NCBI GenBank assembly: GCA_030528645.1
Contig: JAUMYM010000010.1
Location: 1-46,966 of the forward strand
Length of the DNA: 46,966 nucleotides
Direction of reading: 5' to 3'
Source: Erysipelotrichaceae bacterium
Lineage (GTDB): Bacteria > Bacillota_I > Bacilli_A > Erysipelotrichales > Erysipelotrichaceae
Made by a program: the position numbers and the translations under genes. This document shows, piece after piece, positions 1 through 46,966 of the stretch. How positions within the stretch are numbered: the first letter of the stretch is position 1; each line of letters opens with the position of its first letter. The notes below the pieces were generated by a model. The model saw only the letters and a program-made list of their open reading frames with translations, was not told the DNA's origin and did not search any database.

Positions 1-2008
1 AAACTACATGACTATGTATGGATTTAAAGGTCTTTGAAACATGTAAATCCGTCAAAATTAATCGAGAATACGATGGTAGTTGTTTATAGCGCTCATACAT
101 GTCTTTTCGCTGTTGTATGATGTGTTTCTTATCTTCTTGATTTGTAATTAAATCAAACATTTCCTGCAAAGATAAATAAAAGATGTCTTCTTTTTTTTCA
201 ATGATATTTAACGCTTGTAATTTTTGTGCAAAAGATAAACAAATAGCACGTACCATCCCAAATATACGTGTACGATTTAATCTTGATTTCTCACGATATT
301 CAATACCTAAAAGTGCTCTTTTTGCAAACATTCCTTTAGGCTTACTTACTTCTTGTCTTGCTAATTGTTTTTCTAATGCATATAACTTATCCATATCTTT
401 ACAATAGTCTTCTATCTTTTCATCCAATAGCTTCGGATTTACTTTAAACGTAACACTTTCTAACTTTAATTCTTCGATACATCGATCGCCATAGAAAGCT
501 AAGTACTCTTGATAATGGGAAAAGAAATCTACATGTTGTTCATGTTTCAAAATAGCTAATTTAACTAAAGATTGAATAGGCTTTAAACTTTCTATCTGAC
601 TAATACCTGAAATAAAAGAAACAACTTTTTCATTGTATTGATCCGGATATTTTTTCTTTAAACGTCTCTTTAATAAACCCGTGAAAATAAACGCATACAT
701 ATCATTTAAAAGGGTAATATCCCAATACTCAAGTAACTGTTCTTTAATATCATCAAACAATACTTTTAACTCCGCTAAAGATAACTTTTCTAAATTTTGT
801 TTTTGAAACGATTGATATATAGTTTGAAACGTTGTATCCAACTTCTTCATTGCCTTTGGTGTTTTGAATAATTCATATAAAAAATGAAAATACGTCTTAG
901 CTTTACTTATCCATGGTAACTGTAAATCCTTTAAAGGATAATCCTTACTCTTTACACCCAACATTTCCTGCCAAACAGGTATGATTTTATGACTCATCGG
1001 TAAAAACTGTAATAGTTTATACCAATTATGAATTTGATAATACATACGCCCATTCATACTGCTCACCATATTAGAGTAGACATCATTAAACTTTTCACTA
1101 AGTTTATCATCTTTCAATATACGTTTAGATACCCCTTTGAAAACACCGGTGTAAATCAAACGAGCAAAGCTATCTGTTAAAGGAAGAGAAATACCCGGAT
1201 AACTTTCAACGATATTACTATTATCTAGAATATAAATGGTTTCATCAGATATAGAAGTAATCGGTCTAGCTTGTAAGATGTATAATTGATTTTCTTTAAA
1301 ACAGAACTCAACATCAACATACTTTAACTTTAATGCCTCTTGAATCCTCTTTATCTCATGAATGATTTTTAAAATCATATCTTTCGTTAAAAGATCTTCA
1401 AAACCATCATAGTAATATACCTGATCATAAAGATTGTAATAATAAGAAGTCGTTTCCACTTTATCTAAAACAACATCATCTCCAAGTCCTTTTGCAACCG
1501 TAATAACTGCTTCATTTAAAATACCAATAGGATTAGAAGAAAAACAAATACCTGAATATTCAGCATCAACCATCGTCTGAATTATCACATGCATTTTCAC
1601 GTTTCTTACATCAATCTCTTTTAACATCATATACTCAAGGGCTTTTACACTGTAAAGCGATTGTAGACACTGGATGATAAAAGTTTCAATATCGTTAGGA
1701 TCAACATTTAAAAAAGATTCAAATACACCTGCAAAACTATCACTTTTACCATCTTCGACATTACAACTTGAGCGTACTGCCACCTTTTGATATACAACAT
1801 CTATAGTCTTAGCCTTGTACCCCTCTAAAAGACGTTTTTGCAATAAAGTACTCCATACATTTAAATCTGGATGCTTTTCAGCCACAAAACGTTTAAGATC
1901 TTCTTGTAAAACCTCTTGATTCTGTATCACTTCATCAAAATCAACCACAACAAAGCTAGGTATGCAAATCCCTGCTTGTTGCATTGCTTGTAAATGATAG
2001 TGCTTCAT
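1..2008 (-). CDS. PEP synthase-like protein (PPDK N-terminal domain), 3' end beyond window
   Basis: Open reading frame entering from the left edge; 669 residues are visible and the C-terminus is missing. The first ~250 residues match the ATP-grasp PEP/pyruvate-binding domain of PEP synthases and pyruvate phosphate dikinases: VRSSCNVEDGKSDSFAG (78-94), GICFSSNP (153-160), DVEFCF (232-237) and LQARPIT (245-251). The following ~400 residues form a helical, Lys/Leu-rich linker resembling those of rifampicin-phosphotransferase-like and other PEP-synthase-like enzymes; the swivelling phosphohistidine domain would lie outside the window. Start ATG is preceded by AGAGGT at 8 nt and overlaps the stop of the upstream prenyltransferase gene by one base, so the two are probably translationally coupled. 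Such domains move phosphate from ATP to a histidine and then to an acceptor. The acceptor here is unknown; central-metabolism PEP synthase is less likely because the middle region does not look like classical PpsA. Confidence 0.8.
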   Translation of the reverse strand, partial: MKHYHLQAMQQAGICIPSFVVVDFDEVIQNQEVLQEDLKRFVAEKHPDLNVWSTLLQKRLLEGYKAKTIDVVYQKVAVRSSCNVEDGKSDSFAGVFESFLNVDPNDIETFIIQCLQSLYSVKALEYMMLKEIDVRNVKMHVIIQTMVDAEYSGICFSSNPIGILNEAVITVAKGLGDDVVLDKVETTSYYYNLYDQVYYYDGFEDLLTKDMILKIIHEIKRIQEALKLKYVDVEFCFKENQLYILQARPITSISDETIYILDNSNIVESYPGISLPLTDSFARLIYTGVFKGVSKRILKDDKLSEKFNDVYSNMVSSMNGRMYYQIHNWYKLLQFLPMSHKIIPVWQEMLGVKSKDYPLKDLQLPWISKAKTYFHFLYELFKTPKAMKKLDTTFQTIYQSFQKQNLEKLSLAELKVLFDDIKEQLLEYWDITLLNDMYAFIFTGLLKRRLKKKYPDQYNEKVVSFISGISQIESLKPIQSLVKLAILKHEQHVDFFSHYQEYLAFYGDRCIEELKLESVTFKVNPKLLDEKIEDYCKDMDKLYALEKQLARQEVSKPKGMFAKRALLGIEYREKSRLNRTRIFGMVRAICLSFAQKLQALNIIEKKEDIFYLSLQEMFDLITNQEDKKHIIQQRKDMYERYKQLPSYSRLILTDLHVSKTFKSIHSHVV

Positions 2009-2907
2009 TATATTTTACCTCTAAGTAAAAAGATAACTACCGTTAATAACATCATTGTTTCTTGAATATACGTATAAGTCTCTACTTTCATAACGATACG
2101 ATAACGATTTGGATTACGGTAATATTCTACAAACTTATACGTCATCCATGAAACTAACAAGACAAATAAACCAACCATAATTTTATTTAAATTCCACACT
2201 AAAATAATATTGGTTACAATATCAACAATCGTTAAAATCAATACCAGAATAATCATCTTTTTATAACCAAATAACTTAGAGTAGGTTACATACTCCGTTT
2301 CTTCTTGTGGTGCTCTAATTTTGCGACTTAACTCCCATATCAACGATGGAAAATACAAAGTAAACGCCACTAAACATGTTGTAAGTGAAAATGGGTGTAG
2401 TTGATACTTGATACATGTAAAAGATATAACATAAATATTTACAAATATTTGAACTGGATTATGTGTAATTAAAGCCAATGGCAAACTTGATTGTATTTTA
2501 TTTTTCTTAAAAAACCACTTACTCATTAAATACCCATAGATATGTAATACCACAAAGAATATAAAATTATTCATGTACATAGCGTTTAATATTACTGATA
2601 CGAGTAACACAATGGAACATACAAAAATTAAATCAGACTTTTTAACCTTACCACTTGGTAAAGGACGCTCTTTAAACAATCGTTTATCTAATTCATAATC
2701 TTTAAAATCATCTGCAATTCTAAGCCACATATAAAACGCAAAAATGGTATATGCCCCTATTAGCTCTTGCAACCCAATATGAAAGCTAGTGATACCATAA
2801 TTTAATAACACTAAAAAATAAATTTCATTAAATACAATAAGACCTAAAAATAGTCTAGGTAAGATAGGAAACATAACGGAAAAATAACAGTGCAATCGTT
2901 TAAGCAT
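2008..2907 (-). CDS. UbiA-family prenyltransferase
   Basis: Integral membrane protein of 299 residues with about eight hydrophobic segments. The first prenyl-diphosphate/Mg2+ motif of the UbiA superfamily is clear: LRIADDFKDYELD (62-74) followed by RPLPSG (81-86). The second acidic motif region reads WELSRKIRAPQEETEYVTYS (191-210), which differs from the DxxxD of ubiquinone and menaquinone enzymes. The family transfers isoprenoid chains to aromatic or other acceptors at the cytoplasmic face of the membrane. No menaquinone, heme or chlorophyll genes are nearby; the only partner is the PEP-synthase-like gene whose start overlaps this stop (TAATG). The initiator ATG has only a weak site (AAAGTGA). 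The family assignment is solid; substrate and product are unknown. Confidence 0.85.
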   Translation of the reverse strand: MLKRLHCYFSVMFPILPRLFLGLIVFNEIYFLVLLNYGITSFHIGLQELIGAYTIFAFYMWLRIADDFKDYELDKRLFKERPLPSGKVKKSDLIFVCSIVLLVSVILNAMYMNNFIFFVVLHIYGYLMSKWFFKKNKIQSSLPLALITHNPVQIFVNIYVISFTCIKYQLHPFSLTTCLVAFTLYFPSLIWELSRKIRAPQEETEYVTYSKLFGYKKMIILVLILTIVDIVTNIILVWNLNKIMVGLFVLLVSWMTYKFVEYYRNPNRYRIVMKVETYTYIQETMMLLTVVIFLLRGKI

Positions 2908-2992
2908 ATATGTATTTCACTTTCTATTTTGATTGTAGCTACCTAATTATCATTATAGCATGTATTTTATAAAGCATTAAAAATTGGAAAAT

Positions 2993-3026
2993 AAAAGTGA
3001 CTACCACCTAAGTAGCACTCACTTTT
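2993..3026 (-). terminator. Rho-independent terminator after the CoA-disulfide reductase fusion gene
   Basis: AAAAGTGA (2993-3000) pairs with TCACTTTT (3019-3026), extended by CTAC/GTAG across a 3-nt bulge. On the minus strand a T-rich stretch follows below 2993. It lies 6 nt past the stop of the gene ending at 3032. Confidence 0.7.
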
Positions 3027-3031
3027 ACATA

Positions 3032-5467
3032 TTAAATAAATAAATTCATATTAGAATTGTCACTATCATGTAACATCGTCGCAACTCCACCAATTTCTAC
3101 TCCATCAATAAGTTCTTCTTTTGTGATTCCCATTACATCCATAGACATTTGACAAGCTACAATTTTAACTCCATTCGCTATTGCTTCTTGGATTAATTCT
3201 TCTAATGAAGAAACACCTTTCTTCTTCATGACTTGTTTCATCATTAATGAACCGGCACCTGCAAAATTCATCTTTGATAAACCTAGCTTACGACTTCCCT
3301 TAGGCATCATAAAACCAAACATATTAGAAATCATGTCCTTTTTAACATTTACTTTTTCATGTTTTCTTAAAATATTTAGACCCCAAAACGTAAAAAACAT
3401 ATTTACTTTATTTCCCATAGCCAATGCACCATTTGCAATAATAAAGGCTGCCATAGCTTTATCTAAATCTCCATCAAAAACAATCATTGTTTTCTCTTTA
3501 CCGGTAGTGCTACACGTTACATGATTACAAGTACTTTTCTTTAAAAGCTCCACTTCCCAAATCCCCTTTGTTTCTTTTCTTGAAAGCAACTCATTTCCTG
3601 TATTTAGACACCAACTTTCAATGTCTCTTGCAAAACCTGGATCACTGGATTTTACATGTAGAATTTCTCCATCTTTAAGTTCCATCATCTTTTTACCAAC
3701 ATTAACAATTGGTCCTGGACAACACAAACCACAAAGATCAATCGATGTAACCTTTGTTTCTTCCTTAGCAACAACAAGTTTATCTTGTTCAATAGGCATA
3801 GTCTTTACTTCTTGTGATTTAAGTTCGTTATAAGACTTAAAACCACCAATTAGATTACGCACTTTATACCCTTTTTGTTTTAAGATACGTTCTGCTAAAT
3901 ATCCTCTTAATCCAACTGCACAATAAACAACAATTTCACTATTCTTATCTAGCTTTGTATATTCTTTTCTTAGTCTTGTTAAAGGGATGCATACCGCATT
4001 ATCCACAATACCATTGGCTGTTTCAGCATCTTCACGAACATCAACCAATACATATTGATCTTTTTTATTTATCCATTCCTCATACGTAATTGGATTTGTT
4101 AACCCTTCAAAGATATTTGTCGCATAGTAACCAACCATATTTACCGGATCTTTCGCTGATGAAAATGGTGGAGCATAAGCAAGTTCTAACTTTGTTAAAT
4201 CATAGATCGTTGCTTTAAAGTGCATACTTGTAGCAATCGTATCTATGCGTTTATCTACACCATCATAACCTACAATTTGAGCCCCCAATATTCTTCCATC
4301 ACTTAACGAAAACACAAGTTTCAATGTCATAGACAAAGCATTGGGATAATAACCTGCATGTGACATTGGATGTATCATCGCAATACCATAATCTTTCCAT
4401 AAAGTTAAATTACGATTCTTTAAGCTCTTTTCATTTTCTCCTGTTGCTGCAACCGTTAAATCAAAGACTTTTACAATGCTTGTTCCAATTGCTCCATCAA
4501 ACGTTTCTTCTTTTTTACCCAAGATGTTTGCTGCAACAGCTCTTCCCTGTTTATTAGCAATCCCCGCTAGTGGAATCATTGTCTTTAAATCATTCACTTT
4601 ATTTGTTACTTCAATCATATCCCCTACAGCATAGATATCAGGATTACTTGTTTGCATCTTTTCATTTACAATAACACCACCTCTAGCATTTAAGGCAATG
4701 CATGTATCCTTTAAAAAGGCAGTATTTGGTCTTACACCAATCGAAAGTAAAATCATATCCGTATCTAATGTTGTACCATCTGTAAGTAACACTTGTTTTC
4801 CTTGATTTACAATCGCCTTTAAACCAGTATTTAAACGTAGATCCACTTGTTGTTTTTTAACATGGTTTTCTACAAGTTTAGCCATATCCTTATCCAATGG
4901 AGCTAGAATTTGATCAGCAAACTCTACAAGAGTAACAGAAATGCCACGATGAGCTAAGTTTTCTGCCATTTCAATACCAATAAAACCTCCACCGGCAACT
5001 ATCGCTTTTTTAGGTTGATATTCTTGAATAAAATGATAAATCTTATCCGTATCCGGGATATTCCATAAAGTAAAGACATTTTCATTCTCTAATCCTTCCA
5101 TCGTTGGAACAAACGGATAGGAACCTGTTGAAAGTAATAACGTATCATAAGATTCTGCATACTCTTGATTCTTTTTGTGATCTTTAATGATTACTTGTTT
5201 ATTTGCTTCATCAATACGAATTACTTCACTAAAATTACGTATTTCTACGCCATATTTTCCTTCAATAGATTGAATATTTGATACAAACAATGCATCACGT
5301 TGTTTAATGGTATTTCCTATGTAATAAGGTAATCCACAGTTTGCAAAGGATACATACTCTCCTTTTTCAAGTAAAAGAATTTGAGCATCTTCATCCAATC
5401 TGCGCAATCTTGATATGGCTGTTGCTCCACCTGCAACCCCACCGACAACAATAATTTTTTTAGCCAT
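3032..5467 (-). CDS. CoA-disulfide reductase / rhodanese / TusA-like / DsrE-like fusion protein
   Basis: Cytoplasmic 811-residue protein with four modules. Residues 1-445 are an FAD/NAD(P)H disulfide oxidoreductase of the CoA-disulfide reductase type: GGVAGG (9-14), the single redox cysteine C44 in SFANCGLPYY, a second Rossmann site AGGGFIG (158-164), and IYAVGD (278-283). Residues ~458-552 are a rhodanese with catalytic C516 (VVYCAVGLRG). Residues ~573-645 are a TusA-like sulfurtransferase with CCPGP (582-586). Residues ~658-811 are a DsrE-like domain with C772 (VACQMSMDVMG). Family knowledge suggests reduction of CoA or other per/polysulfides and relay of sulfane sulfur between the attached carriers. 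The start overlaps the stop of the ArsR-type regulator by 8 nt, so both are expressed together, probably under that regulator. Four sulfur-handling cysteines in one chain suggest channelling; the physiological substrate is not visible. Confidence 0.93.
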   Translation of the reverse strand: MAKKIIVVGGVAGGATAISRLRRLDEDAQILLLEKGEYVSFANCGLPYYIGNTIKQRDALFVSNIQSIEGKYGVEIRNFSEVIRIDEANKQVIIKDHKKNQEYAESYDTLLLSTGSYPFVPTMEGLENENVFTLWNIPDTDKIYHFIQEYQPKKAIVAGGGFIGIEMAENLAHRGISVTLVEFADQILAPLDKDMAKLVENHVKKQQVDLRLNTGLKAIVNQGKQVLLTDGTTLDTDMILLSIGVRPNTAFLKDTCIALNARGGVIVNEKMQTSNPDIYAVGDMIEVTNKVNDLKTMIPLAGIANKQGRAVAANILGKKEETFDGAIGTSIVKVFDLTVAATGENEKSLKNRNLTLWKDYGIAMIHPMSHAGYYPNALSMTLKLVFSLSDGRILGAQIVGYDGVDKRIDTIATSMHFKATIYDLTKLELAYAPPFSSAKDPVNMVGYYATNIFEGLTNPITYEEWINKKDQYVLVDVREDAETANGIVDNAVCIPLTRLRKEYTKLDKNSEIVVYCAVGLRGYLAERILKQKGYKVRNLIGGFKSYNELKSQEVKTMPIEQDKLVVAKEETKVTSIDLCGLCCPGPIVNVGKKMMELKDGEILHVKSSDPGFARDIESWCLNTGNELLSRKETKGIWEVELLKKSTCNHVTCSTTGKEKTMIVFDGDLDKAMAAFIIANGALAMGNKVNMFFTFWGLNILRKHEKVNVKKDMISNMFGFMMPKGSRKLGLSKMNFAGAGSLMMKQVMKKKGVSSLEELIQEAIANGVKIVACQMSMDVMGITKEELIDGVEIGGVATMLHDSDNSNMNLFI

Positions 5468-5747
5468 GTTTCTCCTCCATATACAAAGCTCTAACTATCT
5501 TTTTTACCGTTTCATCTTTTAAAAAGTAATATACATTCTGCCCATCTTTTCGATAACCCAGAATATTTAATGATCGAAGTTTCGCCAAATGCTGACTTAC
5601 ACAAGACTGACTTACTTCCATACAATTTGTAAAATACGTAACATTTGCTTCATCAATATGCATTAACTTTGTAATTAAACAAAGTCTTACCGGATTAGCA
5701 ATTGCCTTTAAAAGTTCAGCTTTCTTAATCAATTCTTCTCTTTCCAT
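5460..5747 (-). CDS. ArsR/SmtB-family transcriptional regulator
   Basis: A 95-residue winged helix-turn-helix protein: AIANPVRLCLI in the dimer region, recognition helix around SQSCVSQHLAKLR (46-58), wing around GYRKDGQNVYYFLKD. Cysteines C23, C42 and C49 are present; C42 lies just before the recognition helix, the area where ArsR-type metal or thiol sensors place reactive cysteines. Because the co-transcribed gene is a persulfide/disulfide reductase, a redox or reactive-sulfur sensor (like BigR/SqrR-type members) is a plausible role, but the cysteine spacing is not proof. Ribosome site AAAGGAGAG precedes ATG. The promoter contains a perfect palindrome (5771-5792), consistent with autorepression of the operon. 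Confidence 0.88.
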   Translation of the reverse strand: MEREELIKKAELLKAIANPVRLCLITKLMHIDEANVTYFTNCMEVSQSCVSQHLAKLRSLNILGYRKDGQNVYYFLKDETVKKIVRALYMEEKHG

Positions 5748-5768
5748 TTTATTACTCTCCTTTATATT

Positions 5769-5796
5769 ATTATATTATAATATTATAATATATCAA
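5769..5796 (-). promoter_or_regulatory. Promoter and 22-bp palindromic operator of the arsR-like/CoADR operon
   Basis: On the minus strand: -35 TTGATA (5791-5796), 16-bp spacer, -10 TATAAT (5769-5774). The spacer is filled by a perfect 22-bp palindrome at 5771-5792 with half-site TATATTATAAT, the natural placement for a repressor that blocks RNA polymerase. The ArsR-type protein is the obvious candidate ligand. Pure A/T composition makes chance symmetry more likely than usual. Confidence 0.6.
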
Positions 5797-5900
5797 TCTA
5801 TTTGATTATTTTATTTACAAAATATATCATGTTATAATTTTCATAACAAATTACTGAAAAAACAATCACACTATTTCTAAAACTCAAAGAACAATACTTC

Positions 5901-5930
5901 TTGACTCTATTGTGGTGACTTTAAGATTAT
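5901..5930 (+). promoter_or_regulatory. Likely promoter for the Pyr_excise-family gene
   Basis: TTGACT (5901-5906) and GATTAT (5925-5930) are 18 bp apart and lie 27 bp before the start codon. The -10 match is moderate (4 of 6). Confidence 0.4.
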
Positions 5931-5956
5931 GAATAAACGAATATGAAAGGATTACT

Positions 5957-6322
5957 ATGAGACTTTGGCATGAAGATTTAATTTCAAAATTACCATACCA
6001 ACAATTACTAGGTCAACATCGAGAATGTTGTTCCTTAAGAGGCAATGGATGGAAGAAAAAACACGCGACAATAAATTATATTTTTCAATATCCTTTTTAT
6101 AAGCTTTATCAATATCATAAAAAAGTAATGGAAGAAATGAAACTTAGAGGCTATCATCCAGATGACATATGGATGAATCCTTTATATCGAGGAAAACAAT
6201 GTACATCCTTACAAAACATCCATGAACTTCCACAAACCTATCCCATTTATCCGGAACATAATCAACATTATAAACTAGAGTGTTTAAACAATTTAAAAGA
6301 AAAAGGTATCATTATAAAATGA
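5957..6322 (+). CDS. Pyr_excise/TIGR02328-type protein related to T4 endonuclease V
   Basis: A 121-residue cytoplasmic protein beginning MRLWHEDLISKL and containing QHRECCSLRGNGW and KKHATINYIF. These are hallmarks of a bacterial family related in fold to the pyrimidine-dimer DNA glycosylase of phage T4. R22 and E23 line up with the T4 enzyme's R22 and catalytic E23. The T4 enzyme's catalytic Thr2 amino terminus has no match: residue 2 here is Arg, which should not permit removal of Met1. The protein may therefore bind damaged DNA or another nucleic acid without the same lyase chemistry, or use another nucleophile. Single-gene unit with its own promoter, AAAGGA ribosome site and a terminator overlapping its stop. 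Family confident; activity unproven. Confidence 0.8.
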   Translation: MRLWHEDLISKLPYQQLLGQHRECCSLRGNGWKKKHATINYIFQYPFYKLYQYHKKVMEEMKLRGYHPDDIWMNPLYRGKQCTSLQNIHELPQTYPIYPEHNQHYKLECLNNLKEKGIIIK

Positions 6323-6349
6323 AAAGAGAAATCCTTTGATTTCTCTTTT
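6322..6349. terminator. Bidirectional terminator between convergent genes
   Basis: A perfect 12-bp stem AAAAGAGAAATC (6322-6333) / GATTTCTCTTTT (6338-6349), loop CTTT. It is followed by T residues on the plus strand and AAAAT (read as ATTTT) on the minus strand. It overlaps the stop codon of the gene on the left and abuts that of the penicillin acylase gene. Confidence 0.85.
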
Positions 6350-8710
6350 TTATGGTTTTAATGTTAATTTTGAACCAACTGCTTCCTCTTGGAAAGATTG
6401 TTTTGTGTATGTACCATCCACCCAATTTTTAATTTGATTTTTATAATACTTAGACATAAAGTGTCCGCTTTGACCAGGACCAACGATATGATACGCTGCA
6501 TTATCCATAAAGTCATAGACAAAGCGCCAACTTGCTCCATGATCTACAATCCCTTTTTCATTTTGACTTGCAGCTTGTACCGTAATCTTAGAACCACTAA
6601 TTGGATGTGTCTTTGGATTTAATAAATAAGCCAAAATTGGTGATGCTGCTGATAAACTATTCTTAAATAATAATTTATGTCCATCGCCCCATTTCCAAGC
6701 CTGAACATTTTTTCCATACTTTTGTTTTAAAGTTGAAATCGTTTCTTTTAAACTAGCCGTTAGTACCTCTTCAATCCCACCTTGTTTATGAAAAACTTCT
6801 AATGATTCATTACGGAAAGCTTTTCGTAACAGTTCATCCGTATAATGTTCTTTATGTGGCATAAAGTGATACACGTACTCATCCATCCAAGGACGATAGG
6901 TTACTTCTCGTAGTTTCATCATCCATGTATGAAAAATCAATGGAGCTGCAAGATCTTTGTCATCTTGTAAATTCCAATTCTCTAAAATGGCAATGACTTC
7001 TTGTTCTTCTTCAGATACATTAGTATGCTTTAGCATATCTTTTAAAAACTCACGAGCATACAGATTTTCTACATCCATTTGTAATGCTTGCATATCTTGA
7101 TACGTAAACTTTTTCGTTTCACTTAACACTTCATCAATACGTTGCTTACGATAAGGTTGTGCCCAAACATTAGATACAAAATACGGATAATCAGGTGTTG
7201 TATTCGTATTGGCAGTAGCGATAAAGCCACTTTCAGGATTTTCAATCTTTGGAAGAGTTTCAAATGGAATATATCCACTCCATGCATATTCACTTAAATA
7301 ACCCGGTACCGGTAAAACTCCATTTCCCTTCTTTCTAATTGGAATAATTCCATTGGCTTTAAAAGCAATATTTCCCTTTTGATCTGCAAAAACAAAGTTT
7401 TGAGCTGGTACTTTAAATTCTTCTAAACCTTTCTCAAATTCTTGCCAATTACTTGCCTTATTAATCATTAAAATAGCTTCTAATTCTTTGGTTGCTTCAA
7501 ACGCTGTCCAACGCATAGAAAATAATTGATCTGTTTCAAGCGCTTTTGTTTCTTTTGTTTCAGGATGTTTTACTTGCAATAAATCATTGATAATAGGTCC
7601 ATTCTTAGTATAAATAACTTCAAAAGAAATAGGATCTTTTCCTTTTACTTTAAGTTTATAATCTTTTACATCTGCTTGATAATATGAACCATCATATTCA
7701 AATTCATATTTGTTATCTGGATTTTGTTTTTCAATGTATAAATCTTGTACATCTGGTCCATAATTTGTTACACCCCAAGCAACTTCTTCATTATGTCCCA
7801 AGATAATCCCAGGAATACCTGCAAAAATTACCCCAGAGACATGTAGCGTTGGTGCTTGTAACGTCATTTGATACCAAATAGATGGAGTTGATAAAGATAG
7901 ATGTGGATCATCCGCTAATAAAGGCTTGCCTGATTCTGTCTTTAAACCGGAAACAACCCAGTTATTACTTCCATTATCTAGATGAGGCGTTTCATATGTC
8001 ATAGCCTTTTGATCAATGCGAAGCGTTGCTTGTTGATTGTAACGAATAATGTCATCAATATCATCATCTTGCTCAATCGCGATGCTATTCATTTCTTTAA
8101 ACACAGTTTCCCCAAGCGTATTTAATGTCCAGTTATTGAAGGCTTGATAACTCCAATGTCCCCCTAAATCATAAGCCATGTATTTACCAATTGTTAAAGA
8201 ATCAATCGGTGTCCAAGGTTCCGGCTTATAACCTAAAAGTAAAAATTCATACGGCAAACGATGATTCTTAATCGCATAATCAATGTATGCATTAACACCA
8301 TCAGCATAATCTTGCAACACTTGTTTCGCTTCCGGACTATAAATCTCATAAGACTTCTCAGCCGCCATACGTAATGAGAAAATCAAAAACTTTTTATCAT
8401 TTTCAAGTGCCACTTCCCCAAAGATTTCTGACAATCTCCCTGATGCTTGTCTTCTTGCTAAGTCCATTTGAAACAAACGATCTTGAGCTTGTATAAACCC
8501 TTGAGCTTTATATAAATCACTTTCATTTTGCGCAATAATTGTAGGAATACCTTTTTGATCACGAATCACTTCAACGGTATCAGTAAGACCGATAAGTTGC
8601 ATTTGACCTTTTGTTTTTGGAAGAGAACGTTGTAATAATAAAGTAAGTCCTGTAACTGCAATTACAGATAAAACAATAAAACCAATCAGCAATCGTTTCA
8701 ATATCTTCAT
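6350..8710 (-). CDS. Penicillin acylase family protein, membrane-anchored
   Basis: Ntn-hydrolase precursor of 786 residues. One N-terminal hydrophobic segment (about 7-27) with flanking Lys/Arg acts as a signal anchor, so the enzyme should work outside the membrane. An alpha-like region begins with EVIRDQKGIPTI and AQGFIQAQDRLFQMD, both typical of the family. The autocatalytic processing site is DNGSNNWVVSG, where S248 would become the N-terminal nucleophile of the beta chain. Later conserved elements include DPHLSLSTPSIWYQ and HNEEVAWGVTN. Homologues cleave amides such as penicillin side chains or acyl-homoserine lactones; natural substrates in Bacillota are mostly unknown. It is a single gene with AGGAGA before ATG and a shared terminator, and gives no pathway clue from its neighbours. 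Confidence 0.92.
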   Translation of the reverse strand: MKILKRLLIGFIVLSVIAVTGLTLLLQRSLPKTKGQMQLIGLTDTVEVIRDQKGIPTIIAQNESDLYKAQGFIQAQDRLFQMDLARRQASGRLSEIFGEVALENDKKFLIFSLRMAAEKSYEIYSPEAKQVLQDYADGVNAYIDYAIKNHRLPYEFLLLGYKPEPWTPIDSLTIGKYMAYDLGGHWSYQAFNNWTLNTLGETVFKEMNSIAIEQDDDIDDIIRYNQQATLRIDQKAMTYETPHLDNGSNNWVVSGLKTESGKPLLADDPHLSLSTPSIWYQMTLQAPTLHVSGVIFAGIPGIILGHNEEVAWGVTNYGPDVQDLYIEKQNPDNKYEFEYDGSYYQADVKDYKLKVKGKDPISFEVIYTKNGPIINDLLQVKHPETKETKALETDQLFSMRWTAFEATKELEAILMINKASNWQEFEKGLEEFKVPAQNFVFADQKGNIAFKANGIIPIRKKGNGVLPVPGYLSEYAWSGYIPFETLPKIENPESGFIATANTNTTPDYPYFVSNVWAQPYRKQRIDEVLSETKKFTYQDMQALQMDVENLYAREFLKDMLKHTNVSEEEQEVIAILENWNLQDDKDLAAPLIFHTWMMKLREVTYRPWMDEYVYHFMPHKEHYTDELLRKAFRNESLEVFHKQGGIEEVLTASLKETISTLKQKYGKNVQAWKWGDGHKLLFKNSLSAASPILAYLLNPKTHPISGSKITVQAASQNEKGIVDHGASWRFVYDFMDNAAYHIVGPGQSGHFMSKYYKNQIKNWVDGTYTKQSFQEEAVGSKLTLKP

Positions 8711-8807
8711 AATTTTTCTCCTATAAGCTGAATTATAGATATTCTATTTTTTAAAAGCAAGTTATATTATTTTTACTTACATTCAAATTCTGTATTTTAG
8801 CATTCAA

Positions 8808-8816
8808 TGCTATAAT
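8808..8816 (+). promoter_or_regulatory. Extended -10 promoter of the histidine phosphatase gene
   Basis: TGCTATAAT (8808-8816) is a consensus extended -10 element 28 bp before the ATG. No good -35 is visible at the proper distance (TTCTGT at 8788), which fits an extended -10 promoter. Confidence 0.5.
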
Positions 8817-8844
8817 GATTAAGTAAAAAAATATGGAGGTAGTT

Positions 8845-9432
8845 ATGAAAATTTTATTTATAAGACATGGAGAAACAGACTGGAATAAACAATGTAGAGT
8901 ACAAGGAATAACCGATATTCCTTTAAATCAACATGGTATTGAAACTTCAACACAACAAGGTCGTAAACTCAATGCCTTTAATATCGTTGCTGCCTACAGT
9001 AGTCAATTATCAAGAGCCTATCAAACAGGATGCTTAATGTTAGCTCACTCCAAACATAAACACCTAACAATTCAACAAGATGTACGCATTATGGAACGCT
9101 CCTTTGGACAATTAGAAGGCTATTATTTTCAAGATTACTATGCATCTTTAAAAACTGAATTAGGTAAAACCATCGAAACTGAACAACAAGTACATAAACG
9201 CATCAAAGAATTTTTACTGGAGTGCTACCAGCAACACAAACATGAAACCATCGTTGTAGTAAGTCATGGTGGATGCATCAAACACTTCTTACAATTCGAA
9301 AACCTAATTCCATCTAAAGACATCCTATGTAGTGATGACCAATATAAAAAATACCGTCATATTCCTAACAACTCCATTCACGAGCTTGAATATAACGGCA
9401 CTCATTTTACATTATTAAACTTTAATCTTTAA
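8845..9432 (+). CDS. Histidine phosphatase (phosphoglycerate-mutase-like) family protein
   Basis: A 195-residue cytoplasmic protein beginning MKILFIRHGETDWN, with the phosphoacceptor histidine in RHGET, the acid in RIMERSFGQLEG, and the second catalytic His in VVVSHGGCIKHF. This is the branch of small phosphatases that includes CobC, PhoE and GpmB-like enzymes; the substrate cannot be read from sequence. I place the start at 8845 rather than the in-frame ATG at 8833, because that upstream ATG overlaps the GGAGG ribosome site (8835-8839), which is ideally spaced for 8845. Single gene with an extended -10 promoter and a terminator at its stop. Confidence 0.88.
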   Translation: MKILFIRHGETDWNKQCRVQGITDIPLNQHGIETSTQQGRKLNAFNIVAAYSSQLSRAYQTGCLMLAHSKHKHLTIQQDVRIMERSFGQLEGYYFQDYYASLKTELGKTIETEQQVHKRIKEFLLECYQQHKHETIVVVSHGGCIKHFLQFENLIPSKDILCSDDQYKKYRHIPNNSIHELEYNGTHFTLLNFNL

Positions 9433-9450
9433 GTACTATCGTTAGTACTT
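9431..9450. terminator. Bidirectional terminator between phosphatase gene and nrdF
   Basis: AAGTACTA (9431-9438) pairs with TAGTACTT (9443-9450), loop TCGT, followed by TTTATTT on the plus strand. It overlaps the last base pair of one stop codon and ends 1 bp from the nrdF stop. Confidence 0.75.
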
Positions 9451-9451
9451 T

Positions 9452-10417
9452 TTATTTAGGCATCCACTTAATATAATCTTCATCATCCATCGCCTCTACT
9501 GCTCCTAGCAAATAACCATTTCCTACTTGCGAGAAGAAATCATGATTACTTGTTCCAGTAGAAATACCATTCATAACAATTGGATCAACATCTTCAGCCG
9601 TATCCGGAAACAATGGATCAAAACCTAGATTTGCTAATGCCTTATTCGCATTATAACGAATAAACACCTTTACCTTTTCACTCCAACCTACTTTATCATA
9701 GATTTCTTGTGTAAACTTTGTTTCATTCGTATATAAATCAAAAATTGTTTCAAATACCCAATTCTTTAATTCTTCTTGTTCTTGTTGACTTAACTGATTA
9801 TAACCTAACTGAAACTTATAACCAATGTATGTTCCATGTACGGATTCATCTCTTAAAATAAGCTTAATAATTTCAGCAACATTAGCTAATTTATTATTTC
9901 CAAGATACCACAATGGTGCATAAAACCCGGAATAGAATAAGAAAGACTCTAACATAACACTGATTGCTTTACGTTGTAAGGCAGAACCATTTTGATATAC
10001 TTCATTAATGCGTTTAGCCTTCCATTGTAACAATTCATTCGAATTAACCCAAGCAAAAATCTCTTCAATTTCAGCCTTCGTATTCAATGTACTGAAAATC
10101 GAAGAATAACTTTTCGCATGTACAGACTCCATAAATTGAATATTATTTAACACAGCCTCTTCATGTTGACTACGAACATCTTTACGAATCGCATCCACAC
10201 CATCTTGTGATTGTAGGGTATCTAATAATGTTAAACCACCAAATACCTTCGCAACCATATCTTGTTCCATTGCGGATAATGTTCTCCAATCATCTAAATC
10301 ATTTGACAACGGAATACGTGTATCCAACCAAAATTGTTCTGTCAGCTTTTCCCAAGTTAACTTATCAATCATATCTTCGATATTATTCCAGTTAACCGCA
10401 ATATAATTATCACACAT
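9452..10417 (-). CDS. nrdF: Ribonucleoside-diphosphate reductase class Ib, beta subunit
   Basis: Small subunit of 321 residues that houses the dimetal-tyrosyl radical cofactor. Metal-ligand regions are visible: QFMESVHAKSYSSIF (Glu and His of an ExxH motif) and LILRDESVHGTYIGYKF (second ExxH). Length is usual for NrdF. It gives the radical to NrdE for reduction of nucleoside diphosphates; class Ib enzymes generally use manganese with help from NrdI. Last gene of nrdHIEF, 12 nt after nrdE, with AAGGTGG before ATG and a terminator just past its stop. Confidence 0.96.
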   Translation of the reverse strand: MCDNYIAVNWNNIEDMIDKLTWEKLTEQFWLDTRIPLSNDLDDWRTLSAMEQDMVAKVFGGLTLLDTLQSQDGVDAIRKDVRSQHEEAVLNNIQFMESVHAKSYSSIFSTLNTKAEIEEIFAWVNSNELLQWKAKRINEVYQNGSALQRKAISVMLESFLFYSGFYAPLWYLGNNKLANVAEIIKLILRDESVHGTYIGYKFQLGYNQLSQQEQEELKNWVFETIFDLYTNETKFTQEIYDKVGWSEKVKVFIRYNANKALANLGFDPLFPDTAEDVDPIVMNGISTGTSNHDFFSQVGNGYLLGAVEAMDDEDYIKWMPK

Positions 10418-10429
10418 TGTTACACCACC

Positions 10430-12607
10430 TTAAATTGAACAGCTTTCACAAGCATTACTACCGATTTCATCATTATTCTCTGTAAAAGTACGAACATAAT
10501 AAATAGACTTAATGCCTTTGTGCCAAGCATAATTTCTTAATATATTTAAATCTCTTGTTGTAAGCTTACTTGTACGATTATTCTTCCATTCATATAAGCC
10601 AGCAGGCAAATCACTACGCATAAATAATGTTAAACTCATACCTTGATCAATGTGCTTTTGAGCGGCTGCATAAACATCAATCACTTTACGCATATCAATA
10701 TCATACGCAGACTTATAGTATGGCATCGTTTCATTTGATAAGTAAGGAGCAGGATAATAGGTCTTACCTGTCTTTTTCTCTTGACGCTCTTCAATGAGTC
10801 TTGTAATTGGATGTAAACTTGCACTTGTCTCATTTACATAGCTAATTGATCCAGTAGGAGCAATTGCCATACGGTTTTGATGATATAAACCATACGTCTT
10901 AACCTCTTGTTTTAACGCTTCCCAATCACTTGAGGTTGGAACTTTAATATTCTTAAACAAGTCATTTACTTTGCTAGACTTAATTACAAAATCCTCTTGA
11001 ATATACTTATCAAAATACTCTCCTGTATAATATTTTGATTTTTCAAAATTCACAAATGTTTTATTACGCTCTTTTGCAATCTTGTTACTTGCTTTTAACG
11101 TATAATAATTTAACACTCTAAAATAAACATCGGTAAACTCTAATGACTCTTCATCCCCATACTCCATTTGATTTAACGCAAAGAAGGTATGAAGACCCAT
11201 TGCTCCCAATCCAATCGTATGTGCAGATTCATTGCCATGTTTTACAGGCAATACAGCATTGATACTTGAACTATCTGTAACAAAAGTCAACGCTCTAACC
11301 GCAATTTCCACTGACTTTTCAAAATCCGGTGACTTCATAAGATTAACAATATTTGTTGAGCCAAGATTACAACTGATATCCGTTCCTAACACTTCATATT
11401 CTTGGGCATCATTAATGATAGATGGCGTTTGTACCTGTAAGATTTCCGAACATAAATTACTCATAATAATTTTTCCATCAATTGGATTTGTTCTATTAGC
11501 AGTATCAATATTAACGATATATGGATAACCAGATTCTTGTTGTAATTTGCTAATTTCATTCTCTAAATCACGAGCATGAATCTTTGATTTTTTAATCTCC
11601 GGATTATTTACCATCTTGTCATATTCTTTTGTAATATCCACATAAGAAAATGGTACATGATATACACGTTGTACATCATATGGACTAAACAGATACATCA
11701 TATCATCGTTTTTTACTAGTTCATAAAACTTATCCGGTACAATTAAACCCAATGATAGTGTTTTAACACGTATTTTTTCATCCGCATTTTCTTTCTTCGT
11801 TGATAAAAATGATACGATATCCGGATGGAAGACATTTAAATACACTGCCCCTGCTCCGTTACGTTGTCCTAATTGGTTGGAATAACTAAAACTATCTTCT
11901 AACAGTTTCATAACCGGAACAACACCGCTCGATGCATTTTCTATCTTCTTAATAGGATCTCCAGCAGCACGAATATTCGATAAAGTAACCCCTACACCTC
12001 CACCAATTCTTGAAAGTTGTAATGCAGAGTTAATGGTTCTACCAATACTATTCATATCATCTGTTGCTTGAATCAAGAAACAAGAAACAAACTCCCCACG
12101 ACGTTTACGCCCTGCATTTAAAAATGTTGGTGTTGCAGGTTGATAGCGTTGAGTAATTAATTCTTCTGCAAGATCTTCCGCAAATTTTTCATCTCCATTT
12201 GCCAGATATAATGCATTAAATACAATACGATCTTCAAAACGCTCTAAATAACGTTGATTATCATTCGTCTTAAGGGCATATTGCTTATAAAATTTAAAGG
12301 CAGCCATAAATGACTTAAAACGAAATTTCTTCTCATATGTTTTTTGTAATAAATACTTTACAAAGTTACGATCATATTTTTCTATAAATTCTCGTTCAAT
12401 GAAATCATTATCCATTAAATAATCTAACTTCTCATCAAGCGTATAGAAAAATACTGTATCTGGATTGACATGTTCTAAGAAAAAAGCACGCACTGCTTCC
12501 TTATCCTTATGCAAAGGAATCTTTCCATCAACCGGACGATTCAATTCGTTGTTTAGTTCAAAGTATGTCACATTCTGTGACTTTACCACTTGTTTTGGGT
12601 TATCCAA
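10430..12607 (-). CDS. nrdE: Ribonucleoside-diphosphate reductase class Ib, alpha subunit
   Basis: Catalytic subunit of 725 residues reducing ribonucleotides with the NrdF radical and NrdH as electron donor. Visible elements are FVSCFLIQATDDMNSIG (first active-site cysteine), IIMSNLCSEILQ (thiyl radical Cys with the CxE neighbour), NLGSTNIVNL, MAIAPTGSISYVNETSASLHP, and the C-terminal redox tail ACESCSI. No ATP-cone activity domain precedes the catalytic part, as expected for NrdE. The start is a TTG codon at 12607, seven bases after GAGGTGA; the reading frame overlaps the end of nrdI by 8 nt, indicating translational coupling. A later ATG would cut the conserved amino-terminal part. Confidence 0.96.
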   Translation of the reverse strand: MDNPKQVVKSQNVTYFELNNELNRPVDGKIPLHKDKEAVRAFFLEHVNPDTVFFYTLDEKLDYLMDNDFIEREFIEKYDRNFVKYLLQKTYEKKFRFKSFMAAFKFYKQYALKTNDNQRYLERFEDRIVFNALYLANGDEKFAEDLAEELITQRYQPATPTFLNAGRKRRGEFVSCFLIQATDDMNSIGRTINSALQLSRIGGGVGVTLSNIRAAGDPIKKIENASSGVVPVMKLLEDSFSYSNQLGQRNGAGAVYLNVFHPDIVSFLSTKKENADEKIRVKTLSLGLIVPDKFYELVKNDDMMYLFSPYDVQRVYHVPFSYVDITKEYDKMVNNPEIKKSKIHARDLENEISKLQQESGYPYIVNIDTANRTNPIDGKIIMSNLCSEILQVQTPSIINDAQEYEVLGTDISCNLGSTNIVNLMKSPDFEKSVEIAVRALTFVTDSSSINAVLPVKHGNESAHTIGLGAMGLHTFFALNQMEYGDEESLEFTDVYFRVLNYYTLKASNKIAKERNKTFVNFEKSKYYTGEYFDKYIQEDFVIKSSKVNDLFKNIKVPTSSDWEALKQEVKTYGLYHQNRMAIAPTGSISYVNETSASLHPITRLIEERQEKKTGKTYYPAPYLSNETMPYYKSAYDIDMRKVIDVYAAAQKHIDQGMSLTLFMRSDLPAGLYEWKNNRTSKLTTRDLNILRNYAWHKGIKSIYYVRTFTENNDEIGSNACESCSI

Positions 12608-12965
12608 TTTTATTCACCTCATCTTTTATTCTATCTACATCATAATCACTTCCATGAAATTCAAAACAATGAAGCAATGGAACATGATACTTCTTCGCTA
12701 AATCTTTGGCAGAGAAACAAAATAAATCATTAAAGTTACGATTACCACTACCACATACACCACGTAAATACTGTATATTATTACCAAAATCAACAAATTG
12801 ATCCATGATACAGGTAACTTGATAATCATACGTTGGCACAATCATAATGTATGGTTCGCCAATTTCAAATTTCTCACTTAAGCGACTAATTTCAATCGCA
12901 TCTGCCTGCAATTTCTTAATAAATTTTCTCGTTTGCCCTGTTAAGGACATATATACTACTTTCAT
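12600..12965 (-). CDS. nrdI: Flavodoxin-like NrdI protein
   Basis: A 121-residue FMN protein with VYMSLTGQTRKFIKK at the phosphate-binding loop and YLRGVCGSGNRNFNDLFCFSA at the isoalloxazine loop, diagnostic of NrdI. It supplies the oxidant that assembles the manganese-tyrosyl cofactor in NrdF. Lies between nrdH (45-nt gap) and nrdE (8-nt overlap). Length and order fit the standard nrdHIEF operon. Confidence 0.95.
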   Translation of the reverse strand: MKVVYMSLTGQTRKFIKKLQADAIEISRLSEKFEIGEPYIMIVPTYDYQVTCIMDQFVDFGNNIQYLRGVCGSGNRNFNDLFCFSAKDLAKKYHVPLLHCFEFHGSDYDVDRIKDEVNKIG

Positions 12966-13010
12966 AGTTCCTCACTTATAGTACTTATAAAAAAGTGAAG
13001 CGTTAACTTC

Positions 13011-13241
13011 TTACTTCACAATTTGATCTAACATATCTGGTCTAAAACCAGTAAAGGCATCATAACCATCTGCCACAATCACAGGAAGTGATTGAAAACC
13101 TAAACTTAACACCTCTTGTAAAGCATCCTTAGATGCTTCTACATCTCTTTCTTCAAAATCAACGTTGTGTTCTTTCAAAAACTTTTTCGTGAAATTACAC
13201 TGCATACAATTTGATTTAGAATACACAATTATTTTTTTCAT
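13011..13241 (-). CDS. nrdH: Glutaredoxin-like NrdH redoxin
   Basis: A 76-residue thiol redoxin with the CxxC pair C12/C15 (SKSNCMQC) and the NrdH-type tail GFQSLPVIVADG...FTGFRPDML. It passes electrons to NrdE. I choose ATG at 13241: the upstream in-frame GTG at 13250 lies inside the GAGGGTGG ribosome site. First gene of nrdHIEF, behind a good promoter with a palindrome between -35 and -10. Confidence 0.93.
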   Translation of the reverse strand: MKKIIVYSKSNCMQCNFTKKFLKEHNVDFEERDVEASKDALQEVLSLGFQSLPVIVADGYDAFTGFRPDMLDQIVK

Positions 13242-13272
13242 TTTTACCACCCTCTATTTCATCACATGTACC

Positions 13273-13301
13273 ATATTACAATATGTAAATGTTACATTCA
13301 A
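13273..13301 (-). promoter_or_regulatory. Promoter of nrdHIEF
   Basis: Minus strand -35 TTGAAT (13296-13301), 17-bp spacer, -10 TAATAT (13273-13278), about 30 bp before the nrdH start. The spacer carries the first of two palindromes described separately. Confidence 0.6.
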
Positions 13302-13351
13302 GAACAATAAAAAAATATAAAGAAATATTTTCTTATATGAAAATGTTTCAT
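13283..13351. promoter_or_regulatory. Two near-identical 15-bp palindromes, probable operators for nrdHIEF
   Basis: ATGTAAATGTTACAT (13283-13297) and ATGAAAATGTTTCAT (13337-13351) match at 13 of 15 positions; the two differences are symmetric, so each keeps its own dyad symmetry. Centres are 54 bp apart, about five helical turns. The first overlaps the -35 and spacer of the nrdH promoter. They do not match the NrdR box (consensus about ACACTATATATAGTGT) well, so the regulator is not identified; a metal- or redox-responsive repressor is possible. Confidence 0.5.
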
Positions 13352-13446
13352 AATTTTATTATTATTTATTTTTATTGCTTAAAAAAATAAACGATACATC
13401 CTTCTATCTTTCATTTACTTTTATCTATGATATTTCACTGCTTGTA

Positions 13447-13923
13447 CTATTTACCAGAAAATTTCTTAAAGAAATCATCAAACTCCTTGTACTCCTCCGG
13501 TTGATACACATAAGCTAGAAATTTCTCATCATTTCCCTCTAACGTTGCAAATTGAGTATAACCTGCCATTAAGCCACCTTGATGAAAGATGGTATACATA
13601 CCTGTGGAAATTTTAGCCTTTTTAATTCCATCTTTTCTAAAAAAGCTTGCCTCACTACAACCCTCTAATTCGGGTGTTGTTTGCACCAGAGCAATACTCA
13701 TATCACTTTCACGATAACCGATGATTAAACTTGTATATTCATAGGTTGTTTTACGAGCAATAATATAATTGCTATTTTTAATATTTAAACCATAACCATA
13801 AACAACCTTCCAAGTATTACCATCTTCAACAACACTATTAAATAAGATACGCAACTTATTTTTATTGTTGTTTGAACGATCAATATCCCATTCTTTTTTC
13901 TTTCCAAAGCCAAATAAACCCAT
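13447..13923 (-). CDS. Hypothetical protein, 158 aa
   Basis: I do not recognise this protein. It starts MGLFGFGKKKEWDIDRSN, a Gly/Lys-rich head common in small cytoplasmic proteins related to stress or tellurite-resistance-like families, but no motif confirms that. There is no signal peptide or membrane segment. The rest is beta-rich with scattered aromatic residues (WKVVYGYGLNI, YEYTSLIIGYRESD). Good ribosome site AAAAGGAGA before ATG. It stands alone between the nrd promoter region and the divergent histidine-triad lipoprotein gene. Confidence 0.7.
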   Translation of the reverse strand: MGLFGFGKKKEWDIDRSNNNKNKLRILFNSVVEDGNTWKVVYGYGLNIKNSNYIIARKTTYEYTSLIIGYRESDMSIALVQTTPELEGCSEASFFRKDGIKKAKISTGMYTIFHQGGLMAGYTQFATLEGNDEKFLAYVYQPEEYKEFDDFFKKFSGK

Positions 13924-14059
13924 AACACTTCTCCTTTTCCATTATTAATATGTCCTATATCTGCTATTTGTATTATACATCATTCTAACTTATTTATTTA
14001 ATACAACCGTTATTTCATTCATATAAATTCCATAAAGTTCATAAAATTTATCTTTTTTA

Positions 14060-14088
14060 TTGACAAGATGACCATATCCTTATAGGAT
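14060..14088 (+). promoter_or_regulatory. Promoter of the histidine-triad lipoprotein gene
   Basis: Consensus -35 TTGACA (14060-14065), 17-bp spacer and -10 TAGGAT (14083-14088). Predicted transcription start is near 14095, just before the palindrome at 14100. Confidence 0.6.
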
Positions 14089-14099
14089 TAATAGGTACA

Positions 14100-14122
14100 A
14101 ATATGAAAATCATTTTCATATT
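14100..14122. promoter_or_regulatory. Fur/Zur-like operator upstream of histidine-triad lipoprotein
   Basis: Perfect inverted repeat with 11-bp arms (AATATGAAAAT and ATTTTCATATT) around a single C. The core TGAAAAT-N-ATTTTCA resembles the 7-1-7 Fur-family box TGATAAT-N-ATTATCA with one change per arm. It sits at the expected transcription start, so a bound repressor would block transcription. Zinc or iron control suits a surface protein rich in histidine triads; which Fur-family member binds is inference. Confidence 0.55.
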
Positions 14123-14157
14123 ATAACTTAACACAGTCATAGAAAGGTAAAACAAGC

Positions 14158-16365
14158 ATGCATAAATTGAAATTTAGTAGCCTAATTCTTTTAACATTTA
14201 TACTTATTTTAACTTCATGTGGTCAAAAGAAAACAACATCTACCACTTCAGAAACACAACCAACAACAGTGGAAAAAGCTCAAGCCAAAGAAACCAAAGA
14301 AGTAAAAAAAGAAACGAGCGAAACCAAAGAAACTGCAAAAGAAACAACAGGAAAGAAACCGGATGTTACAGGTTCTATCGCAAGTTATTACCAACATGGA
14401 GATCATTGGCACATTACTTTAAGTAATGGAGATACTATGATTACTTCAAAAGATCCTAGAAAGATTTTCCCAAAAGAAGCTTTCTTAAACGCAACAGAAA
14501 CCACAGAAGTAATCACTACACAAGCAAGTAGTAAAAGTGGAAAAACAGTAGTATCTTGGTATAAACACGGTGACCATTGGCACTTAGTTTATAGTGATGG
14601 TTCAGAAGGGGTATCTTATATAGATCCTTCTTCATCATCAAACACTTCGAACCATACAAGTGAATCTATTGTTCATACAGAAAATAAAGTAACACCTATT
14701 GTTCATAAGTCAGAGCTTTTCGATAAAGTAATTGATCATAAAGATCATATCCATGTATGGGTAAATAATGTAGAATATGTACTTTCAAGAGAACTCTACG
14801 ATACCTTTATACGTGAAAAGAAATTTGATGAAGTACGTGCTAGAGGGTTAGATGGTCTATATTATGATCAAATTCAAAGTAAACAATTAAAAGAAGAAGT
14901 TGAATACATTGCCAAAGCATATGGAGTAAAATTGGAAGCCATTCGTGTAAGTGATAGTTACTTTAGTTTTAACGACCCTTCTCATGAATATGACCCTACC
15001 CACATTCATCCATTCTTTGTATCTAGAAAGTTATTCTATATCCCAGAAAAAACAGGGATTCCTGAACTAGATTTTGAAAATGAATTAATCAGTGTGGCAT
15101 ATCGCAGTCAAATTCCGGTTCCTAATATGATTGTAAGAAAAAATCGCTTTGTCTTACCTCACGGTAACCATGATCACTTTGTAAACATTTTAACTGAAGG
15201 TGGATATGAAGCCTATATGCAAAATAAGAAACCTTCTTTAAGTGGAACCTATGTTCAAGGCGAACTAAACGAACAAACCGTCTTAGATAAAGTAAACCAA
15301 CTAAAACAAGCAGTAAACAAAAAATATACAGATCGTCTTGAAAATCGTAGAGTGATGCGTCTTTTAGAGGAATTTGAATATTTACTTAAAAAATTAAAAG
15401 CGAATTCAACCGAAGGCTATTTAAATATTTTACAAAATTTTGAAGATGTATACTTAACAAACAAAAAAACAGATATTATCGCAGATGATAGTGATGCTGA
15501 AACAGTAAAGATGTATCAAGACTTACTACAAACTATTTCATTAAAAAATGATTATTTCTTTAAAAAGTTATTCATTGATAAAGAAGTCTTCATCGCTGAA
15601 GTAAATATGAATTCAAATGAAAAAGAAAAATTATATGAATACACTTATAAAATGAAAGAATATACACGTTTTGATGGACGCATAGCTATTGTCGGATTAG
15701 GTTATGTAAAGTACTTAACCGAACAGTTTGAAGATCCTAAAGTAGCACCAAGTTTAAAAGATGAAATCGCCAAAACATTAAATGAAGTTACCGATAAGTT
15801 CTTCTTTGGCATGTCAACAAATGTAACAACATTAGTCGACTTAAATATTAAATTAAATAAAAACTTATTAATAGAAGAAGAATACACAATAGATGACCTT
15901 AGTGCATATCCTAATTACTTTAAATTTAAAAACTCAAACTATCGCAGACGAATCGATGACTTCGTAAGAGAAATGAGTAAATTACTAATGCCGATTGAAC
16001 TTCCTGATGTTTCTAAATTACCTAAAGACTTTGTTGGAGATCCAAAAGTAGAAAAACCAACGGAAGAACTAGAAACACCAGCTACACCGGATGCTACTGA
16101 CAATACAAGTGTTACTCCTTCAACTACATTAGAAGAGACACTAAATCCAACAGAAGAAGGAAATCCTTCTATCGAAGTAACGGAAGATACAGAAAACAAA
16201 AACTCAGAGAGTGAATCCACAGAAGCTCCAGAAACAACGGCAGAAGAAACAAATACGAATACAGAAACAGAAACTTTGCCACCTTCTAGTGATACAGAAG
16301 AAACAGCAGAAGCGACGAATGAATCTTCACCGGTAGAAGATACCATAACACAACCTACAGAATAA
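14158..16365 (+). CDS. Histidine-triad (Pht-like) surface lipoprotein
   Basis: Secreted lipoprotein of 735 residues. The signal peptide ends in lipobox LTSC with C21 as lipidated residue. A Lys/Glu/Thr-rich spacer (about 24-68) is followed by HxxHxH-type motifs: HGDHWH (80-85), HGDHWH (137-142), HKDHIH (194-199), THIH (281-284) and HGNHDH (335-340), the signature of streptococcal histidine-triad proteins that bind zinc at the cell surface. Residues about 380-620 are helical and unassigned, and the last ~100 residues are a Thr/Glu/Ser/Pro tail with no LPxTG sorting signal. Probable role: zinc capture or host interaction. Its promoter carries a Fur/Zur-like box. No zinc ABC transporter is adjacent, unlike the streptococcal arrangement. 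Ribosome site GAAAGG. Confidence 0.88.
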   Translation: MHKLKFSSLILLTFILILTSCGQKKTTSTTSETQPTTVEKAQAKETKEVKKETSETKETAKETTGKKPDVTGSIASYYQHGDHWHITLSNGDTMITSKDPRKIFPKEAFLNATETTEVITTQASSKSGKTVVSWYKHGDHWHLVYSDGSEGVSYIDPSSSSNTSNHTSESIVHTENKVTPIVHKSELFDKVIDHKDHIHVWVNNVEYVLSRELYDTFIREKKFDEVRARGLDGLYYDQIQSKQLKEEVEYIAKAYGVKLEAIRVSDSYFSFNDPSHEYDPTHIHPFFVSRKLFYIPEKTGIPELDFENELISVAYRSQIPVPNMIVRKNRFVLPHGNHDHFVNILTEGGYEAYMQNKKPSLSGTYVQGELNEQTVLDKVNQLKQAVNKKYTDRLENRRVMRLLEEFEYLLKKLKANSTEGYLNILQNFEDVYLTNKKTDIIADDSDAETVKMYQDLLQTISLKNDYFFKKLFIDKEVFIAEVNMNSNEKEKLYEYTYKMKEYTRFDGRIAIVGLGYVKYLTEQFEDPKVAPSLKDEIAKTLNEVTDKFFFGMSTNVTTLVDLNIKLNKNLLIEEEYTIDDLSAYPNYFKFKNSNYRRRIDDFVREMSKLLMPIELPDVSKLPKDFVGDPKVEKPTEELETPATPDATDNTSVTPSTTLEETLNPTEEGNPSIEVTEDTENKNSESESTEAPETTAEETNTNTETETLPPSSDTEETAEATNESSPVEDTITQPTE

Positions 16366-16370
16366 TCTAA

Positions 16371-16396
16371 GAAAAGCTGTTATATGACAGCTTTTC
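16371..16396 (+). terminator. Terminator after histidine-triad lipoprotein gene
   Basis: GAAAAGCTGT (16371-16380) pairs perfectly with ACAGCTTTTC (16387-16396), loop TATATG, followed by a T/C-rich tract, 5 nt past the stop codon. Confidence 0.75.
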
Positions 16397-16489
16397 CTTC
16401 TTTCACAAACAAATTCTTTAGCACAAAAAAGATTTTTAAAATAAAATATGATAAATTATTACTAGCACGATAAAAGAAAGGACATGTAT

Positions 16490-17839
16490 ATGCAAAAAGT
16501 AGATAATCTCATTATAGGATTTGGAAAAGCAGGAAAAACACTAGCTGTTTATTTGGGAAAACAAGGACAAAAAACCGTTTTAGTAGAACGTTCTAACACC
16601 ATGTATGGAGGAACTTGTATCAATGTTGGATGTATTCCTTCTAAAAAACTGTCCCTCAATGCTCATCGCAAACAATTTAACCAAGAAGCACAAGGCACTT
16701 ATTACTTACAATCTGTAACAGAAAAAAAGAACTTAGTATCGTTATTAAACAAAGCCAATTACAATAAACTAGATGCTGTAAAACAGGTTGAAATTGTAGA
16801 TGGCACAGCTAGTTTTCTAGATGAACATACAATTCTTGTAACTCATAATAATGAAGAAAAAATATTTAAAGCTGACCGTATTTTTATCAATACAGGCTCA
16901 ACACCATTTATTCCTAAAATTGAAGGATTAACGATTTCAAATCACATCTTAACAAGTGATGAATTGATGGATTTAGAAGTATTACCAAAAAAACTAACCA
17001 TCATTGGTGGAGGTTTTATCGGATTAGAATTTGCAAAAACGTATGCGGAATATGGTAGTCAAGTAACTATTTTAGATACTGCTTCGAAATTTTTAGAACG
17101 TGAAGATGAAGATGTAGCTTCAGAGGTGTTGAAAAGTTTACAAGCACTTGGAATCACTTTGATTTTAGATGCTAAAGTCTTACACGTAGAAGAAGCAGAA
17201 ACAACTACAATTACGTATGAAGTAAATGATGAAAAATTACAAATACAACAAGATTATATTTTAGTCTCAACAGGAAGAAGACCAAATATCAAAGCTTTAA
17301 ATCTTGAAAATGCCGGAGTAACCCTTACAGAAAGAGGAAGCATTGCCGTCAATGAATTTCTTCAAACAAATAAAGAGCATATCTTCGCTATGGGTGATGT
17401 GAATGGAGGCTTAAACTTTACTTATATTTCTTTAGATGACTTTAGAATTGTACGTAATTTCTTACAAGGAAATACTTCTTATTCTACAAAAGATAGAGCC
17501 GTTATTCCTACTTCAGTCTTCTTAAATCCAACACTATCAAAAGTAGGATTAACAGAAAAAGAGGCTTTAAGCAAAGGATATGATATTCAAGTATTTAAGT
17601 TACCAGTAAGTATGATCCCGAAAGCAAAAATCATTGGCAATCAAACTGGACTATACAAAGCTATTGTAGATCGTAAAACAAACAAAATCTTAGGAGCTAC
17701 CATCTTTGCCGAAGAATCACATGAAGTTATTAATATTATCGCTACAGCCATGAAACTGAATGCTGATTACACGGTATTAAAAGAACAAATCTTTACACAC
17801 CCTACGATGGCAGAAGCCTTAAATGATTTATTTCAATAA
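16490..17839 (+). CDS. Pyridine nucleotide-disulfide oxidoreductase, class I (RclA/mercuric reductase-like)
   Basis: Flavoprotein of 449 residues: FAD site LIIGFGKAGKTLAVYL, redox disulfide GGTCINVGCIPSKK (C43, C48), NAD(P)H site IIGGGFIGLEFAKTYAEYG, second FAD contact HIFAMGDVNGG, and the dimerisation-domain His/Glu pair in FTHPTMAEALND. Glutathione reductase-like fold with no N-terminal metal-binding domain, closest in outline to the RclA/YkgC group implicated in reactive chlorine and copper resistance; a dihydrolipoamide or mercuric reductase is excluded by the missing partner genes and missing C-terminal Cys pair. I start at the second ATG (16490), 7 nt after AAAGGA, since the ATG at 16484 lies only one base from it. 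Single-gene unit with terminator. Confidence 0.85.
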   Translation: MQKVDNLIIGFGKAGKTLAVYLGKQGQKTVLVERSNTMYGGTCINVGCIPSKKLSLNAHRKQFNQEAQGTYYLQSVTEKKNLVSLLNKANYNKLDAVKQVEIVDGTASFLDEHTILVTHNNEEKIFKADRIFINTGSTPFIPKIEGLTISNHILTSDELMDLEVLPKKLTIIGGGFIGLEFAKTYAEYGSQVTILDTASKFLEREDEDVASEVLKSLQALGITLILDAKVLHVEEAETTTITYEVNDEKLQIQQDYILVSTGRRPNIKALNLENAGVTLTERGSIAVNEFLQTNKEHIFAMGDVNGGLNFTYISLDDFRIVRNFLQGNTSYSTKDRAVIPTSVFLNPTLSKVGLTEKEALSKGYDIQVFKLPVSMIPKAKIIGNQTGLYKAIVDRKTNKILGATIFAEESHEVINIIATAMKLNADYTVLKEQIFTHPTMAEALNDLFQ

Positions 17840-17848
17840 AGAATAACA

Positions 17849-17884
17849 AAAAAGACATTTGTTCAACAGAACAGATGTCTTTTT
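17849..17884. terminator. Bidirectional terminator between convergent genes
   Basis: AAAAAGACAT-T-TGTTC (from 17849) pairs with GAACA-G-ATGTCTTTTT (to 17884) with one T/G wobble, loop AACA. A and T tracts flank both sides. Confidence 0.8.
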
Positions 17885-19073
17885 AATCATTTAGAAGATA
17901 GATGTTCTCTTTATCAAAACAAATACCTGATGTGTAGTTATAAATTCGTATCATATCTTCCATTTTTTCAACAAAAATATATGTATTAGGATTACTGATA
18001 TTAGCAAATTCTAGAATAATATTTCTTTCCTTATTTATTACTCCTTCTTGAAGTTTATCCCCACTATTTTGCAAGAAATCATCAACTACACCATCTTTTA
18101 CTACGGGTATTTTACCAATAAAATTACCAACAAATTGCCCTGCTTTACCAAGATTTTTCATCACTTTTAAATCCAAAGCTGAACTACTCATTTTCTCCAA
18201 ATAAATTGAGCACTTACTGAATAAATCTCGATATGTGGAAGAAAAAATCTTAATTTCATCTTTTATCCCCAAAATATATTCTTCCGAAAAGTTACCACTT
18301 AGCATAATTTCAACCATTGAGGCAAAAGAATATGTATATAGAGAAAGTCTATAATATTTAAAATTCTTTTCCAGTTCTTTAAATGAAGAATTTAATTTTC
18401 CTTCATTTACAATCCATTTATTTTGTTTTATGGCCTCATTAACCTTTTTTTGATACATATTCATATTTTTTCTTGCAGTTCTTTGAATATCTAAAACCAT
18501 CTTATGATTACTTGTAATAAAATGCTCATTTTCCAAATTAAATTTATATTTGTTCACTAAATTCATTAAAGTTTCTAAGTCTGCTTCAATTTCAGATTCT
18601 TTTTCCATTTCTAAGAAAGACAGAATTTCTTTTTGTAATTCTGCTATTTCCTCAACTTTTACAGAAATAGAATATAATGTGGCTGCCATCATAACCGTTG
18701 TAGGACTTATTGGAAGATCACATTTGGGCATTAAACTAGATGGTTCAACAGATTGTAATTGAGCATAAACTGACGTTCCATTTGCTTTTTTTAAAAATGT
18801 CCAAAAATTTCCTTGTTTACGAATTTTTAATGTGTCTCCAAAATCAAAGTTTGCGATACGGTATAGCCCGTCAAATGAACTTGTATCTTTATCCATCACT
18901 TTGTTTACTGTTGGAACGATTGATGAAACTAATGATCCAAGTGACGATAATTCTGTAATTGGTATACTTAAAGCATTTCCAATCTCAATATTTTGTCGTG
19001 CATCAAAAATAATACCTTCTGTAATTTCTTGTAAATTCATTTCTTTATAAATGCTTTTTATTTCATTTGACAT
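17883..19073 (-). CDS. Unrecognised 396-aa protein with central helical region
   Basis: No family recognised. The N-terminal third carries an ordered beta-rich stretch (FDFGDTLKIRKQGNFWTFLKKANGT) and the hydrophobic PTTVMMAATLYSISV. Residues about 135-300 are strongly helical, Glu/Lys-rich and probably coiled coil. Residues ~312-335 form a Gly-rich amphipathic stretch (LGKAGQFVGNFIGKIPVV). The C-terminus is again beta-rich. There is no signal peptide. It has a strong AAGGAGGAATT ribosome site and its own unit between convergent and downstream genes. Helical-bundle plus amphipathic segments recall membrane-active or defence-type proteins, but nothing proves this. Confidence 0.7.
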   Translation of the reverse strand: MSNEIKSIYKEMNLQEITEGIIFDARQNIEIGNALSIPITELSSLGSLVSSIVPTVNKVMDKDTSSFDGLYRIANFDFGDTLKIRKQGNFWTFLKKANGTSVYAQLQSVEPSSLMPKCDLPISPTTVMMAATLYSISVKVEEIAELQKEILSFLEMEKESEIEADLETLMNLVNKYKFNLENEHFITSNHKMVLDIQRTARKNMNMYQKKVNEAIKQNKWIVNEGKLNSSFKELEKNFKYYRLSLYTYSFASMVEIMLSGNFSEEYILGIKDEIKIFSSTYRDLFSKCSIYLEKMSSSALDLKVMKNLGKAGQFVGNFIGKIPVVKDGVVDDFLQNSGDKLQEGVINKERNIILEFANISNPNTYIFVEKMEDMIRIYNYTSGICFDKENIYLLND

Positions 19074-19134
19074 TTTAATTCCTCCTTATTCATATTAACA
19101 AAAAAGATAAATATTTTTAAAATTATATATTGTT

Positions 19135-20463
19135 TCAATTATTTAATTGATTAATTCTTTGCAACAACACCACCGTCTCCACGTGGCTTGTAAATGGAAA
19201 CATATCCACAGGCTGTACATCTTCTACCTTGTAGTTTAACTCTTCAAAGACTTTGCAATCTCTTGCAAGTGTTGAAGGATCACAAGAAACATACACCACC
19301 TTTTTTGGCTTCATAGCGACAACAGTATCAATCGCCTCTTTCGATAATCCCTTACGTGGTGGATCAACTACCACAATATCAATTTTATCTTTCTTAAGTA
19401 ACTCTTTACTTACTACTCCGGCATCTCCACATAAAAACTCAATATTTTCAATACCATTCATCTTGGCATTGTACTTTGCATCTTTCACCGCATCTTCTAC
19501 GATTTCAATTCCATATACATACTTTGCCTTCAATGCCAGAAACATCCCTATCGTACCTGTTCCACAATATAAATCAACACATACATCATGATTACTAACA
19601 TTACACTGCTTAATAGCTTGACGATATAATTTGACTGTCTGTAGCGGATTAATTTGATAAAAAGATTTACTTGATATTTTAAACTTTAACCCATCCAATT
19701 CATCAATAATATAATCTTGATTCCATAATAGTTTTTCTTCTTCTCCCATAATGACATTATCTTTACGCGGATTAATATTTAATATTACTGACTTAATTTC
19801 TTTAAATTGTTTTGTTATTGAATCTATTATCTTCTCTAAATGAATTTCTTCTTTTACAATAAAAACAAGCATAATTTCATTAGTTGTAAATCCATGTTTA
19901 ATCAAGATATGCTTTATTTTTCTACTTTCCCTAAATTCCTTTAGCAGTTCTTTTAAGTATTGGATAATCGCATTGGATAAATCACTTTGTACCATACAGT
20001 AATCAAAAGAAACAATGTCATTACTATGATTACGATAAAATCCCATCCTTAATTCCTCTTCATACTGTAGTGGAACTTGGACCTTATTACGATACTTATA
20101 TGGCTCTTCCATACCAATAACATCTTTAACCTCAACATCCATTTTCCCAATGGTTCTAAAGCAATCCTGAACTCGTTTTTTCTTTAAAAACAATTGATAT
20201 TCATAACGAATATGTCCGTATTGACAACCCCCACATTTTCCATTTACACTGCATAAAGGAACAATACGATACTCAGAGGCTTGTTTTAACTCTATAACTT
20301 TACCAAAAGCATAATTCTTTTTTACAGATAGAATTTTTACCAGTGCGACTTCTCCTATTAATAAATCTTTTACATATACAGTAAAAGTGCCTTCTTTACA
20401 AACTCCAAAGGCATCATAGGTAACATCTATACACTCTAATAATAATTCTTCATTCTTTTTCAT
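19135..20463 (-). CDS. rlmD: 23S rRNA (uracil-5-)-methyltransferase, RumA/RlmD family
   Basis: A 442-residue SAM-dependent methyltransferase. An N-terminal TRAM domain (LLLECIDVTYDAFGVC...EVALVKILSVKKNYAFGKV) is followed by the iron-sulfur cluster region CSVNGKCGGCQYGH. The C-terminal catalytic domain has VDLYCGTGTIGMFLALKA (SAM site), VVDPPRKGL, and the catalytic nucleophile in YVSCDPSTLARDC. It makes m5U in 23S rRNA; in Bacillota one enzyme (RlmCD) often modifies two sites, so the exact U is open. I choose ATG at 20463; the frame also opens at a TTG at 20478. There is no Shine-Dalgarno sequence, and a -10 box ends 6 nt before ATG, suggesting leaderless mRNA. Confidence 0.9.
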   Translation of the reverse strand: MKKNEELLLECIDVTYDAFGVCKEGTFTVYVKDLLIGEVALVKILSVKKNYAFGKVIELKQASEYRIVPLCSVNGKCGGCQYGHIRYEYQLFLKKKRVQDCFRTIGKMDVEVKDVIGMEEPYKYRNKVQVPLQYEEELRMGFYRNHSNDIVSFDYCMVQSDLSNAIIQYLKELLKEFRESRKIKHILIKHGFTTNEIMLVFIVKEEIHLEKIIDSITKQFKEIKSVILNINPRKDNVIMGEEEKLLWNQDYIIDELDGLKFKISSKSFYQINPLQTVKLYRQAIKQCNVSNHDVCVDLYCGTGTIGMFLALKAKYVYGIEIVEDAVKDAKYNAKMNGIENIEFLCGDAGVVSKELLKKDKIDIVVVDPPRKGLSKEAIDTVVAMKPKKVVYVSCDPSTLARDCKVFEELNYKVEDVQPVDMFPFTSHVETVVLLQRINQLNN

Positions 20464-20469
20464 ACTTGT

Positions 20470-20475
20470 ATTATA
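20470..20475 (-). promoter_or_regulatory. -10 box placing transcription start at the rlmD start codon
   Basis: Minus-strand TATAAT (20470-20475) lies 6 nt before the ATG; a 17-bp spacer would put the -35 at TTCAAT inside the preceding terminator stem. Weak -35; the exact geometry is inference. Confidence 0.4.
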
Positions 20476-20478
20476 CAA

Positions 20479-20507
20479 AAATAAAACTTCAGATTGAAGT
20501 TTTATTT
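20479..20507 (-). terminator. Terminator after the membrane protein gene downstream of gatB
   Basis: Perfect 13-bp stem AAATAAAACTTCA (20479-20491) / TGAAGTTTTATTT (20495-20507), loop of 3. It ends the gatB-side transcription unit 10 nt past the stop at 20517 and sits directly upstream of rlmD. Confidence 0.75.
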
Positions 20508-20516
20508 CTTATTTCC

Positions 20517-21182
20517 TTATGGATTTGTTGTGGTAGACTCTTCAGTCTCTTGTCCTTGTACTTCTAAGTCCGTAGGCTCTGTTGCTTTTTGTTTCTTCTT
20601 GTTTTCACGCTCTATAACATCATCACGTAATTGTTGTGCTAATTCTGGATCTAAGGCTTTCGATACAACTTGTGAATGTTCTTTTTCCATACTAGAATTC
20701 TTATTTGTAATAACATAAATGAAGTTTTCTTCTGTATTTTTATCTTGGTTATAAGCATGAATTTCTATGTCATACATTTCTTTTCCATCATGCTGTGTAA
20801 AATATGTATTGACATCCAAGATACTTATAACATCTTGATATGCACTTTTCGACATATCCATTACTTGTTGTTCACTACTTGTATCACTAACATCGACATA
20901 TACTCGTAATGTAGCTGTTTTAAGACTTACATCGACACTATCTACATTACTTTGACCTTTAATTTTTGTTGATATTTCTTTTAACTGCTCGCTTGTAATC
21001 GCAGGATTTAAATCATTTTTAAAACGATCACCTAAAATAGGTTTCCCTGTAGACATAGATGCTTGAATTAAAATAACTCCTAAGATAATAAAAGGTATCA
21101 ATATAATTAAAATACCAACGAAGATAAAGATACGCACTTTACTTCTTCGCATTTTTGGTTTACTTTTTTTCGTTTGCGACAT
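20517..21182 (-). CDS. Single-pass membrane protein of unknown function
   Basis: A 221-residue protein with a very basic cytoplasmic head (16 residues rich in Lys/Arg), one membrane helix (about 17-43, IFIFVGILIILIPFIILGVI), and an extracellular part of ~175 residues ending in a Lys/Glu/Thr-rich, probably disordered tail. The middle (SNVDSVDVSLKTATLRVYVDV) is a predicted alpha/beta domain I do not recognise. It lies 54 nt after gatB with a GGGAGTGA ribosome site and may share the gat transcript, which ends at the terminator after it. No function can be assigned. Confidence 0.75.
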   Translation of the reverse strand: MSQTKKSKPKMRRSKVRIFIFVGILIILIPFIILGVILIQASMSTGKPILGDRFKNDLNPAITSEQLKEISTKIKGQSNVDSVDVSLKTATLRVYVDVSDTSSEQQVMDMSKSAYQDVISILDVNTYFTQHDGKEMYDIEIHAYNQDKNTEENFIYVITNKNSSMEKEHSQVVSKALDPELAQQLRDDVIERENKKKQKATEPTDLEVQGQETEESTTTNP

Positions 21183-21236
21183 ATCATCACTCCCAACACT
21201 ATTATTCTATCAAGATTTCAATCATTTTAAAAGTAG

Positions 21237-22661
21237 TTATCGCTTAGCAATTTCTTGTAAGACAAGTGCATTTGTCATAGCCGGATTTGCTTGCCCTTTA
21301 CTTTTCTTCATCACTTGACCAACTAAAAAGCCAATCGCACGATCTTTACCATTTTTATAATCCGTAATCGACTGTTGATTTTCATCTAACACTTCATTAA
21401 TCATGGCTAAAATACTTGCTTCATCACTTACTTGTTTCATACCTTTTTCTTTTACAATGACTTTCGGATCTTTTCCTTGAGCCATTAGTTCAAACACTTC
21501 TTTCGCTTGTTTTCCGGATATCGTCTTATCTTCAATCATATTAACCAACTTAGCTAATGAAACACTTGGTATGCAAGTTGTCTGAATGGTTAAATTATTC
21601 TTTGACAATATGGCTTGTAAATCACCAATTACCCAGTTTGCCGCAAGCTTAGGATTCGTACAAGTCTTCATTACTTCTTGATAATATTCACCTAATTCTT
21701 TATTATCAATCAATAGCATCGCATCATATTCACTTAAGCCATAATCCTTCATAAAACGTTCTTTACGAGCATTCGGTAATTCACCTAAATGATTTGTAAT
21801 TTCTTCAATCCATTTAGGATCTAACTGTATTGGTAAAATATTTGGTTCAGGAAAGAATTTATAATCCACAGAACCCTCTTTTTTACGCATTAACACAGTT
21901 GTTTTAGTTGCCTCATCATAACGTCTGGTAGCCTGTTCAATTACTCCACCTGCATTTAAAATATCCTTTTGACGCTTAATTTCATAATCAATCGCTTTTT
22001 CAACATTACTAATAGAATTCAAGTTCTTAATTTCATTTTTAACTCCAAAAACACTAGATCCTTTTGGCTTTAATGAAACATTTACATCACAACGAAGCGA
22101 TCCTTCTTCCATCTTTACATCACTAACACCAAGATAATATAATGTTTGTCTTAATGCCTCTACATAAGCAGCAGCTTCTTTCCCACTTGTCATATCCGGC
22201 TCTGATACAATTTCTATTAATGGAGTTCCTGCACGATTATAATCAATTAAAGTAACTTCATCTAAATGATATTGTTTCGCTGTATCTTCTTCCATATGAA
22301 TACGATTAATTCCGATGCGCTTACTTTGTCCATCTACATGAATAGTTATATATCCATGTCTTCCTAATGGATGAAACTGTTGTGTAATTTGAAAACCCTT
22401 AGGTAGATCTGAATAATAATAATTTTTACGATCAAACTTCACTAAAGAATCAATTTGTAAATGCAATGCAATACAAGCTTGAAGTGCCTTTTTAACAGCC
22501 TCTTTATTCACCGTTGGAAGTGTTCCAGGATGTCCTAAATCAATTTCATTTACACAAGTATTGGCTTGTTTTCCAAAAGAAGTTAAACCAGCTGAAAACA
22601 TCTTAGATTTTGTTTTTAATTCACAGTGAATTTCAATCCCAATCACTACATCGTATTCCAT
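21237..22661 (-). CDS. gatB: Aspartyl/glutamyl-tRNA(Asn/Gln) amidotransferase subunit B
   Basis: A 474-residue tRNA-binding and kinase subunit of GatCAB. It begins EYDVVIGIEIHCELKTKSKMF, and shows DLGHPGTLPTVN, KFDRKNYYYSDLPKGFQITQ, GINRIHMEEDTAKQ, DYNRAGTPLIEIVSEPD and VKNEIKNLNS, all family hallmarks, plus the C-terminal YqeY-like domain. It phosphorylates mischarged Glu-tRNA(Gln) (or Asp-tRNA(Asn)) for amidation, which implies the organism lacks a full set of direct glutaminyl/asparaginyl charging enzymes. The ATG overlaps the gatA stop by one base. Confidence 0.97.
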   Translation of the reverse strand: MEYDVVIGIEIHCELKTKSKMFSAGLTSFGKQANTCVNEIDLGHPGTLPTVNKEAVKKALQACIALHLQIDSLVKFDRKNYYYSDLPKGFQITQQFHPLGRHGYITIHVDGQSKRIGINRIHMEEDTAKQYHLDEVTLIDYNRAGTPLIEIVSEPDMTSGKEAAAYVEALRQTLYYLGVSDVKMEEGSLRCDVNVSLKPKGSSVFGVKNEIKNLNSISNVEKAIDYEIKRQKDILNAGGVIEQATRRYDEATKTTVLMRKKEGSVDYKFFPEPNILPIQLDPKWIEEITNHLGELPNARKERFMKDYGLSEYDAMLLIDNKELGEYYQEVMKTCTNPKLAANWVIGDLQAILSKNNLTIQTTCIPSVSLAKLVNMIEDKTISGKQAKEVFELMAQGKDPKVIVKEKGMKQVSDEASILAMINEVLDENQQSITDYKNGKDRAIGFLVGQVMKKSKGQANPAMTNALVLQEIAKR

Positions 22662-24070
22662 TATTTAACCTCCATATAAGTATCTTTTAAGCCTGTAATC
22701 TCTTCAATCACACTTCCTATTGAAAACATATCCACTTCTTTAAACGCATTTGCCGTAATATTAACTCCTACCGGTAAATGTTGATGAATATATCCCATTG
22801 GTAATGTCATAGAAGGATAACCAGAGAAGTTTGCAAAAACCATGTGATTTTCTGCCACCAAATCTTCTTCGACATGTTTGGCTAGTACATCTTCCATCTT
22901 AGGAGCAGCATCATTACTCGCAGGAGCAATCAAAACATCAGCATCCTTTAAGTAGCTTGCAACTTCTTCAACAATCATACGACGTACACGTTGTGCTTGT
23001 TTTAAATATTTCTCTTGATTCTCTTCAAATAATGCATAAGAACCAATTACAAAACGTTTACGTATACTACTACTTAATCCTTGACTACGTGTATTACACA
23101 TAATTTCAAACGTATCACTACCTTCTTGTTTATTTCCAAAACGAATTCCATCCAGGTTAGAATGATTCGCTGTAGCTTCACAATTCGCAATCACATGATA
23201 CGTAGGTAAAATAGCCTTCATTAATTCTTCATTAAAGGTTACTTCTTTAACAATAGCACCTTTCTCCTTTAATCCATCAATAACACGTTGAAATAATACA
23301 AGTGTTTCTTCATTATTCATGTGATTCAAAACATTTTTAAAGACAATCACTTTTTTACCTGTAATGTCGCTATTTATTAATTTAGAATACTCAGGTACTT
23401 CTCTTTGACTGCTTGTAGCATCCATTGGATCACAACCGGCTAATACCTCAAGTGCAAGGGCTGCATCCTTAACATTTCTTGTAAAATAACCAACATGATC
23501 TAAACTTGATGCATAAGGAATAATACCATAACGAGAAATACGCCCATAAGTAGGCTTAACTCCAACAACACCACAAAACGAAGCCGGCTTACGAATAGAA
23601 TCCCCGGTATCACTACCAATCGCCAAAGGCACCACACCACTTGCCACAATCGCTGCAGAACCACCACTTGACCCTCCTGAAATTCTTGTTACATCATAAG
23701 GATTATACACAGGACCTGTTGCCGCTGATAGGTTTGTTCCACCCATTGCAAGTTCATCCATGCTGGTTTTGGCAATTATCACAGCTCCAGCATCTTTTAA
23801 TTTTTTTACAATTGTTGCATCATATACAGGAATGTAATTTTCTAAAATCTTACTTGATGCGGTTGTTTTAATCCCTTTCGTATTGACATTATCCTTTAAA
23901 GCAACAGGAATCCCTTTTAATTTACCATCTTTTACTTCTTCTAATTGTTTACAAGGGTCAATAAACGTTACCACTGCATTTATATTAGGCTGTACCTTTA
24001 ATGCCAATTCATACGCATCTACAACATGCTTTTGATAATTTCCATCTTTTAACATTTCTATGATATTCAT
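22661..24070 (-). CDS. gatA: Aspartyl/glutamyl-tRNA(Asn/Gln) amidotransferase subunit A
   Basis: A 469-residue amidase that frees ammonia from glutamine for GatB. The amidase signature Ser-cisSer-Lys is present: K59 (VALKDN), S134 (GGSSGGSAA) and S158. The loop around the nucleophile reads [12 protein letters not shown] rather than the common DTGGSIRQPA; the Gly-to-Asp change sits beside the nucleophile. I recall a similar form in Mollicutes relatives, so it may be lineage-specific rather than damaging. Both ends overlap its neighbours by one base, showing tight coupling in gatCAB. Confidence 0.97.
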
Positions 24071-24366
24071 TATTTCACCACCTTAGGAACTACAAAATGT
24101 CCTTGTTGACTATTTGAAACATTACTTAAAGCCTCTTGCTGAGTAATCACATGGATTAATTCATCCTCTCTTAAATACGTAACAGGCTCTTCAAAAGGAT
24201 AAATCATTTCTTCAACACCAGTGGTATCAATCGAAGCTAAGTGCACTAACAAATGATTAAACTCTTCAAATTCTTGAACCATTTCACTTGCTTCTTGATC
24301 ATTTAATTCAAACATTAACTGCTTCGCTAACTTTTTAAAATACAATGCATCTTTATTATCCATCAT
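24070..24366 (-). CDS. gatC: Aspartyl/glutamyl-tRNA(Asn/Gln) amidotransferase subunit C
   Basis: A 98-residue stabilising subunit that wraps around GatA and GatB. YFKKLAKQLMFELNDQEASEMVQEFEEF is the family's N-terminal helical part and EEMIYPFEEPVTYLREDE the conserved proline-containing strap. It starts 7 nt after camS with an AGGAG site before tandem ATGs. Confidence 0.93.
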   Translation of the reverse strand: MMDNKDALYFKKLAKQLMFELNDQEASEMVQEFEEFNHLLVHLASIDTTGVEEMIYPFEEPVTYLREDELIHVITQQEALSNVSNSQQGHFVVPKVVK

Positions 24367-24373
24367 TATTCTC

Positions 24374-27437
<3,064 letters not shown>

Positions 27438-27485
27438 TTATACCATATTTTAAGATTTATCTTATAATAGAACTAAGGAGGATTT

Positions 27486-28163
27486 ATGAAAACAATTGTA
27501 ATTACAGGTAGCAGTGATGGCATTGGAAAAGCCTTAGTACATCAACTATATAAAGACTATAAAATTATTGCCTTAGGTCGTAATGTAGAAAAGATGAAAA
27601 AGTTAAAAGAAGAATGTCCGTTGATTATTGATTACACATTTGATCTAACCAATCAACAAGAATTATATCAATGTATTCAAACGATTAAAGAACAACATAA
27701 AGTAGATATTTTAATCAACAATGCCGGAGCAAATGTTAAAAAAGAAATGGTTATACACCAAAATATTGATGAATTTAACTATATGATGCAGCTAAACTGC
27801 ATTAGTCCACTTATTTTAATGCAAGAATTTGCCAAAGAAATGATACAAAATAAAAAAGGACATATCATTAATGTCCTTAGCACATGCTGTTTATTTGATA
27901 ATGTAACAATGTCCGGATATACCGCAAGTAAAAAAGCCTTTGAAGCATTCTCAAAAGCCTTAACAAAAGAAATCAAAGAATATAACGTTTTTGTTACAAA
28001 CATCTATCCAGGAGGTACCAACACTAACTTTAGAGCCATAGAACGATTGGATTATCTTAATCCAACAACAGTCGCAAAGGCAATTCAAAATGTTCTTGAA
28101 ATGCCAAATGATGGCTGTATTCAAGATTTAGTTCTAAGACCTCTTGTAGAAAACAACTATTAA
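27486..28163 (+). CDS. Short-chain dehydrogenase/reductase
   Basis: A 225-residue NAD(P)-dependent oxidoreductase. TGSSDGIGKAL (cofactor site, TGxxxGIG), DILINNAGAN, VLSTCC with the catalytic serine, and YTASKKAF with catalytic Tyr/Lys are all visible. The substrate is unknown; SDR enzymes without further domains cover many alcohols and keto groups. A strong AAGGAGGA site precedes ATG. It is divergent from ligA and convergent with the AraC-type regulator, whose stop codon abuts this stop with no room for a dedicated terminator. Confidence 0.87.
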   Translation: MKTIVITGSSDGIGKALVHQLYKDYKIIALGRNVEKMKKLKEECPLIIDYTFDLTNQQELYQCIQTIKEQHKVDILINNAGANVKKEMVIHQNIDEFNYMMQLNCISPLILMQEFAKEMIQNKKGHIINVLSTCCLFDNVTMSGYTASKKAFEAFSKALTKEIKEYNVFVTNIYPGGTNTNFRAIERLDYLNPTTVAKAIQNVLEMPNDGCIQDLVLRPLVENNY

Positions 28164-29435
28164 TTATTTTTCTTTTTCAATAATGGTTCCATCAATACTT
28201 TGATAGGCAACCGTACGTCGAAAGTGTCCAGGTGACACTTTTCTTATGCGTGTAAATGCCCTTTGAAACGTTCTTGTTGTATTATAACCAACCTCAATAG
28301 CGATATCAGTAATTGCCAAATCCGTTGTAATTAAAAGTTCACAAGCTTTTGAAATGCGTAACCATTCCACATAATCATCAAAGGTTTTTTCCATTTGAAA
28401 CATAATAATATAATTTAAATCGGTAACATTAATATTAAAATGCTTCGCTGTAGAAATCGCATTAAACTTATCATTTAAAAAGTGTGTTCCGATATATTCC
28501 AGTACTTTAAAGGCTATACTCTCTTCCTTTTTCCGGATGATCTCATCGGTATTTTGATAAGCCTTACGATATTCTTTAGGAGTAACATTATGTTTACTTA
28601 CAAAACTTCGAATAAAATGGGATGCATCGGCATAACCAACCGTTTCTGAAATTTCTTGTAAACTCATATCAGAATACATCAATAAATCCAATGATTTCGT
28701 GATACGCATTTCATTTAATAATTCATTAAACGTAAACCCTAAATTTAACTGTAAATGATTATAAATAGTCGATTCACTCATGAAGAAAATCTTAGATAGT
28801 TTTTCTAACGTAATTTTTTCTTGAAGATGCGAGTAAATATACCTAAAAATATCATTGATATCATTTAATTCTTTATTTGCTGCAATAGAAATATAATTTT
28901 GCTTGCTCATCCTTAAAAAGATAACCATCATCCGAATTAAAAGAGAAATAATATATGTATTGGATAAAGCATTGGATTCAAATGCTGATTCAATTCCTTC
29001 ACTACCACATTCATCTTTCAAATCCATAATGCACTCTAAAATTTTATCCGCTTCTTTTTCCATAAACAAAGTAACAGGATGATTACTAATATCTTTAAAG
29101 ATACTAATTTTACTACTTGTTGGATTATAAATGGTTCTTAAATAACCATTGATAAAATTGGAATTATAAATAATTTTATAAAATTCTAAAGGCTCTTCCA
29201 CTTCAGTAATCTTCGTTACATCCCAAGGAATAATGGCAATCATACAATTTTCTACAATTTTATATTCAATACCATTTACAGAAATGGTACCTTTTCCTTT
29301 TTTCAAATATAAAAAACGAGCTGAACTATGAATCAATGTAATGGTTGGAGCATCGATAAATTCTATTTCAAAACTACAAATCTTAGTTGGATTTATGACA
29401 GATGAATAACTTGTTTGTATCTTGCTAACTATCAT
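28164..29435 (-). CDS. Regulator with two tandem AraC-type DNA-binding domains
   Basis: A 423-residue protein. Residues ~15-100 look like a cupin-type sensor (FLYLKKGKGTISVNGIEYKIVENCMIAIIP). Two separate AraC/XylS domains follow: about 193-292 (EKLSKIFFMSESTIYNHL, then LQEISETVGYADASHFIRSF) and about 306-410 (HFNINVTDLNYII, then ITDIAIEVGYNTTRTFQRAF). Most AraC regulators carry only one such domain, so this one has twice the normal number of helix-turn-helix units (four). It sits just downstream of arcABCD in the same direction and may regulate it or the SDR gene, but no binding site is proven. Own promoter at 29480-29507. Confidence 0.88.
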   Translation of the reverse strand: MIVSKIQTSYSSVINPTKICSFEIEFIDAPTITLIHSSARFLYLKKGKGTISVNGIEYKIVENCMIAIIPWDVTKITEVEEPLEFYKIIYNSNFINGYLRTIYNPTSSKISIFKDISNHPVTLFMEKEADKILECIMDLKDECGSEGIESAFESNALSNTYIISLLIRMMVIFLRMSKQNYISIAANKELNDINDIFRYIYSHLQEKITLEKLSKIFFMSESTIYNHLQLNLGFTFNELLNEMRITKSLDLLMYSDMSLQEISETVGYADASHFIRSFVSKHNVTPKEYRKAYQNTDEIIRKKEESIAFKVLEYIGTHFLNDKFNAISTAKHFNINVTDLNYIIMFQMEKTFDDYVEWLRISKACELLITTDLAITDIAIEVGYNTTRTFQRAFTRIRKVSPGHFRRTVAYQSIDGTIIEKEK

Positions 29436-29479
29436 TATTGTTCACCTTTATAAACATTGAAGTTTATTTTCTAATGTAA

Positions 29480-29507
29480 ATTTTAGCATAAATCCTTTAT
29501 ATTTCAA
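29480..29507 (-). promoter_or_regulatory. Promoter of the tandem AraC regulator gene
   Basis: Minus-strand TTGAAA (29502-29507), 16-bp spacer, TAAAAT (29480-29485), about 45 bp before the start codon. Confidence 0.5.
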
Positions 29508-29539
29508 GAAAATACATCTTAATTTCTTACTGAAACAAA

Positions 29540-29567
29540 AAAAGTTAACTCATCTGAGTTAACTTTT
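29540..29567 (-). terminator. Terminator of the arcABCD operon
   Basis: Strong hairpin AAAAGTTAACTCA (29540-29552) / TGAGTTAACTTTT (29555-29567) with a T tract on the minus strand, 20 nt past the transporter stop. Confidence 0.85.
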
Positions 29568-29587
29568 ATAATCAATACTTAATGAAC

Positions 29588-31048
29588 TTATGCAACCATC
29601 ATTGCAATTGATAAGATAATGATATTTGCAATAGCGATAACAAATAATAACTTCATTACCCATTTTAAGTATGTTGAGTATTCAATCTTAGCTGCTCCAA
29701 TACCACCCATTACAACACCTGAAGTTGGTGTGAATAAGTTGATTAAACCTGAACCAGCACTGAAGATCATAATCATAACACTAGCATTGAAGCCTAATGT
29801 GTTTGCTAATCCACCCATAACCGGCATTGATAATCCAGCTAATCCTGAAGTAGATGGCACTAAGAAGCTTAATACTAAGTATACAATGTATGACATTGGT
29901 GCAAAGATAAAGCCCGGAACACCTTGTAATAATTTAGAACTTACATCCAAGATATATAAATCCATGTGTGTAGCGTTCATTACAATTGTAATACCTCTAG
30001 CTGTTGCAATAATTAATGCTACTGATAATAAATCAGCTGCACCAGCCATGAAGTTATCAATAAATTCTTTTTCACTCATTCTTGCAACTAATGCTACTAA
30101 AACAGAAGCGATGATGAATAATGCTGCAAGATCCATGAAGTACCACCAACCAAGTGGAGTACCAGTTAATGCATCTGACCAACCAAATGCTGCTAAGTAT
30201 GCTTCTTCATTACCACCAAAGATAATGTCTTGGTAGTAGATTAATGATACGATCATTAATACGAATGTTAAAGCAAAGATTGTTAACACTAGTCTGTGTT
30301 TTGAAGTGAATTCTAAATCTCTGTTTTCATTTTTTGAGAAATGTTCATGCATTACTTCTTGTTCTTGTAATGACAAGATTGTAGAACCTTTATCACGTTT
30401 TACTTTCTTCGCATAACTTAATACAAATAAGATTGCGATGAATGTACTAGTAACCCATAAAATTGCTCCTAAAATCATAATTAATGTTGGATTCGGTTCA
30501 ACCCCTGAGCTTGATAAGGCAGCCATTGCTGCACCTGTTGCAAATGGGTTAATTGTAGAACCTAACACCCCAGTACCAGCTCCTAATAGTACTGTACCAA
30601 CCGCAACAATTGAGTCAAATCCTGCTGCAACCATTGCTGTTGTAATTAACGCATAGAAACCGATTGTTTCTTCTGCCATACCATAAGTTGTACCACCAGC
30701 TGAGAATAGAATCATTAATACAACGATTAATACTTCTTCTTTTCCTTTTAATTTCTTAACTAAATGATATACCCCTGCTTCTAATGCTCCAGTTTTCATA
30801 ACAATACCAATGAATCCACCGATTGCTAAGATGAAGATAATTAAATCTGAAGCATCTTTAAATCCATTTGGAATTGCCATAATAAAATCTGAAAGTTTTG
30901 CACCAGTTACCGCTGCAACTTCACCTCCAATTGCCGGATCAATTGCTTGACCATTTAGTAATAGTGAAATTAAGCAAATAACACCCATTACTAAAATCAA
31001 GATTGAAAAGGCAGATAGAGATGATTTCTTTTTCTTTTGAGTAGCCAT
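29588..31048 (-). CDS. arcD: YfcC-family membrane transporter, probable arginine/ornithine exchanger
   Basis: Integral membrane protein of 486 residues with about 12 hydrophobic segments; the short basic head (ATQKKKKSS) is cytoplasmic. Gly/Ala-rich motifs SAGGTTYGMAEETIGFYAL and TINPFATGAAMAALSS fit the YfcC/DcuC-like family often used as the arginine-ornithine antiporter in deiminase operons. Its place as the last gene of arcABCD supports that role, importing arginine and exporting ornithine. Exchange stoichiometry is inference from the pathway. Ribosome site AGGAGGAAGGG; followed by a strong terminator. Confidence 0.85.
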   Translation of the reverse strand: MATQKKKKSSLSAFSILILVMGVICLISLLLNGQAIDPAIGGEVAAVTGAKLSDFIMAIPNGFKDASDLIIFILAIGGFIGIVMKTGALEAGVYHLVKKLKGKEEVLIVVLMILFSAGGTTYGMAEETIGFYALITTAMVAAGFDSIVAVGTVLLGAGTGVLGSTINPFATGAAMAALSSSGVEPNPTLIMILGAILWVTSTFIAILFVLSYAKKVKRDKGSTILSLQEQEVMHEHFSKNENRDLEFTSKHRLVLTIFALTFVLMIVSLIYYQDIIFGGNEEAYLAAFGWSDALTGTPLGWWYFMDLAALFIIASVLVALVARMSEKEFIDNFMAGAADLLSVALIIATARGITIVMNATHMDLYILDVSSKLLQGVPGFIFAPMSYIVYLVLSFLVPSTSGLAGLSMPVMGGLANTLGFNASVMIMIFSAGSGLINLFTPTSGVVMGGIGAAKIEYSTYLKWVMKLLFVIAIANIIILSIAMMVA

Positions 31049-31065
31049 ACCCTTCCTCCTTTAGC

Positions 31066-32001
31066 TTACTTCTTTATAATAGTTCCTGTTTCACCACTTA
31101 AAGCTGCTTTTGCTCTTTGCAATGAAGTAATTAACGCAACCCCATTGCTAGTAGCTTCTACAAACTCAAGACAAGCTTCCACTTTAGGTAACATAGACCC
31201 TGGAGCAAAGTGTCCTTCACCAATATATTGTTTAGCTTGCTCAACGTTCATTTCAGCTAGTGATTCCTGATTAGGTTTATTGTAATTAATGCATACACGA
31301 TCTACTGCTGTTAGGATTACTAACATATCTGCCTTAACATCTAAAGCAAGTTTTGCGCTAGAACGGTCTTTATCAATAACGGCTGCAACACCTTTTAAGC
31401 CATCTTCCGTTTCTACAACCGGGATACCGCCACCACCAACTGTGATTACAATATCACCTAAGCTTACAAGTTGTTCAACTACTTTTAATTCAACAATCTT
31501 TGTAGGTTTTGGACTTGGAACGACACGACGATAGCCACGTCCAGCATCCTCAACAAAGATGAATCCTTTTTCAGCAGCTGTTTTTTCAGCTTCTTCTTTT
31601 GTTAAAAATGATCCAATTGGTTTTGTTGGTTTTGCAAAAGCCGGATCTTGAGGATCTACAACTACTTGTGTTACTACACAAGCAACTTCTTTTGCAACCT
31701 TACGTTTTGCAAGTTCTCTTTGAATAGATTGTGTTAAATGATAACCAATATATCCTTGAGACATTGCACCACATTCTGGAAATGGCATGTATGGAGTTTT
31801 ACCACCATTCAGTGATGAAAACTCCATTGCATTATTGATCATACCTACTTGTGGACCATTTCCATGACCAATAATTACATCATATTCTTCTGCCAAATCT
31901 ACAATTGTTTTTGCAGTTTCTTTTACTAATTCTAATTGTTCTTCTGGAGAATTACCTAACGCATTTCCTCCTAAGGCGATTACTAATCTCTTTCTTTCCA
32001 T
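31066..32001 (-). CDS. arcC: Carbamate kinase
   Basis: A 311-residue kinase making ATP from carbamoyl phosphate, the energy-yielding step of the deiminase pathway. IALGGNALGN (N-terminal Gly-rich), GHGNGPQVG, VVDPQDPAFAKPTKPIG, VEDAGRGYRRVVPSP, GGGGIPVV and VIDKDRSSAKLA are the expected amino-acid kinase motifs. Located 12 nt after arcB and 17 nt before the transporter gene. Usual family length. Confidence 0.96.
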   Translation of the reverse strand: MERKRLVIALGGNALGNSPEEQLELVKETAKTIVDLAEEYDVIIGHGNGPQVGMINNAMEFSSLNGGKTPYMPFPECGAMSQGYIGYHLTQSIQRELAKRKVAKEVACVVTQVVVDPQDPAFAKPTKPIGSFLTKEEAEKTAAEKGFIFVEDAGRGYRRVVPSPKPTKIVELKVVEQLVSLGDIVITVGGGGIPVVETEDGLKGVAAVIDKDRSSAKLALDVKADMLVILTAVDRVCINYNKPNQESLAEMNVEQAKQYIGEGHFAPGSMLPKVEACLEFVEATSNGVALITSLQRAKAALSGETGTIIKK

Positions 32002-32013
32002 AGCGACTCTTTT

Positions 32014-33018
32014 CTACTTTAATGTAGCATACATACAAGCTTTAATTGTATGCATACGGTTTTCTGCTTCATCAAACACACGACTGTGTTTACCTAAGAA
32101 TACATCATCGCTTACTTCCATGCCATTTAAGTCATACTTATCACCAAATTTAGCATGAATTTCTTTCCCGATTGTTGTATTTAAGTCATGGAATGATGGT
32201 AAACAGTGTAAGAAGATAACATCTTTATCTGCTTGATCAATTACGTTTTGAGTCACTTTATAAGGACTTAATAATTTAATTCTTTCTTCCCAAACTGAAT
32301 CAGGTTCACCCATTGATACCCAAATATCTGTATAGATTGCATGAGCACCCTTTACTGCTTCAGAAACATTTTCAGTAAATTCAACTTTTGTTCCATGTAG
32401 TTTTGCAAATTCTTTTGCTCTTTCAACTAATTTTGGATCAGCCCATAATTCTTTTGGACCACAACCAACATAATCTAACCCTAATTTAGCACAAACAACC
32501 ATTAATGAGTTAGAAACGTTATTACGGCAATCACCCATAAATACAAACTTTAAGCCTTTTAGACGACCGAAGTTTTCTTTGATTGTTAACATATCAGCAA
32601 TCATTTGTGTAGGGTGGAAATCATCAGTTAAACCATTCCAAACAGGAACTCCAGAATATTTTGCTAGAGCTTCTACTTGTTTTTGATCAAACCCACGATA
32701 TTCAATACCATCATAGAAACGACCTAATACTTTAGCAGTATCTTCAATAGACTCTTTTTTACCCATTTGGCTAGAACCTGGATCTAAGTATGTAACACCC
32801 ATACCTAAGTCCATACCAGCTACTTCAAATGAGCAACGAGTACGAGTTGATGTTTTTTCAAACAACAACACAATGTTTTTACCCTCTAAATAACGGTGAG
32901 GAGTACGAGCAAGTTTAAGTTTTTTAAACTGTTCACTTAAATCAATTAAATAATTAATTTCTTCAGGTGTATAATCTGCTAAAGCTAATAAACTGCGTCC
33001 TTGTAAATTTACTGGCAT
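32014..33018 (-). CDS. arcB: Ornithine carbamoyltransferase, catabolic
   Basis: A 334-residue enzyme that phosphorolyses citrulline to ornithine and carbamoyl phosphate. The carbamoyl-phosphate site STRTR (57-61), HPTQMIAD, and FLHCLPSFHD (HCLP loop) are intact. Location between arcA and arcC marks it as catabolic rather than biosynthetic. Length usual. Confidence 0.95.
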   Translation of the reverse strand: MPVNLQGRSLLALADYTPEEINYLIDLSEQFKKLKLARTPHRYLEGKNIVLLFEKTSTRTRCSFEVAGMDLGMGVTYLDPGSSQMGKKESIEDTAKVLGRFYDGIEYRGFDQKQVEALAKYSGVPVWNGLTDDFHPTQMIADMLTIKENFGRLKGLKFVFMGDCRNNVSNSLMVVCAKLGLDYVGCGPKELWADPKLVERAKEFAKLHGTKVEFTENVSEAVKGAHAIYTDIWVSMGEPDSVWEERIKLLSPYKVTQNVIDQADKDVIFLHCLPSFHDLNTTIGKEIHAKFGDKYDLNGMEVSDDVFLGKHSRVFDEAENRMHTIKACMYATLK

Positions 33019-33049
33019 ATTTTTTATCCTCTTCTTTCTGTCAATTTAC

Positions 33050-34279
33050 TTAGTCTTCACGTACAAGTGGCATACTCATACAACGAGGTCCACCACGACC
33101 AACACATAAGTTATCTGCATCTAATTCTAATACTTCAAAGCCATTTTCTTTTAAGTATTTATTTGTAACATAGTTGCGTTTGTAAACAACAATCTTACCT
33201 GGAGCAATTGTTAATGTATTTGAACCATCGTTCCATTGTTCTCTTTCAGCAGCAATTGGATCTCCAGCTCCACATGCAAATAATCTAACTTTATCTAAGC
33301 CCATGAATTTAGCTAAGATTTCACTTAACTCACCATCATGTTCTTCAATTTTAACATCATGATTTTCACGATCTGCAGTAATTGCAAATACTTGTAATGT
33401 ACCCATGATTCCCGGATGATATGTAAATGCATCATGGTCAATTTGAGTAAACACTGTATCTAAGTGCATCATCGCTCTATTATTAGGAATGTTAAATGCT
33501 AAGATAGTTTCAATCTTATTTTCCGGATTTTCATAGAACATTTTCATTGCTAATGCTTGAATCGCATCTGCTTGTGTTCTTTGAGAAATACCAATGAATA
33601 ATAATTTTTCATTAACGTTTAATACGTCTCCACCTTCAATATGGAATTTGTTGTTACGGCCATATAAATCAGGTACTTTTCCTGCATATTCAGGGTGGAA
33701 TCTAAAGATGTAATCTGCATAAATTGTTTCACGATTTCTTGTTACAGAATACATTCTATTAATTACCGCACCATTACCTACACTTGAGAATGGGTCACGA
33801 GTGAAGTATAAGTTAGGCATTGGGTTTAATAATAAGTAAGATTCTTTATCAATCTTATCTACTAAGAAGTTTGTTTTAATATCACCTAATTCAGCAAATG
33901 TAACACCTGCCATAGTTTTTAAAACTAAATCTTTATTGTTAGTAAATGTATTAAAGTAATCTTTTAAAATCTTATGATATGTTTCAGTGTGAATATCACC
34001 TTCAGTAATGAATTGATCTAAAAATTGTTCTTTAATTTCAGGATGAGCATCTAATGTTTCTGCCATCAAGTCTTCTAAATATACAACTTCTACACCGTTA
34101 TCTCTTAAAATTTGAGCAAAACGATCATGTTCTTCTTGCGCTTTTACTAAGTCAGGAATATCATCAAATAATAATTCTGATAAAGTTGTTGGAGTTAAGT
34201 TTAATAATTCTTCTCCAGGTCTGTGTAGTAATACTTTTTTAAGTGGTTTAATTTCACTTGTTACATGAATTTTTGTCAT
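33050..34279 (-). CDS. arcA: Arginine deiminase
   Basis: A 409-residue cytoplasmic enzyme converting arginine to citrulline and ammonia. Conserved elements are LLHRPGEEL, NLYFTRDPF, FHIEGGD, MHLDTVFTQID and the catalytic cysteine C400 in GRGGPRCMSMPL. First gene of arcABCD behind a 140-bp leader region with AAAGGAGATC before ATG. The operon gives ATP, ammonia for acid resistance, and competes with argS for arginine. Confidence 0.97.
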   Translation of the reverse strand: MTKIHVTSEIKPLKKVLLHRPGEELLNLTPTTLSELLFDDIPDLVKAQEEHDRFAQILRDNGVEVVYLEDLMAETLDAHPEIKEQFLDQFITEGDIHTETYHKILKDYFNTFTNNKDLVLKTMAGVTFAELGDIKTNFLVDKIDKESYLLLNPMPNLYFTRDPFSSVGNGAVINRMYSVTRNRETIYADYIFRFHPEYAGKVPDLYGRNNKFHIEGGDVLNVNEKLLFIGISQRTQADAIQALAMKMFYENPENKIETILAFNIPNNRAMMHLDTVFTQIDHDAFTYHPGIMGTLQVFAITADRENHDVKIEEHDGELSEILAKFMGLDKVRLFACGAGDPIAAEREQWNDGSNTLTIAPGKIVVYKRNYVTNKYLKENGFEVLELDADNLCVGRGGPRCMSMPLVRED

Positions 34280-34420
34280 TTCGATCTCCTTTTCTTTTTT
34301 TATGACATGATGTAAGTAACGGCCGAATTCTCACACCACATAGTTCATACATCTATTTTAAACTTCAATTCATGTAGTTGTAGGTCAAAAACATAAAATT
34401 TTATTGTAAATTTAGATAAA
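34280..34420 (-). promoter_or_regulatory. Upstream region of arcA; no clear promoter assigned
   Basis: This 141-bp gap must hold the arc promoter. Minus-strand TTGACC occurs near 34383 but no -10 stands at the right distance. Symmetric ATAAAATTTTAT lies at 34393-34404, and CATGAAT (34368-34374) resembles half an ArgR/AhrC box. These are weak hints only. Confidence 0.3.
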
Positions 34421-34441
34421 AAACGACCAAAACGGTCGTTT
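34421..34441 (-). terminator. Terminator of argS
   Basis: AAACGACC (34421-34428) pairs with GGTCGTTT (34434-34441), loop AAAAC, followed by T residues on the minus strand. It overlaps the argS stop codon. Confidence 0.8.
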
Positions 34442-36080
34442 ACATCTTTTCAGGCGCACTAATCCCTACTAAATCTAAGGCATTTGCTAATGTAATCTTA
34501 GTCGCAACTAACAAGCCTAAACGTTGATTTGTTAGTTCCGGATTACTTGCATCCATGATTTTATGAGCCCCATAGAAACTATGGAAATAGCTCGCTAATT
34601 TTTGAATGTAATTACAAATCTTATTTGGAGAACGTGTAGCTGCAGCATCACCAACTACACCAACAAATTCATTGATATACTTTAATAAATCAACTTCTTT
34701 TTCACTAGTTAATAAATCATATTTTTCAAGTGGTTTAAATTCACCAGCTTGTCTTAAAATGGAACAGATACGAGCATGTGCATATTGAGCATAGTACACC
34801 GGATTCTCATTTGTCTTTTTACGAGCTAAGCCTAAATCAAAATCTAAATGGGTATCTACCGCACGACTTACAAAGAAATAACGAGCTGCATCAATACCGA
34901 TATCATCGCATAATTCACGAATAGTAATGGCATTCCCTGTACGCTTACTCATCTTCACTTCCGCACCGTTTTCAACAAGACGAACCATTTGAATAATATC
35001 TACTTCTAAATCTTTTGGACCATAACCACAAGCTTGGATGGCTGCCACCATACGAGGAATATACCCATGGTGATCTGCACCCCAAAGATTTACTAATTTT
35101 GTATAACCACGTTCAAATTTATACATGTGATTTGCAATATCCGGTGTTAAGTATGTTAATGTGCCATCTGCTTTACGCAATACACGATCTTTATCATCGC
35201 CCCATTTTGTTGACTTAAACCATAAAGCACCATCTTCTTCATATGTTAAGCCCATTTTATTCATGCGTTCAATGATTTCATCCACACGACCATCATCGTA
35301 AAGACCTTGCTCACTTACCCAAGAATCAAAATCACAACGGTAGTAATCTAGATCTTCTTTGATTTTTTCCAATTCTTTATTACGTCCGGCTTCCTTAAAG
35401 AATTCAATACGTCCTTCTTCTTTGTGTAACCAAACATCTCCAAGCTCTTTAGCAAGTTCAATACCGATTTCTTTGACATCTTGTCCCATGTAACCATCTT
35501 CCGGAATGTCTACATGTACTCCAAAATATTCAGCATAACGAGCATAAACCGATTTACCTAAATTAATCATTTGTGCTCCGGCATCATTGATGTAGTACTC
35601 TCTTAAACAATCATACCCACTCTTCATTAATAAACGACAGATACAATCGCCCCAAGCAGCACCACGAGCATGACCTAAATGTAAGTTTCCTGTTGGATTC
35701 GCACTTACGTATTCTACTAAAATACGTAAGCCATCACCTGTGTTATTTTTGCCATAATCGCTACCTTCATTAATAACAGTGTTAATGACAGCAGCTAATG
35801 ATTCTTTCTTCATCCAGAAGTTAATAAAACCAGGACCTGCAATTTCAATCTTATCTAAGTCTTCTACCGTTTGTTCTAACTCAGCCTTGATTTCATTTGC
35901 AATCACTGCCGGTGCCTTCTTACATACTTTGGCTAAACGCATTGCAATATTTGTAGAATAATCGCCATTGGTATTATCCTTAGGGATTTCTACCATAATT
36001 AAAGAATCATCTTCTACTTGATATAGTTTTAAAACGGCATCTTTAATATTTGTTTTTAATTTTTGATCAATTTTACTCAT
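34440..36080 (-). CDS. argS: Arginyl-tRNA synthetase
   Basis: A 546-residue class I synthetase charging tRNA-Arg. The HIGH-equivalent HLGHARGAAWGD, KMSKR loop (VKMSKRTGNAI), N-terminal tRNA D-loop-binding domain and C-terminal helical domain (NPVYYAQYAHARICSILR) are complete. I start at ATG 36080; an upstream in-frame ATG at 36092 overlaps the GGAGGG site (36085-36090). An arginine T-box lies upstream, but a tRNA-Arg gene with its own promoter and a terminator stands between the T-box and this gene. Confidence 0.96.
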   Translation of the reverse strand: MSKIDQKLKTNIKDAVLKLYQVEDDSLIMVEIPKDNTNGDYSTNIAMRLAKVCKKAPAVIANEIKAELEQTVEDLDKIEIAGPGFINFWMKKESLAAVINTVINEGSDYGKNNTGDGLRILVEYVSANPTGNLHLGHARGAAWGDCICRLLMKSGYDCLREYYINDAGAQMINLGKSVYARYAEYFGVHVDIPEDGYMGQDVKEIGIELAKELGDVWLHKEEGRIEFFKEAGRNKELEKIKEDLDYYRCDFDSWVSEQGLYDDGRVDEIIERMNKMGLTYEEDGALWFKSTKWGDDKDRVLRKADGTLTYLTPDIANHMYKFERGYTKLVNLWGADHHGYIPRMVAAIQACGYGPKDLEVDIIQMVRLVENGAEVKMSKRTGNAITIRELCDDIGIDAARYFFVSRAVDTHLDFDLGLARKKTNENPVYYAQYAHARICSILRQAGEFKPLEKYDLLTSEKEVDLLKYINEFVGVVGDAAATRSPNKICNYIQKLASYFHSFYGAHKIMDASNPELTNQRLGLLVATKITLANALDLVGISAPEKM

Positions 36081-36091
36081 CTTACCCTCCA

Positions 36092-36126
36092 TATAAAATA
36101 AAAACTGTTAATATGATTAACAGTTT
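36092..36126 (-). terminator. Intrinsic terminator between tRNA-Arg and argS
   Basis: Perfect 11-bp stem AAACTGTTAAT (36102-36112) / ATTAACAGTTT (36116-36126), loop ATG, then TTTTATTTTAT on the minus strand, ending right before the argS ribosome site. It should end the tRNA transcript and would also reduce any T-box transcript reaching argS. Confidence 0.75.
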
Positions 36127-36136
36127 AATTTACTAT

Positions 36137-36213
36137 TGGCGCGCCCAGTAGGACTTGAACCCGCAACCTTTTGATCCGTAGTCAAACGCTCTATCCAGTT
36201 GAGCTATGGGCGC
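36137..36213 (-). tRNA. tRNA-Arg(ACG), copy 1
   Basis: 77 nt including an encoded CCA end; acceptor GCGCCCA/TGGGCGC, loop CTACGGA giving anticodon ACG (read as ICG after deamination). Identical over its whole length to copy 2 at 37123-37199. It lies between the T-box terminator and argS with its own promoter and terminator. Confidence 0.95.
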
Positions 36214-36225
36214 ATCTTCCTTATA

Positions 36226-36254
36226 ATAATAACAAATTAAATTCAGTTAATCAA
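36226..36254 (-). promoter_or_regulatory. Promoter of tRNA-Arg copy 1
   Basis: Minus-strand TTGATT (36249-36254), 17-bp spacer, TATTAT (36226-36231); the start would be ~6 nt before the tRNA. The -35 overlaps the end of the T-box terminator T tract. Confidence 0.55.
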
Positions 36255-36283
36255 CAAAAAAAAATCTCTTTTTACAAAGAGAC
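36253..36283 (-). terminator. T-box leader terminator
   Basis: GTCTCTTT/AAAGAGAT hairpin (minus strand; 36276-36283 and 36264-36271), loop GTAA, followed by a run of nine T. It competes with the antiterminator formed by the conserved T-box sequence next to it. Confidence 0.85.
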
Positions 36284-36469
36284 GAAAAACCGCGGTACCA
36301 CTCTAATTGCCAGTATAAAACTGACCACCTCTTTTTTAACGCAAAGTTACGCCTACCTTACTTTCATACAGCAGGATCTCCAAAGCTCGTTTCATCTAAT
36401 CACCATATCTTCTTCCACCACACAAGACTCGCTTTTATGTCACTTAGATTACTACTCTTTTTCATCGAT
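36256..36469 (-). promoter_or_regulatory. T-box riboswitch leader, specifier CGA (arginine)
   Basis: The conserved antiterminator sequence AGAGTGGTACCGCGG lies at 36290-36304 (minus strand) just before a terminator. Stem I landmarks AAAAAGAGTAGTA, GGTGGAAG and CTTTGGAG are present. Aligning GAAA-xyz-nine bases with the known glyQS specifier loop puts CGA (36387-36389) as specifier, an arginine codon, which fits argS downstream. A one-base shift would read ACG (threonine), so the codon rests on that alignment and on context. Uncharged tRNA-Arg should stabilise the antiterminator and raise downstream expression. It is unusual in being followed first by a tRNA-Arg gene. Confidence 0.9.
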
Positions 36470-36475
36470 ACATCA

Positions 36476-36504
36476 ACATTACATGAAACCTATCACAATG
36501 TCAA
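36476..36504 (-). promoter_or_regulatory. Promoter of the T-box/argS unit
   Basis: Minus-strand -35 TTGACA (36499-36504), 17-bp spacer, -10 TAATGT (36476-36481), with a start expected near 36469. Confidence 0.65.
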
Positions 36505-36533
36505 GGATAACCTAGTATTTTACAAATAAAAAA

Positions 36534-36552
36534 CACTAGAATTTATCTAGTG
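36534..36552 (-). terminator. Terminator of the seven-tRNA unit
   Basis: CACTAGA (36534-36540) pairs with TCTAGTG (36546-36552), loop of 5, then TTTTTTATTTG on the minus strand; 14 nt after tRNA-Phe. Confidence 0.8.
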
Positions 36553-36565
36553 CATTTTCTACCAA

Positions 36566-36641
36566 TGGTGGTCCCGGCCGGAATCGAACCAGCGACACAA
36601 GGATTTTCAGTCCTTTGCTCTACCGACTGAGCTACAGGACC
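36566..36641 (-). tRNA. tRNA-Phe(GAA)
   Basis: 76 nt with encoded CCA; anticodon loop CTGAAAA; acceptor GGTCCTG/CGGGACC with one T-G wobble. Last gene of the tRNA unit. Confidence 0.95.
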
Positions 36642-36643
36642 AT

Positions 36644-36720
<77 letters not shown>

Positions 36721-36751
36721 ATATTGTGTAACCAACGTTACATAAATTGAA

Positions 36752-36842
36752 TGGCGGAGGAACTGGGATTCGAACCCAGGCGCCAGTTTCCCGACCTACC
36801 GGTTTTCAAGACCGGACCCTTCAACCACTTGGGTATTCCTCC
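36752..36842 (-). tRNA. tRNA-Ser(TGA)
   Basis: 91 nt with a long variable arm and encoded CCA; anticodon loop CTTGAAA gives TGA; discriminator G, as usual for serine. Confidence 0.95.
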
Positions 36843-36859
36843 ATAATTTGTCAATTGAT

Positions 36860-36936
36860 TGGTGGACCCTGTAGGACTCGAACCTACGACCAACCGGTTA
36901 TGAGCCGGTAGCTCTGACCAACTGAGCTAAGGGTCC
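36860..36936 (-). tRNA. tRNA with CAT anticodon, probably tRNA-Ile2 (lysidine)
   Basis: 77 nt with encoded CCA; loop CTCATAA. The body GGACCCTTAGCTCAGTTGG resembles bacterial tRNA-Ile2, which reads AUA after TilS changes C34 to lysidine, rather than elongator Met, which is the next gene. Ile2 identity is by recalled resemblance. Confidence 0.8.
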
Positions 36937-36945
36937 TCACTAAAA

Positions 36946-37022
36946 TGGTAGCGAGGGTGGGACTCGAACCCACGACCTTCCGGGTATGAACCGAACGCTC
37001 TAGCCAACTAAGCTACCTCGCC
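36946..37022 (-). tRNA. tRNA-Met(CAT), elongator
   Basis: 77 nt with encoded CCA; CGGTTCATACCCG anticodon arm is like Bacillus elongator Met. Acceptor GGCGAGG/CCTCGCT with a terminal G-T wobble. Confidence 0.85.
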
Positions 37023-37035
37023 AGCTTAATTTAAC

Positions 37036-37112
37036 TGGTCGGGATGACAGGATTTGAACCTGCGACCCCTTGATCCCAAATCAAGTGCACTACCAAGCTG
37101 TGCTACATCCCG
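37036..37112 (-). tRNA. tRNA-Pro(TGG)
   Basis: 77 nt with encoded CCA; loop TTTGGGA gives TGG; C1-G72 pair in CGGGATG/CATCCCG is typical of proline. Confidence 0.95.
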
Positions 37113-37122
37113 TTAAATTAAA

Positions 37123-37199
37123 TGGCGCGCCCAGTAGGACTTGAACCCGCAACCTTTTGATCCGTAGTCAAACGCTCTATCCAGTTGAGCTATGGGCGC
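37123..37199 (-). tRNA. tRNA-Arg(ACG), copy 2
   Basis: 77 nt with encoded CCA, identical to copy 1 at 36137-36213. First gene of the seven-tRNA unit Arg-Pro-Met-Ile2-Ser-fMet-Phe. Confidence 0.95.
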
Positions 37200-37226
37200 A
37201 CATACACTAGTTAACAGTGCTTAATT

Positions 37227-37255
37227 ATGATAACAAATTTTAATCGTTATTGCAA
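37227..37255 (-). promoter_or_regulatory. Promoter of the seven-tRNA unit
   Basis: Minus-strand TTGCAA (37250-37255), 17-bp spacer, TATCAT (37227-37232), ~28 bp before tRNA-Arg copy 2. Confidence 0.6.
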
Positions 37256-37312
37256 GTTATTTTTGTAAATTAATCAAAATAATTTTTGTCATCAAAACAC
37301 AGTAAATAAAAA

Positions 37313-37331
37313 AATCTTTTCCTCAAAGATT
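37313..37331 (-). terminator. Terminator after tRNA-Leu
   Basis: AATCTTT/AAAGATT stem (37313-37319, 37325-37331), followed by a T run on the minus strand; 13 nt after tRNA-Leu. Confidence 0.7.
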
Positions 37332-37343
37332 CTTTTAACAAAA

Positions 37344-37430
37344 TGGTGGGGATGAAGGGACTTGAACCCTTACGATGTTTCCATCACCGGATTTTAAGTC
37401 CGATGCGTCTACCTATTCCGCCACATCCCC
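37344..37430 (-). tRNA. tRNA-Leu(TAA)
   Basis: 87 nt with long variable arm and encoded CCA; loop CTTAAAA gives TAA; acceptor GGGGATG/CATCCCC, discriminator A. Confidence 0.95.
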
Positions 37431-37434
37431 ATTT

Positions 37435-37508
37435 TGGAGGTTCCTATCAGATTTGAACTGATGATCACAGAGTTGCAGTCTATTGCCTTACCACTTGGCT
37501 AAGGAACC
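37435..37508 (-). tRNA. tRNA-Cys(GCA)
   Basis: 74 nt with encoded CCA; loop CTGCAAC gives GCA; discriminator T (U73) is the cysteine identity base. Confidence 0.95.
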
Positions 37509-37530
37509 ACTTTCCTTGCTGTGCTTTATA

Positions 37531-37559
37531 ATATTATCAAAACAAGAAACAAAATGCAA
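37531..37559 (-). promoter_or_regulatory. Promoter of the tRNA-Cys/tRNA-Leu unit
   Basis: Minus-strand TTGCAT (37554-37559), 17-bp spacer, TAATAT (37531-37536), 22 bp before tRNA-Cys. Confidence 0.65.
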
Positions 37560-37643
37560 GTATTATTTTTAAAAAATTAAATGTTTTTTTACTTCTATTT
37601 TCTTCATTACCTATTTACCTCTAAAAACGTATTGAAAAAGAAA

Positions 37644-37667
37644 ATGGATGTCCTTTCAGACATCCAT
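37644..37667 (-). terminator. Terminator of the pot operon
   Basis: ATGGATGTC (37644-37652) pairs with GACATCCAT (37659-37667), loop of 6, then TTTTCTTTTTC on the minus strand; 5 nt past the potD stop. Confidence 0.85.
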
Positions 37668-37671
37668 ACGA

Positions 37672-38760
37672 CTATTTATTTTTTACTTTAATCCATAAAG
37701 CAGCTAATTTTTCTTTTAATAGCTCTTTATATTGGAATACTTCATCTAATTCATAGTTACTTCTTGGTAAATATGCTTCATTGCCAAAATATTGACCACC
37801 TTCACTGCTTAATTCTTCAACAACTTGTTTGTTACTTGAAGTATAACCAACTGTTAATGAGTTATCTTTTGCCGCTTCATAAGATAACATATAATTTAAA
37901 AATTCATGAGCTAAATCCGGACATTGTGCATTCTTTGGAATTACCATGCCATCAATCCACATGTTTGTTCCACCCTTTGGCATACTATACGCCATATCTT
38001 CGTTTTCCGATAAGATGTAAGCGGCATCTCCACTATAAACAACCGCAATGTCTTTTTCACCATTTGCCATTGCATCAATCACTTCATCGGTTACATAAGC
38101 CGGATTAATTGTATCATTCACTTTTAATAACCATTGATATGCAGCTTCAATTTCTTCTTCATTTTCTGTATTCATAGAATATCCCAATGCTTTAAATGCC
38201 ATCATAAATGAATCACGTTCTGAATCATATAAGAACGCACGATCTTTTAATGATTCATCTAAAAAAATGTTATAACCTAATTCTTCTACTTTTGCAGAAT
38301 CAATCTTTTCTTTGTTATAAACAATTCCTACTGAACCCCACATATATGGAATTGCATAGTCATTATTTGGATCGTATGGTAAATTCTTTACTTCATCAGC
38401 AATTAATGACATGTTAGGAATTTTTGTTAAATCTAATTTTAATAATAAATCTTCTTTAATCATACGCTCAATTGTATAATCTGAAGGAATAATAATATCA
38501 TAGCTATTACCACCTAATAGTTTTGTATACATAGCTTCATTTGAATCAAACAATGAATAATTCACTTTAGCATTGTATGCTTTTTCAAAGTTTGAGATTA
38601 CATGTTCACCAATGTATTCTCCCCAGTTATAGAAATTTAATACATTACAACCAAATTTCTCTTTTGCATCAAATACAACAGTTGTTGAATCTTTCTTACT
38701 ACAAGCAACCATCGCAAATGCAAGAATACTTAAAATTGCTACTTTAAACACTTTCTTCAT
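37672..38760 (-). CDS. potD: Spermidine/putrescine-binding lipoprotein PotD
   Basis: A 362-residue solute-binding lipoprotein; signal peptide with lipobox MVAC (C20). LNFYNWGEYIGEHVISNFEKAY, YDIIIPSDYTIERMIKEDLL, and VYSGDAAYILSEN are typical for PotD/PotF. It gives polyamines to PotBC at the outer membrane face. Last gene of the operon; its start overlaps the potC stop by 17 nt, and a terminator follows. Confidence 0.93.
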   Translation of the reverse strand: MKKVFKVAILSILAFAMVACSKKDSTTVVFDAKEKFGCNVLNFYNWGEYIGEHVISNFEKAYNAKVNYSLFDSNEAMYTKLLGGNSYDIIIPSDYTIERMIKEDLLLKLDLTKIPNMSLIADEVKNLPYDPNNDYAIPYMWGSVGIVYNKEKIDSAKVEELGYNIFLDESLKDRAFLYDSERDSFMMAFKALGYSMNTENEEEIEAAYQWLLKVNDTINPAYVTDEVIDAMANGEKDIAVVYSGDAAYILSENEDMAYSMPKGGTNMWIDGMVIPKNAQCPDLAHEFLNYMLSYEAAKDNSLTVGYTSSNKQVVEELSSEGGQYFGNEAYLPRSNYELDEVFQYKELLKEKLAALWIKVKNK

Positions 38761-39547
38761 ATTTCTTTCTCCCTCTTTCTTTAATCAACGGTACTACATT
38801 TACAATAATTAACACAATTGTAATTACGAAAATGATAATACTTGATAATGCATTAATACTTGGATTAATACGTTTATACATTGTATAAACATATATAGAT
38901 ATATTATTCACTCCAGGACCTGTTGTAAAGTATGAAATTACAAAGTCATCAAATGACATCGTAAAAGCAATCAATGCTCCTGAAATAATACCCGGCATAA
39001 TTTGTGGAATGATTACTTTTGTTAACGCCTGCATCGGGGTACAACCTAAATCTAATGCCGCTTCAGCTAAGTTTTCATCAAGCTGTCTTAATTTTGGAAT
39101 GATGGATAACATTACATATGGAATACAAAACACAATATGCGCAATCAATAATGTCATAAATCCTGTTTCAATCATAAAAGATGAAAAGAACAACATAAAT
39201 CCAATTGCCGTGACAATTTCCGGATTCATCATCGGTAAGTTATTTACCTGTGTTACAAACTCTTTTACAATGCGTCTTGATTTACTTAAACCAATCGCCG
39301 TAATGGTTCCTACAATCGTTGAAACCACTGTTGCAATCAAAGCAATCACAATTGTAAAATATAAGGCTTCCATCATCGTACGATTTTCAAACATCTTTTC
39401 ATACCACTGTAAGGAAAAGCCGGTAAAGTTTGTTAATGACTTTGACTCATTAAAACTAAACACCACAACATAAAGAATTGGTGCATAGAAAAAGATTAAC
39501 GCAAGCACTAAATACGCTTTGGCAAAAATACTATTTCCTCTTTTCAT
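38744..39547 (-). CDS. potC: Spermidine/putrescine ABC transporter permease PotC
   Basis: A 267-residue permease with six predicted membrane helices. The EAA loop contacting PotA is EAALDLGCTPMQALTKVIIPQIMPGI; NLPMMNPEIVTAIGFMLFF and SFDDFVISYFTTGPGVN are PotC-like. The start overlaps the potB stop by one base (TAATG). Confidence 0.92.
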   Translation of the reverse strand: MKRGNSIFAKAYLVLALIFFYAPILYVVVFSFNESKSLTNFTGFSLQWYEKMFENRTMMEALYFTIVIALIATVVSTIVGTITAIGLSKSRRIVKEFVTQVNNLPMMNPEIVTAIGFMLFFSSFMIETGFMTLLIAHIVFCIPYVMLSIIPKLRQLDENLAEAALDLGCTPMQALTKVIIPQIMPGIISGALIAFTMSFDDFVISYFTTGPGVNNISIYVYTMYKRINPSINALSSIIIFVITIVLIIVNVVPLIKERGRKKYEESV

Positions 39548-40329
39548 TATTTCGCCTCCTTAACATCTTTATCTAACTTTTTCGTTAAGTACATTGAAGC
39601 TAAAATAACAAACGCCATAATCAAGGAAATCGCACTGCCAAAGTTCCAATCTCCTGTTGATACAAAATAATGTTCAATCAAATTACCAATCAAGACATAA
39701 TCTCCTCCACCCAATAACTTTGGAATAAAGAAGCTTGAGACTGCCGGTAAAAAAACTAAAGTAATCCCTGTAATCACCCCTGGAAGTGATAACGGTAAGG
39801 TTACTTTTAAAAACGTCTGAAAGCGATTGGCACCTAAATCAGCACTTGCCGAAAGTAAGCTTTGATCCATTTTCGCTAAGGATGTATATACCTGCAAAAT
39901 CATAAATGGAATAAAGTTATATATCATACCAATATATACTTTTAATTCGTTACTAATTGGCATATTTAATAACAAACCACGCCATGCATATGTACGCACC
40001 AACATATTTGTCCACATTGGAAATGTAATTAATAAAATCATCATGTTACGCTTACTTACATTGAGCTTTGAAATAAAATAAGCACAAGGATAACCCAATA
40101 TAATACAAGCAACTGTTGTAAAAAACGCTAGACGTAAAGAGCGTACTAATACGTTTGGAAAAATCGAGTCTTCAAAGAAACGTGTAAAATTGGAAAATGT
40201 AAATTGCAATGTCAATACCGAATTACCCTTTGTAGTAAATGCATATAAGATAATCATAAGCATTGGTACTACAATGAATATACTTATCCATCCAACGTAT
40301 GGATATACCAGCCTTCTAAATCCCTTCAT
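39547..40329 (-). CDS. potB: Spermidine/putrescine ABC transporter permease PotB
   Basis: A 260-residue permease with six membrane helices; the EAA-type loop is SASADLGANRFQTFLKVTLP, and TFPMWTNMLVRTYAWRGLL is characteristic. Pairs with PotC to form the channel. Starts one base after the potA stop with no strong ribosome site, so probably coupled to potA translation. Confidence 0.92.
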   Translation of the reverse strand: MKGFRRLVYPYVGWISIFIVVPMLMIILYAFTTKGNSVLTLQFTFSNFTRFFEDSIFPNVLVRSLRLAFFTTVACIILGYPCAYFISKLNVSKRNMMILLITFPMWTNMLVRTYAWRGLLLNMPISNELKVYIGMIYNFIPFMILQVYTSLAKMDQSLLSASADLGANRFQTFLKVTLPLSLPGVITGITLVFLPAVSSFFIPKLLGGGDYVLIGNLIEHYFVSTGDWNFGSAISLIMAFVILASMYLTKKLDKDVKEAK

Positions 40330-40330
40330 C

Positions 40331-41899
40331 TTAAAAACCCATCTTACTCATAACATGAATATCTTCTTTCGAGAATTTTAAACCAACCTTCGCATTCACT
40401 TCGACATAATCTGTCGTATGTATTTTGAATTCACGTCCTTTTGTTGCAAAGGTAATTTTATAATCCCCTTCCACAATATTTTCTTCATCAAAATCATACT
40501 TTACATCCCAAATTTCAACGCGTGAATCATCTTCCAATGACCATGCCGTTGCATTTGCCCAACGTTTTAAATCGGTATCTAACGCAATACTTTCTTTAAT
40601 TTCATCTACAGTCTTATAAAAATCAAATGCTTGTACTGCTTCTTCGTTATTTACATCTTCTGTATATACCGGCTCTACAACCGTAATAGTAATGGTAATA
40701 CTTGTACCATTTGCTGTTGTAAATGTACATGGATATTGTCCTTTGGCATTTAAAACGTTGTAACTCACTTTACTAATAGAAATATCTTCATTATCAAAAT
40801 CCCAAGCCTGTGCATTAGCACGAGCAATGACTTCACTATTGTTTAAAGAATCTACATCCTCTAAATCTAAGTAGAAATCACTGGCACTAATCTTTTCTTT
40901 GGCTGCATCATTTACAATATCTTTATTGCCTAAAACATGCATCGTTACCGTCTTTGATGTCCCTGAAACAGTTTCTACGATAATTTCATAATGCACACCC
41001 TTAAATAATACAGACTTAACTTCACCATTTAATAATCCATGATTACGAGCCACAATATCAATATCTTCCGGACGAATTACAATATCGACTTCTTCGTTTT
41101 CTTTAAAACCAAAATCTACACAATCGTATTTTTTCTCATCAAATTCAACAACATAATCCTGAATCATTTTTCCATCAATGATATTACTCTCTCCAATAAA
41201 ACGGGCAACATACTCATTTTCCGGTTCATTGTAAATTTCTTCCGGAGATCCAATTTGTTGAATTTCACCATTTTTCATCACGACAATCTTATCCGACATC
41301 GTTAAAGCTTCTTCTTGATCATGGGTAACAAAGATAAAAGTAATTCCTACTTCTTTTTGAATCTTTTTAAGCTCTAACTGCATTTCTTTACGTAATTTTA
41401 AATCCAAAGCCCCTAATGGTTCATCCAGCAGTAAGACACCAGGTTCATTCACCAATGCTCGTGCAATTGCTACACGTTGTTGTTGACCACCGGATAACTG
41501 TGTTACATCACGTTTTCCATAGCCTTCTAAACCTACAAGTGATAACATACGATTTACTTTTTGCTCAATAATATCTTTTGAAATCTTCTTAAGTTTTAAT
41601 CCAAAAGCAATATTGTCATATACATTCAAATGAGGAAACAATGCATACTTTTGAAACACAGTATTAATATCACGCTTATAGGCAGGCGTATTGGTAATAT
41701 CTTCTCCATCAAAAATCACTTGCCCTTCATCTTGTTCTAAGAATCCACCCAATATACGCAATAATGTTGTTTTCCCACAACCGGAAGGTCCAAGTAATGT
41801 TACAAACTCATTTTCATAAATATCTAAATTAATGCCCTTTAAAACCACTTGTCCATCAAATTGTTTTACTATATTTTTAAATTGTATTAACTTTTTCAT
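40331..41899 (-). CDS. potA: Polyamine ABC transporter ATPase PotA with Ig-like repeats inserted in its TOBE domain
   Basis: Cytoplasmic ATPase of 522 residues, about 150 longer than usual PotA. Walker [10 protein letters not shown] (37-45), signature LSGGQQQR (135-142), Walker B VLLLDEP, and switch His in THDQEEA are intact. The C-terminal TOBE domain begins normally ([25 protein letters not shown]) but then two related ~70-residue repeats (about 339-408 and 423-495) interrupt it before the usual PotA ending [15 protein letters not shown]. The repeats share A-DFY, A-A-AW, and G-Y--TF-T--G patterns typical of bacterial Ig-like domains. I choose ATG at 41899; the GTG at 41905 overlaps the AAGGAG site. 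Confidence 0.9.
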
Positions 41900-41908
41900 A
41901 CGCACTCC

Positions 41909-42448
41909 TTAAAATATTGGTGGTGTGCAAATCCACAATACCTTCGCACTTTGACTAGCAGGATTTACCAATTGGTGTTGGAAATCACCCTTCATATAGA
42001 ACGTCTCTCCTTTTTTCACCACACTAGTTTGTTTCTTCTCTAGATTTTCAATAACAATTTTTCCTTCTAATACATACCCAAATTCTTCTCCTTCATGTGG
42101 ATTCACTACAAAGGAATTTCCATGCGACTTTAATTCGATTAAAATGGGTTCCATTTCATTTTTTTGGGCATTAGGAACAATCCAATTAATAATACAATCT
42201 TCTCTTTGATCAATAAAATAATCTTCTTTTTTAAAGACAATCTTTTCTTGACGCTCTTCTTTAAAAAACTGTTCTAAATTTAATCCTAACGCTTCTACAA
42301 TATCCTGTAAGGTTGTAATGGAAGGAGATGTTAAATCACGTTCGACCTGTGATAAAAATCCCTTTGTAAGTTCGGTCCGACTAGCTAATTCTTCTAGTGT
42401 TAAATTATTCTGGATACGTAGTTGTTTAATTTTATTTCCGATTTCCAT
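41909..42448 (-). CDS. XRE-type regulator with C-terminal cupin domain
   Basis: A 179-residue protein: XRE helix-turn-helix at 1-60 (IKQLRIQNNLTLEELASRTELT, then LSQVERDLTSPS), followed by a cupin (about 105-175: NPHEGEEFGYVLEGKIVIENL, KGETFYMKGDFQHQLVNP). This architecture is common in regulators of polyamine and amino acid genes, such as PuuR. It is the first gene before potABCD with a 9-nt gap, so it likely senses polyamine and controls the operon. Recurrent GTTTA/TAAAC sequences in its leader are candidate binding sites. Confidence 0.9.
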   Translation of the reverse strand: MEIGNKIKQLRIQNNLTLEELASRTELTKGFLSQVERDLTSPSITTLQDIVEALGLNLEQFFKEERQEKIVFKKEDYFIDQREDCIINWIVPNAQKNEMEPILIELKSHGNSFVVNPHEGEEFGYVLEGKIVIENLEKKQTSVVKKGETFYMKGDFQHQLVNPASQSAKVLWICTPPIF

Positions 42449-42461
42449 AACACCCTCCTTG

Positions 42462-42557
42462 TTTAGTATTGGTAAACTTTATGTTACTTTTTGTTAAACC
42501 TATTTTATTATATAAAAAATTTTTCAAAATGCAAGTACTATTAAACAAAAAGTTTAG
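42462..42557 (-). promoter_or_regulatory. Pot operon promoter with repeated GTTTA/TAAAC sites
   Basis: Minus-strand promoter TTGCAT (42529-42534), 16-bp spacer, TATAAT (42507-42512). GTTTA and TAAAC pairs flank it: GTTTA-7-TAAAC between promoter and start (plus-strand 42461-42477), a TAAAC near 42495, and TTAAAC/GTTTA separated by AAAAA upstream (about 42541-42556). Candidate operators of the XRE/cupin regulator; binding is inference. Confidence 0.5.
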
Positions 42558-42573
42558 CAAAACCAAACAAAAA

Positions 42574-42594
42574 GACAACCCCTTAAGGATTGCC
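42574..42594 (-). terminator. Terminator after trxA
   Basis: GGCAATCC / GGGTTGTC-type stem with two wobbles (42574-42594 on the minus strand), loop TTAA, followed by TTTTTGTTT; 12 nt past the trxA stop. Confidence 0.7.
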
Positions 42595-42605
42595 TATGTT
42601 ATCGA

Positions 42606-42911
42606 TTAAAGTGCTGATCTAACAAATTTTTCGATTTCTGCTTTTGCTTGGAAGCCAGCAACACGATTCACAACTTGTCCATCTTTAAATAATAATAAAG
42701 TAGGAATTGACATAATGCCATATTTAGCTGCTAATTCATTTTCTTGATCGACATCCACTTTATAGAATTTAGCTTCTGTCATTTCTTTTGATAAACCTTC
42801 TAATACAGGTCCTAACATTTTACAAGGTCCACACCAAGTCGCAAAGAAATCTACTAATACTACGCCTTCTTTTGTTACTTCTTCAAATTGTGTTTTGTTA
42901 ATAATTTCCAT
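42606..42911 (-). CDS. trxA: Thioredoxin
   Basis: A 101-residue thioredoxin with the WCGPC active site (C27, C30), DVDQENELAAKYGIMSIPTLLLFKDG including the cis-proline, and the usual length. Disulfide reductant of the cytoplasm. Ribosome site AAAGGAGA; single-gene unit with a terminator. It does not share an operon with the nrd or CoADR genes. Confidence 0.95.
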   Translation of the reverse strand: MEIINKTQFEEVTKEGVVLVDFFATWCGPCKMLGPVLEGLSKEMTEAKFYKVDVDQENELAAKYGIMSIPTLLLFKDGQVVNRVAGFQAKAEIEKFVRSAL

Positions 42912-42976
42912 TTTTATTCTCCTTTAATACTGTCTTCATTATAAATGAATTTCTTTTCTTGTGCAAAGCAAATGCC

Positions 42977-43702
42977 CTAAAGCAAACTAGCTGCTTCCTC
43001 ATCGACAATTACAATCACATCCGGATGATTTTGTAATACCGATGCTGGATGTTCTAGGGTTACAGGTCCCTTTAGCATGTTGTAAATAGCCTGAGCTTTG
43101 TTTTTACCAGAAGCAATCAATAAGATCTTCTTGGCCTTTAATACACTTTGTATTCCCATTGTAATCGCATGCGTTGGTACTTCTTCCTTTAACGGTTCAA
43201 AGAAACGTGCATTATCTTTACGTGTTGACTCCTTTAATGTCACAACATGTGTCAAAGAATCAAAGGGTGTACCCGGTTCATTAAAACCAATGTGTCCATT
43301 TGAACCAATCCCTAATAATTGTAAGTCAATTTGATAGTTTGCCATTAATGCTTCATATGCTTTGCTATTTTCTTCTAAATCACCTAATCCACTTGGTAAA
43401 TGTACATGTTCCTCTTTTATATTTAAATGATTAAATAAATTATGATGCATAAACGTATAATATGATTCTTGATGTTCTCTTGGTAACCCAACATATTCAT
43501 CTAAGTTGAATGTAATTACCTTTGAATAATCTGTTTGATTCTTTTTATGGTCATCAATCATCGCTTGATATAAACCAAGCGGACTTGAACCAGTGGCTAA
43601 TCCTAAAACCGGAGCTTCTTTTTCCTTTAAAACTCCTTTTACTACTTCAAATGCTTTTTGACTTAATTCTTGATAATCTTTTACAACAATAACACTAAAC
43701 AT
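42977..43702 (-). CDS. nagB: Glucosamine-6-phosphate deaminase
   Basis: A 241-residue enzyme making fructose-6-phosphate and ammonia from glucosamine-6-phosphate. LATGSSPLGLYQ (phosphate site), TFNLDEYVGL (catalytic Asp), YYTFMHHNLF and GIGSNGHIGFNEPG are diagnostic. Length is at the shorter end typical of Gram-positive NagB without the C-terminal allosteric extension. Located 12 nt after the epimerase-like gene in one operon; no nagA is within the window. Ribosome site AGGAGGA. Confidence 0.95.
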   Translation of the reverse strand: MFSVIVVKDYQELSQKAFEVVKGVLKEKEAPVLGLATGSSPLGLYQAMIDDHKKNQTDYSKVITFNLDEYVGLPREHQESYYTFMHHNLFNHLNIKEEHVHLPSGLGDLEENSKAYEALMANYQIDLQLLGIGSNGHIGFNEPGTPFDSLTHVVTLKESTRKDNARFFEPLKEEVPTHAITMGIQSVLKAKKILLIASGKNKAQAIYNMLKGPVTLEHPASVLQNHPDVIVIVDEEAASLL

Positions 43703-43714
43703 CTTTTCCTCCTT

Positions 43715-44506
43715 TTAAATAATTTCTATACTATAAGAAGTTAAATAACTTCTAGAAGCTCCTAAAGTCATCATACCCGGAAACTCTTGAAACTCTAAAT
43801 GATCTTCTCCTTTAAAACCATGCCATGGTTCTATGCAAATAAATGGTGCATTCTCTTTACTCCAAAGAATCACATTACGATACCCATTGGAAGATACTTT
43901 AACACCATGCTTGCCATTGGTTAATACATAATATGGGCTATCTTGATGAAAGAACATTACCGATTGATTATTGGTATACTCTTTATAAGTTAAAGGTCTC
44001 CTTTCAACGTTATATAAACCATGATATTCAATCCAATAATCTTCAAAACGCTCATTTGGATCAATCGGACACATAAATGCCGGATGCAAACCAAATGTAA
44101 AATACATATCTACATCATTGGTATTTTCAACACGATATGAAATCTCTAATTTTTTATCGATTAAACGATAATGAACATACAAATGAAAGCGATAAGGATA
44201 CTGTTTTAACGTCTCCTCATTTTCCTTTAATAATAAGATAACTTCATCTTCCTTATGCGATACCAATTCAAACACGCTATGACGCGCAAACCCATGATTT
44301 CCAATTGTATATTGTTTACCATCTAAACGATAGCTTTTGCTTGCGGTAGAACCAATCGTTGGAAATAAGATTGGATTGCGCCCTGACCAAAATGTCGCAT
44401 CTCCTTGCCACATACGTTCATAACCATCTTGTTTTAAGCAAAAACTCAAAACATTCGCTCCCAATAAGCCTATTTCTACTTTCGCATATTGATTTTCAAT
44501 AATCAT
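43715..44506 (-). CDS. Aldose 1-epimerase family protein (LacX-like)
   Basis: A 263-residue galactose mutarotase fold protein. GNHGFARHSVFEL (conserved His region), TFGLHPAFMCPI and WSKENAPFICIEPWHGF match the family's LacX/YihR-like branch. It probably interconverts anomers of a hexose or hexose-phosphate. First gene of a two-gene unit with nagB, suggesting amino-sugar or hexose use. Exact sugar unknown. Divergent from the gene at 44598 across a 91-bp AT-rich gap. Confidence 0.87.
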   Translation of the reverse strand: MIIENQYAKVEIGLLGANVLSFCLKQDGYERMWQGDATFWSGRNPILFPTIGSTASKSYRLDGKQYTIGNHGFARHSVFELVSHKEDEVILLLKENEETLKQYPYRFHLYVHYRLIDKKLEISYRVENTNDVDMYFTFGLHPAFMCPIDPNERFEDYWIEYHGLYNVERRPLTYKEYTNNQSVMFFHQDSPYYVLTNGKHGVKVSSNGYRNVILWSKENAPFICIEPWHGFKGEDHLEFQEFPGMMTLGASRSYLTSYSIEII

Positions 44507-44597
44507 ATATAGACCCCTATCTTATTATAAAAAAATTTATGAAAAAGTTAAACAAAATAATATAATGTTATATAATAACTTTTAGAAAAGGGGTATT

Positions 44598-45593
44598 ATG
44601 AAAAACAAAGCATTTAAAACCATATTAATTAGTCTATGTACTTTCATTGTGGCACTCATGGTTATCTTTAGTTTTCTAATTTATCAAAGACAACAAAGAG
44701 AAAAAGAACTTCAAAGTCCAGAGTATGCCATTAAACAATACATACACGAGATACAAAACAATACATTTGATCAAATCTATCAAAATTCTATCTATCTATA
44801 TCACAATCATTCAAGTCAACAAGAATTAAGTGATGCCTTAAGCAAGATATATCAAAACATCAATATCAAGACGTTAAAAATCAAAGATCAACAAGTCTAC
44901 GAAGATGGCTATCGTTATACACTATACCAAAACAATGAAGTAGTGAGTCAGGTAATGGTAAAATCCTATAACGACCACTATCTTGTAGCTACACTTTTAG
45001 AAAATGAAGTAACAACCTACATTGAATCTTTACCAAATGTATCCTTTACTATCAATGATTATGGAATAGATGATGTCAAGCCAAAAGAAATCACAGCCAC
45101 TAATTTTGAAGGATTAGAGGTTGATAATGCACCTACTATACTGCAATATACAATTGAAACCTTATCCAAGACACCAAATATTGCCTTACCAAATGGCTAT
45201 ACTTTCTTAAAAGACCTTGATGAACCCAAGATTTATATCGGCAAATTGGAAACCAATACCGGTTTACACGATTTATTTATCAATGCCATTGAAGTCTTTC
45301 ACAGTGTCATAATTAATAAAAACTGGGATAAACCACTTTATAGCATCAGTATTCCAGACTCTGCCTTTTTAAACCAAGTCAAAGAGGGTTATCCACAACT
45401 ACAAACCTTAGAAAAAGGTCATCTTGAACATATCTACTTCAGTGACATTTTAAAACAAAGTGAGGATAGCATGATGGCTCATGTTACCTTTGATTATGTC
45501 ACTAAAAATGATACGAAAACCTTTACCTATCAAATCATTTTCTTAAAACATCAAGGTATTTATAAAATAGCTCAACTAAAAATAGAACCATAG
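44598..45593 (+). CDS. Membrane-anchored protein of unknown function, 331 aa
   Basis: One N-terminal membrane helix (about 9-28, ILISLCTFIVALMVIFSFLI) with a basic N-terminus, then a ~300-residue extracellular part. It starts with helical SPEYAIKQYIHEIQNNTFDQIYQ, similar to short domains in peptidoglycan or penicillin-binding protein accessory regions (NTF2-like shape), but this is only impression. No catalytic motif seen. Good AAAAGGGG site before ATG, own terminator. Divergent from aldose epimerase. Confidence 0.75.
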   Translation: MKNKAFKTILISLCTFIVALMVIFSFLIYQRQQREKELQSPEYAIKQYIHEIQNNTFDQIYQNSIYLYHNHSSQQELSDALSKIYQNINIKTLKIKDQQVYEDGYRYTLYQNNEVVSQVMVKSYNDHYLVATLLENEVTTYIESLPNVSFTINDYGIDDVKPKEITATNFEGLEVDNAPTILQYTIETLSKTPNIALPNGYTFLKDLDEPKIYIGKLETNTGLHDLFINAIEVFHSVIINKNWDKPLYSISIPDSAFLNQVKEGYPQLQTLEKGHLEHIYFSDILKQSEDSMMAHVTFDYVTKNDTKTFTYQIIFLKHQGIYKIAQLKIEP

Positions 45594-45604
45594 GTTCTAT
45601 TTTT
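45578..45604. terminator. Bidirectional terminator between convergent genes
   Basis: Perfect 12-bp stem AAAAATAGAACC (45578-45589) / GGTTCTATTTTT (45593-45604), loop ATA; overlaps the stop codons of both flanking genes. Confidence 0.85.
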
Positions 45605-46685
45605 TTAGTTCAATAATACGTTCCCAAGGTAATTCTTTTTTACCAAAGTGTCCATAGTTTGTTGTAGAAGCATAAATCGGTTTTAATAAATCAAGCTCTT
45701 TAATAATATTAGAAACACTGAAATCAAAGTTTTCATTGATAATACGAATAATTTCTTCGTTTGAAACTTTACCTGTATTAAATGTTTCTACATTGATAGA
45801 CAATGGATTTGCCATACCAATCGCATAAGAGACTTGAATCGCTAATTTACTTGCAAGATTAGATGCAACAATGTTTTTCGCAACATAACGACAATAATAC
45901 GCAGCACTACGGTCTACTTTCGATGGATCTTTACTACTAAAACATCCACCACCAATTGGACAATAGCCACCATAGCTATCCACTACAATTTTTCGTCCTG
46001 TTGTCCCACTATCTCCAAAAGAACCACCTAAAACAAATGATCCGGATGGATTGATGTAGAACTTGCTTTGTGCATCTAAATACACATCCGGAATCACTTC
46101 ATTAATCACTTCTTTAATAATGATTTCTTTTAATTCCGCTTGTGAAATCTTAGCATCATGTTGACATGAAACAACCACGGTATCTACACGTTGGACAACG
46201 CCATCTTCATATTCCACAGTTACTTGTGTTTTTCCATCCGGTTTTAACATTGGATTTAAACGACGCACTTCTTCTAAACGTTTTGCTAGCTTGTGAGCTA
46301 AATCAATCGCAAGTGGCATAAAGTCCTCTGTTTCATTACTTGCATAACCAAACATAATCCCTTGATCTCCAGCACTCATACCTTCATGATTTACTGCATT
46401 GTAAATCTCATTGGATTGCTTATTCACTTTCACCAATACTTCATACTCTTCTTCATAACCTATCTTTTTTAATACATCTTTTGCAATTTGTGCATAATCA
46501 ATGTTTGCTTTTGTATTGGCTTCTCCATAGATTAAGATAAAGTCATCTTTAATCGTACACTCTACTGCCATTTTGCTGTTTGGATCTTGTCTTAAAGCCT
46601 CATCCAAAATATGATCACTTACCCAGTCACATATCTTATCCGGATGTCCACTGGTTACTGATTCACTTGTAAAAAAATATTTCAT
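45597..46685 (-). CDS. metK: S-adenosylmethionine synthetase, short divergent form
   Basis: A 362-residue enzyme making SAM from methionine and ATP; usual MetK is about 380-400 residues. GHPDK (13-17), SAGDQGIMFGYA (104-115) and KVDRSAAY are intact. Several otherwise very constant loops differ: GGGCFSSKD (245-253) instead of GGGAFSGKD, GDSGTTGRK (224-232) instead of GD-GLTGRK, NPSG for NPTG, and YGHFGKKELPWE at the end. Catalytic Lys/Asp residues appear kept, so it should be active. It is controlled by an S-box-like riboswitch upstream. Ribosome site GAGGAG. Confidence 0.92.
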   Translation of the reverse strand: MKYFFTSESVTSGHPDKICDWVSDHILDEALRQDPNSKMAVECTIKDDFILIYGEANTKANIDYAQIAKDVLKKIGYEEEYEVLVKVNKQSNEIYNAVNHEGMSAGDQGIMFGYASNETEDFMPLAIDLAHKLAKRLEEVRRLNPMLKPDGKTQVTVEYEDGVVQRVDTVVVSCQHDAKISQAELKEIIIKEVINEVIPDVYLDAQSKFYINPSGSFVLGGSFGDSGTTGRKIVVDSYGGYCPIGGGCFSSKDPSKVDRSAAYYCRYVAKNIVASNLASKLAIQVSYAIGMANPLSINVETFNTGKVSNEEIIRIINENFDFSVSNIIKELDLLKPIYASTTNYGHFGKKELPWERIIELKK

Positions 46686-46713
46686 ACACTCCTCTTTCCT
46701 AGTCAGCTATCAA

Positions 46714-46740
46714 AAAGACACTCTAAGAAAGAGTGTCTTT
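46714..46740 (-). terminator. Terminator of the metK leader
   Basis: AAAGACACTCT (46714-46724) / AGAGTGTCTTT (46730-46740), followed by TTTTTG on the minus strand. It is mutually exclusive with the antiterminator of the riboswitch. Confidence 0.85.
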
Positions 46741-46835
46741 ATTTTTCATTCTTCCTTATCCATGTTAGTTGTACCACCTTACAGTTGCAGGTTGGTGTGA
46801 TCTACGAGCTAACCCTCTAAACCACTCTTGATAAA
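46714..46835 (-). promoter_or_regulatory. SAM-responsive (S-box-like) riboswitch, compact variant
   Basis: Leader of metK. The minus strand starts TTATCAAGAGTGG, the S-box opening, and closes with GATAAG: P1 pairs 46830-46835 with 46755-46760. Hand folding gives P2 GUGGU/AUCAC with GAG/CUC above, a pseudoknot GUUAG-CUAAC, and P3 ACCU/AGGU. No P4 helix separates the pseudoknot strand from P1. Antiterminator UAAGGAAGA (46750-46758) is complementary over nine bases to UCUUUCUUA (46724-46732) in the terminator, and overlaps P1, so SAM binding should favour termination. Confidence 0.8.
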
Positions 46836-46846
46836 TGACCGCTATA

Positions 46847-46875
46847 TTTATAACATACCTATCAAAATAATTCAA
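46847..46875 (-). promoter_or_regulatory. Promoter of the metK riboswitch transcript
   Basis: Minus-strand -35 TTGAAT (46870-46875), 17-bp spacer, -10 TATAAA (46847-46852); start expected a few bases before the aptamer. Confidence 0.6.
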
Positions 46876-46887
46876 GCATTATAATAA

Positions 46888-46907
46888 AAAATGGGTTACC
46901 CCATTTT
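46888..46907 (-). terminator. Terminator of the partial gene at the right edge
   Basis: AAAATGGG (46888-46895) / CCCATTTT (46900-46907), loop of 4, followed by TTATTAT-type bases on the minus strand; overlaps the stop codon. Confidence 0.7.
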
Positions 46908-46966
46908 ATTGTTTGTCTTTTAATGTAGCTAAGATTTCTGTTAACAATTCTTCTGTTGTTGGACCT
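46906..46966 (-). CDS. mscL: C-terminal end of a probable large-conductance mechanosensitive channel
   Basis: Only the last 19 residues (ending TEELLTEILATLKDKQ) plus the stop are inside the window; the start is beyond the right edge. The tail closely resembles the conserved MscL ending with its EEELLTEIRDLLK pattern, an amphipathic helix in the cytoplasmic bundle. With so little sequence this is a resemblance only. If right, it is an osmotic emergency valve in the membrane. Confidence 0.5.
   Translation of the reverse strand, partial: GPTTEELLTEILATLKDKQ

Follow-up and report, generated by a model that had tools for sequence, protein, structure and literature searches.

An arginine T-box that probably controls the gene for its own tRNA ligand together with argS

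What does a T-box control when the first gene behind it encodes a tRNA of the family that the T-box senses? We encountered this arrangement in a 46,966-nucleotide stretch of an Erysipelotrichaceae genome (the window), where the minus strand carries, in order, a T-box, its terminator, a gene for tRNA-Arg(ACG), an 11-bp hairpin with a U-tract, and argS. The first-pass annotation had proposed that antitermination would first transcribe the tRNA, a point with which the order of the parts agrees, and that argS would then need read-through of a second terminator. It had also raised the possibility of a recent tRNA insertion that disturbs control.

The leader matched the T-box family RF00230 over positions 36474-36275 of the minus strand with 112.9 bits, compared to a gathering score of 93 (E 2.6e-24). 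Within this segment (36275..36474) lie stem I, the specifier, and the antiterminator of an arginine-class T-box, preceded by the promoter TTGACA-17-TAATGT (36476..36504, minus strand). Corresponding leaders in two relatives, Anaerorhabdus furcosa and the metagenome-assembled genome SUG468, scored 123.3 and 111.3 bits; both also carry the consensus -35 element TTGACA upstream (16-nt spacer in A. furcosa, 17-nt in SUG468), and GATGAAACGAGCTTTGGAGAT of the window's T-box leader occurs unchanged in both. The intrinsic terminator of the T-box, TCTCTTT-GTAA-AAAGAGA followed by U9 (~36256..36282, minus strand), has a stem of 7-8 bp and folds at -8.2 kcal/mol, with counterparts of -12.9 kcal/mol in A. 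furcosa and -10.6 in SUG468. As judged from sequence and fold, its 5′ arm UCUC overlaps the 3′ strand of the antiterminator, making the two structures mutually exclusive.

To set the register of the specifier, we aligned the genome's twelve T-boxes to one model, took as the specifier the triplet that immediately precedes the final base of the specifier bulge, and read the downstream genes, which were named by eye from their translations. For all 11 of the other T-boxes, the specifier matched the amino acid of the next gene: AUC for ileS, GUA for valS, UAC for tyrS, UCU for serS, CUU for leuS, GCU for alaS, UGG for trpS, AUG for a metN-like gene, ACU for thrS, UUC for pheS, and AAG for lysS. 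These alignments confirmed that the twelfth T-box, which lies ahead of argS, has the specifier CGA and reads arginine. We rejected a threonine specifier (ACG register), since the other T-boxes back the CGA register in 11 of 11 cases and the thrS T-box uses ACU. The T-box, CGA specifier, promoter, and terminator of the first-pass annotation thus held up, and its coordinates were right.

Which tRNA would this T-box bind? The only tRNA-Arg anticodons recovered in our tRNA search of the genome were ACG, in two identical copies, and UCU. A pattern search for tRNA-Arg(UCG) found none in the genome of the window, strain OH741, SUG468, or A. furcosa, and the two matches to the UCG pattern resemble the variable arm of tRNA-Leu. 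Since no tRNA-Arg(UCG) was found, only the ACG tRNA, read as ICG, is expected to decode CGA, and the T-box would be expected to bind tRNA-Arg carrying inosine 34, made from the gene lodged behind the T-box and from its twin. This agrees with the earlier claim that the lodged tRNA belongs to the ligand family. The CGA specifier has no Watson-Crick anticodon partner among the genome's tRNAs and would require an I-A pair. Watson-Crick pairing between specifier and anticodon is usual in T-boxes and not strictly defining. As the specifiers UCU, CUU, GCU, and ACU also lack a Watson-Crick partner, making five of the twelve T-boxes overall, a loose third position is normal in this organism. The T-box base that faces the discriminator G73 is U, and a G-U pair at this position is allowed according to TBDB (PMC7778990).

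The lodged tRNA-Arg(ACG) gene (36137..36213, minus strand; ARAGORN; RF00005, 60.7 bits) encodes its CCA end and is identical over 77 of 77 bases to a housekeeping copy 900 bp away (37123..37199, minus strand), which was found in the tRNA search and has its own promoter (TTGCAA-17-TATCAT with TG). That copy sits in a cluster of nine tRNAs just upstream (36566-37508), which ends in a terminator at 36553-36533. On the plus strand, antisense to the lodged tRNA, positions 36139-36213 resemble the Rfam family Plastid-ycf2 at a score below threshold (35.4 bits; gathering score 65.7), a hit that looks like a tRNA-derived artefact.

As the first-pass annotation had described, the lodged gene is flanked by a promoter-like site and a perfect 11-bp terminator. 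The candidate promoter, TTGATT-17-TATTAT with an extended TG (36226..36254, minus strand), lies in an A/T-rich region in which promoter-like sites are frequent (6 found versus 4.3 expected); its counterpart in A. furcosa is TTGAAA-17-TAAGAT with TG, and SUG468 has none. The terminator of the tRNA unit (36095..36126, minus strand) consists of the perfect, A/U-rich 11-bp hairpin AAACTGTTAAT-CAT-ATTAACAGTTT (36126-36102) and the U-tract that follows. The stretch containing this hairpin folds at -13.2 kcal/mol (z -3.97; 0 of 200 shuffles), and by energy the hairpin at least equals the T-box terminator (-10.5 versus -8.2 kcal/mol). Its sequence has diverged in A. furcosa (CTGTTAAT/ATTAACAG in the window versus CTGATAC/GTATCAG), and since both hairpins are nevertheless perfect, the structure after the tRNA has been kept.

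The argS gene (34440..36080, minus strand) encodes an arginine--tRNA ligase of 546 amino acids (TIGR00456, 492 bits). Its start is best set at the ATG at 36080, after GGAGG, given that the ATG at 36092 lies ahead of this ribosome site. Scanning for consensus promoters between the tRNA and argS gave no good match in the window, A. furcosa, or SUG468, the best candidate fitting the consensus at 7 of 12 positions (window) or 8 of 12 (A. furcosa). Thus, argS most likely depends on read-through, as first proposed, and the strong independent argS promoter that would have spoken against this view did not appear in this consensus scan. Beyond argS follow arcA, ornithine carbamoyltransferase, arcC, and a YfcC-like transporter, genes of the arginine deiminase pathway (29588-34279); arcA also lies ~1 kb after argS in A. 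furcosa, but not in SUG468.

The first-pass annotation had suggested comparing argS leaders among relatives, and our scan for argS relatives returned 58 loci. The order T-box, tRNA-Arg(ACG), argS recurred in the near-identical OH741, in A. furcosa (ArgS 83% identical to that of the window), and in SUG468 (75%). Rfam scans covered 19 loci, mostly the closest, and the others were checked by exact core pattern only; none of the other Rfam-scanned loci had a T-box upstream of argS, and a T-box-argS leader lacking the tRNA was not found among the fetched loci by either method. In the ArgS tree, the window, OH741, and A. furcosa form a clade (support 97/92) whose sister is SUG468 with locus L020, the five grouping together with support of 98/95. 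L020 has neither the T-box nor the tRNA, and the block is probably older than this ArgS clade, with a loss in L020. Since the upstream genes differ among the three lineages that carry it, the T-box, tRNA, and argS travel as one block.

The lineages differ in what surrounds the tRNA. In both the window and A. furcosa, the tRNA is preceded by a promoter-like site with an extended -10, located behind the T-box, and followed by a hairpin terminator. SUG468 is more compact, with a gap of only 6 nt between the tRNA and the last T run behind the T-box terminator and a 21-nt, hairpin-free spacer from tRNA to argS. With no space for a tRNA promoter and no second terminator, the T-box of SUG468 must gate both tRNA and argS. 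In 13 of the argS loci, a tRNA gene lies close upstream, on one strand or the other, and in nine of these the nearest one is a tRNA-Arg, which suggests that the pairing of tRNA-Arg with argS was available before the T-box joined. A tRNA-Arg (ACG or UCT) adjoins argS, on either strand and without a T-box, in L068, L023, L024, L021, L034, and L050; L068 has a terminator-like hairpin behind the tRNA, with only ~20 nt remaining before argS. A Traorella locus (L019, 4511-4722) carries an arginine T-box with the specifier CGC before an MBL-fold hydrolase-like gene, which sits ~1.4 kb downstream of argS.

We favor, with a probability of about 0.68, the reading that the locus is a T-box-controlled tRNA-synthetase operon in which a constitutive tRNA unit is nested and argS is reached by read-through. 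Uncharged tRNA-Arg(ICG) would bind the CGA T-box and allow the antiterminator to form, and polymerase would continue into tRNA-Arg(ACG) and then leak through the second terminator into argS. Excision of the tRNA, by RNase P and 3′ processing, would leave the argS mRNA. The inner promoter would give the window and A. furcosa a steady supply of the tRNA as well; since most transcripts begun there would stop at the second terminator, argS output would stay below that of the tRNA. SUG468 would represent a simpler form, with tRNA-Arg and argS gated jointly by the T-box and no element between the two. The anatomy of the locus is our basis for proposing antitermination, read-through, processing, and any shift in tRNA-Arg abundance, and it indicates that the switch probably controls its own trigger molecule in addition to the usual enzyme. 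Because the linked tRNA has its own promoter and an identical second gene, the effect of the T-box on total tRNA-Arg in the window may be small; and because the energy of the second hairpin at least equals that of the T-box terminator, read-through into argS might be low. The rarity of CGA among arginine specifiers, its need for an I-A pair with this tRNA, and the lack of both T-box and tRNA in L020 also weigh against our reading.

One could instead regard the tRNA as an independent housekeeping unit that happens to lie in the leader, in which case the T-box would matter only for argS and tRNA-Arg levels would be unchanged. Such a unit would account for the promoter-like site with its extended TG in the window and A. 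furcosa, for the compensated terminator, and for the tRNA-Arg genes that lie beside argS without a T-box in L023 and L068. Moreover, each of the four genomes that carry the block has another tRNA-Arg(ACG) gene, so that tRNA supply does not rest on the switch alone. We nonetheless consider this reading rather unlikely, since the tRNA of SUG468, which has neither promoter space nor terminator, is obligatorily under the T-box, and since every T-box argS leader found by exact core or Rfam scan carries the tRNA.

Another possibility is that the second hairpin serves mainly as a 5′ stabilizer or processing signal of the argS mRNA after tRNA excision. The hairpin ends ~12 nt before the ribosome site, near the 5′ end that the processed mRNA would have. 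However, a hairpin followed by a U-tract is the classic form of a terminator, a tRNA unit with its own promoter requires one, and argS of SUG468 manages without a hairpin; we therefore judge this role improbable.

A further feature of the inner unit could bear on processing. The 13 nt directly after the tRNA (trailer arm ATAGTAAATTAAA, 36124..36136, minus strand) can form 13 pairs with 13 nt of the inner promoter region (leader arm TTTAATTTGTTAT, 36229..36241, minus strand), enclosing the tRNA in a possible leader-trailer helix. The corresponding arms in A. furcosa are TTTTGTTTGTTAA and TTAACAAACAAAG. Between the two sequences, double changes affect three of the pairs and single changes another three, with every pair preserved; the same number of random changes keeps all pairs in ~1 in 10,000 trials, a comparison made after the helix had been noticed and with two independent sequences behind the covariation. 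Among 121 tRNA genes of the available loci, the helix ranked first in the window, tied with the near-identical OH741, and third in A. furcosa. In the window, the duplex energy was no better than that of shuffled sequences (p about 0.2), and the helix forms with p 0.03-0.13 in the ensemble. In A. furcosa, the helix forms (p 0.96-0.99), beside the terminator and not against it. We found no support for the leader-trailer repeat acting at equilibrium as an antiterminator against the second terminator, which is not displaced in the folding model: the terminator core forms with p >= 0.95 with or without the leader arm. A role in processing is possible.

The leader arm, formed by the tRNA's own -10 region, would occur solely in RNA started at the T-box promoter. 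Conceivably, the origin of a transcript decides its fate: in RNA begun at the T-box promoter, and in no other, the helix would steer processing or the read-through to argS. We consider this idea improbable; if true, the T-box would act as a switch for its own ligand and at the same time mark the transcript.

Last, the notion that a copy of the neighboring cluster tRNA recently inserted into an ordinary T-box-argS leader and disrupted it, to which the 77/77 identity with the copy 900 bp away lends some color, can be dismissed as highly improbable, since the tRNA is present in the same order in three lineages, with ArgS down to 75% identical to that of the window, within a clade supported at 98/95, a T-box-argS leader without the tRNA was not found among the fetched loci, and the terminators, though diverged, are intact and, like the flanks, kept with compensating changes.

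We asked how widespread the arrangement is. The open-access literature yielded no T-box before a tRNA gene or before the gene for its own ligand, and in the accessible text of TBDB (PMC7778990) and of reviews, the T-box targets mentioned are protein genes only. Pattern surveys of 315 genomes of the order, 296 of the class, 295 of the phylum, and 291 of Clostridia, sets that overlap, found a T-box followed directly by a tRNA only in the present clade. The pattern was strict, missing SUG468, and the samples seem thin in Bacillales and Lactobacillales. Other matches were tRNA tandems or T-boxes before protein genes, and the remainder we judged from their sequences to be chance. Going by its layout, a T-box ahead of its own ligand's gene is a new form of T-box system.

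The known targets of T-boxes are synthetases, biosynthesis, and transport, the charging side. Placing the ligand gene under the switch would change the feedback: a shortage of ArgS would be corrected, but scarce arginine would, in addition, drive up the uncharged ligand and keep the switch on. The locus may offer a natural, testable example of a riboswitch governing the level of its own ligand RNA: one relative (SUG468) has the minimal form, and two lineages have an added constitutive tRNA unit.

Parts of this design have parallels. The E. coli thrU-tyrU-glyT-thrT-tufB operon is a mixed tRNA-mRNA operon; there, as would be the case here, tRNA and a gene for a translation protein share one transcript that is split by processing, but at our locus a tRNA-sensing riboswitch stands ahead of both genes. 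The tRNA-Arg(ACG)-argS loci L023 and L068 resemble the window in having a tRNA-Arg unit with a hairpin directly upstream of argS; they differ in lacking a T-box, and in L023 the tRNA terminator is followed by a promoter-like site. A further likeness is to the transcriptional T-box before a synthetase gene (RF00230), which, as here, combines stem I with the specifier, stem III, the T-box/antiterminator, and a competing terminator with a downstream synthetase gene for the same amino acid. Unlike the usual arginine T-box, ours has the specifier CGA, the rarest for arginine in the part of TBDB tabulated in Table 1 of PMC7778990, at 1% of arginine T-boxes; and unlike the usual T-box, the first gene after its terminator is that of the ligand tRNA, followed by a second terminator.

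Follow-up and report, generated by a model that had tools for sequence, protein, structure and literature searches.

Reading the metK leader of an Erysipelotrichaceae bacterium beside those of its relatives, we find a conserved SAM-I-type riboswitch without a P4 helix, which very likely turns metK off when S-adenosylmethionine (SAM) is high. The leader lies near the end of a 46,966-nt stretch of contig JAUMYM010000010.1, hereafter the window. The element is closest to SAM-I by sequence and is predicted to work in the same way, yet the window copy falls outside that class in the strict sense, because it has no P4 and scores under the Rfam threshold.

Organisation of the metK leader

The aptamer, an intrinsic terminator and metK follow one another in this order on the - strand (Table 1), and the elements named by the original prediction (P1, P2, a GUUAG/CUAAC pseudoknot and a short P3 in about 81 nt, with no P4) were all located there. 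Folded together with its terminator, the leader is more stable than each of 200 shuffled sequences (z = -3.4). Scans with RF00162 and with R1, a model built from the alignment of relatives described below, found one such element in the whole 1.38-Mb genome. A strict consensus promoter scan reported nothing on the - strand, including the TTGAAT-17-TATAAA that we read as a likely promoter; promoter-like hexamers occur in similar placement in the leaders of relatives.

Table 1. Features of the metK leader and its gene, with positions in the window.
Feature	Position	Strand	Evidence or remark
Likely sigma-70-type promoter	46847-46875	-	TTGAAT (46870-46875), 17 nt, TATAAA (46847-46852); read from sequence
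P4-less SAM-I-type aptamer, 81 nt	46755-46835	-	RF00162 33.6 bits, R1 78.6 bits (window sequence in training set), covariation
P1 UUUAUC/GAUAAG	5' strand 46830-46835 with 3' strand 46755-46760	-	Sequence and covariation
P2 arm	46797-46825	-	Covariation and folding; k-turn position degenerate in window copy
P2 lower stem	46822-46825 with 46797-46800	-	
P2 upper stem GAG/CUC	46815-46817 with 46806-46808	-	
Pseudoknot 5' strand GUUAG (P2 loop)	46809-46813	-	Pairs with CUAAC
P3 with SAM-pocket words ACCAACC/GGUGGU	46773-46796	-	SAM-I pair G43-C59 flipped to C-G; numbering of PMC3764141
Pseudoknot 3' strand CUAAC	46764-46768	-	3 nt ahead of P1 3' strand
Antiterminator 5' strand TAAGGAAGA	46750-46758	-	Overlaps P1 3' strand; tendency conserved in relatives
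Antiterminator 3' strand TCTTTCTTA	46724-46732	-	Within terminator 5' arm and loop
Intrinsic terminator, 46712-46740	Hairpin 46714-46740, U tract 46712-46716	-	Hairpin about -14 kcal/mol
Shine-Dalgarno-like GAGGAG before metK	46689-46694	-	
metK, S-adenosylmethionine synthetase, 362 aa	45597-46685	-	All three Pfam S-AdoMet_synt domains; NCBIfam TIGR01034 495 bits, over cut-off

When a longer leader was folded, the minimum free energy structure paired the 5' side of P1, UAUCAAGA, with UUUUUGAUA at and after the U tract (46706-46716 with 46827-46834, - strand); this pairing is probably chance, because it is located past the terminator. Convergent with metK, and ending about 4 bases from it, is a gene for a 331-aa protein with a weak MecA_N (NTF2-like) domain (44598-45593, + strand). 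Elsewhere in the window, a T-box leader (112.9 bits; 36275-36474, - strand) precedes argS (34440-36092, - strand), with a tRNA gene at 36140-36213 between them and a cluster of ten tRNA hits over 36140-37508.

The P4 helix is absent

In the window, the linker from the pseudoknot strand to P1 consists of just AU (2 nt) and G46761, and therefore no P4 is possible. At curated thresholds, the Rfam scan of the window returned T-box and tRNA matches and no SAM match. A permissive scan found RF00162 (SAM) at 33.6 bits (E = 3.4e-6), below its gathering score of 44.4 bits, and in that alignment the modelled P4 consisted mostly of non-pairs. This match, the folding against shuffles and the covariation described below show the element to be more than a chance resemblance. 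Among 108 distinct relatives of the window's form, P4 was absent from all 108. The suggestion that this is a reduced form poorly covered by existing models is supported by these scores and by the uniform lack of the helix, and also by the covarying pseudoknot and the conserved terminator and antiterminator described below.

A regular-expression classifier had assigned P4 to about 20 members of this form with a short P1. These assignments were wrong and were discarded, because reading the sequences showed the pseudoknot strand running into P1; the classifier's counts for the GCAACC form, introduced below, are left out.

RF00162 was the top SAM-clan match in every scan, with no other clan family scoring higher, and many P4-less relatives exceed its threshold, P4 being skipped through a local end. 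These observations favour the reading that the element is an ordinary SAM-I riboswitch with a merely optional P4, already within RF00162 and with nothing separating it from known members. We consider this rather unlikely, since many other relatives, like the window copy, fall under the threshold, and since the group has its own consensus over 58 sequences (C43-G59, A27-U66, G64-C85 and a five-pair pseudoknot). Moreover, a published test that tells SAM-I from SAM-IV calls SAM-I by a P4 hairpin, a k-turn and no additional pseudoknot (PMC7270179), and here a linker of 2-3 nt stands in place of the P4 hairpin.

The structure covaries among relatives

We fetched MetK homologues from the window's family and read their leaders. 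Nearly all carry UUAUCAAGA, the P2 upper stem GAG/CUC, the loop AGUUAG, CCAACC...GGUGG and GCUAAC, followed by two or three bases, GAUAA, a terminator and metK. Named carriers in the Erysipelotrichaceae are Faecalicoccus pleomorphus DSM 20574, F. acidiformans and Faecalitalea cylindroides ATCC 27803. The outgroup leaders came from Clostridia whose MetK is similar; these are SAM-I leaders that contain GCAACC/GGUGC and a normal P4.

We aligned 58 sequences (alignment A1) and scored them against the named structure including the pseudoknot. Pairing held in 97.0% of cells, and two-sided changes, whose counts are inflated by kinship among the sequences, occurred in 15 of 26 pairs (n = 58). The covariation score was 0.241 versus 0.130 in shuffles, and none of 500 shuffles reached the observed values. 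When the structure was slid by 1-3 columns, a control that preserves relatedness, pairing dropped to 26-49%. The pseudoknot, whose covariation in the metK leaders of relatives had been put forward as a check, does covary: 98.3% of its cells are paired, and four of its five pairs show two-sided changes.

R1, built from A1, recovers members at about 65-98 bits. The R1 score of the window copy, which was itself in the training set, and its RF00162 score both lie towards the group's lower end. Over 196 genomes of the order, R1 found 103 elements scoring 66.8 bits or more, spread over 102 genomes, all from the window's family, and no match in the sister family f2; across the class it found further members in other families (f11, f12, f15 and f22). 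Canonical P4-bearing SAM-I is also present in the window's family (L032-L041), where two metK lineages were noted: genes about 60-70% identical to the window's mostly have the P4-less leader (L002-L030), and in a lineage about 50% identical, at least two genomes have the canonical leader with P4 (L036, L037, L042).

The SAM pocket is conserved and three SAM-I pairs are replaced

With the numbering of T. tengcongensis taken from PMC3764141 and our own mapping of it onto A1, the SAM-contacting U7, G11, C44, A45, U57 and G58 show no variation among the 58 sequences, and A6, A12, A46, C47 and G56 are equally invariant. Where pairs depart from SAM-I, both partners have changed. The SAM-I pair G43-C59 is C-G in 58 of 58, so that pairing is kept, and G27-C66 is A-U in 57. 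U64-A85, part of the (A85-U64)-A24 triple in SAM-I (PMC9580860), is G-C in 49 of the 58; its covariation within A1 is weak, with a single two-sided change, and we therefore use this pair only as a replacement relative to SAM-I. Positions A61 and A62 of J3/4, which SAM-I uses (A62 with G23-C29), show no conservation in the 58, and the J3/4 contact may hence differ from that of SAM-I.

The kink-turn in P2 appears degenerate in the window's genus

Most relatives retain the k-turn bases, with A at 1n and, opposite GA, a 2n that is U, G or A; across the 58 sequences, 1n and 2b are A in all, and 1b is G in 47. One natural k-turn, Kt-23 (cited in PMC3651934), is known to have U at 2n; the k-turn is described as setting the course of P2 so that its loop can make its contact (PMC3651934). 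In the window's genus the k-turn appears degenerate: P2 of the window scores -10.0 kcal/mol when closed as a continuous helix that bulges a single base versus -4.4 kcal/mol with an open k-turn loop, a preference of 5.6 kcal/mol under an energy model in which G-A pairs earn nothing. The P2 strands of L011 are likewise able to pair continuously with a one-base bulge. Because P2 can close in this way, a k-turn in the window copy is doubtful on these folding energies, and the continuous helix counts as grounds for doubt and not as a demonstration, since the energy model ignores G-A pairs.

P1 and the terminator are predicted to compete through an antiterminator

The proposed terminator and the nine-base antiterminator overlapping P1 are both present in the window. 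TAAGGAAGA and TCTTTCTTA can form nine pairs, one of them G-U. Folded to mid-terminator, the window RNA is predicted to form the antiterminator with P1 broken; folded to the U tract, the whole leader forms the terminator. Structures with P1 and the terminator enforced reach -34.6 kcal/mol, versus -30.1 kcal/mol with the antiterminator enforced. This arrangement is conserved: a terminator hairpin follows in 99 of 108 relatives, and the pairing of the P1 3' strand with the terminator arm of the same leader averages -7.8 kcal/mol, versus -5.0 with the arm of another species and -4.6 with scrambled letters.

At least 93 of the 108 elements precede a metK recognised by tblastn, a count biased by loci that were fetched via metK, and loci fetched by the RNA alone show the linkage too. 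The start codon lies a median of 80 nt past the start of the P1 3' strand. Other elements of the 108 precede metN-like methionine transporter genes. In L091 (613-1401, - strand), L052 and L275-L277, P4-less elements precede a protein of about 260 aa. The L091 protein, the one compared with domain models, matched S-adenosylmethionine synthetase in the N-terminal domain alone (Pfam 32.4 bits, slightly below cut-off; TIGR01034 44 bits) and may be a SAM synthetase relative that has diverged or been truncated.

Judged from these sequence patterns, the leader is very likely a SAM-sensing OFF switch that would control metK by transcription attenuation through a SAM-I binding core without P4. Sequence and comparison establish the fold, the missing P4, the conserved pocket, the association with metK and a potential competition of terminator and antiterminator; from these we infer the ligand, the OFF direction and a compensating role of the pseudoknot. 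The k-turn of the window's genus and the unconserved A61 and A62 of J3/4 speak against this reading. In our model, when SAM is plentiful it would bind between P1 and P3 and hold the pseudoknot and P1; with the P1 3' strand occupied, the terminator would form ahead of metK. At low SAM, the 3' strand of P1 would instead pair with the terminator 5' arm, forming the antiterminator, and metK would be transcribed. With its five Watson-Crick pairs, the pseudoknot probably lends stability to the P4-less fold.

The window copy might instead be decaying or constitutive, with a persisting fold and weak SAM control as P4 and the k-turn are both gone, and its position towards the lower end of the group's scores, together with the P2 of its genus favouring a continuous helix, points that way. 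This appears improbable, given that the pocket nucleotides, the pseudoknot, the terminator and the antiterminator are all intact; the aptamer of the sister species is also nearly unchanged, with differences in the P3 loop, although such closeness says little.

A second P4-less kind of leader

Several families of Bacilli commonly carry another P4-less kind, marked by GCAACC/GGUGC and by a CAAG/CUUG pseudoknot (L061, L084, L085, L289, L293, L296 and others). Like the window's form, its leaders (L061, L085, L289) lack P4, and the pseudoknot strand runs almost straight into P1; unlike it, they keep G43-C59, have CCAU/AUGG as P1 and precede other genes. Some of these genes have no obvious link to SAM, for instance gltX (L293) and priA (L281). 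Since this second kind is found in other Bacilli families and also in the window's family (L061, L085), the loss of P4 may have happened repeatedly. The L304 leader, whose SAM-I words are otherwise canonical (GGUGCUAAUUCCUA AAGAUAAG), has no P4 either and stands before a metN-like ABC ATPase gene, which suggests an independent loss.

Comparison with known SAM-clan riboswitches

The window's form shares with SAM-I (RF00162) P1, J1/2 with G11-A12, the split P2, the pseudoknot between the P2 loop and J3/4, P3 with C44-A45-A46-C47 and G56-U57-G58, the metK/metN regulon and terminator/antiterminator control. It differs from SAM-I in lacking P4, in the replacements at 43-59, 27-66 and 64-85, in a pseudoknot made of five Watson-Crick pairs, in a k-turn 2n that is often U, and in the score of the window copy below the gathering score.

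SAM-IV (RF00634) has no P4 and adds P5 and PK-2, whereas SAM-I/IV (RF01725) has P4, an unsplit P2 and no PK-1 (PMC6890682). With SAM-IV, the window's form has in common the SAM core, PK-1 and the missing P4, and the shared pocket (PMC6890682) might invite assignment to SAM-IV or to SAM-I/IV. We regard such an assignment as highly improbable. A terminator, and not P5 with a PK-2 strand, comes after P1; no SAM-IV-type P5 or PK-2, and no complement to the P3 loop, was seen on reading the window leader; and in some relatives the P3 loop has just a few nucleotides. SAM-I/IV, with which only the SAM core is shared, carries P4 and a PK-2 subdomain and lacks PK-1; the present form is without P4 and has a PK-1 that covaries. 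In no scan did either family come out as the top clan match, and the SAM-I/IV-type reading offered by the original prediction is accordingly dropped.

Having no P4 and no visible SAM-IV-type P5 or PK-2, the form can be described as core-only. We tentatively suggest, at somewhat less than even chances, that it represents a fourth SAM-clan architecture that has a consensus of its own, is widespread in Erysipelotrichaceae and in other Bacilli families, and has also lost the k-turn in some genera, including the window's. If so, the form lacking both k-turn and P4 would rank among the smallest natural SAM-I-type aptamers. We found no description of a P4-less SAM-I in the open-access papers searched.

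Annotation by the Rfam threshold would miss many metK leaders of this common gut family, which score under it; R1 recovers them. SAM-I, SAM-I/IV and SAM-IV place one SAM pocket within differing outer scaffolds, and a natural form without P4 and without P5/PK-2 would show which parts of the scaffold are dispensable and allow the contributions of P4 and the k-turn to be tested cleanly.
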